Shown piece by piece: positions 1 to 64,000 of a stretch of 64,000 nucleotides of DNA. Both the position numbers and the translations under genes were made by a program. The notes under the pieces are model-generated. The model made no database searches. It saw only the letters and a list, made by a program, of their open reading frames with translations, and was not told the origin of the DNA. Positions within the stretch are counted from its first letter, which is position 1, and every line of letters begins with the position of its first letter. The stretch lies in assembly GCA_001630475.1 (NCBI GenBank), contig KV419397.1, positions 999,758 through 1,063,757 on the forward strand. The letters are read 5' to 3'. Source of the DNA: Sistotremastrum niveocremeum HHB9708 (lineage: Eukaryota; Basidiomycota; Agaricomycetes; Sistotremastrales; Sistotremastraceae).

Positions 1-1838
1 TCCGGTGAACAGTACCAAGCGGAAGATTTGTCTCTTCCGGGTTCAGAGACCAATTCAACCCGACTAACCGAACCTTCGTCCCACTCCGTCGCTCGTAGTC
101 CTTCGCTACCGTCCGTAATGCATCTCGGTGTTGCGCCAAGTGATTATTTTTATCCGCGATGACCACTTTCGTATCGGGCTTAGTGAGGAGAGCAGCAACG
201 TTTCCTTCGAAGACTTTGGCTGCGTTCTTCTTCTGTTTGACAGCGTCGGATTGGGTGTGGGTCCAGGTAGGGAAGAGATGCGTGAGGGCGAGTGCGATGG
301 ATGTTTTACCGCACCCGGGTATGGCGATGGGTACGATGATCGTCTTCACTTGCTGCTTCTTCTGTCCCTCCTTTCCGACAGCGGTAGTATCTGTGGAAGA
401 GGAATCGGCTTTGGGAACGCGTTCTCCGCGTTCCTTTGCGAGAGCTTTCACGCCCTCGTCGCTCGCTAACCATTCTAAGAATCGCTCGCGATTCCGAATG
501 ATACCGCGCTGTTTGACGTATCCCTCGAACTCGCTTACATCGCGGATTATCTCCTTCTTGACCCAGTCCATATAAACCCGGGTTTCGGGCCGTTTTGATC
601 TGGCCTTAGATGGCGCGGCAGCCATCAGTGCTCCTTCCCCTGCCTGTACGAATACATCGAATCAGCCCAGATCATAGGGAAGGGGAGCGAGCAAACTGAC
701 CTTGGAGAACGTCGAAAGGAGATTCTTCGTGATCTCACGCCAATCACGATACATCATATACGGCTCGTCGAATTTAACTTTAAAGAAGAACGAAGCACCG
801 TCGTCATAAGGCGGATTATCACGCTTTCCAACTTTCTCGGTAGAGTGTTGGACGTGAGTACGGACGACAAAGCCTTCGACAGCTTCGTCCTTCCATTTTC
901 CTGTGCGAGAGACTTCATCTGTGAATTGACGGACGTCTGAGATGGTGGCAAGCGTGAATGAGGGTGTGGGGATGAATCCCCATTCTTTGGCGAAGCCTTC
1001 TACGGTTGTTATCGATTCTGTTGCGGAGGAAGAAGTAGAGGTCGGAGGATCAGTTGCGGAAGATAATGTGGAGGACGACGAAGGGAGAGTCTGGAATGCG
1101 AGACTCGAGTGGTTTATGCCATGTAAATGAAGTCCGGTGACGTTCTGTGCGTAAGGCAGAACGTGCTCTTCGAATGAATCGTCACACAGCTAATCGTAGT
1201 CGCATCTCAGCAAACGTGAAAGCTGCATTGGCTAAAGCCGAAGACGAACCTCTGCAACAGCTGTCCAATTATTATCCCACAGCACGCTGGCAAGGTCCTC
1301 TTTCGTCTTCCCCACTGACGCGAGATGTCTTTCGAGATGGCGTTCACCCACTTGTGCGTGGCTTTCTTCGACGCCTTTGATGGGCCCCAATGAATGTTTC
1401 GAGGTTATGAGGAGTTGGGTTTGGGAAAGTGCTGCGATGAATATTATGCAGCCGTTCGATTTCAGCGTAAGTGTATAGGGGGGTTTCGTATGCCTCTCAA
1501 TCGCATCCCACTGATCAACCGAATTTCCATCAACCAACTGGAGAGTTGCATGACCAGGAGAAAGAACATACAGTCGTCCAAGGCACCTCTCCAATATTGA
1601 AAAATTTATCGTAACCCCTTGCAATAATCCTTTCATCAGCGCCATCGCTTGTGAAGAGCCCTCTCGCCAGCGTAGGAAATGGACTGGGTACATCATAGTA
1701 CTTGAACTCATTCATTTTCCACGAACGGATCGTGATGGATGAGTCGGCGGGAGCTTCATAGGTCGACGAGCGTATTAACTTGGGATTTTTGCGAGAGATT
1801 TGATGAAGCTTCTGGATCAGGTCTGTATCAGACATCAT
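1..1838 (-). CDS. TRL1: Fungal tRNA ligase (RNA ligase/polynucleotide kinase/cyclic phosphodiesterase), 3' part missing
   Basis: Joins the two tRNA halves after intron removal, and in fungi also the HAC1/XBP1-type mRNA of the unfolded protein response. The first exon starts with two consecutive ATGs (1838) and has a conserved ligase block ending GYDKFFNIGEVPWT (here with ARG before it). After an intron near 1520-1590 comes the nucleotidyltransferase motif KSNGCIIFI, whose Lys is the adenylated residue, then ITSKHSLGP and a SHAQVGERHLERHL block. Around 300-350 lies a P-loop, IAIPGCGKTS, of the polynucleotide kinase domain. The phosphodiesterase domain would lie beyond the left edge. At least three exons are visible; exact splice sites after the first two were not fixed. 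I see no damage to the frame beyond introns. Its 5' end is followed upstream by the eL14 gene on the same strand. The order of motifs makes the family assignment strong. Confidence 0.9.
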
Positions 1839-2259
1839 CTTGGTCGTCGTGCTCGTTTTGAAGCGGATGTGTTGGGCCTGGCGATGGCGTGGACTGAGGG
1901 CTCGTAAATCGACTAACGCTGGTCGGGAAAGGACGAGGCGAAGCTGTGGGGAGACATGAGCGAATAAAGCCAGAGTCTTATAATCGACTCGAACACAGCC
2001 AACGTTTAGGAAACGGAGTCAGAGTCAGAACAGTTCCAGTCAACGGTACGCGGTCGCCGTCGCGCGTTGCATTATCCGAGCAGAGTCATCGCATACAAGT
2101 CACACAGCCTAACACTGCTACCGATAAAAACATGGGACATAGCCAGCGCAGCGTGCATGCATTATTTTGGCATATCGCATAAAAAGCGAAAAGCTCGACA
2201 ATAACAAGACAAGCTCAACAAGGTGGATGGATGAAATAAAAAGACCATGCGATCATGCA
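1839..2259. other. Intergenic spacer
   Basis: Spacer between the TRL1 start and the 3' end of the eL14 gene. No convincing gene, RNA or repeat is visible. It should hold the TRL1 promoter and the eL14 polyadenylation region. Confidence 0.5.
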
Positions 2260-2994
2260 TCATGCAGAGGCTTTGATCTCCTTGCGAACCAAATCCCGAA
2301 CCTGCTTCTTCTTCAACATCGCTCCGAAGCGCTCAAAGTCGTTCAGCTTCTTCCTTGAAGCAATGACTTCTCTCCTCTTTGCCCAACTCGACTCGTTCCA
2401 CTTTTCTGTCGTGCCCTGCTTTTCTAAGAGCTTTTTGATGGTGCCGGTGCCAGCGCCGCGGGGGAGTGAGGTGACGGTGAGGGGAGTGAGAGTGAGATGG
2501 CGGTAAGGGAAGGATTGGCGGGGAACACCAGATGTAGGACCGTCAATGATGGCCTGGTGAATTAATTCAGTTGAGGCACGAGCAAGAACCACATCGGCTG
2601 TACGTACGCGGTTGTGGTCTACAATCTCTGAAATGACAGCGATCTTTCCAGCGAAGGGGCCATCGTTGATAAGGACAACTGCGATGAAATCAGTCTATAT
2701 TCCATGCCTAGAAAGCCAAAGTCCAAACGTACCGCGTCCAACCTCTACGAATCGCTTGAAAGTGGATTGGTCCTGCAAACATAAACACAGATCAGAATCC
2801 CGTTCGACAGCCAATCCAAAGTCCCAAATCCAAGCTCCAAATCAACCAGAAACTCCCAACCCAACCAAGCGTCATCCAACCCTCCGCCAACCAATCCAAC
2901 CCCTCCCACCTCTCCACATTATCCAATTCCAGCCCATCCATTCTCCAAGCAGCATATCCACGACGTTCAGACGAAATCAATACTCACAGGCATA
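2260..2994 (-). CDS. RPL14: 60S ribosomal protein eL14
   Basis: Structural protein of the large cytosolic ribosomal subunit. Three exons splice cleanly: 2994-2989 (ATGCCT only, followed by gtgagt), 2772-2733 and 2678-2260, giving 154 residues. The N-terminal fold reads MPDQSTFKRFVEVGR, then VVLINDGPFAGKIAVISEIV, then NRVRTADVVLA, a KOW-type SH3-like barrel typical of eL14. The C-terminal half is the basic helical part (DFERFGAMLKKKQ, RDLVRKEIKA). The two-codon first exon is unusual but common in fungal ribosomal protein genes, and no long-ORF scan would find it. Length is slightly above yeast L14 (138 residues), as in other basidiomycetes. Identification is firm. Confidence 0.95.
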
Positions 2995-3386
2995 ATGATC
3001 CAACGGGAATCTTGAGGAGGGGGAACGGGTGGGCTTGACGTGAATAGAGTTTGCGAGCGGAGTTGCCTGGAATCACCCGGCTTCGGAATCTCCCGCGCTT
3101 CTAAGCGATATCGCCGTTCTCTTTGCATTATTTCCGCTATCACCGAGTTGCTTTATCATATGGCGATTTGGTACGAACACAGTTCAGGGCCAATGTATTT
3201 TGAAAAATCGATAGTACGAGTATGTATGGAAAACAATGTCTATATTCATTACATAAGGGGTGCAATAGATATCGCTGATGGCGCACACGCCAGTCAAAAC
3301 AACAACCCAAAGAAGAATGCTACACGATGTAGCCAATATGTACTGAACATGAGATAGGGTCAATACCACTACTGCAGCGCATATTG
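2995..3386. other. Intergenic spacer with eL14 promoter
   Basis: Region upstream of the two-codon first exon of eL14 and downstream of the membrane-protein gene. No gene or repeat is recognised. Confidence 0.4.
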
Positions 3387-4576
3387 TCAAGAAGTGTATG
3401 CTGTATGAAGACCAGTGATAGGGGTGGGCGCTCCTTGAGCCGTCTCATTCGGATTGACCGATGAAGTGGCATTTCGACCAATCCCAAGAGGAAGAGACAA
3501 AGCTCTTGATGCTCTCGACAGCGCTCTCGAAGTCATCGTAGGATTAGGATTAGTAGTTGTAAAATGTGTCGAATCAAGCGTCAAGTGTGCATCGTCAATT
3601 TGATAGAATGGGCCATTCGGTGGGACGCTCGTAATTTTCCCAGGCCGGCGGAAGACTGAGACGAAATTGAACACTGTCTGTTTTGCCTTTTGTGAGCCTC
3701 TAGATCGGGATGTTCGGGTGCTGCATAGGAGGAATAGGCACAGCCAAATAACACAGCAGCCGACCACCGCACTCGAGATCGTTGCAGCAAATACCACTAC
3801 TGAAACAGAAGCGGCGTGTTTTGTCGAACTATATATAATAAGGAATCGAGATCAGAGGAGCAATGCACTCTGTGTATTTGTTGGGACGAACCTTTGATCG
3901 TTTGTCGTGGTTGGCAAAATTTGACCCCGGTTAATTGTGGTAGGACCTGAATTGCTAGGAGTGAAAGAGGTGACAAATACTGTCGTGGACGACGACTGTC
4001 CAACTGGAGACACTGAAGCTATTAATTCTTCGCCTGCAATACATTGAGCAACTGATACTGAGAGAAGGAAATAGTAATCCGTACCTAGCACTTATCCACC
4101 ACAGTAGTTGGCCCTGTGTCAACTATACAAGGATTTCTCCCCGAGTTGCAGTACTCGTTGTCTTGTTGAGCGTCGCAACACCACGATCTCAGCCGTGCAT
4201 CGCCTCCAGGACCTGACATGCACAGGAAGAGATTCTGATTTGTTGGAACAGGGAAACTATCGTTCCCCAAGAACGTGTTATTGAGGTTATAATATCCAAT
4301 ACTATGATTTCCAGTGAGGTGAACTGCCATGACACTCGCGAAATCGCTCGAGTTCGTCAGGCAGGATGTGTAGGGATCGGGGCCGAGTGACTGGGATGAA
4401 TTCCCGAGACTGTCGTTTGGCTTGAAACACCAGCCATTGCTGGCTGGATAGAGACAAAACCCAAACTTGGTGCATGGGTCAGGGAATTTGGTTATCGCGC
4501 TGTACGATAGACTTGGGAATCCAGCCGAAATAAATAGTAGCAGAAGCGGGGACGAATGCCACAATGCTTCGAGCAT
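3387..4576 (-). CDS. Secreted/single-pass membrane protein with Cys-rich ectodomain
   Basis: Not assignable to a named family. The first exon starts at 4576 with a signal peptide (hydrophobic SSPLLLLFISAGFPSLSYSA) followed by about 140 residues with 10 or more cysteines and several N-glycosylation sequons (NSS, NHS, NNT). A Ser/Thr/Pro-rich stretch follows (around 4050-3900). Near 3780 is a transmembrane segment, SSAVVGCCVIWLCLFLLC, followed by an Arg/Lys stop-transfer and a cytoplasmic tail ending at 3387. This layout is common in basidiomycete surface proteins resembling Mid2-type wall sensors. The joint between the first exon and the Ser/Thr region is unclear: the first ORF reaches a stop just before a plausible gtacgg donor (4085). 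The alternative is a 163-residue secreted protein plus a separate or decayed membrane part. Confidence 0.5.
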
Positions 4577-5539
4577 TGAATGTGGACGTGTGAGAGGATG
4601 ACAAGCTGGATTCGTCGAGCTCGTCTGAGAGTGGTCTTTAAATTATCCCAAGCAACGTAGAATTTGTCATGACCACGGCTGTGACCATCAAGAGCTGGTC
4701 AAAGTTATCACCAATTCGGATGAGTTGAGCCAATCAACTTATAGAACGATTGCTGCAACGTAGACATCGCAAATGCGACGATGCTTGCATAGCTACGGAT
4801 AGAAATCCTGTCTTCAGACGTGCCGACAAACCGGATACGTAACAGCGCAGGCTTGAAGGTCGACAGAGTTGTGCGTCATCTAACGGAGAGTTAGATTTCG
4901 TGCACCACAGAGCAAACGGTGTAGTGGTTTTTGAGACGTGGCCGAGAAACCTGAGCCCACGACTATCGGAGTAGAGCCGACCCAGCGACGCCAAACATCA
5001 AGATGCGAGCTTAGCGATAGATGACTATCAAATCCAAGAGCCTACTCAATAGCCTTTGATGCCATTGGTACACACCAATTCAGATGTTTTGATGAGACTG
5101 GCCGTTTGATGCCTTGAACGGAAATCAATACATTTTCATCGGAACCCCTGATCGACCTCGTCACCTCCGGTGATTCCCTTCGAGATAGCAGTAGGGTGAT
5201 CTGTGAAATGGTATGGGATTCTAGACTCAGACATCTCTGCTATTAGAAGGGGTGGCTATGACTTTGGTTGGGACGGCGTCGCTGTGTGAGGTTGTGTCTT
5301 TGCTACTGACGCTGACGGTCCATCTTGGCCGTTGGTCGATAGGCCCGGTTGAATTTGGAAGGTGGATTGTCGCACTGATATATGAATAGTGGTCAATCGG
5401 GAAACAATCCAGAACTCGAAAGAAAGAGGGGGGATAAAGTAGGAGATAAACAAGCACAAATAAGAAGAAAAATTGCTCTAAGCCCAGAAGAATGGGGGGA
5501 ATATTCAGATCATGCAAGTCCTTCATGCAACGGGTATGC
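4577..5539. other. Intergenic stretch, no gene recognised
   Basis: About 960 bp between the membrane-protein gene and the first dehydrogenase. Only short ORFs without family signatures occur (for example 4994-4734 and 5559-5227 on the minus strand). I see no repeat or RNA gene. Confidence 0.4.
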
Positions 5540-6900
5540 TCAAATCGCCATTTCAGCAACTATCTTCTCCGTAGTATTCCACAGCTCCTTCCCCAATTCT
5601 TCCGATTGAACCTCCTTCCTCTTCGCCCCGAACCTGCCATAAGGCTCCAAATATGCTCCTTTATATTTATTTGCGTTCTGACGGACTATCGGCGCAGCTG
5701 CCGCGAACGCAGGTGTCACTCCTCCAGCTGCGGGCGTCATGAAGAACAGCGAAATGAAGCGTTCGACAAGGGTCGGGAATGGAAAGACTTTCTTGGCTCC
5801 TTCTATCACGCCAGGAGTGGACACACTTCCGGGATGGAGGGAGATGCATATGATGGGAACGTTCTCGGCGGTGAGACGTCGTTGAAGCTCGTCGATGTGG
5901 AGTATGTTCATTATCTTGGTGAATCCTAGAAGAGGAGAGGATATCAGGACCGAATGGAGTGCCCAATTCACTGGCGAACACTTACCATATCGTTTGAAAC
6001 GCTCCGATACAGACTCCCCAAATCGATTGTTGAAGGCTTCCTTGGAATTGAACACGATGTCTTTAGCGGCAGGGAAGGTATGCGCGTGGGAAGACACCTA
6101 TGGCACAAGGCTTGATTCTCAGTCATTGAACAGTGGACGATGTCACGCACATTCACAATCCGAACATCTGAACCTGGCTCCTCCGCGGTCTTCTTCATGA
6201 AAGGTAGCAGTTCGTTCGTTAGCACGAAAGGACTGATGTGACTATCTCCGTCGTCAGAAATGCATCATGGATGGTCGTTCAATACTTGACGTACTTCGTG
6301 ACCACGATTTGCTGAACTCCATCTTTCCTTATCTCATAAGGATCCGACATTCTGACAGCAGGTCTCTCAGTGTTGTGGGCGCTTCTAGTTGGGGTGAGAC
6401 TTACGATGCAGCGTTATTGACTTTAGTTGATTTCAACATCCCTGGAGCCGACACGACTTGTGGAGCACTCACTAAGCACATCCAGTCTAGTTTCCCTTGC
6501 CTTGAATGCTTCCGCTGATTTCTTCGCCAACCGCGGATCCGACAAATCGAGGTGATGATAGATGACGCGTCCGTTGGCAATCTGAAGGCTTGGAGATTCG
6601 AGTTGTGCAATCGCTCCTGTCGCTTTACTTTCATTCCGGGCGCCCATATAGACCTTCACAACGAGTTTAGCACTGAGTGAGATATCTTGGCTAAGAGGAC
6701 GAGCATACGGTGGCACCTCGGCGAGCAAGATGAAGAATCGTGTAAAGGCCAATTCCTGCGCTGTATACAATGTACTATTGAGAACAAAGAAGAAATCAAT
6801 GGCAAAGCACTGACTTTCCGCCTGTGACAAGGATAACCTTGCCATCAAGAGATGGCAAATCTTTCTCTGGCACGAACGATTTCGAGAACACGAAGCCCAT
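5540..6900 (-). CDS. Short-chain dehydrogenase/reductase, paralogue 1
   Basis: NAD(P)-dependent oxidoreductase of the classical SDR fold; substrate unknown. The start at 6900 gives MGFVFSKSFVPEKDLPSLDG then KVILVTGGK, the first strand and the start of the glycine-rich nucleotide-binding motif (TGxxxGxG) continued in the next exon. Further exons carry YMGARNESKATGAI, the acidic turn HHLDLSDP, and, across a splice, the NNAA motif (LINNAAS). The catalytic YxxxK is YGFTK, created by splicing of the intron at about 5927-5987. The C-terminal part has the retinol-dehydrogenase-like SLHPGSVSTPGV. At least six exons. It lies in direct tandem with a close paralogue (8742-7388) with the same intron positions, so the pair arose by local duplication. 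Regulation is not visible. Confidence 0.85.
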
Positions 6901-7387
6901 GGTTGTTCAGAGGTTGCTAACTGCAGCATCCGCTCAGAATTGAAAATCATGACAGGTGAAGAGAAGCAGACCGTAGATATGGACGACTAGTGCAGCTCGA
7001 CAAAAGCGTGCCTCGTGATAAGAAATTCAGTGGAGGACGATGTACAGATCGTTAACTGGAGTCGTCAACGTCGTCGGAACGAGACACGCAATACGAATAT
7101 TTCCCGCATCAAAACCGCATCCGTTTACGGTTTACCGAGAGCGACGGCCTCTGAGTCAAGCTAATCAGAACTGCTGGAGTCTTCATGACGGGCCGCGTCA
7201 AAGATAGGCAGAATCAAGGCAAATTCCGCCAGAACTGCTTTCAGCAACATGCTTCCACGGTCGACCGTGGCTACGCATTCATTCAAGCACGCCAGTGCAG
7301 ATTAGACATGATCATAATATCAGTACAGGAAAGAAATGAGGGAACATCGAGATCGTGAATAAATAAATAGTGAGCACAATAACTGAA
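6901..7387. other. Spacer between tandem dehydrogenases
   Basis: About 490 bp. It contains the promoter of paralogue 1 and the 3' flank of paralogue 2. No other feature recognised. Confidence 0.4.
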
Positions 7388-8742
7388 TCAAAGGCCAATC
7401 TCAGCCACAAATTTCTCGGTCGTATTCCACAGATCCTTCGCCAACGCTTCAGATTTAGCTTCAGGGCGCTTCTCTCCGAGCTTCCCATAAGGCACCAAAT
7501 AAGCCGCTTTATATTTGGCGGGCTGTTGTCGGATCACTGGCGAGCCCGCCGCAAAAGCCGAGGTAAGTGCACCAGTCGATGATGTCTTGAAAATGAGCGA
7601 GACAAGGGTCTGGAAGAACGAAGGGAACGGCAAACTATCTTTGATGCCCTCGAGGGCTCCAGGCGTTGACACGCTTCCTGGGTGGAGAGAGATGCAAATG
7701 ATGGAGCTGTTTTCGGTATCAAGGCGGCGTTGTAGCTCGTTCATATGGAGGATGTTCATTAGTTTGGTATAACCTAGCGGGTCTCAGAAGGCGTTCGTAT
7801 ATAGCTGGGTGAGGTTTAAGACTCACCGTAGCGCTTCATTCGTTCTGTTATGGAATCCCCGAATCGATTATTGAGTGCTTCCTTTGAATCAAATACTGCA
7901 TGTTCGGAAGCTGGGAAGTTATGTGCCGTGGAAGACACCTGATCCTCCATTAGTCTCTGGCGTGAGTCGATATAGTTCAGAACATACATTCACGATTCGA
8001 ACGTCAGAGCCTGGCTCCGATGCAGTCTTCTTGAGAAGCGGAAGTAATGTGTTGGTCAAGACAAAAGGGCTGATGTGGCTGTTGGGGGGGTTCATAAGAC
8101 GGATGCGATTAAAAGTGGCGACAATCTCACTTTGTTACAACCATCTGTTGAATGCCGTCCTTTGCCATCTCATAAGGCCCTGCCATCCTACGAGAAGTGT
8201 CATCAACAGAGCGTGACGCGTCTTATGAAGGGGAACATACGATGCTGCATTATTGACTAGACGTGGCATGAGAATCGCAAAGCCAAGACACTCAAAATCA
8301 ATACTCACTCAAAGCATCCAGTCTCGTTTCCCGAACCATAAACTCTTCGGCAGACTTCTTCGCCAGGCGTGGATCTGAAAGGTCGAGCTGATGATAGACG
8401 ACGCGTCCTTTCCCGGGCCCAAGGCCTTCTGCTTCGAGTTGTGCAATTGCCCCGGTGGCTTTACTTTCGTTGCGGGCACCCATGTAGACCTATGAAGTGT
8501 CAGAGGTCAGCGACACGCTTGAGGGGCAACAGAAGTAAGGATCACCGTTGCACCTCGACGCGCTAGATGAAGAATGGTGTACATGCCGATGCCTGAGCTT
8601 GAGAAAGAAATGATGTCAGTTGCGATGAAGGCGAAGAGATATCTGCAGAAACTCACTTTCCACCTGTCACGAGGTAAACTTTGCCATCAAGAGCAGGTAG
8701 ATCTCGCTGTGGCTTAAATCGCGTAGAAAATGTTGAGCCCAT
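7388..8742 (-). CDS. Short-chain dehydrogenase/reductase, paralogue 2
   Basis: Same family and exon layout as 6900-5540. The start at 8742 gives MGSTFSTRFKPQRDLPALDG then KVYLVTGGK, with a gtgagt donor directly after. Internal blocks: YMGARNESKATGAI, YHQLDLSDPRLAKKSAEEF, spliced LINNAAS, and catalytic YGYTK formed across the intron near 7775-7825. The C-terminal block is ISLHPGSVSTPGALEGIKDS, ending with LWNTTEKFVAEIGL. The two copies match almost residue for residue in the cofactor and catalytic regions but differ in the loop after PG and in the last 60 residues, where substrate contacts lie. Different substrates are therefore possible. No frame damage seen. Confidence 0.85.
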
Positions 8743-9396
8743 TGTTGACGAAAGACTTTAGGCCAGATATCGATGATAGCGGGGATCCCGAGGTTGGGTG
8801 TTGCAGTCGACGATGCGGAAACCCACCGCGCTGCTATAAAGCCTTGCCCGGAGATTTATTCGATATGCAACGCGCGCCGTCTGCAGGCATTAGCGGCACG
8901 AGACGACGCGTAACGTCTTCGGCCAAAAAATATCGCCAATTGATGGTTCTATGGGCGCATGCCACGTTATCCAGAATTTCGCATATCGTCTTCTGGCTTC
9001 ATTTTTGGAGTCGATGTGCAACTGGAAATTCTGCTGTATATTAGGGAAGCAGGCTGGAGGCTACAAGATCTCTGTGAGGATGAGCTTGATATCAATGAGA
9101 GATGGGAGAGCCAGAGTCTGCCAGATAGGGCTCGGGGATGCTATGCCCGTCGCCGCGCTCGGGTTATTACGGGCCTTTACGCAACACCTTGCATTACAGT
9201 AATTGTCAGAACTGAGTACTGAGTGGTCAGAAGCAGATACATAATTATGATCAAAATATGCTGCTGAGCAATTTAAGGGTGATGTACAAAACCTTGCTCG
9301 GACAGACTAAGAGGGGAGTGCAAATAAAAGCAATATTATGGTAATACAGGTCTGTCAGGTCGACGACTCTTCGCGAGCGAGAAGTTGAGAACCCCC
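8743..9396. other. Intergenic stretch
   Basis: About 650 bp upstream of SDR paralogue 2 and downstream of the first F-box-like gene. The part after about 9240 belongs to the F-box tandem duplication. No gene recognised. Confidence 0.4.
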
Positions 9397-10759
9397 TCAA
9401 ATAACTGAGACTGTCATTGAGGGTCCCTTGCGTTCAACTCTGGTCTCTAAGTGGCTACTTCCAGAGCCGGGAAGATAATGCATCTCCATATTTGATACGT
9501 CTTTTCTCGTATCAAAGGCCCTGCCCAGACGGACGTATTCGTATTTCACATGTTTTGCTGAAACGATGGCTGGGAAAAGTGTGCGGAGACCTTTGAAAGC
9601 TCGTTCGACAGAGGCATCCGCGAGCGGGAGGATATTTCGGAACATATAGCTATCCGACCCGCAAGTCTCATAGAATGTCACGACACGAAGTCCAGATAAG
9701 TGAGGAGAAGGCTCAAGACTTTTGCTTTGTGATTTCATGAACTCCTGTCGACACCGGTTAGATAAGAATGGAATGAGCAAATGAATTTCAATGAGAATTT
9801 ACGAGGAATGCCTTGGATAGCCGAAATCCGTCTACAATCCTCAGAGATGGAAAACTCTCCGAGAGAGCCTTCAAGGAGACGGTCCCAAACGATATATGGT
9901 GAGGAGGTGAAAAAGTGAGATGAATAACGTTTGGAAAGGGATTCGCCATTCGAGAAAGGCTTCGGAAGAAGTCCGACATCTCGCCCAGTTCGAGGGTCCG
10001 CAAATGCTGAGAAGAGTTCAAGATTTGCAGATCTGAAAGGTGACCGCGGAAGGTCCTGAGTTTCGGGAGTGGATTTGACTTTCGTAAATCCTCCCAATGG
10101 GAAGCATTGCAGATTGGTGTGCTGGAGACGAAGTTAGACTCGACCACCTCCAAGGTTCGATGCTTGGTCAGAAACTCTTCCATGAGTCTTTCTTCATCCA
10201 GAGCATCCACCTCCAAGGTTCGATGCTTGGTCAGGAACTCTTCCATGGGTCTTTCTTCATCCAGAGCATCCACATTGGCCCAAGGAATTAAGACTCCAAG
10301 AACCCTCAGATTAGGAAAAGTAAGAGTTCCTAAGTGATGGAGCAGCGGTCGCCATCGACCGTTCACGAAAACTTGAAGACACCTCAGAACGGTCGACTGA
10401 GCAAGAATGTGGTGAAGGGATGTTTCAAAATGATCGTGGGTCGGATTTCGTGTGTGTAGGAGAATTGTGAGCCGCTTCAAGCTGATGTTGTGGCCTATTT
10501 GAATACATTTCTCGAGCATTCGAGTCTGAGCTTCCCAGTCTTCGGCACTCAATTCATCTTCAATGTGTACCTCGGACCATAGCCCCGCGATGGCATCGGT
10601 GGTCCACATCCGAGATGTGAGGGAGAGCGCTGACAGGGTACGATTCTCCTCCAACCATTTTTCCCGTCTAAGACGCCTGGTATCGAATCGTGCAAATTCG
10701 TCGTCTGGGCAACGGATCGCCTCAACCACCATACGGCGTATGTCAGAAGGCAGACTCAT
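9397..10759 (-). CDS. F-box-like/LRR protein, minus-strand pair, copy 1
   Basis: Probable substrate receptor of an SCF ubiquitin ligase, or a derived F-box-like protein of the large Agaricomycete families; partner unknown. Two exons, 10759-9803 and 9744-9397 (434 residues), spliced at gtaaat...cag. The N-terminus (LPSDIRRMVVEAI, then LSLTSRMWTTDA and LWSEVHIED) is the degenerate F-box. The middle has leucine-rich repeat-like strands (FPNLRVLGVL, LPKLRTFRGHL, LRTLELGE). The C-terminal exon carries ASVERAFKGLRTLFPAIVSA, a block shared in pattern with all F-box-like genes of this window. A 21-residue in-frame duplication sits at residues of about 164-205 (bases 10270-10145) and is absent from the tandem sister at 12629-11319. 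Confidence 0.7.
10145..10270 (-). repeat. 63 bp in-frame tandem duplication inside F-box-like gene
   Basis: Two head-to-tail 63 bp units, 10145-10207 and 10208-10270, differ at only two positions (a gtcagaaac/gtcaggaac change and a gagtct/gggtct change). Each encodes VDALDEERxMEEFLTKHRTLE. Because 63 is a multiple of 3 the frame is kept. The sister gene has a single copy, so the duplication is younger than the gene duplication. Confidence 0.95.
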
Positions 10760-11318
10760 TCACGTGAATCACGTCGTTGTGAAAAAGGTAGTCTGGTTGA
10801 AACTCGAAGGTTATCACGGTTACACAGACGATAACCTCAAACTTACATTGTGTTATAGAGATGAGATGGAGCGTGAGGGTGTGTCGTGCGTCGACGTCGA
10901 CGTTCTGAAAGGGCACGAGTAGTTGAGGAAATACGTAGGCGGAAAGTAGTAAGTACGGCCATACATAGCGTTATTGACCACTGGTCAGACCTCACTTCAC
11001 TCCTAGTGCTCAGAAGACGCGCTCAGAACATGCGCACAAATATGATGGCAGACAGGAGTTCAACGTTCAACGTTCGACGACGGCAGCAAAGAGAAGTGGG
11101 TTACGTAAGCTACGTTTGCGCCCGAAATCTTACATTCCCCGGCGTCTGTTAATTATATTCCTTTTCGCCGTCGACATGTCGTGATTATGATCAAAATATG
11201 CACCGGATGATGGGCGATGTACAAAGCCTTGCCCAGACAAATTATGAGGAAAGTGCACATGAAAGCAACATTGATACAGGTTTGAAAGGTCGACGAGTAT
11301 TCACGAGCGAGAACTCTC
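10760..11318. other. Spacer between tandem F-box-like genes
   Basis: Contains the upstream region of copy 1 (including a short direct repeat GTTCAACGTTC-like near 11055) and, after about 11180, the duplicated 3' flank of copy 2. No separate gene seen. Confidence 0.4.
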
Positions 11319-12629
11319 TCAGATAACCGCGAGTGTCATTGAGCGTCCATTCGAGCGTTCAATTGTGGTCTCGAAGTGATTACCCGCGGAGGAAGACAGA
11401 TAATGCGTCTTCATGATTGATATCTGTCTTCTCGTACCACGAAACCCCTCCTTGCGGCTTAGTTCGTATCTGACATGTTTTGCTAGACCAATCGACGGAA
11501 AGAGTGAGCGAAGAGATTTGAAAGCGCGCTCCACAGAGGCATCTTCGAGTGCCGGGATAAGCTGCTGGGCCGAATAATTCCCCGATTTGCAAATTTCATA
11601 GAGGGTCACTTCTTCGAGTCTGACTAAGTGGGTAGACGGCTCGGGAATCTCGATTTGGGATTCAATGAATTCCTATCGATATTGATTCAGCTTCGACTGA
11701 GGAAATGGAGATCCACGAGAACATACGAGAGATGCTGGAAATAAAAGGAGTCCTTCTATAGTTTTGAGAGCGGGAAAACTCGTTGAAAGAGCTCTCAAGG
11801 AGAGTCTTCCGAAATAAATTTGTCGCGGAGGCAGAAGAGTAATGTGGATGACATTCGAGAATGGGTTCGCCAGTAGAGAAAGGCCTTGAAGGAAGTCCGA
11901 TTCCTCCCCTCTCTCCACTAATGAAAGGCTGCGCAAATATTGAGAAGAGGCCAACATTCTCAGATCTGAAAGATAACCACGAAAAAACTTGAGTTTGGGG
12001 AGAGGGCATGCCTCCCGCAATTCTGGCAAATGAGTAGGGTTGCAAAGCATTGTACTCCAGCCTGAATGTGACTCTACATTCTCCAGGGTTCGTTGCTTGA
12101 CCAGGAACTGTTCCAATGATTTCTGATCCTCCCGCAATTCCTCTCCATACGTGAACAGGATTACTCCGAACGACCTGAGGTTAAGGAAAGATAGAGTGGG
12201 TAAAAATGGGACCAGCGCCTGCCATTGATGTCGCAGGACGATTTGAAGACACCTAAGTGCGGACGAACGAGAGAGAATGTCGCGGACAAGAGGTACAATA
12301 TTGTCAGGGAGGGAGACCAGTGCGTGGGAGAAAATTGTGAACCGCCTTAAGCGGTTGGTGTGCCCCATTTTAGTACATTGGACGAGCATCTGAATCTGAG
12401 TGGCCCATTCTTCGTCGCTGAGCCCATCTTCAATATGTATGTCGGACCATAGCTCTGAGGTGGCATCGATGGTCCAGATCTTCGACGTCAGAGAGAGGGC
12501 TAACAGGGTACGGTTTTCCTCCAACCATTTTTCGCGTCTAAGACGATTGGGATCCAAACTTGCAAGCGATTCATCTGGATCACGGATTGCCTCGACCACC
12601 ATTCGGCGTATCTCAGATGGGAGAGTCAT
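11319..12629 (-). CDS. F-box-like/LRR protein, minus-strand pair, copy 2
   Basis: Sister of the gene at 10759-9397. Exons 12629-11727 and 11672-11319 (418 residues), intron gtatgt...tag at the same place as in copy 1, after a hydrophobic LLLFPASL segment. The start is MTLPSEIRRMVVEAI; the block REKWLEENRTLLALSLTSKI is nearly identical to copy 1. The C-terminal exon begins EFIESQIEIPEPS and contains ASVERAFKSLRSLFPSIGLA. It lacks the 21-residue duplication. Promoter and 3' flank are also duplicated, so the whole ~1.9 kb gene unit was copied. Confidence 0.7.
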
Positions 12630-14955
12630 TGATGTTGTTTTGAGATATTGATTCTAAAGGTGACTTGAGGGATATGAACGGTTGGACAGAAGAAGCTTCG
12701 ATAGATTCAAGAGACAAAGGATATGATCTGGAGCGCGAGCGTAAACTGTGACCCGACGTTCTAAAAGGGACGATTGGTTGAGAAAATAGCCGGAAAGTAG
12801 TGGGTGTGGCCACACATAGCGTGATTATCTACCTGGTCAGAGCTCAGTTACATTCAACCACTTAGGAGGCGCGTTCTCAATGTGCTCACAAATACGATGG
12901 TCGACCGTGGCGGACGTTCAACGTTCGACGTTCGACGACGACGGGAACAAAGAGAGATTGTATGGAATTACGTAAGCGGTTCTCGTCGCGCGAAATGCCC
13001 CGGCGTCTATTTCCTTCCCCTGTCTCACTTTTCGATCGACTGTCTCGACTCTCGTACAGGCGACACAACTCTTGCTCGGAGGACTCGATTATTCGGCAGA
13101 AATACGGCAGATGAAATAGGAGCCATCGGTCTTTAATTTTGGCGACTTACATGTACTGGGCCGAGTCTGGGCGACATAATTTCCTCCACGAACATCAACC
13201 GGAAAAAGGCATTTGCTATCCATGCCGCCCGATTTCTTGAGGCTGCTCGGAATCATGATTGATGAGATCAAACAGAAAGTATTGATGGCGGCTAAGTTTG
13301 TCCATTGATCAGAGCGGATATGAAGCAAGCCTGCTCGCGAGCCGCGGATTACTGGTCCTAGGATCCTGACCGCGTTGTCGTCTCTCAAAAGACGAGCCTG
13401 CGGCAGAGATAACGAAGATAACTGGCTGAAATTGCTCATATGAGTCTGACCCGACTACTGCGCCTTCTACCTGGGAGAAATTTTGAACGACTGGGTCTTT
13501 TCGACCTTTGACCTACTATATTACGAATACGAAGCACTTCTGGAAGACGCAAATGTCACGTCTCTATAATATGCATCATCATGCTGCTATCCGTGCGGTG
13601 TTCTCTCTCAATCCAGTCTTTCAGAAATCCTCGGCTTGCCACGAGCACGCTGTGAAGCCTGTGATTCCGATATGGCACTTCTGATCATGCTTTCGAAGCT
13701 CGTTTTTTCTCATCGATGGAACGAATGCTTATCTTCAATCTCACTACGTCCGCATTCCCTGTGCGTCTCTGTAACTTCTATGATTGGCTTAGATGACTGA
13801 CCAGTCTGTGCGCTCCGACGCTGATGATCTATCGCTATCAGGACTCAGTGGCTTATCATATTATCACCCTTTGCAGCGCTTCGCACTTCTGCTTCTATGG
13901 CGTCTTTCTGAGGAAGGACAACATCCTTTACATTGATCCTGACGTTCCCGAGGACTCCCGCGACTCTCAGCGCCTAGCTATCGAACTCACTGGCGTAGTG
14001 CGATCTTGGGTTCATTGCAGCTGTACCTGTGGTCTTGAGTTTGTCCGCCACTTGCCACAGGTTTGTAATCGAAATACACCCGAATTGTCAACTTGCACCA
14101 ACAGGTGCCCCTCGCGATTTGAGTACGGATTTTACGGAAGTGAACATCTCACGCTCGCACAAAAGGTGTAGTAGGGTACCTTCGGTCTCGATTAGGGTTC
14201 TTTGTTCCTCGTGTATCTTGACTTCTTGATTAGCTTTCGTGAGATGGGTGCACATGTTGGATGATGAGAAAGGGCGAAATTATTTTTACAAGCAAGCGAT
14301 CGGAAATATTCGGAAATCGTGTCCGTTCCTTTCCGAACCGAACCTCAGTCAACGAGCCTTGCAACGAGCACTCTCAGTGACTCTGGCTGTTGGATCGATC
14401 CATCGACTGTTTATCCTGACGCTTATCATAACGAACTCCTTTGGATAGCTGCTGATAATTGAGGAAACCACGTCAGCTTTACTAAGGAAGACCGTCGATT
14501 CGCAGGCGTTAACCTGTCAATAACCGCTCGTGAACTTGGGCATCGTGGCACCGAACTATCTGATCCGACTTTGTCTATTTCGCATGGACTGCATCAATGG
14601 CTGTTGTCTCCTCCAAAGAGTTCGATTGCGGCTCATCTCTAGGCTGTTCATGACTGTTCTGATCTGAAAGATGTCTATCCTAGCGCCTATGTTCTTATCA
14701 GGATACATATTTTCCAGGATCAGCAAAAGGGTACCTCAAGCTGTGGTTCCTGAGTATTCCTCGGCGTCAGAATCCATCAAGTGCAGGAATGTTAGCGGGA
14801 ACGGCACACAGGATACACCATGACTACCGACGGATTTTAACAATTTTTTCACTTTACTTTGCCGATAAAAGCCAGGGCGGTTGTGGAGGGCTCGGCATCC
14901 TCTCTCGAAAGTGTTCTCACTCCTCCAGTTCTTTCTATTCACAGTCTTCATCCAA
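12630..14955. other. Gene-poor stretch of about 2.3 kb
   Basis: After the duplicated upstream region (to about 13070) no convincing gene is seen. Short plus-strand ORFs at 13824-14448 do not join into a recognisable protein and carry stops in every frame. It may be decayed DNA. The last few hundred bases contain the promoter of the terpene synthase at 14956. Confidence 0.4.
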
Positions 14956-16154
14956 ATGGCCCCAATCGCTTCTCAATTTCGTCTTCCCAACTTTATGACG
15001 ACCTGGCCTTGGAAGGAGAAACGGATGAACCCCTACTACGAAGAAGTCAAAGCAGAATCCGAGGCTTGGTTCTCCTCATTCGAGCCTTTCAGTCCGAAAG
15101 CGTTGAAAGCATTCTTCGGCACCGGTCCTTGTCTGCTATCTGCCTATTGCTATCCAGATTTCACAAGAGGTATGTATTTGACTTGCCATCATTGTTCTAC
15201 GTAATCAACCATCGACATAGAACAATTCCGAGCCGCATGCGATTTCATGTCCGTGCTTTTCATGCTGGACGAATATACGGACGTAGAAGACGAAGCCGGA
15301 GCGATTAAACTCCATAATATCGCGATGGATGCTGTCAGAAATCCCTATCGATCTCGACCCGCGGGTGAGAGTATCGTAGGCGAAGTCTGTAGACAGTGCG
15401 TTTCAGGCAATACGTCTCATCATCCAGCCAAGCACTCATGCAATCCTACTAGATACTCTCTCAAAGCACTCGAACTGAACACACCCGTCACACACCGCCG
15501 CTTCATCCAGGTCTTCGACGAATACACTCACGCTGTCGCTATTGAGGCCCGAGATCGCCAAACCGATGAGCGTCGCGCTCTCGAGAACTACATGGATTTA
15601 CGACGAAGAACAAGCGCCCTCAGAACAGTATACGCTCTCATCCAATATGGCTTGGATATCCCGGATCACGTTTATAATCATGAAACCGTCCAAAGACTAC
15701 AAGATGGAGCCGTCGATATGGTCATCATCTGCAATGCAAGTGCTCTCTCATTGTTATCGATTTCTTCGAGATTGAAGACGTCTATTAGGATGTCTGGTCG
15801 TACAACGTCGAACAACATCACGGGAACGCGGGACATAATCTCATCACCGTCATCATGGATGAGCTCGATTTATCATTTCAGGAGACCCTCGCTTGGCTCG
15901 AAGAATACGAGCAACAGACAGCTGCTCAATTTGCCAGTAATATCAACAACGTTCCATCATGGGGCCCGGGGGTCGATGCTCAGGTGGCGGAGCTCATACA
16001 CGGATTAGGAACTTGGGTTCGAGCTAATGAGTATTGGAGTTTCCAGTGCACGAGATATTTCGGGAGTGAAGGTCCGAAAATCTTTGATAGTCGGATTGTC
16101 ACCCTTCTACCCAAAAGAGAAGAGGCAGGAGTGGTGTCCTTAGCTCATACTTGA
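14956..16154 (+). CDS. Sesquiterpene synthase, paralogue 1
   Basis: Class I terpene cyclase that ionises farnesyl diphosphate with three Mg2+ ions. Four exons: 14956-15169, 15221-15395, 15453-15735, 15789-16154 (345 residues). The N-terminus has FRLPNFMTTWPWKEKRMNPY, typical of the basidiomycete clade that includes Delta6-protoilludene synthases. The Asp-rich metal motif is DEYTD within LFMLDEYTDVEDEAG. The second metal motif (NDxxSxxxE) is N-DVWSYNVE, assembled across intron 3, which must use a GC donor (AAT|gcaagt) and the acceptor at 15788. The RY pair near the C-terminus is TRYFGS. Length is normal for the family and the frame is intact. The product cannot be read from sequence; the close paralogue at 36354-35144 has the same exon lengths. 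Confidence 0.92.
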
Positions 16155-19100
16155 CTTTGATCCAGACTGAGATGACTTATATACTAGTATTGTAACCGCC
16201 CATATTGCCATGCTAATAGAATGCACGAGGTCAACAAGCCTCAAAGCAAATAAGCGCCCGCAACTGATCGCCGCCGAGAAAAATCAGTCTGAACCGGACG
16301 CGCTTGAGGCAGTCATCATTATCGCAGGTGAGCTGTCCCAGGTACATGGAGATCACTGGCTTTCAATAGTCGTGATAATATTCTCTACGCATCGTTGACC
16401 CATCTAGGTACAAGGCTACGACGGGATAAATTTTGGGATTGCTTCAATGCTAGGACTATAACCATACCGCGCGGTTTTATTAGTGATAGATCAGACACCA
16501 TGTTTACATGTTGCGGACCAGATATCGGAGACATCGGGATATCTGCTATTGAATGTCTTGGACGTGACAAAGCAGTGATCCAGGGGTTACTGTATACGAG
16601 GACCCGAACTGGGACGCGTGAAGAAGCCGCTGTATGTCCGGGGGATGAGCCGCATCCCAGGCAGCAACAATGAGACGAGGCTTCTAGAGACGGCATAGCG
16701 CGAAAGAAGTCGCCCGAGAAGGCCGACTCAAGAGGGGGAGCCGCGCAGGCGGATGATACTGGATCCAAAACGACGCATAGTCCTTCAGACAACAGAGATC
16801 CATCGCCTGAAGAGATGGTAGAGCCACGACCATGAAGTATAAGTCAGCCAGCCATAGAGCAACTTGGCGGGATTCCAAGCTGAGTGAGTTAAGGCAGCGT
16901 AAACAGCTTGAATTTGTCGATTTGCAGTGTTGGTGGATGTATCAGAGCTTGAGACCGACGAGGGGGTCATAGACATCCCTGTATATTGCTGAGACCGGAC
17001 ATGTGTAGAAGCATCCAACGAACGCAGGCTGTGGGACAGGGTTGAGTCAGTCCGGGTATAGGATTTCGACAAGAGATATAGATGCTCGCACCAGCGTAAT
17101 CATCGCATGGTATGACTGATTTGACCCCTGATTTGCATCCTGCGATATTCGAATGCGCAGCGCGGATGATTGATAGGTTCCTCGGGGCAACCTGGCCTTC
17201 ATCTGTTGCATAGCAGATATCTTGGACTAAGAGATAGCTGAGGGTTGACACTGTGAGGCAAAACTGGAATTATGGATATTTAGAATTGCGAAGGGAATGA
17301 TGAATCGAAGACATACGTAGACTGCAGCGTCTCCGCCAACAGCCTGATGTGCTTTGCCCTCAACCCTGCCAAATTCCCTCCGAGAAATATATCTTCCCTT
17401 TTCATCGAGCAGAAACCCATCATGGGGCCGCCATAATCCATTGGCTGCCGTGAGATTTCATTTGATAAAGAACTTGCTCAACTGGTCAATCTGATCAGTC
17501 GTCGCCTTGCCTCAATGAAAGATATCGCATACCTAGATTTTAACCCCCTCTACTCCCTCATTCGATACTCTAATATCTCAGTGTCCAGTGCGTTATGAGG
17601 ACCTGTACGGACGGGTGTCAGTAGTAGTAGTAGTCGAGAGATGCTGGACGATAGCAGGTCGCCGCCGGAGCTTTAAATCATAATTCCAACCATGGACGCT
17701 CATAGATCTCTGCCTGCCTAAACGACAGCTACATCTCAGTAGCAGCTTCTGTCGACAAATCCTTTAGTCTCAGGATCCAGGAGACCTCTCAGAGAATACA
17801 GGTAGACTGCATGTGCCATAAGCTGCTCAAGATGGACCCAATTCGACTGGCTTAGGCCCACGCCGTTGACTTTTGAAGATGCACGAGTTTATGTAGATAC
17901 AAACCGAATTTGGATTTGATGGTTGGACTGGTGAGTTTTAAGATGTATCTTGAGAGATCTCAATGAATCTGGGAACTAGGTCGCACGCCGCACGACGGGC
18001 GGGGCTGTCACCGTACGGGCACTCGATTGAAGGCAATCTGGGTGCCTGACCCTCCAGCGACAGCATCGGCACAAGTGAGTCTCCTTCATTTCATTGAAAA
18101 ACTGGTCTTCATATTGGCATTGAAGCTTTCCGGGGGTGAACAACACGGCCATTGATCTGGATACTCGGAGAAACGCATGCAATACTGAAGATAGTGCCTC
18201 CGTTGTGCATTCAACGCGAGTAGGACGCGATATATCTCCTGAAACCTATACGCTCGATGGTAAGCGAAAAACCTCAGGTCTAGTCTTCCACGCCCACCTG
18301 CAGTAATAGAGCCAGAAGCTTTCGCCTTTGATCAAACTCCTCATCAATGGCCTGATCCATCTCGAATCTCTCCAGACACGCCTATGAAGCATCTAAGTCA
18401 CCCATCTACGTCACCCATACAACTTATAGCGACAGAATTAGCCCATTCACGAACCCATGGAATATTTTACGACCCACAGACATGGCTTCCCAATAGCTGC
18501 CGACCGTGCGTCATGTAGCGACACCACGTCATTTTCAGAGACGCTCGAGACCCGTTGAACGCTGTCCGCTATTCTGGTGACAAGACAAGACGATTCTGAC
18601 GTGCAGGGTTCGATGTGCTTGCGGGCTTCGACACGGTTGTAGGGATCAGTGAGTTCCTACCACTGAGCATGTCTGTCGAGCTTGACATAATGGTCTCTAG
18701 GCTTCGGGGCTAATGAGGCGCGCCTCGGGCTGCCTTATTCCTTATTCTTCGCGCGACTCCTCGAGGCTTGAGTGGTGGTCCACCTCTCGCGGACACGCGG
18801 CCTCGATCGAGTTCCATGAACAGCCTGCAGTCATATCCTCCTTAGAAGGGATGAAGACCGATCAGCTCGTGTTTTCGACATTCGTACAGGTTTTCGTACC
18901 TTTGCTTCGCGTCATGCCACCGTTGGTCGACATCAGCCTTGGGGAATGCCACATCTTTCTCTCGGGATGGTACACCCCTTGAGCTTGCGGACGTGCACCC
19001 TACTATGTTGAAGATTAGTTGAAGATTAAGACACGCTTCGTGTTGCGAGGACGGGCGAAGGTGTAGCGACCCTGAGTCGTCGAGTGGTGGAGGAGCCCAC

Positions 19101-19527
19101 TGCAGTCGCTTGTTCGAGAAATGAACAAATAAGCGATCACGCTCTCATTTCGTCTCACGGTATTCCGCGGTCTTGGTCGCGATGCCGTTGCTACGAACAC
19201 ATCCCCTCTCGCTGCATTCAGCCAAGATGCTTTGTTCGAAGACGCATGTCGACGCGTCGGATGTCCTCAGCGCGTTGCCGCGCTGTAGCGGCTTCCATGC
19301 TATTCGGCTAATTCTAGTGATCGAGACTTGTAATCCACCCTGATGTCGAAAACCGAGAAGCGTTCTTGCAGGGTTACCGCGGTGCGCTAATCTCTCTCCC
19401 AATCAAGAACAAGGCCTCAAACTCAAGATATATAGAGTGGACCGCGCTACGAACATCCTAGCAATAGCCCCTTCGACACCTCCCTTCCTTACTTTTCCCT
19501 CGATTTTCTCGGCCCACCCTCCCAACC
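16155..19527. pseudogene. Unit 1 of a duplicated region, with remnants of unrecognised genes
   Basis: No intact gene was found. From about 16680 the sequence aligns loosely with 20950 onwards, keeping short blocks: GCTGCCTTATTCYYTATTC near 18727 and 23209, and a minus-strand block DLVPRFIEI (17990) against DLLPRFVKL (22450). On the minus strand a fragment read as DPARQRCLVAKMAEG in unit 2 (23080) appears here frameshifted (18600-18550). I read this as one or two minus-strand genes decaying in both units. No domain could be named. Confidence 0.35.
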
Positions 19528-20269
19528 ATGAGTCGATTCATTCCAAGAATCACCATTGAGCCCATGATGCGGTTAGTCCTCAGTATCCACCCCTCATATC
19601 AGTATTGATCGTGCGACTAGTCCCTCCGTCAATGATCCAGACGTTGAAGTTCCCATCTCGGATATCCAATTGCTCGATACCACGAATCACCAGAACATCG
19701 AACTCCTCTATCATTGGGGACGCATGGTCGGCCTCAACAACTCTCTCACAACGATGCAGAGCCGCCTTGAGCGTGCTCAAGGTGCATTGCGAAAGATTGC
19801 AGACGCCATGCTTCGGGACGGCTGGGGGCTATATCCCACATCAGAAGAAGGAATCAGTCATCGGTTGACGTTCGGTTATACGGATCCAACACCTCTAGGG
19901 TATCAGAGACCCTTTACCACCGTCCTCATTCCAACCCAAGTTCAGTCTCTCCTCGGCGCGTTCAACGATCCGAAGGAAAGCTGGACTACGATCTTGGCTC
20001 AGGAGATGTATAGGGCGGCTTACCATACTGTAGGCTTGTTGTCGGAGATTGTGTTCATCCTGATGGTCTGTTGCCCGGGCTTAATTGCCTTCCGGTATCG
20101 TCTCGAAGACCACCCGCTGACCATGAACAAGTCAATGGTTATCTTCGTCCCACCAAACTCATGGCTTCAGCGCCGTGCTGACGTGCTGAGCCATATTGTA
20201 GGAGAATACTCGGCGGCCAGGTTTCTAAGTCTTTCTCAGAGTCAGACGTATATGATTGACCAAGCGTAA
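19528..20269 (+). CDS. Uncharacterised protein, duplicated family, copy 1
   Basis: Function not recognised. Exons 19528-19571 and 19603-20269 (236 residues) with a 31 bp intron (gttagt...cag), one of the shortest in the window. The protein starts MSRFIPRITIEPMMR, has a helical region RLERAQGALRKIADAMLRDGW, then LTFGYTDPTPLGYQRPFTTV, an aromatic-rich MYRAAYHT segment, a hydrophobic EIVFILMVCCPGLIAFRY, and ends SQTYMIDQA. No signal peptide. Copy 2 (24007-24749) keeps length, intron position and most motifs, and substitutions are mostly conservative, which argues that both are under selection. Its position between two terpene synthases suggests, but does not show, a link to that pathway. Confidence 0.7.
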
Positions 20270-23200
20270 TGTTCGTCGTAGTATCTTGTTATCTGTTGCA
20301 TTATTCTGTTGTCAGTTTTCTTTGTATACTTGTCTCGAAACCTTGGCTAGAATTGTACGGACCAATCTTGCTTCATGACCATCAAGTGTCTTGACCGCTG
20401 AAGAGTGCCCTATGGTAGCTATATCTTTTATTAAGTGGGATGGATAGGCACTAATCGCGAATTGAAACAACTGAAAGAAACGGACCATGAATATTTATGC
20501 CTCTGCTGGGTGATCGCGACTGCGGAAAGGCAATCTAACTTGCAATTCTATTATGATAGGTTTGCGAGTATAGATGCGTCGTATTTTGAAGAGGATCAAG
20601 ACGGTGGATGTGTCAGACGGTGATGTGGATATTCAAGTCATGGACAGAAACAAGCCAAAGCATGTATCAATCAACCGAAAATTCGGCGTTATGCAAGGCG
20701 TTATGAGATAATGAGCCAAGCAATTGGATGGAATCTGTGGTTGGTATAAATGTGGTTGGTATGACCATCTACATGCCCATCTTACTGTAATTGTGAGCTA
20801 ACAATAGTTGTGCCCCGAATCCAAATGTTCTTTTCTGTTATATCATGATATCAAAGAGATTACATCATACACCAAATCGAACACATTATCATGACTATGA
20901 GGTCAAAACAATGTGTCGTAGTCCTTGATTGCTACTTCCTTAAATCCTCACAGTCGAAGAAGACTGAAATAACCCGTCTCGGAGACGAGATGGTGCTGGC
21001 CTTGCTCTAAGAGAACAGGCCGAGAAGGCCGACCAGCGACAATGGGTAGCCTTGCGCATCAGCGAACAGTCCTAGGTAATTAGAAGGATAGAACCCAAGA
21101 CACAGAAGGACAGCGTTGCCTGCAAAGGATTGAAGCCGGTGATAATGAACGACAATAGGTCATTGGGATGTTATAGACCAGCTTTGAGAGCCTTCGAGAG
21201 CTTCCGACGAGAGAGCAAAGCAGGGCGCGGCGGAGATATTCAAAAACAGCACCAGTGGGCAGATCACCTTTCTGAGCTGTCGGGAGAGGCGTAGCCGTTT
21301 CATGACGTGCTTAAGGAAGGTCGAAGGGAATCGCACGGCAAGCTTGTTGAGTCATTGGGTCTCCATCGAGGTTGAAGGTCCACTAAAGGAGGAACTCAAT
21401 AGTGCACTGCCAGGAGTAGCTATGATTGAAAGAATTCAAAGTCCCAGATTAGAGACATGTAGAAGAAGCCAGGGAATGGAAGGTGTAGAAGTAGGTCCAG
21501 TCAATCGGGACGACAGCCCAGATGAAAGTGATAGATGCTCGTATCGAGTAGACTATCACGCTGCGCATCTTGCTAGAGTCTTGCTCGTATTGAGAAATAA
21601 GCCGAGGTAGCACTGGGGGGCTGTGATAGGGGTTAGCGGATGACGTAGCGCTCATCGGTTGGGGAAATCACATTTCTGAATCACATTCACAGCTCGAGGT
21701 AGGCGCAATATAGCGAGGTCTCTGTCTATGGATCTTTGAGGTTGGACAAAGAATGATAATTCAGACACATACCTCGACTGAAGTGACATGAAATGCTTGG
21801 TATCCTCCTATCAATCTCGTTCCCAAAAATACATCTCCCAGTGTCACCGAGCCAGATTGACCTAGCCAAAAATCAGAGAAATGCAGTGGATATCCTGATC
21901 ATCGATTTTCGTCTGTCTCGTAGCCTGAGAGTACGAGCAATCTGGGTGAACTAGATAAATGGACGGAAATCTTTCCGCAATCAAAGAAATTGCGTACCTG
22001 CAGAAAACATGTGTTACTCTGTGATTTGATACGCTAGTTAAATCGAATGAAGCGTTTCAGTGACCTGTACAGAAGGGGGTAAGGATTGAAGGTGACAAGA
22101 TATGTTGGCCAGGCTGCACGAAAGCAGGCCGTAGCCGGAGCTTCAAATTATATTCTCCTGAACGGCTATGACACGATGCACAAGCAGTACACTTGCTCGG
22201 ACAACCGCTATGGCTCAGTATCAATCTGATCGACCATTTCTGTGGCCCTGGACGCCAGCAAACCTCATCTAGCATCTTGTGAGCCCGCGCTCGTCGCTCG
22301 CAAAGATGGAGCTCGCCTGGTCTGGTCAAGGCTCTCGACGAGCAGAAGACTTGAAATGCACTAGAATGTGCTTTAGCAGACCAAATTACTACGCAATATT
22401 CATTGAGTGAGTGAAAAGGTGTTTCTCGGATGAGCTTGACAAACCTGGGCAACAGGTCGTACGTCGTCTCTGGGTTCCGCGACGATATGAGCGTTAGACT
22501 GATGGTCCTTCAAGCTTTGAGACGATCGGCCATGCATCAGCGGCGACATAGCAGAAGATAATCCTTCTTCGAGAGACATCAATACTCTTCGTTCTCAGCA
22601 CCAACACCTGACAGGCTCTCACCGTTACAACTTTCGGACCGGATCCCCATGGAAAGGTCAAAGGATTGCACTGTAATCGCATGGAGCATTGAGGTTGCAT
22701 ATTTAGCTCAAGCATGATCTGATGCGCACTAAGAGACTATATATTACATGGTGAGCGGGGAATTTTTTCTAACTTCGGACGCTCACTTACATTTCTAAGA
22801 CTAGGCAAAGCTTCGCAACGGATGCAACTGCTCATGCGCCTCTTGATACGCCTCGACTCTCTCGGAACGCGCTTCCTGAATATCCATGTCTTCTAAGCGG
22901 CCTATATTGTCACTCTCAGATCATTCAGAAGCCCAATGGAATAACCTACGACCTACATCCTCTGGTTCCCCACAGTCACCGAACTTGCGTCAGCCAGCAA
23001 AATCAAGGCAATTCCAGGAACGGCAGTGAAGTGTTGATCGCCTTCCGCCATTTTCGCGACAAGACAACGTTGACGCGCAGGGTCGATGAGGTCGTCCTTC
23101 CTTATACGGCTATCACCAGTAGTAGTAAGTTCAAACCGCTCAGAGTGTTCTCCCGAGCTTGACATAGTAGTTTCTAGCCTTTCCGATCGACGAGGCGCAC

Positions 23201-24006
23201 GTCGTGCTGCCTTATTCTCTATTCTTCACGCGAGTCCTCGAGGCTTGAGCGGTGGTCCCCCTCTTGCTGCCCCGGAGCCTCGATCGCGTTGCATGAAAAG
23301 CATGCAGTGGAAGCTATACCAGAAAGGGATGAAGAACCATCAGCTCGCGTTGTCGACATTCGGATGCTTATTTCGGACATGTTTTTCGCGTTCTGCCACC
23401 GTCAGACAACGTCGGCCGATACGGATGCCACATCTTCCTGTCAACATTGCACACTCACGGGGCCTGCTGAAAATCAATCTTGCTATCTTTCTGAAGCAAG
23501 TCAGAGTGTGTGATGAGGACAGTCAAAGCTGCAGCGACCCTGGGTCGCTGAGTGGAGGAATTCGCGGCATTCGCTTATTCTAAATGAATGATCGATCACA
23601 TTTCTTGTTTTGGTCGCACGATTTTCCATTCGTTTTCCTCGTCACTCATCGCCACGATGTTGTCGTCACGAATGCCTTGTTCGCTTCTGTCGCTGAAGTT
23701 ACCCTCAACGCCCTCTATCAAGGTTCCTGTCAACGGGTCGGTTGTCTACAGCGCCTAATTAGCATGATCGAGACACAGCATCCGTAACGTTGTTTAAGCT
23801 CGAGAAGCGATGTCTCAGGGTCGCTACGAAGTGCCATTTTTTCTTCCAGACAAGGAACAAGACCATGGGCTTTAAAAGTCGAAGTTAAACACGCTATGGA
23901 CCGCATCATCCATCCCTCTCATTCCAAATTTCCAAGGAGCCTCTTCTACGTTCCACAACCTTCCTGTCGCCACCATTTCCTCATATCTTTTGATACATTT
24001 TCCACA
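20270..24006. pseudogene. Unit 2 of the duplicated region, remnants of unrecognised minus-strand gene(s)
   Basis: Best-preserved pieces are on the minus strand: 23165-22953 (RIRKDDLIDPARQRCLVA, then PGIALILLADASSV) and a C-terminal-looking block GRLEDMDIQEARSERVEAYQ ending near 22805. Blocks near 22450 (DLLPRFVKLIRETPF) and 21830 (GSVTLGDVFLGTRLIGGY) also look coding. I could not connect them with canonical splice sites into one protein. They are more open here than in unit 1. Either an intron-rich gene of an unfamiliar family or a pseudogene. Confidence 0.35.
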
Positions 24007-24749
24007 ATGGATCGAGCCATACCACGAATCACAATCAAACCTTTGATGCGGTTCGTGCATCGCTTGAGAAACCAATCAGTTTTACTGATCATGCCAGCAG
24101 TCCGTCTTTCGATGATGAAGACATACAAGTCCCCATTTCCGAAATACAACTACTCGACGGCACGGATCGTCACACCCCCGATCTCCTCACGCGCTGGGGG
24201 GATGCGGTTGGTCTCGACACCACCGTCGGTGCAATGCAGAATCGCCTGGAGCGAGCCAGGGGCGGCTTTGAGCAGATGACGGGGCTTATGCTCCGTGAAG
24301 GTTGGAGAATCTATCCCCGAAGTGAGGCTGGCATCGCTACACGCCTCACGTACGGATACACGGAACCCACTGCTCTCGGATATCAGAGGCCTTACAGCAC
24401 CGTCCTTATCCCCACTCATGTGGACTCTCTTCTTGGTCGACTGAATGATCCGAAGGAAGGGTGGGGAGTAATCTTCACACAAGAGATTTATCGATGCGCA
24501 TTCCATACCCAGGGGCCGGTGCAAGACATCGTTTTCCTCCTCATGGTCTGCTTTCCCGGGTTAATTGCCTTCCGCTATAAATTGGAAGACAGCTTACTGA
24601 CCGAGAATAATTCGATGGTCTTGTATGTCCCACCCAAAGCGTGGCTTCGCCGCTATAATGTTCCTCTTGCGGAGATCGTGGGCCGGCAATCCATGGATAT
24701 GTTCCTAAATCTTCCGTATAGTCAGACTTACCTGATCGACGATGCCTGA
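24007..24749 (+). CDS. Uncharacterised protein, duplicated family, copy 2
   Basis: Sister of 19528-20269. Exons 24007-24050 and 24080-24749 (237 residues); the 29 bp intron (gttcgt...cag) is at the same codon position as in copy 1. Starts MDRAIPRITIKPLMR; shares VPISEIQLLD, RLERARGGFEQM, LREGWRIYPRSEAGI, YTEPTALGYQRPYSTVLIPT, LNDPKEGW, CFPGLIAFRYKLED, YVPPKAWLRR and SQTYLIDDA with copy 1. No known domain recognised. The hydrophobic IVFLLMVCFPGLIAF could be a buried strand/helix rather than a membrane span. Confidence 0.7.
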
Positions 24750-25633
24750 TGGGGCCTAGTGAACTCTTCGTCTCAGTCTATTGATCAGTATCCTGTAATG
24801 TGATCTGTTATATGTAGTCGATTCGCTCTGTTTGTTTATTAAAGGTCTTACGACAACTGTATGGCTTGATCTTGCTTGATCTCTTGGGGACAAAATTTTA
24901 TTTGCTGTCGCAGCGTTGCGTTGTTGATGAAGTCCGATCACAAGCTTGGGGCAACTTACAAGGCTTCTGTGGTCCACCATTGATAGACTTAGATGGGGAG
25001 GACTCAACTGCGAACAGTCTTATCCTAAAGGTTCTTTGGTGGGGTTGCAGCCTCAGGTCGAGAACAATACAAAATGTGCCACATCTGAGTACCGAGCATC
25101 AGCAGATTAGGGCAATGGCACAAACATCGGACTGCTGACTTAGAATATCCCTGCCAGAACATCGGAATCTATATCGAGAGGATCAAGATCGGGTTGTAAG
25201 AGATGGCCACTCGACCTCGAAAGTAAAGAGAAAAGGGTCACGGCGTGCGTTGTTTGGGTTCACTCGGTCGATCGACCCTCGGAGTTATGATGTAATGGGT
25301 CCAGATAAGACGAGAAATTCTTGTTATATATTAATCTGCGAATCAGATTGATATGGAGCGAACCCGGGAGGTAGAGTTCTTGAATTTGGTACCGGTCCGG
25401 CAGGCAGGCTATTGGACTCTGGCTTCCTTTCTCGAGCTTCATAATTTTTAAAGGATTCAATACTATCTTAAAGACTGTTCCAGATACTATAAGAAGGAAA
25501 ATCAGTCGCAGGCAACAGGCCTGGCTTTTTTCAACGAAAGTGACCGCGATGATTATCGGATGATAGAGCTGGTCACGTCACGGTCACAACCATTTTCAGG
25601 CTTAGCATTTTCATTCCTATACCCTTCGCCGCT
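24750..25633. other. Intergenic stretch
   Basis: About 880 bp between the duplicated unknown gene and the Aim11-like gene. No gene, RNA or repeat recognised. Confidence 0.4.
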
Positions 25634-26476
25634 ATGCAAGCTGCAGGAAAATCTGAGGAAGATCTCGCATCTCTGGAACGACGAAGGAGGATAGCATTTG
25701 TGAGAAACCGACCTTCTCCTTCTAATTATGTAGGCCACGGTATTGATTTCTTCTATAGATTGCTTTTGGGACTGCAGCTTTCGCCGTACCCCTGCTCGTG
25801 CTCCGTCGTTCACGCTTAGCACGAACGCGTTCCGCTTTATCTGAAGATCATCCGCCTATTCGAGCTTCTGCGTCGTCGTCGGAGACTCCTTTGGCACCCA
25901 GAGCTGCGTTATCCCGACCCAGCGCACCTGCTACGCCAACTTTGCAAACTGTCAAGGCTTCAAAACCTACACCTAAATCTACTGCGCAGATTGAAGATGA
26001 TGGATTCAACGCTCCGTTACATTCACTGGGTGCATTCGGTGCTGCGTCTGCTATAGTAGGGTTGTCTGCTTTTGCTGGGATATGGGCGTTCAGACAGGCG
26101 TGGGGTATACAAACGGTGAGCACTAATTCGCTGCCTTCATATTACTGTCGACGAGCTGATAATTCTACAGTTCAGCGAGTTTGGCCAACGTATGAGACGA
26201 GAGCTGGCGGAGCGGATGCCCGTCCTGTCGAGTATAATGGCGCGATCGAATTCTGAGGTCATGTCCGATGAGTCTTCAGAGACAGGCAGTGTATCTCATG
26301 AAGGGGAGGAACAGGAGTGGACGTGGGAGGAATCGAAAGCGCGACTATCCCGTGCTTATGATGAAGGTGGCTTCCAGACGTGGTTGAATGTAGCTGTGAA
26401 GGAGATGGATAAGGAAGCACGGACGCTCTTGAACCAAGGACGGGACGTCATAACGAAGCCAGCTCCGGAAGGATAA
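25634..26476 (+). CDS. AIM11: Aim11-like mitochondrial membrane protein
   Basis: Three exons: 25634-25699, 25759-26115, 26171-26476 (242 residues), canonical GT-AG introns. The layout is that of fungal Aim11 (altered inheritance of mitochondria 11): a basic N-terminus LERRRRIAF, a first transmembrane segment IAFGTAAFAVPLLVLRR, a Pro/Ser/Ala linker, then a second membrane segment, LHSLGAFGAASAIVGLSAFA followed by GIWAFRQAWGI, and a soluble tail FSEFGQRMRRELAERMPVL. The tail ends with an amphipathic acidic/basic region absent from yeast Aim11, so the protein is about 100 residues longer. The molecular role of Aim11 is not known. Assignment rests on two-membrane-span architecture and local similarity from memory, not on a search. 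Confidence 0.6.
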
Positions 26477-26812
26477 CTTATTGTTGAAATGATCCTCCCT
26501 ATTGCACTGGTCGTCCGTCTCTCCTGCCAGGATCAGCTGCATCGGTTTATTATAATAATAGTCTCCCACATATTACTATTCTACCGATTCTACACTATAA
26601 GAGCGAAGGCTCTCCGCAGGCTGCAAGACGTATCAATAAATACCATATATTTTATTCACATACATGGCCTTCGGGATTAGTGCATTAGAATACAACATGG
26701 ATGATATGACAAAACACAGCGAGAACATAGTAAAAAAGGAAAGCATATCGCACAGCAGTACATTAGAGGCATACAAACCAAAAATCCCAGATAAATCGAA
26801 AGATCTTCAAGC

Positions 26813-28589
26813 TTAGGCCTTGAGCCGCCTCACTTCCCACCTCACCTTGTCTCCTTCCCTCAAAATGACCATGACCTTGCCCGAGCCATCTTCCCAATGA
26901 TCCATACGACGAAGTTTGGGGAGTTTCCAAGCGAGCACGTTGGCGATCTCGTTGTTCTTCGTGATCTTGGATTGATCCGAGACGGAGGCCGCATCGAGCT
27001 TGCGATCGGGTGATTCGTAGAATAAGTGTATACCATGGAACGTTGTGAGTTCCGGTAGTTTCGAGAGGACAGCAGCCCACTCGCCCTATACGAACACATG
27101 TCAGTGATTTGATTAGTAGGATATGACGCAAACGTATACGTACGGCGTTGGGGATTGTGATTGGGCCGGTCTTCGTATTGGCCCTCTGACCGACGTCGAG
27201 CCAAGTCAACTTCGGCACGTAATCGACTAAGCGACGAAGATCGTCGATGTCATTGATGCGCAGAAGCTCCAGCCTCCTGATATCATGCTTCTTCAAGGCT
27301 TCCCCGAACTTCGGGTCCCAAGCCGCACCAGCGATATTAACGCCCTTGATAGTCTCTACAGGTCTCTTGACGTCGCACGGGCAGGACAAGATCGATAATG
27401 CGACTTCTTTACTGCTCCGAAGCTCTTTTAGGCGTGGAAGAGAGTTCGGAGGAAGTGTGAACGCTGCCGTATTCAGGGACCGTCCGACGTCGAGATGAAG
27501 GACTTCAAGATTGACGTGATCGGCGAGGAAAGATGCGGCTGCGTCAAGGCCGTGTGTGGAGCACCAGAAGGAGCGTAATGTCAAGCTTCGTAGGGCGGGC
27601 CATCGGCCTGAGGCGAGGAATTCGTCTGCTTGGGGTTTCGAGGCGCCTTTGATGACGTCGCATTGAACATCCAAACTCTACCGATTGCAAGATCAAAGTC
27701 AGGGAAAGTTTTATCGATAGAAGCTTGATGTGGGCTTACCTCTAGGTTAGGACATCGGTCCACGATCATGTCTGATACCCGTGTGAGACTGCGGTTCTTC
27801 GACATGCCGAACGCATGGCTGGCGGATTGCAAGGAGACTGAGCGCATTGAAGGAGTAGGCTAGAGTAGCTCTTTAGTAAGTAGTCCGCACAATGAGATCG
27901 CCGAGAAAACGTACAGCGCGTTCCGTATCACTGCTCGAACCAGCCCCAAAAAGCAAATTATCAGAAACCTGAACATCCTTCAACATCTCGCACTGAACCA
28001 ACGTCGGCCATATCGCATCCACGCAGATCGGGGAGTGGGTACAAGACCACACAAACGTAGATAAAGTGGTCAAGTTCTTCAATGCGTCGATAAGAAGCGC
28101 TTCCTGTTCGCCGTGTACATCATAAGGCGACTCCGGTTCGTTGGATTCTTTGATACTGGAAGGAATGACCTCCGCCCGAGTATCTCTATCATCAAGGATC
28201 TCCAATCGACGAACACCGCGCGCCAGTGCTTTATTGCCGATAATATGTCTCCAAACAGCCAACGAACTGATTTTGGCGCTGATGACCCGGTATTCGAAAT
28301 GCCTTGGATGTATAATCCCATGCATCCTTTCGCAGGTCAATGCGAACGAAAGCAAGTCCTTCTTCGAATCGATATGAAATACGATTTCATCCAGAATTTC
28401 ATAAGGCTGCGAAATCAAATTCTTCCTATTCGGACTCGATCCGACGAACGGCTCGACGATCCCTAGCAGATGGAGTGATAACCGATGTTCTTCAGGAGTC
28501 ATCCCATGCTTGGATGTCTTGATACCGTCCAGTAATGTTCTTAGATTTTGAAAAGCCGAATATGGATCTCGAGGATTGTGCGCTGACAA
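26813..28589 (-). CDS. F-box protein (LPYEILDEI-type) with LRR-like C-terminus
   Basis: Probable SCF ubiquitin-ligase adaptor. The start at 28589 (MSAHNPRDPYSAFQN) leads to the F-box QPYEILDEIVFHIDSKKDLL / SFALTCERMHGIIHPRHFEY, followed by YRVISAKISSLAVWRHI and RGVRRLEILDDRD, a combination found in a widespread Agaricomycete family. Later exons give LRR-like strands (WPALRSLTLRSFWC, VNLEVLHLDVGRS, IRRLELLRINDIDDL, PKLTWLDVG). The last exon, after an intron near 27145-27090, reads GEWAAVLSKLPELTTFHGI to VRWEVRRLKA and the stop at 26813. Four or more exons. It is not close to the other F-box-like genes of this window. Confidence 0.75.
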
Positions 28590-28953
28590 GTTGGTGTCGA
28601 CGCCGGACCCTACTGCGCCTCCCGAGCCACCTGGGATGGTGTTATGCCATTCAGGACTTTCATAGGGCGAAATTCACCTTTTCGACGAGACGGTCGGGGA
28701 GGCATCGCTTTTGGCGCCTGGTGGATAACGTGAACGGCTTATAGCAGCCAGTGAGAGCGAGTGCGTGCATTGGGCTGTGCTGCGGACACGCGATCGTCAC
28801 ACATCATCACACCGCGTTTTCCTTCCATGGCATTTGAATGTTCCACGCGACAAGATAGTAGAAATGCGATAGTGAAACATTCAAGAATGATGAGTACAAG
28901 AATCTAGATGATGCGAATATAATACACGATTTTTTGCGAATTTTAGGAAATGA
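28590..28953. other. Intergenic spacer
   Basis: About 360 bp between the divergent-looking F-box 5' end and the 3' end of the monooxygenase. Nothing else recognised. Confidence 0.4.
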
Positions 28954-31199
28954 TCAGATCCTCGACTTGGCTTGGGAGGAGTTCGACGTCTCAGGAGTAC
29001 CCTCGACGGAAATTTCACCCATAACCGAAGTCTGCTCGAACTTCTTCTCCGCGACAGCACTCCAGTTAAGCGCAGGCTTGACGATACCAGCGAAATAATT
29101 CGCAAGAAGCTCGAACTCGTCCAGCGCAGCCGCATATCCAAGAATGCTATCCGGTCGGAGAGCAACCAGCGCACCCTTCTTAGGATCAATACCATACTTC
29201 TCCGCTCCTTTTCCTTCGGGATCGTACACGACACGGCCCCAAGGTTCCACCCCGAGAATCTCGAAAGGAAGGAAAGCATCTCCGCCGATGATAGTGACGA
29301 ATTGGAAAGCCTCAGGTGTCAATCGGTTCGTGAAACTTTGAGGAGAGGAGAGGTAGTCGCTTAATCGGCGGATGAGAGGGAGATCGATAGAGCCGACTGT
29401 TCCGGCGAAAATGACGATGGAGAATTTGCCGTTGTTAGGCGTGAGCTCGTACAGTCTCTTGGGGAAGTTACCGCCAGGAGGAGAGAGTGCGATATCGGGC
29501 GCACGATGACCTGCTTGGACTTTCGAGAGGACTTTGGGGTTGATCTCGCGGTTGATGGGATTGATATCGTATGAGATACCGAGACCGACGGTGAATTCGG
29601 CGTTGGCTTGGAAGAGATCGTCGAGGACGTCATTGGCATCGGCGTTGGCGGGGTATTTCGATTTCCAGTCTTCAGGGATTTTACCGGTGATGAGTGTCGA
29701 CATGTACTTGTCGATGGTGATGACTTGTTGAGCGGCTTTGCGGCGTTCGGTATCCTGTTCAAGACAGGACATCAGGATCATGGAGCGTCAGATAATGGCT
29801 GCGGTACGTACGTAGCTGTTGAGGACGTCCTCAGTGTACCATCCCCTGAGGTATCCACCAAGCTTCCAGCCCAGATTCACGGCATCATGAACACCAGTGT
29901 TCATTCCCTGCAGAACGAAGATCAGTCATCCGAGCCTCATCTTCCACCATCATCGAACATACCTGAGCAGCACCAGAAGAATGTGTATGGCAAGCATCAC
30001 CAGCAAGGATAACATTGTTCGTCCGGTATTGCGCAGCAACACGCTGAGAGATAGCGTACACAGTGAACCAATCAACAGTTTCATATTCCAAGGTGAAAGG
30101 AGCGACGGCCTTTTGAGCTTCGCGAATAGCGATATCAACGGTGATCTTCAATCCATTGTTGAACTCGTCAGCAAGCTCTTTAGGGAGTGCGTATCCGACA
30201 CGAATTCGGCCGCTAGGTACGATCAGCGTCAGGCACGGTCATTGTTGATGGGGCGGGGTGAGGTGGAGACTCACTGATCGACGGGAAGCCAGAGGATGTT
30301 GCCGTGTGTTTTTGATTCGATGGCAGCAACGTGCGTTTGTCCGGTTGGCATGTTGGTCTTCAACACGCCGTCCATACGAATCCATCGTTGTGTCGTCTTC
30401 TCACCCGGGAAATCCACGCCGGTCTTTTCACGAACTTTCGATCGTGCACCGTCGGCTCCGACGAGAATTTTACTGATGAGGTGTGAGAAGTTAATGCCAG
30501 AACTCGGTGAGTGTCATGCAGCAACGACTCACGCTCGAACTTCGCGTTGTTGACCTGCGTAATCGACGATTGCGGTGATGGGGTATTCTTGCGATGGATC
30601 ATCTTTGTAGTCTATGAGAGTAGCGGGAGCTTGGCAAGCTTCGGGGTCGATTTGGGAGATATATTTTCGGAATACGTCTTCCGAATATTTTTGACGAATT
30701 CCAATACTGAGGTGGGAAGGCTTAATGATTAATGATCAAAATGGATGGGAGGAGATACGCACGTGTATTCGAAGAATGTGTTGTCTTTGAGAGTCTTGTC
30801 GACGAAGACCCAGCCCTTTCCGACAACGGGCTGACCGTCGCGGTAGGTGTAAGCGCCCTTCATGATGTAGCCGATCTCGCTGATATCTTGGTACACGCCC
30901 AACTGATCTGTGGATCATTCAATGACACGAATCTGGGATTATCGTAGCTTTAAGCGTACCCATCAATTCAAGAGTGCGCGCAAAAAGAACGCAGGCTCGG
31001 CCGTAAAGACCTTGTCTGGCACGATCGTGTTGCTCTGTCAAAAGCAAAATCGTCAGCTCTCATTCGAACGGTACGGCGGCAAAATCAACGCACCAAGACA
31101 CTGTACTTTCAACCCCATCTTCGCACAACTAAGAGCAGTTAGCAGTCCAGTAGGACCACCGCCAACAACGAGCACATCGACAGTAGAAGCAGGAGCCAT
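28954..31199 (-). CDS. FAD-dependent monooxygenase, phenol 2-monooxygenase family
   Basis: Flavoprotein hydroxylase of aromatic or related compounds (class A). The start at 31199 gives MAPASTVDVL then VVGGGPTGLLTALSCAKMGL, the GxGxxG dinucleotide fold. A middle exon has the second FAD/NAD(P)H motif region ILVGADGARSKVR. Near 29990 is NVILAGDACHTHSSGAAQ followed, across an intron, by GMNTGVHDAVNLGWKL, the GD motif that binds the FAD ribityl. The C-terminal 275 residues (PGGNFPKRLYELTPNNGKFS, then IVIFAGTVG) form the thioredoxin-like domain of phenol hydroxylases. About eight exons. Size is normal for the family. It could modify a terpenoid or aromatic product, but neighbours do not prove this. 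Confidence 0.85.
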
Positions 31200-33728
31200 G
31201 GTCGTAGGAAACAGATATCAAGCTAGACGAGATAGTGACTCAGAGGTAGGGTAGAGATGCTGGGGAGAAGCAGGAAAGCTCACAGTCTAAGGCGATGTTA
31301 ACTCCATGCCATCCATTCCGGGCTTATATACCCCATCCATACCCTGGATAGCAGCGCCGGCACCTGATATCCACTAGGGGCTTCTGAGCCTCCAATTCGA
31401 TACACGGCCGAATAGGAACATCCCCATCGCTGCCCATTTCTTGTCCACACGTCATCTCGAAACGGAGCTATGTCCTCACTTCCCCCTTTCGGTAGCTTCT
31501 GTGCGATTGGAGGCGGACTCGTCGTCGATGGCTTCAACGACGAGCGTGAATGGATCGTCTCGTCGACACAAGTGCTGACGTTCGTGTCCGTGATTGGCCA
31601 CAATATTGAACACCGAGTCGGGACATGACGAAGGTCCTGTTGCCGTCGCATTTGCAGGCTTCCCAAACGATAAATTGCTATTGGGCGCATGGTCTTATTA
31701 AGAAGACAGCTTATGCCGCTGCACCACGGAAAAAAACAGCATTATTGAAATTGTGGAAGCCATCAGAGATAGATGCGAACAGCGCGTCGTCGCCGTAGTC
31801 GAGGTTGTAGGAAAATAACGACAAATATTCTCGGATATACCGGCTCAACATCCCGCACACCTAAGTGGCAGCATGTCTACTCACACGGTTTACATAGAGA
31901 ACTCGTGACATGAGTTGATAGAAGACTTTAGGTGAGCGGTCTCCTGAGGTGAGCCTTCTTGCCCCTTGTTTTTACGTAGCGGGCTGGTGACGTTACTTTT
32001 CAAGTCAAGTCAACATTTCTCACCGTTATGATACACGGGCAATATATGATGCTATAATGCATGTATGTACAGCAGCAGCTAAAATATTCTCATCCCTTGG
32101 GGAGATAATCCGTGAATTTTGCTGACAGCTCTGAAAGAAAATAGACCAGAAATATTGGCTCGTTCTATTCAAAGCCAGTTGAACCCTCCCATTATTATTT
32201 ACAGGACACAATAATACAATGAAGTTGATGTCCATGACTGTTGAATTTCTGGATCGCCTCATTCCTTGATGTACAAGTCTCATTATTTGCCTTCAAAATC
32301 CGCTCCGAGTCGTAGGTTCAGTGGCATTTTACTCACGTTTTTCTCTATCCTCCACGAACAAGGCCGCAGGCTTGGCAATGCCTCACTGACAGGAATCAAT
32401 CTGTGCCGATACCTCGGAGAACCTTCCGATCGACTTTGATTTGCAGGAACCGAGGGAAATCGACTCTTTGATTGCAGTGTAGTAAGCGCTCCCGCCGATC
32501 GGTAACGGCTCTGTGGTATTATATTTTTGTGAAAAGATCATCAGCATAGCTCGCACCGTGACGAACGAATTATGTGAACTACAGATTTTCTTCGAGACGA
32601 CTGTGTAGTCAGAAACCAGCAACAGAATATATCGTGATCAGGGAAATAGACCAGAGAGTAACAATCCGCAGTACCACGAGAGGGTGAGGCTACATAGAAC
32701 ACCGTGTCATTCAATAGTAAAAGGTTCGAAAGAAGTAGCAGCTTCCGACTCGGATTCTATTTTCTCGCAAGCCTTAGTCGACGGAGTATATAGATTCGTA
32801 TCATTTTCGCCTGGTCACTTACGAGAGCAGAGTGCACACAGGAATTATGGGAGAGGTGAGGAAGAAGATGTATACATATAGAAAGGCTCGCTTCGGTGAC
32901 ATGGATATTCCACGACGACTTGGCGTGCAGACAAAAAACAGGCGAAGCTCGGCACTCAAAGGCACAGTCTTAGCATTGACATTGAAAACTCAGCGCTGTA
33001 TCCTGAGGTTGGATGGGACAGCAGACACAGCATTGCGCCGATCACATGCACCTGTCGTCGGTCTACTGAGGGAAGCCTAAAGATGCTATCGGTCTATCCA
33101 TAGCAAAGCCGAAATCGCTCCTAGTGAATCGCGGGATGGGATCCAATTGTCGACGACACGAAGAAACAAGAGAATAGACTCAGTGATTATAGCGGCCTTC
33201 AATTCAAGAGACAGAACGAAAGACGGGCAATAATATACACGACCAGCGACCCAGAACAAAAAAATGGCGTCCCGGAAAATGCCGCAAGAGGTCCGATATA
33301 TCCCGAAGCGCTCTCTCTCAGACATCGCAAGCTCTGGTCTTCAGAGCGCGCGTTCTACGATGTGACATCGGGTCGAAGCGGCGAGAGCGCCACCAACAGG
33401 TCGCGGTACTGTACACGAGCAATACGCCGTTCGTCATTAGCAGACGACTGTAAGGCTCGAAACTGGGCTTTTCGGCATGATGTCATGTCTGATCTTGCAG
33501 GACCTGTCTGCCCTGTCTTGCTGCAGGCGCGAGGAGGGGGTAGCATCTTGTGAACGCTCAAGCGCCGACTCGTTTAAGGGACAACGGACCCTGAACGTCT
33601 AAATGGACGTGTTGCCGCGCTCGCCCAAAACCAGGAAGTGCCAGGAGGGGGCCCTATGAAGTATGATGAAAACCCTCAGAAGTATCAGGAACCGTTCAAG
33701 GGTGTGGGAGCGTCGTTCATAGGCTGTA
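31200..33728. other. Gene-poor stretch of about 2.5 kb
   Basis: Scattered short ORFs on both strands (for example 31690-31298 minus, 32832-33080 plus) show no family signature and no chain of splice-compatible frames. No repeat ends found. The first few hundred bases should be the monooxygenase promoter. Confidence 0.4.
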
Positions 33729-34587
33729 TCATTGCATGAATGGCAGCTTAAGCCGACTGGTCTTCACATCGACAGATGGAGTTGAGCGAAAGGATAGGCT
33801 GTGTGAAAAGCCATCGGAGGTGAGTGAACTGATGTCGACGGAGAAGGGATCTCTCACAGTATGCTCAGGCGGTGAGGATACTAGGGAGTCGTGGTGATAG
33901 AACGCCGGTACGCCGTGCATGGCGGTCAGCGCAGTGCAGACCTTGGTGAGCTTTGTGTGGTTGCACCGTTGTACCGATAGCAGCCTAATGAAAGGCTTGA
34001 TATCGAGCACTTGTAAGTTGGATGATATAGCAGTGAATAGGCGAGAATTAAGCGTGTCGGCTGGGCGATTGGAGGCGTCGATCGTCGATACAGTAAGCAA
34101 TCCGCAAGCGAAGGAAGCCCAGTAATCCTTCAATGATCCTGAGTTGAAAAGCGGCACCTATGGACCTAGGGGTAGCATCAGGATCATCCCAATTATCAGC
34201 GGGAGGTTGCTCTGCAAGCGAATCAAAGTCAGTTCAGTATCAATTATGACCTTCAGGACCTCTGGATCGACAGGTACATACCCCTTCCTAATAAATCTCA
34301 TAAATCCGGACGACCGAATCCTTCCCTAGACCCGCATCGCATTATAATGTTCACATGGCGTTGACTGTAGCGAAGCTTCCGTCGATCGTAGGACGAGTAG
34401 TCGTTGGTCGATCAGGAGGTCGGCTCCGAGGCGAGTTGAGGCGAGGGAGACTATGATTTACCGGAGGACCGGCGGAGGTCGTTGATGGTGAGATAGTTTG
34501 AGATAGTGCGGTCTGTTCGTCTGGGCCGGTGGGGGCGACGTCATTGCCCTGACCTGAGGCATATAAGCTGACAATATCCATGAGCAT
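33729..34587 (-). CDS. Possible small gene of unknown function
   Basis: Two open stretches on the minus strand: 34587-34351 (MLMDIVSLYASGQGNDVA, Ser/Thr/Pro-rich) and 34157-33729 (ends SRLKLPFMQ). A canonical-looking intron (gtatgt near 34276 to cttgcag near 34210) lies between them, but the frames do not connect without further assumptions. No domain recognised. It may be a real short gene or chance. Confidence 0.2.
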
Positions 34588-35143
34588 TGAACATAGAAGA
34601 GGATGTTTAAATAGAGCTCACTGTCTATCCACAGGCTGAACAATAAATTAATGAATGACGACGATCGCGAACTGGGAGCCCAGATGCATCGATTTCCAGG
34701 TTGGAGAAAGTAGCATGTTTTAGCTATCAAAAATTGAACTGAGAGATCATGCACAGTGTCTGCACACACTTTTCAAGGGCCCAAATCTGTGAAGAGCATA
34801 GAAGGCCGAAGCAGCGTCGTGGAGGCTCGCCGCCGTTGCCAGAAAATTAGACGCTGGATGGTCTCGCTGTTTGGCCCTGTTTGTAACACTCCTTCTCCTG
34901 CCAAAAAACTTGGCGGAAAATGCAACGAAGGCATGCTGCAGTAAGTAGATCCAGTGATCCATGCAACTAATTCGGCAAATTTAGATGAAAATAGGATTGT
35001 TCAACTCATAAGCAAGAGCACTCCAGGTCTATCAAGTACAGCGGCATATCACAACTTCACAAGCGTCCGGACTCGGAATCAAAAATCAAAATCGTGACTG
35101 GGCTCATAACTCTACTAGAAGTGTCTTAAGATCGCTCCATCCA
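34588..35143. other. Intergenic stretch 3' of terpene synthase 2
   Basis: About 550 bp, no gene or repeat recognised. Confidence 0.4.
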
Positions 35144-36354
35144 TTACTCTCGTACATCAACCAGAGACGCTACCCGCGTCTCCATCCTCTTCGGCAGCAG
35201 AGTGACAACCCGGCTCTTAGCTATCTCTTTTCCCCGTGTTCCAAAATATCTCGAACATCCAAAGCTCCAACTCTCATTCCCCGCCACCCAAGTTCCCATG
35301 CCATTAATAAATCTAGCCACTTGAGCATCGATCTCGGGCCCCCATGAAGGAACGTTCTCGATATTTTTGATGAATCCTGCGGCTGTTTCACGTTCGAAAT
35401 TCTCGACCCAGAGAAGAGTGTCGTCCAATGAGAGATCGAGCTCGTTCATGATGATGGTGATGAGATTGTGGCCAGCATTGCCATGGTGCTGTTCGACGTT
35501 GTATGACCAGACATCCTGCAACCCAATCTGTCAGGACTCGTGATACTCAACAGAATGGAGGACTTGCGTTGCAAATAATGACCATGTCAACCGCTCCGTC
35601 CTGCAGTTTCTGGATGACTTCGTGATTGTAGACATAATCAGGTATGTTCAAGTCAAACTGTGTGAGTGTATAGACAGTCTTGAGAGCACTTGTCCCTCTG
35701 CGCAGGCTCATATAGTCTTCTAGGTTCCGCTGTATGTTGAATTGCCGATCTCGCGCTTCGATGACGACAGCTTGCGTGTAATCTTCGAACATTTTGACGA
35801 AGCGGTTGTGGGTGATCGGCGTGCTGACTTCTAAGGAACGGAGAGCATATCTGAGTAAATGATGATCATCTAATTTCTCATCAATAGAAGGAAGTAAAGA
35901 AGACATACTGCCGACACATTTCGCCAAGAAAGTTCTCGCCATCCGGACGTGGATCATGGGGATTTTTCATCCCGCTGGTAGCAATATCGCGGATCCTCGC
36001 AGCTCCCGCTTCGTCTTCGACATCCGAATACTCGTCGATCATAAAGAGGAGGAATATAAAATCGCAGGCAGCTCGCATCTGATCTGGACACAGTTTCAAG
36101 CATGTGAGTCGCAAGCACTTGGCGAATACGGTGTACTGACCTCGTGTAAAGTCGGGATAGGCATATCCTGCGAGCATGGAGGGCCGGCACCCGAAGAATG
36201 CCTCTAATGCTTTGGGACTGAAGGGCTTGAAAGACGAGAACCACGCTTCCGATTCAGCGGTAGCTTCCTCGTAGAAGGGGTTCAGCTTGTTTCCCTTCCA
36301 TGGCCAGGTGGACATGAGATTGGGAAGTATGAATTGAACTGCGGTAGAGGACAT
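35144..36354 (-). CDS. Sesquiterpene synthase, paralogue 2
   Basis: Class I farnesyl-diphosphate cyclase, sister of 14956-16154. Exons 36354-36141, 36083-35909, 35850-35568, 35515-35144 (347 residues); the first three exon lengths (214, 175, 283 nt) are identical to paralogue 1. Starts MSSTAVQFILPNLMSTWPW. Asp-rich motif DEYSD in LFMIDEYSDVEDEAG. The NSE motif N-DVWSYNVE is again split by intron 3, whose donor is gcaagt (AAC|gcaagt), so both genes keep a GC-AG intron. Near the C-terminus is SRYFGTRGKE. Frame intact. Same family clade as Delta6-protoilludene synthases by N-terminal pattern; the product is not predictable. It is inverted relative to paralogue 1 and about 19 kb away. Confidence 0.92.
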
Positions 36355-37636
36355 CGAGGAGTAGGATCGAGGAGTAGGAAGGAAAGCCGAGCTTGTGTAG
36401 GGGGAGTTGAGAAGTAAGGCTGAACTCCACTGTCCAAACTAAGGGATCAAGTATGGATTTTATACATGTCATCGTCCCCTCCGTGCGTCTCAAAATGTGC
36501 GACTCCGGCTTCAAGAGGCATGTCCATATTGGTTGCCTAGAAATAAATCAAACGCTCAGCTGTCATTCTATACAGACAATAGTTGAACTGATCCTCACAA
36601 AATCGGCCCAAACGCCACTTCGTAATGATCAAAGCAGACCGTCGATAAACGAAGTCAACGGTGAAGCACTCGTTATCGGCTTCGAGGCCGTCAGCCGCTC
36701 GATTGATCAGCATCGCGCTCGGCGAACTGGGGTCGCCTAGTGTGTGACCTCTCTTAAGAGTCGTGAAACAGTGGAGCCACTCAAGATAAAGAACCTATTC
36801 AAGCACTCAGAAGAGCGTACCTCCTCCCCGCGACTTCGATAGAACACTCACGGCGCCAGTGTATCGGGCTGCCGGATGAAACCAATGACGTGCGGTCAAC
36901 GTGTGTCCGTTTCAAACGAGACTGTATCGCTCGCCGTCTGTCATCCAGTAAGTAGAAGAAGTTCTCACGTGTCAAGGGCATTTGGAGTTCAGAGGATGAC
37001 GCCCCGAATCGTCCGATAGGGGTATAAGTTCTGTAACGGCCGTGATAATATTATGCGACATTCTGATTTTTGTGACGGTCATTTGTCCCTGGAGAATCGG
37101 CAGCTCAACCTTGACATGAACAGAATGCGGTTCGTCCATTGACCCGTTAGCTGCAACAATGTTGCCAGTATTTTCGATGTGTTTGATCCATGTCGAACAG
37201 GATATTATTATTCGGCGAATAGCTGTATGATGGTTCCTTGCATCAGGTCAAGATAGCGAGAAGTCATAACATGATGGATTTCGACAGTCATGATATCATG
37301 AGGACCCTTCTTTCGATAAGGGTGTTTCTAAGGAAAACCAAGATGCAGGCTCTCGGCGTCCCGCCCGAAACGACGGTGATCAAAGAATGGAGCAATTTGT
37401 TAGATACGTCGTGACGCCTTTCATGAGTGTAGAATGATGAAGGACACGCTCACGAGTCTTGATGGGGCCAAATATTCGGAGGGTGCGAATTGATGGCCCG
37501 GCGGGAAAGACAGAACGGGCGCTAAGACCCTTGCGTTGTACCTGAAAACTGTCACATGCTATATGTGACGTGATGTGACTGTTAGGCCGCTAATCGCTGC
37601 TCTCGCTTGTTGGCCTTTTTCGCCCTTATCTCTGCC
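36355..37636. other. Intergenic stretch of about 1.3 kb
   Basis: Divergent promoter region between terpene synthase 2 (minus) and the first plus-strand F-box-like gene. No gene or element recognised. Confidence 0.4.
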
Positions 37637-39031
37637 ATGCCACGCAGAATAACACTGCCAGTCGAGTTATACCGCCCAATTGCAGAGTCTGTCGAGCCAT
37701 GCAGCCCCGAAGAGCTCATTGCCATGGACGTCGCAACAGACTGGTCTAAAGCTAAGACCCTGCTCAATTTATCGCGAACCTCAAAAGCGTGGAGAGCTGA
37801 GGCTTTGAGGAGATTATTCTCGGCGCTCGGTCTTCAACTTCGTCTTCACGACATCGACCTGAGCCTCGTTAGCGGCATCGACAAGACCTACCCCGACAGA
37901 TCCAGGAAAGCAGACAGGATAGTCCGAAAAGTCGCTGTTATCCTTTCTCAAGATTACACTCGTTATCTGAGCCACCTAATGGTATCGGTTGGGGACCTTG
38001 ATTCCAATATCCCTCGCATTTATCGCGCGAGCTCGGTCAAATATATCATCTCGGAGATTTTAACGCGTGCAAACGCGCTCGAGTCTTACGAGTTCACTTG
38101 CTCCCCACATGCGGGATCCACCAACGACGTGTTACTCGGACACGACTTTTCACAACTCAAGATCCTCACAGTCCATATCCAGCGTGGATCACAATCTAAC
38201 CGTCCATACCGCTCTGGTACCATCGACCTCCGCCCATTTTTGGGGCGTCACCCGTCACTTACGCACCTCGGCGTGCACGATTTTGACGCTTGGGATCCCT
38301 CTTCCTACTCTCGACAGCGCCATCAGCGCACTCTGCCCAACCTCCGCTACTTTGCTGGAGACCTCCTCACTGCGAGACTATTGAATATAGCCAAGCAAGA
38401 CAGTCTCTTGACCGTGGCTTTATCTTGGGAGGTACCGGAAAGTGGAGATCCGTCTCTGTTTTCCTGGGATAAAATCCGGGGCTCTTTCTCCAACGTTCAC
38501 ACATTGAACATTCACACCAAATCCCCGATTCTCGATCGTCAACTGCTGCTTGACATCGCGCGTTGCTTTCCGAATCTGGTTGTGTTAGACGGATTAAGGT
38601 TATCGGGTTCTATGATCGTGAGTACCCAGCATATCCTCTAGCACGCATATTAATGATTCAATCCTCGATAGGTCTCACTTGTCGGCGAATTGAACACCCT
38701 TCACAGTGTCCTCCCTCAGCTCCGCGACCTGGTCATGTCTTCAAGCAAAAATCCTCTCATACAGGACCCTAGCCACGTGGATGACCTGAAAAAGGCGATG
38801 CGTCACCTACCCGAAATCTTCCCTGCACTTGAAGTATGCAGCCAGTATTCCGGTTGCGGTATAGAATCGTGTAAAGTGACGTTATCCTACGCGGAAGACG
38901 GAACAGCTTCCAAGTTCGAGGTGTCATATCTTGGCATGAAACCCGTACCACAGAATTTGGTTCCGAAGACACGTTTGGCGATGCTACACGATTTTGCACG
39001 AGAGAGTCTGGGACTTCTTACGGGGAGCTGA
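37637..39031 (+). CDS. F-box-like/LRR protein, plus-strand group, member 1
   Basis: Exons 37637-38617 and 38672-39031 (446 residues). I chose the ATG at 37637 (MPRRITLPVELYRPIAESV) rather than the upstream in-frame ATG at 37607, because the sisters start at the matching place. The F-box-like region is LPVELYRPIAE, then LLNLSRTSKAWRAEALRRLF. Strands such as LTHLGVHDFDAWD and LPNLRYFAGDLLTARLLN suggest leucine-rich repeats. The last intron (gtgagt...tag) follows LRLSGSMI, and the final exon holds LKKAMRHLPEIFPALEVCSQ and SYAEDGTAS. Expected role: recruiting targets to an SCF ubiquitin ligase, as inferred for the family. Confidence 0.7.
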
Positions 39032-39447
39032 TTTTTTATATGATATTATTTCTTGGTCCGATGTACAAGCTTGGCATTTTTATGGGGAGATCTAGCCTTG
39101 GAGTAGAATTGATATTCCAAAGAAACGCAAAACTGGTTCCGTCGATGAAATGGAGTCTGTAATTGCCAGTGTGTTCTAGATGAACGCCTTTGGCCGGAAA
39201 TGACGGCAGCTGTATATATCTTTCAGGGTGACACACATGTCTACCTACCAATAACCAATGAAAAACGGATGAGAGTCTGTTCGAAGAGTCGGAAGCAGGA
39301 TCGGAAGCAAAACCTGATTAGGCGCCCAAAGATGGTGCCTGAAAGCGGTCGATTCAACCGTGACATAACGCGTGACACAACTCGGCAGCGAAAACAGCTC
39401 CCTTGCTCTGAGGCCTTCCAGCTACTTTACAGGCTGGTACAACCGCC
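39032..39447. other. Spacer between F-box-like members 1 and 2
   Basis: About 415 bp, no feature recognised besides the expected terminator and promoter. Confidence 0.4.
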
Positions 39448-40787
39448 ATGCCGAGTCGTGTCTCTCTCCCAGTCGAATTATATCGACCCATAGCTGAAAA
39501 CGTCGATCCAGTGAGCCCTAACGCCCTGGCACAGATGGACATCGAAGGCAACTGGTCCGGAGCTCGAACGCTGCTCAACTTATCCTGCGTTTCCAAGGCA
39601 TGGAGACCCGAGGCACAAAGGAGACTGTGGTCCTCAATCGCGATTTCCTTCATTACGGAGGATTTAAAGATGGATCTAGCGCTCAAAATAGGGCTTGGGG
39701 AACGCTTGAGCAAGCGAAAGAAGAGGTTTCGCGGAATAATCAAAAAGCTCGAGATCATGTTGAGCCAAGGACATACCCAGCATCTCCGATACCTTCAACT
39801 ATCACTAGGAGATCTGCAGAGCCGTGCCGCTCAGAGCATTCTTCCTCGAGACATCATCGCTCGGATTTCGAAGATAATGGAGGAAGCGAAGGACCTCCAA
39901 GGCCTTTACGTGGATTGCTTGCGGACTCCATACCAAATTGAGATGGTCACCAAGCACACCTTCCCCGCGCTCGAACAACTGATGATTGTCATCAAACGAG
40001 GAACGCTCGACGGTCCTCAACCCAGCCAGGGTCACGACATTGATTTTTGTTCATTTCTACTGAGACACCCGTCAGTTGTAGAGCTGAAGATATACGACTT
40101 CGTTTTCGATGAATCTCGATACGAGGTTTCATCTTCTCAACCTCTTTTACCTGTTCTGCGGTCTTTCAGTGGGGCTGTTCTCACAGCAAAACTACTAGGG
40201 CAACAACAGGAATCCCTTCGCACCGTCACCCTCAGATTGAAACCATTTTCATCGGGAAGTATCTCAGCCTGGGCTCAGTCCCATATTGGCGGTCCTTTCA
40301 CGGGCGTTCACACACTGTCCTTCCCGGATGTCTCCTTCCCGATCCTTGACACCAGCTTCCTCACATGGGTCGGACGAAGTTTCCCGAACATTGTCAAGTT
40401 GGAGGGATTGAGACTTTCGCTCTCCATGATAGTAAGTCAATGGTACAAAATCGTTGAGCCGTCACATCTCATACGCATTCGGTGCAGAATGCCCTTCTAT
40501 CAGACCCCGAGAGCATGGAGAAGCATCTCCCGACCCTCAAGAAACTCGTGGTGGTCACCCAAAAATCACTCCGACAGGACAATGTTTCTGCTGACGACTT
40601 GAAACGTGCGATGCGCCGCTTGCCCTGCATTTTCCCATCCATTGAAATGTGTATTCAACACTCTGGATGCGGTGAAGACGCTTGCAAGATGACTATGGCT
40701 TACGGAGAGGATGGCAGAGTTGTCGATTTGAAGGTCGAATCTCTATATACTCCGTCTTTGAATTTGCTCAACTTGATGATGATGTAA
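39448..40787 (+). CDS. F-box-like/LRR protein, plus-strand group, member 2
   Basis: Exons 39448-40431 and 40488-40787 (427 residues), intron gtaagt...cag after LRLSLSMI, the conserved place. Starts MPSRVSLPVELYRPIAENV; F-box-like LLNLSCVSKAWRPEAQRRLW. The block IIKKLEIMLSQGHTQHLRYL is shared in pattern with members 1, 3 and 4. The last exon has LKRAMRRLPCIFPSIEMCIQ and AYGEDGRVVD. Closest to member 1. Intact. Confidence 0.7.
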
Positions 40788-42575
40788 GAGGATCTAAATT
40801 CATCTTGTCATTCGTAGTTGTTTTCTTGGACAGAGGATTATCAGGCCTCAAATGTAATCGGACTAATTTACTTCTTGGGGATGCGTTGAGGAGCCCGCCG
40901 TGCAATGATCGACTGGAAGAATTTTCAACAGTGCGGCTTGAGGTCGAACCTTCTGCGCTGCATTTGAAGTTTCTTGATCTAGAGATGAATAGTACGCTGC
41001 CGAGCAAATAGTGCACGGCTCTTGAGAATGACTGCTACGAGAAGACACCATGAATCCTGTCTCATTGCGGAAATACACAGCATTCTGGGAAACGAAGAAA
41101 TGGATTGACATCAGCATTGTTTCCGCTGGATAAGAAGTGACAGTAACCGACCGAAGTGCAGCCACATTCCAGGAGCTTTATTCTCTGGTTGACTTGATAC
41201 TCGTTCAGAAGGGGGAGACGCACCAACCATGAAGGCGTCTTCGAGGCTTCATTGAAGCCATTGCTTTCATCCTCGTACGTATCAAGATTGCGCACTTCAT
41301 TCCGACGTCACCGAATTGCGTGGGCGCTTATAATGCATCCCGCGAAACCTGATTCATTTGCGGTGCCTGCGCAAAGTCTAGTAGCTTCCAAGATCACCGC
41401 GCCCGGTTTCGCGGCTGCTTTTCCCTCCATCGCGGCGCAGTAATGACCATTCTGGACATCCAAGCAGTGAGCGGTGATTTTGGGTAAAGACTGAGGTGAT
41501 GTACGTACTTCGGATAGTTGATCTCATTTCCGGGAAGGATGAGGCTGCTGAGAGGATGAGCGTCGTCGTTCGAATGTATAGGTGGAATCTCACGATGTTA
41601 TGCGTAATTCGGCGAGCCCGTATCCGTAGTAGAGGATCACCATCGATGATATTCAGAGGTTTGGAGTTATCGGGGCCTCTGATAGATATGTTGACGCGAT
41701 ATGAAAGAAGTTCTCGTCGATCTTTGACTTTCACAGGATGAATGAGTGCAGATGTCGGTCAGGTCCTTCGGAGGCGTTGCCCATGGCCCCTTGCCAACAG
41801 GACAAGATTCATCCAAAACATTGCTATATGGAGGGTTTAGCGATCCGGAGGACGACCAGGTCTGTAGAGGAGAGTTATGAGGTCACGAAATATGAAGAAC
41901 GAGGTGGCACGCACGGGCGAAGGATTGGGCTGTACCGCATAGGGTGACCGAGAAGGCTTTGGGCCGAGTAGCTGCATCCAGAAGAAGCCTCCATTCGAAC
42001 ACATATCCAGAATAACATTCTGATTTCCCATCCGTCAGCTCTTCGCCCTGGAGATGTGCGTCAAGATCGTATCCTAGCGCGTCGTCAGAGACTTTCTCCG
42101 AGTTTGTGCGCATAAACGCACGCGAAAATCAAGCACATATTTCCACACCCACTTCGGTGTCGATATTTTTCTGAATCAGGTATGAGAATCGATCAAGGAG
42201 AACCGAAGTTCGTGCTCACGAGCTTTGCATCCGCTGGCACATCTCTTTTATCCATCGCCTCCCTGCAAACGGCCTCAACGGATATCGATCCAGATGAACG
42301 CGTTATATGATGTCTCCTCCTCTTGGGATGCCCTAGCCTTAATTGACAGAGAATCCAGTCGAAGACGATAAGTCCAAGGCACAGTTGGAGACGAAGAGAG
42401 TTGTGACGCGTGACGTGACCCTCCGCGGTCCTGCCTTCCGAGTCAACGTTTTCGTTGAGACCTTTTTCCTTCATCGAGTGAATCATTCTGGGGTCCACGC
42501 GACTGCTCAAAGGTGAAAAAAAAAAGCTCTAAAGTTTCAACTGAAAAAATGAGTTCATTTTTCAAAGCCTGCAGA
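40788..42575. other. About 1.8 kb with uncertain minus-strand coding pieces
   Basis: Minus-strand open pieces at 42510-42193 (hydrophobic LQLCLGLIVFDWILCQL), 42113-41883 (SDDALGYDLDAHLQGEELTD), 41734-41378 and 41295-41062 have plausible protein character but no recognised domain, and I could not splice them into a single gene. A small unknown gene or a decayed one is possible. Confidence 0.3.
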
Positions 42576-42577
42576 TA

Positions 42578-42848
42578 CTGTACATACACGACCGTAACAT
42601 ACGGGCGTAACGCCGTAACGATCTCAGGAACCACTATTTTGACATATTCACAAGATTTTGACCGTAACGTTTCAAAGATTTGACATACTGTGAGGGCAGG
42701 ATATACCGGCCGGCGTAGCCGGCCTGCCGAAAATTCAATACTCAACATATTCCAACTTCCAAGCAGGCGGAACGTAACGTCACGCCAAAATCGCATACGA
42801 AGTCGGGAATTTCGACCGTAACGGTATGTTACGGTCGTGTATGTACAG
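42578..42848. mobile_element. Miniature TA-target TIR element (Tc1/mariner-like MITE)
   Basis: 271 bp. Termini are perfect inverted repeats of at least 25 bp starting CTGTACATACACGACCGTAA, flanked on both sides by TA (42576-42577 and 42849-42850). The interior is rich in CGTAACG motifs and has no coding capacity. TA target duplication and size fit a Tc1/mariner-type non-autonomous element. It sits immediately upstream of the start codon of F-box-like member 3; the second A/T pair of its target duplication forms part of that ATG. Confidence 0.8.
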
Positions 42849-42849
42849 T

Positions 42850-44446
42850 ATGTCGAACCTCGAGTGCAGGGCACCCAATCTGCCACTGAATTTATATCGA
42901 CGCGTTGCTGAACTCACGTTCTCTCAAGAAGAACTTATCACTATGGATCTCAGGTCTGATAGATAAGCCGCAAGAGTTCTCATCAGTCTCTCTCTTGCTT
43001 CCAAAGCCTGGAAAGTCGAAGCTGAGCGAGTGTTGTGGTCCGCCATCGGGTTCAGACTAAGGCCTCCAACGAATATATACTTGCCTTACCTGGGTACCTG
43101 CATGCAGGTACCTGCCTGTTTTTTTCAGCCAAAATCCCATACTTGTACTTGGCAAGTACAGGTACTTACTTGCCTATACTTGCCTAAATAACCCCTATTT
43201 ACTAGTAAAAATAGTAGGCAGGTACCTGCCTAAATGTCCAGCCGCTAATCTCATACCTGCCTACGGTGTATTAGGCAGGTACCCTTGGCAAGTATACTTG
43301 CGGATATCCTTAAATGGGCTATATTCGTTGGAAGCCTTAGTTCAGACTCGGCGATGTTGATCATGAGTGGGATGATCTCACAGGTACGCCTTTCAAAGGG
43401 AGTCACGCTCTACGACCTTATAGAAAGCTCGATTGCATGGTCGAGAACGGGCATTCGGGACACTTGGAATATTTAAGCGTGTCACTCGGGTATTGGAACA
43501 AGGACACTCTCCCTCGACGATTGGCCATGGCTCAATTGAGCGGGATGCTCTGGAAGATCGCCGGATCACCTTTCATCCATACTTTCAAGCTTCACTATTC
43601 TGCTTTTCCTCAGACCCTGCACGATTTTCCCCTTGCGAGTTTTGTCGAGGGATCATTGCCCCCCAATTCCTCTTCTCTAAGGAACATCACGATTCGGGTC
43701 CATAAACATTTTCCAGAATGGCATTCTTTAAGCTGTTTAAACAGGTTCCTCCTCCGTCATGACGGCATAATTAATGCGGAAATCCGATTTTATACCCAAT
43801 CAAACGTTGAATACGGAGCCCGCACCCACTACGCATCCCTCAATGGGATTCCGAATACTGTCCCCAATCTTAAAACTTTCACTGGTGACCTTCTTACTGC
43901 AAAGGCCCTCCAGAGTCAGCAGTCTCTCCAATCCGTTCGTCTAGAATGTCCACCCCTTCGTCATGGTTTGGACATTTCTTGCGAATTTTGGAAAGTCATC
44001 GATGCACCTTTTCCTGGGGTTCGGACGTTAGAGACGACCCGAGCTATCCGGCCATCTTTGGACAGTGGATTATTGTTCGAGATCGATCGCTGCTTTCCCA
44101 ATTTGGTCACTCTGCGCGGTCTGAGGCTGTCGGAGTCAATAATAGTGAGTGGGAGGAAACTCCTGCAAGCTCATTCTGGACTGATTCGAGTTTTAGCAAG
44201 AACTGAACTCTAACTAATCAAAAATATCTGCACAAATTAACCCACTTTGAGATGTCCGAAACGGAAAATCCCCTAGAGTCCGAAAGCAGCAATGTCACTC
44301 CCGATGCTTTGCAAATTGCGATGCTTCGTTTTGCCCGTATCTTTCCTGCCATAAGATCGGCCAGTCAATATTACGGTTGTAAGAGCGATCCGAAGGAGCA
44401 ATGCTTGCTGATTGCATCATATGGAGACGATGGAGTGGAGCGGTGA
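42850..44446 (+). pseudogene. F-box-like/LRR gene, plus-strand group, member 3, disrupted
   Basis: The reading frame starts at 42850 (MSNLECRAPNLPLNLYRRVA), directly at the edge of the TA element. A TAA stop occurs after MDLRSDR (at 42964-42966), where sisters read MDxxxxWS. The frame continues AARVLISLSLASKAWKVEAE and LWSAIGFRL, is then interrupted by a 282 bp element (43058-43339), and resumes as GDVDHEWDDLTG. The body then runs KLDCMVENGHSGHLEYL and VPNLKTFTGDLLTAKALQ to LRLSESII at 44144, where the conserved last intron begins. A C-terminal exon piece ends at 44446 (SYGDDGVER). One stop plus one insertion inactivate an otherwise well-kept gene, so the damage is recent. Confidence 0.8.
43058..43339. 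mobile_element. 282 bp hAT-like MITE, TAAGG type
   Basis: Flanked by the 8 bp direct repeat GTTCAGAC (43050-43057 and 43340-43347). Termini are inverted: TAAGGCCTCCAACGAATAT on the left and TAAGGCTTCCAACGAATAT read from the right. The interior repeats CAGGTACCTGCC-like and ACTTGCC motifs. The same TIR (TAAGGCATCCAACGAATAT) bounds the 2178 bp element at 54974-57151, so this is a deletion derivative or a sister family. An 8 bp duplication with a YARNG start is the hAT pattern. Confidence 0.85.
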
Positions 44447-44731
44447 AAGATTTGGATCTTGTTTACGTAGAACTCGGGCGGGCTTCGGTATGAATTATCT
44501 GTTCGTCTACTTGTTCATATCATCCGTGTCAGCTTGCGTGTCAGAGTAAATCATACCATTGGGGCCAATGGCATTATTTACTGATATAGGTTCCGAGAAC
44601 CGGAACCGGGATGCCCACGTGTTGGGTCGTGAGGCCGACCCATTTGACGCCGACGTCGACGATCAATTCGACAATCACGGCCAGCCACATCCAAGTCGGT
44701 GATTCTCAGATCTCAACAGCGAACTGAAAAG

Positions 44732-45992
44732 ATGAAGAATCTACCTCCTGAGTTGCTCGGGAAAATCGCACAAAATTACGAACTTGGGAGCGCCTTCAGT
44801 TTTGAGACGATGGGCACCCCGACACAGTCGCGTGGACAATCTACTTTGCTCAACCTAAGCTTAGTTTCAAAAGCATGGTACTCTGAAGCTCAGAGGTCTC
44901 TGTGGTCAGAAGCCTTTGTCTTCGTACCAAGTGGCGAGAACAATATTCCTACAGCATCGAGGTGGCTCAAAAGCCTCGAAATAATGCTACAAAGAGGACA
45001 CTCCCGGTATCTCAAGAGGTTGGGAATCCGATTAGACAGGTCGTCGTGGGGTGTCCCCGAGAAGAACGCGTTCCGCCAATCCATTCTTTCAACGACTTCC
45101 ACAATCTTAGACAACGTACCTCATCTGGAGACTCTCTTAGTCAGTAGCGATAGCATCCAGCTATCGCCCGACTTAGATCTCGCAGGCCTCTGCTTCTCAA
45201 ATCGACATTTTCCTGCATTGCGTACGATGGACTTATTAGTGTACGCAGGCTGGGAAAGAAATCATCCCCTCCAATTGTACCCTTTTCTCCTCCGACATCC
45301 TCACATTTCTGTCCTTCGGATGCATGTCCTCGACGGCACACTCCTCGGGACCAAGAGAGTTCCCGAAGCACTTCCACATCTGAAACGCTTTGTCGGAGGA
45401 ATGGAAGAAGCAAAGCTTCTAGCTTGTCAGGGGACTTTACAGTCTCTCGAATTATTCGTGGATCGTCTAGAAGGCGGACAATTCCAACAGCGCTTCCTTA
45501 AGCTCGTCAAGAATATCGACGGACCCTTTCCAGCCGTCAAGTACGTTTATTTTAGACGTATACGCGTCCCCATCCTCGATTTAGAGGTCGTTGCACAACT
45601 GGACAGATGCTTTCCCAATCTTGAACATTTGGAGGGATTGGTCATGAACGCGTCATTCATCGTGGGAACTTTATTCGTCGATACATACCCTACTGATGAA
45701 ATGACATTAGAATGAGATCCGAACATGTCCAACGCTTTGCAAAGGATTGCTTCCAAAATTGAAGCAACTCACTTTGTTCTGGCATGATCTTGTCTCCGAC
45801 AGATCTGACCATCAGCCGATGGAGGAGGCCATGCGCTTGTTACCCCTTTCATTTCCCGAGATACGCGTTTGTAGTCAAGGGATGGGCATTCAGGATCGTG
45901 GATTGATGAGGCGGACGTTGTCCTGTGAATACGGCGAAGATGGAAACGTAGTCAATTGGGATGGGCCGGAACATCCAGACTCAGAACAATGA
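44732..45992 (+). CDS. F-box-like/LRR protein, plus-strand group, member 4
   Basis: Exons 44732-45661 and 45711-45992 (403 residues). The ATG at 44732 (MKNLPPELLGKIAQNY) matches the start of the sisters; an in-frame ATG at 44699 is less likely. F-box-like LLNLSLVSKAWYSEAQRSLW, then RWLKSLEIMLQRGHSRYLKR. The last intron (gtggga...tag, 49 bp) follows LEGLVMNASFI; the last exon starts NEIRTCPTLCKG and has MEEAMRLLPLSFPEIRVCSQ and CEYGEDGNVV. Most divergent of the plus-strand group but intact. Confidence 0.7.
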
Positions 45993-46459
45993 GTGTATCG
46001 AAACCATCCCAAGGTTTCATTATGTTGTTTGGTTGCTTGGAACGTACTATACTTTGACATCAAATGATACAAGAAATGACACTCAGAAGGAGGTTAACTA
46101 CTCAGTAAGAACACACAACGTCGACCACACTAGAAAAATAAATTCAGTACTCCACAACATACATCATTTCTCTTGCAAAGATGCCCAAGCGACCGTTTAC
46201 TACATCAAACCATCCTGGATAGGCTTTCTTAAAAACCTTGGGCGGATCCAGTCGGATCCAGCCCGATCCGTTTCCGTACCTCATCACTTGTCGAGGGTCA
46301 GTGAGAGTCATGTCGGGTACTTGAAGAAGATACAGGAACGGATGATTATTTGATCCAATGACGGAACTTTCGATACCACGGCACGAGAACTGGATTGCGG
46401 GGAGCATTGGAGCGGAGCTGGGTAGAGTGACGGGTATATTGATGGGCATGCCGGGAGTA

Positions 46460-46796
46460 CTGTAGAAAATCGACCATTGCGGCGAGGGTGGGGACAGGGG
46501 ACCACGAAAACACACTGCGGCGACGCGGCAACAGGGTCCGGGACAAGGGACAAAATGTAAAAATTTACTTTAAATCACAATAAATCGTCGTAATCTGGTT
46601 CCTTTTGACCTGTAAATGTCTTGTTACAACACGGATGATGTTCATGCGCAACTGGGAATATTTTCGCAGATTTTTCGAATATTTTAATGATTTATTTATT
46701 AATTTACAGCGAAAGGGACAAGGGACAATTTGAAATTTTAGCGGCACGGCGGACCCTGGGGACAGGGGACACGCCGCTATGGTCGATTTACTACAG
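46460..46796. mobile_element. 337 bp TA-target MITE in F-box exon
   Basis: Flanked by TA (46458-46459 and 46797-46798). Inverted ends start CTGTAGAAAATCGACC on the left and CTGTAGTAAATCGACC from the right, about 25 bp with two mismatches, followed by GGGACAGGGG-type motifs at both ends. No coding capacity. Like the element at 42578 it begins CTGTA and has a TA duplication, so a Tc1/mariner-like origin is likely. The host codon (Asp-Thr, GATACT) is restored if the element and one TA are removed. Confidence 0.8.
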
Positions 46797-47153
46797 TATC
46801 GGGGTGAGGAATGAGAGGCTCGACGCGAGCGAACCGCATCTTCTCGCCTGAGCTTGTCGTTTGCATCACGGTGCGAGCGATAGCAGTATACGTGATGCGA
46901 GAGGCCCTGGCTATAGCTTCAGCGTCATAGTCATCTTCATCCACCCATTCGTCGTCATCTTCGACATCCTCAAGATTGATGATCTCATCCTCGTCGGCTG
47001 CTTCGGCTTCGTCATCATCGCCATCCAGCGGTAGAGGAGGAGCTTGACCTTTGGCTTGAACGTCGAAGACGAGATCCATACTGCCATAGAAGGCAGGCCG
47101 ATAGTTGACATACCTGTTCATGCCGGGTGACTTGAATGATATGTGCCCTGCTA

Positions 47154-47251
47154 CTTCAGAAAAAATTAGACCTATTAATTGTACTTTTGAGTACTTTTTA
47201 GTACTCCTGAGCGCTCAAAAGTACAATTAGTAGGTCTAATTTTTTCAGAAG
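47154..47251. mobile_element. 98 bp foldback element with TA target
   Basis: Almost the whole element is an inverted repeat: arms of about 42 bp beginning CTTCAGAAAAAATTAGACCT (left) and CTTCTGAAAAAATTAGACCT (right), with a short loop. Flanked by TA on both sides (47152-47153 and 47252-47253). It lies in an exon of the F-box gene between LQMEM and AGHIS; without it GTA (Val) is restored. It is the smallest autonomous-looking insertion unit of the window and would form a strong hairpin in RNA. Confidence 0.85.
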
Positions 47252-47745
47252 TACCATCTCCATTTGCAGCACAGGCCATAACTGAGGCTGCGATGCTGTC
47301 GGGTTCGGGGCATCATCGTTGATGAGATAGGAAGGAAGTTGGATGTCCCTCAAGACTGTTTCTTTTTCGCCGTCGTCGGACAAAGTCATCCAATTTAGGA
47401 GCAGAGAGTCTTCTCGAACGGGATTGAGTTTCACGTCTGTCAGTATAACGCCGGAAGCTTTGAACAGCGCTTTGGCCTTGCTCCTCCAATTGAAAACGCG
47501 AATGATGGGACTCCCGAAGGAGAAGAGGACAATGAGGGAGCCACGTAGCTCCACGCCACGTGGGAAAGCCATGGGGGGAAGCGTTAGAGAACAGACGGTT
47601 TCGCCACGACGGAGCATGGATGTCGTTCTGTTGAAATAGAATGTATCTACGTAGATGTGTCTGATGACGCGGTCAGATGGTTAGATGCTGCGCAGACAAA
47701 GGAGGACTCACGATCTCTCATCCATGTTGCCTCCCGTCCTGCACG

Positions 47746-48254
47746 TAGTGTTCTGAGGTCCAGTCACGACTGGACTTTTGACCCCCGGAGGGTGCAACTG
47801 GCAACTGCCGGTCCGGTTGCCGTCCAAAATTTGGTGTGACTGGCAACTGCGACTGCGGTTGCGGTCCAGCGACCGGTCACGGCTGCGACCAGTTGCGCAA
47901 CCAGTCATGGCCAGTTTTTCCACTCACAACTGGTCTTTTATTAATATTTTAATCATTATTATAATATACATGCTGTATATACACCTCATATGATGTGATA
48001 CATGCCTATAGACACCAATATATACTGTATATGTCACTCAAAACACCCATTTGAGACCCAAAATACCCTCTGGGTACCCTGGTTGGGGACCCTTAAGGGT
48101 CCTCGGTTGCGACCACGGTCACGACCGGTCATGACTGCAGTTGCCGGTTGCCTGATTTTCCAAGAACCTAGGCAACCAGCAACTGCGGTCCGGTCACGGT
48201 CCGGTCGCGACTGCCGGTTGCCACCGGTCACGGCAACTGGACCTTGGAACACTA
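47746..48254. mobile_element. 509 bp hAT-like MITE, TAGTG type, copy A
   Basis: Perfect 8 bp target duplication CCTGCACG (47738-47745 and 48255-48262). Termini TAGTGTTCTGAGGTCCAGT and, from the right, TAGTGTTCCAAGGTCCAGT. Both subterminal regions are packed with GGTTGC/GCAACC and CCAGTC/GACTGG motifs, typical transposase-binding clusters; the middle is AT-rich. Same family as 60334-61044 and 62714-63229 but a different subfamily. Inserted in an F-box exon. Confidence 0.9.
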
Positions 48255-48839
48255 CCTGCACGTACTCGTAGCTGATGCTACATAGATCTCTGCTTCCTCT
48301 CCATCTCCATATCCTAATATATTGCAGTCCAGTCCATTGACAGTCGGCCTCAGATGGAACATGCTGGGCTCGAACCACGAAAATTCACAGAAAACATTGA
48401 CGCTGGGGATGTACGCTGCGAGGAGCTTATCCTGTGTGAGGTATATCCATACGAGGTCTGGAAGGACTTGCAGCGTCTGAGGAGACGCATACGGGACCAA
48501 ATGCCAGTCAGATGGCTCTCCTTGCTTGGGGCTGACAGGCTTCCACGTCATCGCGTAGGTTTTGGCTGATAACTTGGATCTAAGTCGGGTGGCACGACAA
48601 GCAGACTCCAAGATTTTAAGAGGAGAGGATTTCGCTAAGGAAGTGATTGTGTGGCCAATGGGGATGGGTAGCAAATGCGAGTTGGCGGTATGTAAGAAGA
48701 GTTGACCAGCGAAGGCCAATATAATCGAGCGAAATCGCGAACATGTGTGCGAAATAACAATGACATCTTGAAAAGAGGGAAGAGAGAATATTTCCAGCAG
48801 AATTTCTGTCGGTAAAGCTGTAAGGGACGCGGTCGACAT

Positions 48840-50630
48840 CGCGAAGCGAAGAAAGGAAGTTTTCCGACTTCCGATTTGACTTCTGCAGGGCCTGGTGTCG
48901 TCTAGCCACAGGATGTGGCCGATAGATCGAGCTTGGTAGGGTTGGGAGCAGAGGTGGTGACGATCAGTCACCCCGGGCCCTGGGCGCGAGGAGGCGTGTC
49001 GTCGACTCACCAGGTGGGTCGGGCACGCCTCTCGCTAGCTCGCATCTATCGGATACAAACAATGGCTAAACAAACCAAAAAGGGCGGGTGAGGGAGGGCA
49101 TTTTGAATCAAATCGCAAGAAAGAATTTGACTACTATAGTCGCAAGTATAATGAGACGGAATGAAGACTTAGCAATGCGTAGCGCGAGAAGGGCAGCTGT
49201 ATTACATAATCGCAAATCACAATATTCGTACGGTACACTCCTCTTTGCCCAGCAAAACTCGGACTCGCTCGGCGCGAGTCCTCCACATATAGTAGATCAG
49301 TCATTTTTCGAATACGGGGACAACATCGTTGTCGAGAGTCGCAAAATTGAGATAAGCACAGTCCAAAGGCAACAATCGAGCCGTAGATTCGATACATTTA
49401 CTACAGTAAGATTTCCAAAATGAAAACGAAAACATCGATCTGCCAGGATTCTCCTCATAGTTTGGAGAAGGTCACTCGCCCAAACACCTATCTGAGACGA
49501 TCATAGAACATTTGATTCTCGAGAAATCTTGAGCTTCGAATCCAGGAAGCCGAAAATATGACTCGGAGAGCGATATCGTTGGATTCGCGCAGTGAGATGC
49601 GAAGCATCACCCACAAGGAGAGAACCAGGCGTATTGACAACACGGAGAAGCTGATCGTGTGATAGCTCACAAGACGACCGCAATGGACTTTGGACAGCGC
49701 AGTTCTGAGCAAACATCGAGGCGTCGGGTCTTGAAGCAGAGATGCTCTTGGCCATACCAGGGAGAAAGTTGCTCAAGTGAGCTACCGAAATTCATACAGC
49801 CGGACAAGCAGCAAGACAGGGAAGTTCACTTTCAGAGCAGAGAAGCGGCGGCTTTCGAAGTTGACAATGACAACAGCAAATAGAGCAGTAGCATGAGACC
49901 CCCTACGACATGCACCGTATGTTTCGGACTGTGCGAGAGCGACGCCGCGTGCAGGATATTCGGTTTGAGAGCGGCTCCGAAATGACTAGGTGGTTCAGGG
50001 TCAATGCGGTCTAGTTTCGGTGAGAAAGTAGGTCAAGCTGGAGGTCGACGCTGTTCTTTGATTAAGAAAGCTGTAGGGCCGAAAAATGAGACGCAGGACG
50101 GTGTCATAGTTCGTCGAGTGGACACGTTATTTCGGCTCCACTCCGACGTGGGAGCAGCAGAAGGAGGTGGATATGAAGGAGCAGCCTCGCACGGGGAGGA
50201 TCGATATCATCATGATTTCGTTCTTGCATTGCTTTGAGTGATGATCGACCAAGCAAGAAGGGGCTATGGTGACTGAGCTAAAATCCAGATAAGCAGGTGT
50301 CCATATATGTAGGCACGAATTGTACTTACGTGATTGCAGGAGTAAGCCATATGGCATTCAAACAAGCCGCAACCATATCAAGAATAGGCTGAAGCGTTGA
50401 ATACGGGACAAGTTCCCTGCCTGATGGCTACCTCTCCGTCGAGTGCAACCGGGAACGCGGACTGCAGTAATCAGACCTTGGGAGATCGTTCAAGAGGGAC
50501 GAGCAGGAGTTTTCACTTGTGAAGAAATGCGAGGATACATTGGAGAATATGGAGAATTCGGTTGTCCAGTCTGGAGGATATGGGCGCCTAAAACTTCATC
50601 ATCAAAATGTGGGACGCCCGTATCTATGAT
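48840..50630. other. About 1.8 kb with uncertain minus-strand coding pieces
   Basis: After the F-box promoter, minus-strand open pieces at 49776-49501 (MSNFLPGMAKSISASRPDAS) and 50357-50127, and a hydrophobic piece near 49950-49870 (VVGGLMLLLYLLLSLSTS), suggest a decayed or intron-rich membrane protein. A good donor (gtaagt near 50330) and acceptor exist, but I could not assemble a protein or name a family. Confidence 0.3.
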
Positions 50631-51545
50631 GGTGGATTTCCACAAAAAATCAAATTTACGCACACACTACCATTTTTCACTACACACAACAGCTTTTTTT
50701 GAAATTTTCAACGCACACATCAGTTTTTCAAATAAATCAAATAAACAGTGTGCACAAAAATCACAAAAAATCGGATGTGTGTGCGCACAACACTGCTTGT
50801 GCGAGTTTTTTCTGATCAAGGTTTGTGCATGCGTATTTGACTTTTAGTTTTACACGCAAAGACATGGCCTCACAAAAGACGCACGCAAGTAGGTGCACAA
50901 AACCGCACACACAGTCCCAATTTTTTACACGCACAGAGATAAAAGGAAGGCTTACATAAGCAGAAAAGCGAAGTATTACTTTGGAATTTGAGCCCATGAC
51001 TGAGCTTTTCATCCATTCCTGCATGGTGTTCAGTCCAGAATCTGGACCCAAAGGGTTTTTCTAGCCATATGTCCATCAGATATTATGGCTTCTTCACCTA
51101 TTCTTATGAAAGATTAAGTCTTGACTTGGTGGGATGCCCCAGACATCCTCCAAAGTGATGTTTTCAGTGAAATTCAGAGGATGATTTCAAAGATCATATG
51201 AAATCTCCATGAGAAATCATGCTACTGAGATGGAACAAAGTGCTACAGAAAGCTCTTCAAATTCTGCATCCAATATAATTGGTTGAGCCCAGTTAGCATG
51301 GCAGGATCTCTGGCAATCCAAGCTACAAGTCCGTCTCTGACCTCCAGTTTTGCCTTTCAATTGGTTATATTCCAGAATTCAGATTGGTTGATGATATATA
51401 TGCTCAATCAGAGATAATTTAGACTTTAAGGAATGTTCCCAATATGGGAGGGTACTCAAAATCACTAAAATCCCAAGGCTTTCAAAGGACTCTTGGTGGA
51501 TTGGATAAAGCATGACCTGTTTTTCAGCAAGTCCTGGGTTCAATT

Positions 51546-52005
51546 TAGTGTTTGAAAGTCGGGTTAAGTTAGGTTATGGGCACTTCAGAGGCCCTAACCG
51601 TAACCAAACCGCGGTCATTTTTTGGGATTTTGCCCTAACCTATAACCGCCAACGGTCACGGTTAAGCCAAAATTGGGTGACCATGACCTGACTTTGACCG
51701 GTTAATGCGGTTATGACCTAAAAAAAGTCATAAATCTCCACTTTTTACTACTTAATCTAGGTCATTGGACCTCATATATGATGTATATGACAAGCAGAAC
51801 ACACCAGAAGGCCTGGGGAAGGCTGTAGACAAGGATCTACCCATGTTGGTCAAGGCAAGCGGTCAAGGATTCCGGGGAGGTCCATGACTGTGACTTGACC
51901 ACTAGCTCTGAGCCATGACCATTAACCATGGTTAGGTCACAAATGGTTAAGTTACGGCTAAGTCGCAGTTATTTGGCGGTTAAGTGACCTGACTTGCAAA
52001 CACTA
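51546..52005. mobile_element. 460 bp hAT-like MITE, TAGTG type, nested
   Basis: Perfect 8 bp target duplication GTTCAATT (51538-51545 and 52006-52013). Termini TAGTGTTTGAAAGTCGGGTT and, from the right, TAGTGTTTGCAAGTCAGGTC. The first 15 bases nearly match the 516 bp family, but the subterminal motifs differ (GGTTA/TAACC and GGTCA/TGACC), so this is a separate subfamily with shared transposase-recognition ends. Nested inside the 50631-53264 element. Confidence 0.88.
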
Positions 52006-52450
52006 GTTCAATTCATGGTTATGGAGTTCGATTTTCTGCTTACTTAAGCATTCTATTTCACATTAAGGCCCCTTATATCCTTCTTAGCAATAAAATATTA
52101 TATATGGGCGACTTGGGCTCATTTTTTTCTGCCTTTTTAGGGAAAGAAGTGCTTGTGTGCGCATTCTTCAAATTCGCTTTTTTTTCCCACGTGCACGACT
52201 GCACGTGCTAATATTGTTAGACACTGTGCGTGTTTTTTCTCCTGTCAAAATTTACACACACAGTGACCATGTGCGTGCGGATTTTATAATTCCGTAAAAA
52301 TCACACACACACACAAGGAGAAATTTTACGCACACAACTCCGAGTTATTGTCACGCAACGCACCAGGACTTAAGTACTTAATAAGGGTACTTAACCGCTC
52401 TGCGTGTATATTTTATCGCACTGTGTGCGCATTTTATTATTTGTGGAAAT

Positions 52451-53251
52451 TAAGGCTGAACACGGATCACCCATGGGTTATCCGTGATCCGGACCCTCAG
52501 GTTTCGTGGTCTCGAGAACCAATACCCAGATCCGGACATGAGCCGGAGCCGCGCTATCCGTATCCGCGGGATCCGAACCCGCGGATAGACCCGTATCCGT
52601 TCCGATCGATCCGAGGATCACGGATGATCCACGGAAATGATATATTTTAATCATTTTTATATTCGAATATTTTAATTATTATTTAATATAATTTATTTAC
52701 TATTTTCCGACACCCTGCCTCAGCACTCCAGCACTACATCCAACCTCTGAACCAGCCATCCATCCCCTATTTCACTTTCTATCCATCCAATTCGTCTTCC
52801 AAAGGTTATCTTGAGTCTATTTGACAGTGTTGAGATGCTGATGAAGGCTGATGATGATGAGGAAGGGGGTGGATCCGCGAGATGTGGCTGGTTGATGGTG
52901 GAGGGAGAGGCCGAGTTCGAAGTGCTGAGTTTGAATGTGCTCGCGCGGTGTCGAACGATCAATGTTTGATCGCAAACTGATCGCGATCGCAAACGAGGAG
53001 AAACAAAACTCGAGTAAATAGTCGGAAAATAGTATTTATATTGAATAAAATATTCGAAAATAATAAATATATTATTTATCTCGGATCTCGGATATCCGCG
53101 GGTAAGGCCGATTTCGGCGAAATCGAAACCCAGAGCCGGGCGCTATCCGGAGCCGCGGGTCACGGATATAACGGATCCGGGTCATCGCGGCTCCGGATAA
53201 CGATTTCCGCGGGTTAATCTGCGGATGACCTGGATCTGTTGTTCAGCCTTA
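52451..53251. mobile_element. 801 bp hAT-like element, TAAGG type, nested
   Basis: Perfect 8 bp target duplication GTGGAAAT (52443-52450 and 53252-53259), which lies inside the right terminal repeat of the outer element. Inverted ends TAAGGCTGAACACGGATC and TAAGGCTGAACAACAGATC. Subterminal regions carry many GGATCCG/CGGATCC motifs. The middle (52720-52992) has a short open frame with no recognised domain. Youngest layer of this nest. Confidence 0.88.
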
Positions 53252-53264
53252 GTGGAAATCCACC

Positions 53265-54643
53265 GCTATACGTATCACAATGACGATGCTTACGAGCATA
53301 AGGGAAAGACTGGCGCACATTCTCCTCCTCTCCTCCTGACAGATTCGTACAACATCGCTCACCCGTTTATCGAGGCGAGTGAAAATCACCTCAGCCAGGA
53401 CTCGGGTGCAGACGAGGGCGCCACCCATTTCCTTTCTCACTCTAAGCCCTAGAACCAACGGCTCGCAAAGATGTGTCATCTGCGCAAATTTCATGGGCGT
53501 TATGTTGAGAGTGAGATAACGTACTTACAGTACTTCACTGAACAACTGACCGAAAGGCCGTGGAGGCTTGAAGACGTCGACGGGAAGAAATGACTAGGGT
53601 GTGATTAAAGGGGTAGAGAATGCCTTAAGATCAGTTTTTATCCATTGACTAGGGGAAATTAAATAGGGAAAACTGACTTCAGACTGTCACGAGACTGAAA
53701 TCCCAGTCCTCTTCCACGAGTGATGTACAATGGAGATTGCTAGTGAATGATGAGGCCATCTGTTAAAAGGATGAAAGTCGGACGTGACGTACCCCTATTC
53801 ATCGATTATACTTGAAGCTAGCAAAGCAGCTCTTTTGACCCAGCGTCTGGATGGCGGCGGCTTCTGTACTATAGGACGTGGATCTATGTCGAGGTGAGAA
53901 TGTGATTTGATAACGGAGCATACCTCAAATTACACTTACCAACCATGCCAGTCTCCTAGTAAACGCCACCTATTGTACCCACGTACCCTTATGAAGTAAG
54001 ATCCATCAGCTGACGTGATTTTCAGCTACATTAGATAGGATAGCGTATGTAACCTTATACCATGATTAATACCGCAAATACCATGAAATTTCAAAACCTC
54101 TAAGTCCTCAAAATTCGATAAATCCATTAGATATATTCAATATAATATTCCTTTTTCCTCTACGGTCCCTGTTCCTGACCTCAACGACGTCACCGACCTC
54201 ATCGTTCCATGCCGTCGGCTGTACTCCGTGCCGGGCGTTGAGTCCATCGGACCCTGATGCCTCGACGCCTTTAGCGCCACTGCCGAGACCGTGCCGCCCT
54301 CGCTTCTCGACCCTCGGCTCCACTTCCCGCCCACTTCCCGCCGCTTCCGCCCATCGTTCGCTTAGCGTGCTCGTCGTCGGCGACGACGAGCACGACGTCC
54401 CGCTCTCCCCTCACCAAACCCCCAACATATATAGGTTGCCGGGTAGCTACGGATCGTCGCTATCGAGCTATGAGGTCCGTTTGGTTTTTCATTCTACGCT
54501 ACTGCTGACATACGCTATCGACCGAATCAAACATTGGACCCACAAGCGCACGTGATCTGCGTTCTCCCTCTCCTTCCCCTGCCATCGACTGCCTCTCACC
54601 TCTCAGTACCTCCATTCTCGTCGTCGGTCGTCTTCTCTATTGC
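53265..54643. other. Intergenic stretch upstream of KDZ transposase gene
   Basis: About 1.4 kb. A minus-strand open piece (53494 to about 53260, ending SLSLMLVSIVIVIR) might be a host exon cut by the nested element. A GC-rich region from 54180 to 54440 includes a perfect palindrome. No other gene recognised. The left end of the KDZ transposon should lie here but its TIR was not found. Confidence 0.35.
54367..54393. repeat. Perfect 27 bp palindrome
   Basis: Arms GTGCTCGTCGTCG and CGACGACGAGCAC around a single G, about 250 bp upstream of the KDZ transposase ATG. It could be a cruciform, an operator-like site or a transposon subterminal structure. Confidence 0.7.
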
Positions 54644-54973
54644 ATGGTTCACATCAAACGGTCTCGTTCGAACGCTGTGAGGGGCAGTACCTCCAAAATA
54701 ACTAGTCATGGCACCTCCCTCCCTCAAAGTCAACGCGTGTACACTCCGAAACTCCTCAAGCAGGCCATTGACGCATCACGGAAAGCACGATTGGATGCCT
54801 ATAATGGTATGTGGATGTTCTCAATGTTCTCTATTATGCTTTCTCATTTTTCTATTAGTAAGTAGCTCGTCCGAGCGGGAGGCGCTCCGCGACAGCGGGG
54901 TGGTTCCGCTCTTTGGAGACAGCGGGCTCTTCATGGACGTCGATTGCGAAGGAAATAACAGCGAAAGCGACTG

Positions 54974-57151
54974 TAAGGCATCCAACGAATATAGCAGAAA
55001 AGAGTACATTCGCGAGTATATTCGCGCGAGTACTCGTCCGGGATCTTCCGGCGAGTACTGAGTTACAAGATTTCATTTTTCGGTGAGTACGGGTATTAAC
55101 CGCGAGTGCTCACGAGTATCCGGCTAACACTCGTGGTTTAATTAATATTTATATTATTTAATTTAATATTATTTTTGTTATTTAAGTTTTATATATATAT
55201 ATATTATTTACTTTAATATTATTTTCAACAGCCAGCATTGAGAATCGAACTCGCGACCACAAAATTGTCGCGAGCGCCCAGCATGCCACGAGTAAGCACG
55301 CTGAGCTAGATAGTCGAGCTAGAAATGCAGTTTTTTTGATTTCATAGATCGTTTTTACCCATAGCACCCTCCTAGCTAATCGACTGGCTTACATCAGCTG
55401 CTGTACAGGACTCGCGCGTCCTCATCCACACCCGCCATACTCGCCGCCACCGCTCTCTCCTCGTCGTTGCCCGCCGCCATCAACTACATCCATCCAACGT
55501 CTCTCGTCATCACAATCCCATATCCCCGTCCCAACTCCCTCTCTTTCGCCACCGTCTCACCGAACCGCATCGCAAGCCATGGGATCAAGATCGTATCCGT
55601 CAAGACTCGCCGATGCACGAAGCCTCCAATCACTGACCGCCGGCTGCCCTACGACATCGCTCTCCCCCATCAGCATCCTCTATCTATCATTATCGATATT
55701 AGGACCCTAAGAAATTAAGACCGCACGGTCGAGTCGTGCAAATGGTGAGTAGCCTTTCATTTTGATTCGATCGCGTGCTGCAGCTTACCAGAATTCTTTT
55801 CAGATCACGTTAATCGGCGTTGAGTGATGAGAGTGGGTGCTGGAGATGGAGATAGGGAGTGTCATCTAGGTCTAAAAACGTCAGGTGCGTGATTCATTCA
55901 ATCGGTCTCGTTGTCATTGCTAATTATCTGCTTCACATTCGTTCAGACTTCAACCTTCGTCTACCCCTCTCATTCCTCGCACAACCTCGCACACCATCCA
56001 CCTCTCTATCGTCCGCGTCATCACCATCACATCCAACCTCTCTTGTCGCGCCGTCCACGAAATCAAGATCGCACGAACGAGAGTTGCATACCGTAAGTCA
56101 TCTTCTCGATCGAATCGCATGCACTCACTGACCCATATTCTTTTCAGATGACGTTCTTCAACTTTGCCGCTCAACTTTGACGCGACGAGAGGTGGAGAAT
56201 GGGTTGGAGATAGGGCATGGTCAGATGGATTCAGAAGGTCGGGTGCGTTGTTCTCAGTCGTCGATCGTGTATTCGTTGCTAACTATTCTACAGCTTCTAA
56301 CGACGTCGGCTTCTGCCCACCCCTCACTCCTCGTTTCTATTGTCTCACGACCTCCGTCTCTCTCTCATATCCATCATCCTCATCACCGTCGCCGCCAATG
56401 TCCTATCTCTACACTCCTCGTGTTCGGCGCGGACCCCTGCATCAACTTCGCAACATCATCGCAACTCTCCGCCAAACCCAGAACTTCAATGCGGCATGCT
56501 GGAATGTATAGTTTATTGGGAGGGACGTTTGAGAGGTAAGTACGTCCGTCATCTCCTCTCTCGTCTAATGAGAACTAATTTCTCATTCTCTCTCATCACC
56601 TTCCCCTCATCCATTGGCGCTTCCTCTTCCCTCGACCATCGTATCCGCCATCACTGTCATCGCCACCAACCTCGTCGTATCGCCTCGCCGCCTCCGTCGC
56701 CGTCTAGACGCACCGGATAACCTGACCCGCACACGGGAGCCATTAGATAGTTTGCGTGAGGTGATCATGAGTAGTTGAGTCCTGTCTGGGCTCGACTACG
56801 ACATGTGTGAACGCTCGAGTCCTGTCCGGGCTCGAGTACGACAAGTGTGATTAGCAAGTCTCGCAAGTCGACTCAAACACAAGTACTCGAGTCTCGCAAG
56901 TCGACTCGAGTATGATGGATAGATGCAAGTACTCACGAATACAAGGACTCGAGTGCTTCAAAAGCACTCGAGTAATCAAACACTCGAATACTTGTGTGAT
57001 CGCGAGTACTCGCGGATACACACGCGAGTACTCGAGTGTTTTCGGGCCAAAAACTCAAAAAAATTTCGGATGCGAGACCTTCGGCCTCGCATCACGAGTA
57101 CTCACTGGCGGGTACTCGAGTATGGCGAGTCCATATTCGTTGGATGCCTTA
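54974..57151. mobile_element. 2178 bp hAT-like element inside the KDZ gene
   Basis: Perfect 8 bp target duplication AGCGACTG (54966-54973 and 57152-57159). Termini TAAGGCATCCAACGAATAT on both sides (inverted), followed by about 150-350 bp dense in CGAGTACTCG-type motifs. The interior (55380-56740) is C/T-rich on the plus strand with many short ORFs and exon-like gtaagt...ttttcag pairs, but no transposase motif, so it is non-autonomous and perhaps carries captured host DNA. It also contains a tRNA-like sequence. Shares its TIR with the 282 bp MITE at 43058-43339. Confidence 0.88.
55236..55320 (-). ncRNA. tRNA-like sequence (possible Pol III A/B boxes)
   Basis: Read on the minus strand it contains TAGCTCAGCGTG, resembling an A box (D arm), and about 60 bases later GCGAGTTCGATTCTC, resembling a B box (T arm), with a GC-rich stem CTCGCGAC/GTCGCGAG between them. 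The T stem pairs poorly and I could not form a full acceptor stem, so it is not a functional tRNA gene by eye. It may be a tRNA-derived relic carried by the transposon. Confidence 0.35.
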
Positions 57152-60100
57152 AGCGACTGGGAAGACGAGGACGATGGGGGAGAGAGAGATTCATGCGACT
57201 TAGTGAGGGAGTACTGCGAGCTTGAGTCGACAGAGGGTCAACATCGGTGCGCCATTCATATTCTTCTTATTCTTTCATTGTCTGATTTAATCATTTCAGT
57301 TACAAAGCTCCTGACAATCGTGATCGCCGTGATCGCGTCGAAAGACAGAACATCGCCTGGGGTTATATCATGGAAGACCTGACCGACGCGTTTCTCTCCT
57401 GGTCGCACGAAAACGATAGCAAGAACGACGAGAACAAATTTGAGGTAGCAGAGGACTCGGACGACAGTGGTGTGGAGGTTTTCAATATGTATTGTGAGTA
57501 TCAAAATCTATCTCATATCGATGTCGCGCTGACGATGAACCAGCGGTCAAACGCATCCGCTTCCCCTTCGACCCCGCCATCACCTCCGTCGTTCTCTTAG
57601 CCAAGCATGGATACATGGCGACATCGCCTGGTAATCCAGCTCGTTCGTTCTCATTCTCCGTCCTTCGACTTTATCACGCGCTCTCCAATCGATGCCCTCA
57701 GCTTTCCATGCAAGTTTTTGTGAAAAGTCTATGTTATCTACACTGTGTATGTACATTTATTGTAGTCCTAATAGGTATTGAATAGGAAATATAATAAAGG
57801 TCCCTTATCTTGCTTCGTACCGAACACAATTTTCCATCGCCTTCGACACTTACCTCGAGATTCAACGCCGAATCGAACAGCGGCTCAATAAAGAACTCGA
57901 TCGAACCGACCCCAATCGGAGCATTCAATATGCGTGCGTGCCTTGTAGTTACGTGCTAAAAGACGAACCAAAGCTTACGTACGGGACCCTCATCGCGATC
58001 GATGGGAACAACTCACTTGCGAGAGTGAAGCGAGTTGCCAAGCAAGAAAACGCCGAAGGCCGCTTAGAGTCCATCGAAAGAATTGACTCGCGGGAAATTC
58101 ACGACGCCATGTACATCAAAGCTAGCTACGTCAATCAATTCGAAAATGACCTGAAGTCGCAAACGAAGAAACGAAAAGAGAAAGCGAACTCTGACGACCC
58201 GAAAGTAACCAATGGAGATAAAGGTAAAGGGAAGGGCAAAGAGAAAGAGGGAACTGAAGAGGAGGACGACGATGAAATCGAAGAGGTAAGCGAGTATGCC
58301 TCTTTGAGCGTGTGAGCGAACTCACATTCCATCAGAATCCAGCCGGCGAAACGAAAAAGCCGTCGCCTTGCCCCGATCGGTGGAAGAACCTTGCCGACGA
58401 TTCTGAAAAGAAAGGTAAAGGGTACTTTAGCGAGACGGGCCTTTTCCTCGCTTCATGTCGACATGAAGCCGCACTGGCTTTCTGTGATATGGTCGAGAGC
58501 GGGGAGAAGTAAGCCTTTTTTTCTTAAGTTGTATCCTCAACTGAACACAAACGGCATAGATTCAAATATCCTCTTGCGCTCATCAATAAACTCATCGACC
58601 TCCTCCCCGACCCACTTCTTATCGGTTACGACATCGGGTGCGGCTTCTCTGAAAGCGCGCATAATAGCCATACCCTCGGTCCTCGCCTACACGCCTGCCT
58701 CACACGATTTCTGGTTGGCGGATTTCATTGTTACGGCCATGCTCGGAGCTGTTCAATCGACTGGCAGCCGCTCTACGTTCCAGGCGCCGGCCTCGAACAT
58801 TTCGAAGGGTGTGAGCAAATCTTCTCCCAGTCGAATGGATGTGCCCGATGTTCAAGAATGGCATCTCGTTTTCACCGTCAGCAATTGATTCATCGGTTCT
58901 TCAAGAATTGGAATGAAGAGCGATATCTCGAGTGCAGTAAGTGTTTCTTCTATTAGCATTCCTTCTCTAATTTCCTAAAATTTTTGCAGGCAATTTCATT
59001 CTGAAACGCTATAGAGATGCTACCGGCATCATTCATTCCCACCCAGCACTCTTAGCCGACGCCATGCTAAAGCTCGACATAACCGATCCAAAGACGTTCG
59101 AGACCTGGCTAAAGGAGGAAAGTGACTATCTCACATGCGATGATGATGCAGCTCCGGCCGTGGATCTCCGAGTTACCTATTTCCGAACCCTCGAGAAGCT
59201 TCGCGAGGCCGAGTAAGAGGGCCTTTCTCCATCATGTCTCCGAGACTCCGACTGACTGTTCGTCCAGGGCGAAGTTTGAAGCTGCGTCAAAGAAATTCAA
59301 GTCCACTCCTGCCAGCCGCTTCAAGAAAACAAAAAATAAGGGTGCAGTCACACAAGTCGAATCAGCATGGGTCAAGGGTCAAGATGCTGTGCTCGCGTTG
59401 CAGCGTTCTGCCGAGGAGCTCGAGGAGAAATTAGGGGTAGACGGGAGATGGCAGCCAGGAACGTCGGAATGGAAGGAGGGAGCAGCGTTGAATCGGGAGG
59501 AGGAGTTTTGTGAAGCGTTGGATCGGTTGGAGTCTTTGGTGGTAGCGCGGATCTTCGAGCTGGACAGACATGGTCAGGCAGGAACTGGTGCGTAATCAAG
59601 ATCATCTTATATCGATCTACTCTCACGTACCTACACCTACAGGCTATAAACTGCGACAACAGATAAGCAAAGCCTTGACTACGAGACAGCAAGCCATCAA
59701 GACCGCTCTCGAACAGTACAACACCCTCGCCAGAGAATTCATTCCCCCTCGTCCGACTTTCGATTCCAAACAAATCATGGATTGCGCTTATTTTGGCGAA
59801 TTCCAGATACTCAAACAAAGCCGACGAGGCATACTGGCCAAACCGTGGACGCGCCCGCTTGCAAGAGAAGGATCTCGTCTTTACTTCAAACTATTACGTG
59901 CTCACGAGGAAGTACACCGTCTCAACATCGAATATCGACGACTCAAGACGTTCATGGCTGAAGAAGAAGCCATTCTCTCTCTCCATCTCCTCCGTCTTCA
60001 GACCGCAAATCCCGCTCTCGCATACCAACTTTCCATTCGACTTCAACGCTTTCGCTCCGCCAACACGATTCATGCCGAGAAATTACTTCATATCGAGGCC

Positions 60101-60333
60101 GTCGATGGATTTAGTGGAAATAAGGTGATTGGATACAGAGAGCTGGAACAGGGTCAGGCTACTATCGATTTACTCACGCAGAAGTTGAAGTTGGCGTCAG
60201 TGGACGATCACGAGAGTGAGGTTGACGACGAATCGGGCGATGAAGCGTTGGCCGATGGCTTAGAAGCTACGGTGAAACATGTAATATATACCAGCTAAAG
60301 TAATCGTCTATCGAATTTACAAATAGTGCTATG

Positions 60334-61044
60334 TAGTGTTTGAAAGTCCAGTCCACGTGACTGCAGGCAACCGCAGGTCGTGGTGGGGTCGTGACTGGAC
60401 TGCAGTTGCTGGTCATCTAGATTTCTGANNNNNNNNNNNNNNNNNNNNNNNNNNNNNNNNNNNNNNNNNNNNNNNNNNNNNNNNNNNNNNNNNNNNNNNN
60501 NNNNNNNNNNNNNNNNNNNNNNNNNNNNTAGTGTTTGAAAGTCCAGTCCACGTGACTGCAGGCAACCGCAGGTCGTGGTGGGGTCGTGACTGGACTGCAG
60601 TTGCTGGTCATCTAGATTTCTGAAAATCAGGCAACCAGCAACTGCAGTCATGACCAGTCGCAACCGTGGTCGCAACCATGGACCCTTAAGGGCCCTCAGA
60701 CAGGGTGTTCCCAGGGTATCTTGGGTCTCAAGTGACCATTTATGGTCATGTATTCATCAAATATGGTACCATATAGTGTTCCTATGTGTTAATACACACT
60801 ATATGACCACTAATAAGACTCAAAAACAATATATAAATGAATAAAATAATGGTTTATGCCAGTTATAACCTCAGTTGCTGGCCATGACTGGTCAGGCAAC
60901 TGGTCTTTTTGTGACTGGTTGCCTGACCCTGCAACCGGTCGCAGTTGCCAGTCATGCAAAATTTTGACAGGCAACCGGACCGGCAGTTACCAGTCACGGG
61001 CAAAAAGTGAAAAAGTCCAGTCGCAACCGGACTTTCAAACTCTA
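60334..61044. mobile_element. hAT-like MITE, TAGTG type, copy B (around an assembly gap)
   Basis: Perfect 8 bp target duplication GTGCTATG (60326-60333 and 61045-61052). Ends TAGTGTTTGAAAGTCCAGTC and, from the right, TAGAGTTTGAAAGTCCGGTT. The first 95 bp (60334-60428) are repeated exactly after 100 Ns (60529-60623). Counted from 60529, the element is 516 bp, the same length as copy C, to which it is similar in reverse orientation. Inserted 36 bp after the KDZ stop codon. Confidence 0.9.
60429..60528. other. Run of 100 N (assembly gap)
   Basis: Exactly 100 Ns, a conventional scaffold-gap size, flanked by two identical 95 bp copies of the left end of the MITE. Probably an unmerged contig overlap rather than missing sequence. 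Confidence 0.95.
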
Positions 61045-61052
61045 GTGCTATG

Positions 61053-61737
61053 ACCCAATCTATCAGACTGAGCGCAAGTTGAAGTCAGCGAACGCATGAC
61101 CACAATCGACGACTGCACTCGACACTGCAACGTACTATACGTCTGCGATGTTGCTCTAATCTGTCCATAGGCAATCTTGTTGATATTTGAAGTTTTTTGA
61201 TGCACACTGATACTATTCGGAATGTGAGGTAATTCACAGCTGACGTTCATGACATGCGTTCGGTGGGACATGCGGTCGAAGACTGAAATGCGTGAACGAC
61301 GAAGCCCTGCCGACGGTCATCAGTTCTCTTGCGTAATCGGTACTGTCAATTGAATCGATGTCCTGGATGAATGACTGGTCACATGAAGCTACCCTAGACA
61401 CCGTCCCTGTTCCTCTTAGACGTGAAGACCATTTCACAGTGTGAAACACCGCGCAGATTGTTCCTTGAGAAATATGACATGGATATTGTGAGAAACATTT
61501 GACAGTGATCCGGGGACTCCTTGATTTGATTTCTCACAACTGTATGCCTTCTGCGTTGACTTGCTCAAATTCTAATCCCCAATCAGTCAGTATCTTATCA
61601 GTCGGGAGTGATTCGGCAGTGTGATCGGAAGCAATGACGAGCCGAAAGTCGAACATTGCGTGACTGTCACAACGTTACTCTTGTTCGTCTCCTCGTTCAC
61701 GTCGTCCGTTCACTCAGAGCTTGCCCTTCAATTCTCG
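61053..61737. other. Intergenic stretch
   Basis: About 690 bp upstream of the gene at 61738. No repeat end or gene recognised. Confidence 0.4.
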
Positions 61738-63384
61738 ATGTCTTTCCTCCGCAAAGGCAAGAAGAACCCTCCGTGGTCGGAGCGCAACCTTCACGCCCTC
61801 GCCCTCGCCGATAATGTTCTCCCCCCTTCGGTGTCTGCTGAGGATGTACTGCGTATGCGGTTCCTCCTCAATTCTCTCGGCATGGGCGATATCATGCGGG
61901 CAGCTGATCTATCTGAAGCTGTCCACGAGGCCTTCATCCACAAGCGGCAAGTTCGCAAGTGGCATCGCGAAGAAACCGATCAACTTTTGAACGATATCGT
62001 GAGTACGCTCTTCTACTCAATTATGTCGATATCTGATTGTTCTCTTTCCAGGTCGGCGCAAAAGCGGCGTACGAAGATGTCGGTGTGATCACCATCACGA
62101 TTAGGCCAGAATATAACCCGGGGAAGACGACAAGGGGTGAAGAAAATATCTCGGTTTTGCTCCCTCCCCAGTTTCGCTACAACCCTGAAGTCAAGGCTCT
62201 GATCAAGACTTTTCGAACCGACCTGGCCCAGATCATCAGGCCTCATCTCACGTCGTTCCCCGCTCGCGCTCAATTCTCGGACGAATTTAAGGTGAGTAAC
62301 GAATGTCTATGCTTCCTGGTCAATTCTGAACGCAATTTTAGAACTTTTGGCACATGGATTTAACTGACAAGAGGTCCAAGATCCGTACCTCCTTCCCCAA
62401 CGGTCGCCTCCTCCTCGATCTCCCCAATCTCGCCGATTCGACCCCTGACGAAGAGTTCGACGAAACCTCTTCGCCGGTCAAGGGGGATGTCCCTCTCCCT
62501 GCCGATGTCGCTCCCGTTCCCACTCCCGTCGTTCCCCCCGTCGCTACCGCTCCGTCCACTCCTCGTAGAGAGGCACGCGGTGTCGCACAGCCGCGTCATC
62601 AGTCTCCCGTCCCGCCCTCGTCCGTTCCGTCGGTCTCGTCTTCGTCATCGTCCATACCTCGCACTCCTCAATCCCCTCGCGTTCGCGATGTGATGGACAT
62701 CGCACGAAACCACTAGGGTTTTAAAGTCCGGTCACGACTGGACTTTTTCCGTTTTTGCCCATGACTGGCAACTGCCGGTCCGGTTGCCTGCCAAAATTTT
62801 GGGCAACTGGCAACAGGACTGCAGTTGCGGTCCAGCAACCAGTTGCCAAAAAGACCAGTTGCCTGACCAGTCATGGCCACGACCTGAGGTCACAACTGGT
62901 CTAAATCATTATTTTAATCAATTATATATTACTTTTAGGTCTTATTAGTGGTCATATAGTGGCTAGTAACACATAGGAACACTATATAATACAATATATG
63001 ATGAATATATGGCCATAAATACCCACTTGACACCCAAAATACCCAGGGTATGCCCTTTCCCAGGACCCCTAAGGGTCCTCAGTCACGACCACGGTTGCGA
63101 CTGGTCATGACTGCAGTTGCCAGTTGCCTGATTTTTAGAAATCCAGATGACCAGCAACTGCAGTCCAGTCACGACCCCACCACGACCTTCGGTTGCCCGC
63201 AGTCACGTGGACTGGACCTTCGAACTCTAGAAACCACTTCCCCACTTCCCCTCCTCTCGCGCCCGTCTTCGTCCCTCGTCGAGGTCGTCGTGGCTATAAG
63301 ATGACTCAGACTCATACCGTTCTCTGGGTTTCCGGCTCTGAGGATGAAGACAATGCGGAACATGATGCTGAAGGCCAGCTCTGA
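61738..63384 (+). pseudogene. Uncharacterised basidiomycete protein, C-terminus cut off by a MITE
   Basis: Exons 61738-61998, 62052-62291 and 62342 onward. Function not recognised. The protein starts MSFLRKGKKNPPWSERNLHA, then VSAEDVLRMRFLLNSLGMGD, helical AVHEAFIHKRQVRKWHREET, a strand-rich core VGVITITIRPEYNPG and GEENISVLLPPQFRYNPEVK, NFWHMDLTDKRSKIRTSFPN, and a Pro/Ser-rich tail. At ARNH a 516 bp MITE (62714-63229) inserts; its first bases TAG form an in-frame stop, leaving 291 residues. After the element the original frame continues FPTSPPLAPVFVPRRG to EDNAEHDAEGQL and a stop at 63384, which would make 339 residues. Only a disordered tail is lost, so the truncated protein may still work. 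It may be a passenger of the neighbouring KDZ transposon or a host gene. Confidence 0.7.
62714..63229. mobile_element. 516 bp hAT-like MITE, TAGGG/TAGAG ends, copy C
   Basis: Perfect 8 bp target duplication GAAACCAC (62706-62713 and 63230-63237). Ends TAGGGTTTTAAAGTCCGGTC and, from the right, TAGAGTTCGAAGGTCCAGTC. Same length as the collapsed copy B and similar throughout, in opposite orientation. GGTTGC/GCAACC and CCAGTC/GACTGG clusters at both ends, AT-rich centre. Inserted into the last exon of the gene at 61738. Confidence 0.92.
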
Positions 63385-63697
63385 GGTATTGGGTTATAGA
63401 GTAGGGTCGTTGAGTCCAAACCGCTGGCTCGTCTTGTTGTCTCCCGTCGTCTTGTCGCATTGCGTTGTTCTTGTTTTTTGTTGTTGAAGAGTTGTTGAAA
63501 TAGCTACTGGTAGCTATTCTAGTTAGTCTAATTGTTGTTTCCTGACTGTAGTCTGTAGTACTCTTGAAATGTAATGCAACTACAAGCTTTCGATGCGTGA
63601 GAATGAAAAACTTCAACATGCACGTGACTCATGCTTAGCGAATGTCAACATCTGCGCTTGTCACTCAGAGCAACGTGTCGTCTCACCTCTCAAACTC
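63385..63697. other. Intergenic spacer
   Basis: 313 bp between the original stop of the upstream gene and the ATG at 63698. No feature recognised. Confidence 0.4.
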
Positions 63698-64000
63698 ATG
63701 ACTGTCGCCGACATCACTGCAGCGTACCTCGCTCAAGTCCAAGCCAAGCAGCCCACCCGTCGATCCAAGCGTAGTGGTGGTGCCAACAACTTGAAGAAAG
63801 TCGATCGCAAAGCGCAAGCAGCTGCTCGTGCTGAAAAGTGGGAAAAAATCAAGGTCGACGTCGAAAAACTCCATATCGAACTTGACCAGAAGATTAGTGC
63901 TATGGCTCTCACTCACGGTCTCAAATTCAAGGCAATGCGATCTATCGTTCTACGACTCGGCGGTCACGTTTCGACAAGGCGCCGCTCAAATCGCTTCAAT
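63698..64000 (+). CDS. Uncharacterised protein, 3' end beyond window
   Basis: Open for 101 codons from the ATG at 63698 to the window edge. Starts MTVADITAAYLAQVQAKQPT, with a basic RRSKRSGGANNLKKVDRKAQ segment and a long helix AEKWEKIKVDVEKLHIELDQ, then LTHGLKFKAMRSIVLRLGG and a basic STRRRSNRFN. The basic helical character suggests nucleic-acid binding (inference). I recall similar repeat-associated Agaricomycete hypothetical proteins, but no family can be named. An intron may exist near the edge. Confidence 0.55.
   Translation, partial: MTVADITAAYLAQVQAKQPTRRSKRSGGANNLKKVDRKAQAAARAEKWEKIKVDVEKLHIELDQKISAMALTHGLKFKAMRSIVLRLGGHVSTRRRSNRFN

Follow-up and report, generated by a model that had tools for sequence, protein, structure and literature searches.

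The window analysed here is a stretch of 64,000 nucleotides, positions 999758-1063757 of contig C4, and all data on the locus come from a single assembly (34.7 Mb, 111 contigs). Its minus strand carries a gene of the F-box family that is interrupted by three small transposable elements (Table 1). With the elements and one target copy of each left out, 562 codons are open and the only intron is a canonical one of 51 nt, so that the frame is exactly restored, as the original prediction had it. An F-box-like domain is found at residues 7-40 of the product (PF12937, E = 2e-7, 31.1 bits against a cut-off of 24.3), and PF00646 reaches 23.4 bits on the same 562-codon product (cut-off 20.5); the interrupted gene thus carries the family domain above the curated cut-offs. 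PF12937 has at least 58 matches in the genome among the best 150 of 263 candidates, which were scored, and the F-box family is therefore large. The plus-strand neighbour gives an F-box-like match below the threshold, 22.5 bits vs 24.3. Its frame ends at 45715 and an overlapping open frame continues to 45992; it is possibly a second F-box gene, either frameshifted or spliced.

Table 1. Features of the interrupted F-box locus and further MITE-like elements of the window (window coordinates)
Feature	Position	Strand	Remarks
F-box gene with three insertions	46144..48839	-	ATG 48839, stop 46144-46146; 562 codons with elements skipped
Coding piece 1, exon 1 before the 509-bp element	48263..48839	-	F-box domain and following region; matches paralogues L067/L066
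Target duplication of 509-bp element, copy 2	48255..48262	.	8 bp, CCTGCACG; read directly
509-bp hAT-like MITE	47746..48254	+	TAGTGTTC...GAACACTA; ends and duplication read directly
Target duplication of 509-bp element, copy 1	47738..47745	.	8 bp, CCTGCACG; read directly
Coding piece 2, end of exon 1	47712..47745	-	past the 509-bp element; open frame with elements omitted
Native intron, 51 nt	47661..47711	-	GTGAGT...ATCAG; CTAAC/CTGAC branch-point-like motifs
Coding piece 3, exon 2 before the 98-bp element	47254..47660	-	open frame; weak match to paralogue L067
98-bp foldback MITE	47154..47251	+	ends CTTCTGAA...TTCAGAAG; TA at 47152-47153 and 47252-47253; in-frame stop 47198-47200
Coding piece 4, exon 2 between the 98-bp and 337-bp elements	46799..47153	-	acidic stretch; open frame only
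337-bp Tc1/mariner-like MITE	46460..46796	+	TA at 46458-46459 and 46797-46798; in-frame stop 46777-46779
Coding piece 5, exon 2, C-terminal part	46144..46459	-	matches C-terminus of L066
Neighbouring F-box-like frames	44732..45992	+	sub-threshold domain match
MITE-like inverted repeat, 271 bp	42578..42848		CTGTACATACACGACC...GGTCGTGTATGTACAG; TA-flanked
MITE-like element, 460 bp	51546..52005		hAT-type ends TAGTGTTTG...CAAACACTA; 8-bp duplication GTTCAATT
Relative (71%) of the 509-bp element, 516 bp	62714..63229		duplication GAAACCAC

The ends and duplications of the three elements (509, 98 and 337 bp) are read directly from the DNA and each element recurs in the genome; the claim that three unrelated MITEs lie within the coding sequence of one F-box gene is hence borne out. 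They were also said to lie in different exons. By the gene model this is not so, since exon 1 holds the 509-bp element alone and the 98-bp and 337-bp elements share the second exon. All three are positioned at or past codon 193 and each supplies an in-frame stop; the 509-bp element, read on the gene strand, opens with an in-frame TAG codon (48254-48252). With the elements unspliced, the product would now have at most 195 residues, namely the F-box and about 155 residues more. The three insertions are the only lesions of the gene, and its coding pieces hold no other stop or frameshift.

The 509-bp element has inverted-repeat arms that are 88% complementary, and its terminal repeats have the form that we take to be the hAT-type pattern. 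Its family has at least 44 further places at 93-97% identity and at least three more full-length places at 69-71%, along with shorter pieces (best 40 of 299 candidates scored). We read 32 distinct copies: two at 71%, of which one likewise lies within the window, and 30 near ones, made up of the window copy and 29 of the 44 further places. The 8-bp duplication is perfect in 30 of the 32 copies, carries a single mismatch in one and is absent from one, and most of the copies read have TAGTG...CACTA ends. Each of the 30 near copies differs from the majority sequence by 8-24 substitutions, with gap columns in none of them; a few further copies outside these 30 differ in length. C>T or G>A at CpG makes up 111 of the 482 differences among these 30 copies. 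Such scarce indel change is odd for plain decay. The 71% relative in the window has in turn a near relative (2.5% different) on contig C66. Positions 67248-70425 of C66 (L072/L008) form a dense cluster of 3.2 kb, with a hAT dimerisation domain, two copies from the 98-bp family and three from the 509-bp family.

The 98-bp element consists nearly entirely of two 43-bp arms, 93% complementary. Its family (L010-L038 and the window copy) occupies at least 40 places, that of the window included, at 88-100% identity (best 40 of 73 candidates scored), with one additional place at 71%. A 2-bp duplication is present in 25 of the 27 copies with readable flanks, and a 3-bp identity in just two of the 27. 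The TA attributed to this element is indeed found on both of its sides; across the family, however, the duplicated pair is TA in only 5 of 25 cases and another sequence in the other 20. The family duplicates any 2 bp, so that the TA at the F-box site is accidental, and a Tc1/mariner-like assignment, which would go with a TA-specific duplication, is ruled out. Thirteen of the 28 distinct copies read are identical to the majority sequence of the family, hence it has moved recently. On six contigs (C105, C93, C75, C42, C18 and C11; L010-L012, L014-L016) the match ends exactly 2039 bp from the contig end, a spacing as in a subtelomeric duplicated block, and on a seventh, C64 (L013), the copy lies 1662 bp from the end.

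The inverted-repeat arms of the 337-bp element are 93% complementary. Its family comprises 15 full-length copies, the window copy among them, and also has members that are partial or split (21 of 21 candidates scored). TA flanks all 15, the size is 337-339 bp in 13, and the nearer copies have CTGTAG...CTACAG inverted repeats. One copy, on C18, is split by about 520 bp. Among the genome matches, with all 21 candidates scored, no coding relative sharing the ends of this element was recognised. A pair of ends about 9.2 kb apart on C30 was considered as an autonomous partner and rejected, because the ends of the insertion repeat the same frames (L049, L054); we read C30 336294-345786 as a probable long-terminal-repeat element inside a copy of the 337-bp MITE.

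The exonic position of the insertion sites is judged from comparison with paralogues. The genome search yielded only two, both distant: L066 on C10 (E 4.3e-4) and L067 on C23 (E 7.5e-4), with 8 of 8 candidates scored; it gave no close paralogue or orthologue for an empty-site comparison, and a search with the downstream part of the gene matched only the gene itself. Paralogue protein pieces were assembled by hand from the listed frames, with guessed exon joins, and four segments of the F-box gene were aligned locally with five such pieces (20 comparisons, 200 shuffles each). Residues 1-192, before the first element, match L067 with z 17.7 and L066 with z 17.8, values that none of the 200 shuffles reaches in either case. 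Residues 458-562, past the last element, match the C-terminus of L066 (z 6.3, 0/200 shuffles equal) and weakly that of L067 (z 2.4, 6/200). The best match of the segment between the 509-bp and 98-bp elements is to L067, with z 2.9 (1/200 shuffles equal), and the segment between the 98-bp and 337-bp elements matches no piece of L066 or L067. The alignments indicate that both outer coding pieces belong to one family architecture, with the elements between them in a single frame; the middle of the gene model rests mainly on the open frame. As far as can be shown from such comparison, the insertion sites are exonic.

Exact restoration of the frame had been taken to mean that the insertions are younger than the loss of constraint, or came in quick succession. 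We note that a clean cut-and-paste insertion with target duplication always restores the frame in this way, so the restoration is no evidence of timing; all that follows from it is that the coding pieces have gained neither a stop nor a frameshift. Among the copies read, the one closest to the window copy is 17.5% away for the 337-bp element, 3.1% for the 509-bp element and 1.0% for the 98-bp element; the window copies have terminal branches of 0.080, 0.017 and about 0, respectively. These branches are only upper bounds on insertion age, since the divergence may have arisen in a donor that is now lost, and quick succession is not shown by them. In the 337-bp family, nearest-neighbour distances run from 0.018 to 0.286; near-identical pairs stand beside deep lineages, so divergence may predate insertion, and we rejected element divergence as proof of age. 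The bounds can still be set against the intact frame. A gene unconstrained for 0.08 substitutions per site would be expected to gain 4.1-4.8 stops, with a probability of 0.0085-0.017 of gaining none; for 0.017 substitutions per site the probability of no stop is 0.36-0.42 (indels are not counted in either figure). Thus, the branch of the 337-bp element overstates the age of its insertion, or else constraint on the gene continued past that event. On this scale the intact frame points to a recent end of constraint, or to constraint that outlasted the first insertion, and it leaves the relative order of the three insertions undated.

Hence, we suggest, with a probability of about 0.72, that this is a dispensable member of an expanded F-box family which was struck serially by three unrelated non-autonomous DNA transposons. 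The tolerated pseudogene, one of the two options originally offered, is then the best reading of the locus. The gene would have lost its function and would have been dispensable when the MITEs inserted into it one after another. Each MITE was presumably mobilised in trans by a transposase encoded elsewhere, of hAT type for the 509-bp element and of Tc1/mariner type for the 337-bp element. Candidate sources are present in the genome: the hAT dimerisation domain PF05699 has 21 matches (26 of 26 candidates scored), and DDE_3 (PF13358) has 11 at about seven places, 10 of them over the cut-off. Both counts are of domains, and none of the three families is tied to a transposase gene by matching ends. 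Constraint would have been lost so recently that no other stop or frameshift has accumulated.

The other option offered was a local insertion hot spot, in which DNA transposons gather irrespective of gene function. For this we used 112 hand-listed places of the three families, omitting the split 337-bp copies on C30 and C18 and one short 509-bp piece. There are 29 pairs within 2 kb among them, whereas 1000 uniform placements gave 0.74 on average and never more than 5; between-family pairs within 2 kb number 13, against 0.46 and a maximum of 4 in 300 placements. These counts give some support to a general clustering of MITEs, but they are overstated, because only the best candidates were scored and neighbours of those are over-represented. 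Clusters would also arise if dispensable stretches keep insertions for longer, the duplicated targets (CCTGCACG, TA and TA) have no common motif evident by eye, and no locus on the list other than the F-box gene has members of all three families inside 3 kb. The window itself has at least three further MITE-like elements outside the F-box gene (Table 1), which also speak for a hot spot. A scan of the window for such elements, whose strict seed missed the three in the F-box gene, gave two finds, a lower bound because of this seed and of runs of N, and none in three base-shuffled controls. By a hand estimate, three elements in the other 61 kb correspond to about 0.13 per 2.7 kb, or to about 3 in 10,000 for three or more per gene. 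A typical genome of this kind has about ten thousand genes, so that a few such genes are expected in the absence of selection against insertions. Overall, we regard a hot spot acting irrespective of the gene as unlikely.

The three families often insert into open frames, at a rate close to that of control points. Frames of at least 100 codons span the empty site in 9 of 15 cases for the 337-bp family (60%), 20 of 28 for the 98-bp family (71%) and 22 of 32 for the 509-bp family (69%); nearby control points are spanned in 50%, 61% and 67%, respectively. Ten of the spanned frames were searched with Pfam, and five have transposon domains: two reverse transcriptases, one tnp2 transposase, one integrase and one MULE. 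One further frame has a NACHT domain and four are without a match.

Two further readings leave the gene some function. The insertions might be polymorphic, with other alleles free of some or all of the elements and the gene functional in the species. The intact coding pieces and the 13 98-bp copies at unrelated sites that equal the majority sequence, a sign of recent movement, agree with this, but for the window copies of the other two families the copies read include no close counterpart, the nearest being 17.5% (337 bp) and 3.1% (509 bp) away; we hold polymorphism as possible, though tentatively. It is also conceivable that the gene remains functional through a truncated F-box protein 195 residues long, the downstream part being free to gather insertions. 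The domain does lie well upstream in an intact frame, and no element precedes codon 193. On the other hand, the 1.1 kb of downstream coding pieces are without stop or frameshift and similarity to a paralogue persists in the C-terminal piece, so any freedom there would be recent; we hold this reading as improbable.

A separate question is whether the 509-bp element functions as an intron that is removed together with one duplicate, as in introners. On the gene strand the junctions read CAG|GTAGTG...CGTGCAG|GAC: a GT donor arises where the first target copy, with its final G, meets the TA of the element, and the acceptor is supplied by CAG in the second copy of the target. The resulting GT-AG intron runs from 48255 to 47739 and has 517 nt, with a net change of 0. 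This geometry restores the original message exactly and resembles introners that borrow a splice site from the target duplication. In the passages of PMC9860276 read here, some introner families are described as bringing one splice site of their own and taking the other from the target duplication, and most families as leaving the message length unchanged after insertion and splicing; the fungi named there as having introners are Pezizomycotina.

Exact removal arises by chance in 5.0% of random 8-bp duplications on a given strand. Of 31 duplications in the family, two permit GT-AG splicing that takes out the insert exactly (both strands counted), vs about three expected; here the copy lacking a duplication was dropped and that with the single mismatch was entered by one of its two versions. 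Splice-permitting duplications are not enriched, usable splice sites do not recur across the family as in introners, and we rejected it as an introner family. The donor GTAGTG is poor by a simple score, the 517-nt pair falls outside the best 12 of the 165 in-frame GT-AG pairs enumerated within set limits, and at this size the intron would be ten times as long as the native one. The 98-bp and 337-bp elements with their TA duplications are not exactly removable, as GT is the only one of the 16 dinucleotides that permits it; the F-box gene would hence still be broken downstream. We also tried these two as introns, with 14 and 46 pairs enumerated, respectively, and rejected both: the best pair of the 98-bp element (among the best 12 of 14) also cuts 24 nt of coding sequence, and the two best of the 337-bp element (among the best 12 of 46) cut 78 and 36 nt. 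An intron function of the 509-bp element is thus very improbable. Slightly less probable still is that, judged from its junctions, a hAT-like MITE has by an accident of its target site become an exactly removable intron in a gene still in use. If true, it would mean that the birth of an intron from a transposon with terminal inverted repeats and target duplications is in progress in a fungus; the ascomycete introners described in the part of PMC9860276 seen lack both. The exact-splice geometry makes such a MITE-derived intron birth cheaply testable.

Among the papers surveyed by title and beginning of abstract, no fungal one concerned MITE-disrupted F-box genes or MITE-derived introns, which does not prove their absence. 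Two plant papers, PMC12018782 and PMC11022811, contain both terms, MITE and F-box. The F-box locus is a well-preserved case, yet an ordinary outcome and not a new kind of phenomenon. Its value is that of a clear example of small DNA transposons eroding members of a large gene family, with the frame otherwise intact. In addition, three MITE families are defined for the fungus, of which the 98-bp one was recently active and has an unspecific 2-bp duplication.

Compared with introners as presented in PMC9860276, the 509-bp insertion is alike in being GT-AG removable by means of its target duplication, and its family differs in having no bias to splice-permitting targets. The same family is like hAT-type MITEs in its 8-bp duplication, its inverted repeats and its tens of copies at 93-97% identity, and we see no structural difference from them. 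The 337-bp family resembles Tc1/mariner-type MITEs in TA duplication and inverted repeats; however, its copies are strongly diverged, and yet the eight that score nearest, among them the window copy, have no more than one gap column each. The unspecific 2-bp duplication of the 98-bp family does not fit Tc1/mariner, and the 98-bp element, being almost wholly made of two complementary arms, is like the foldback or palindromic MITEs.
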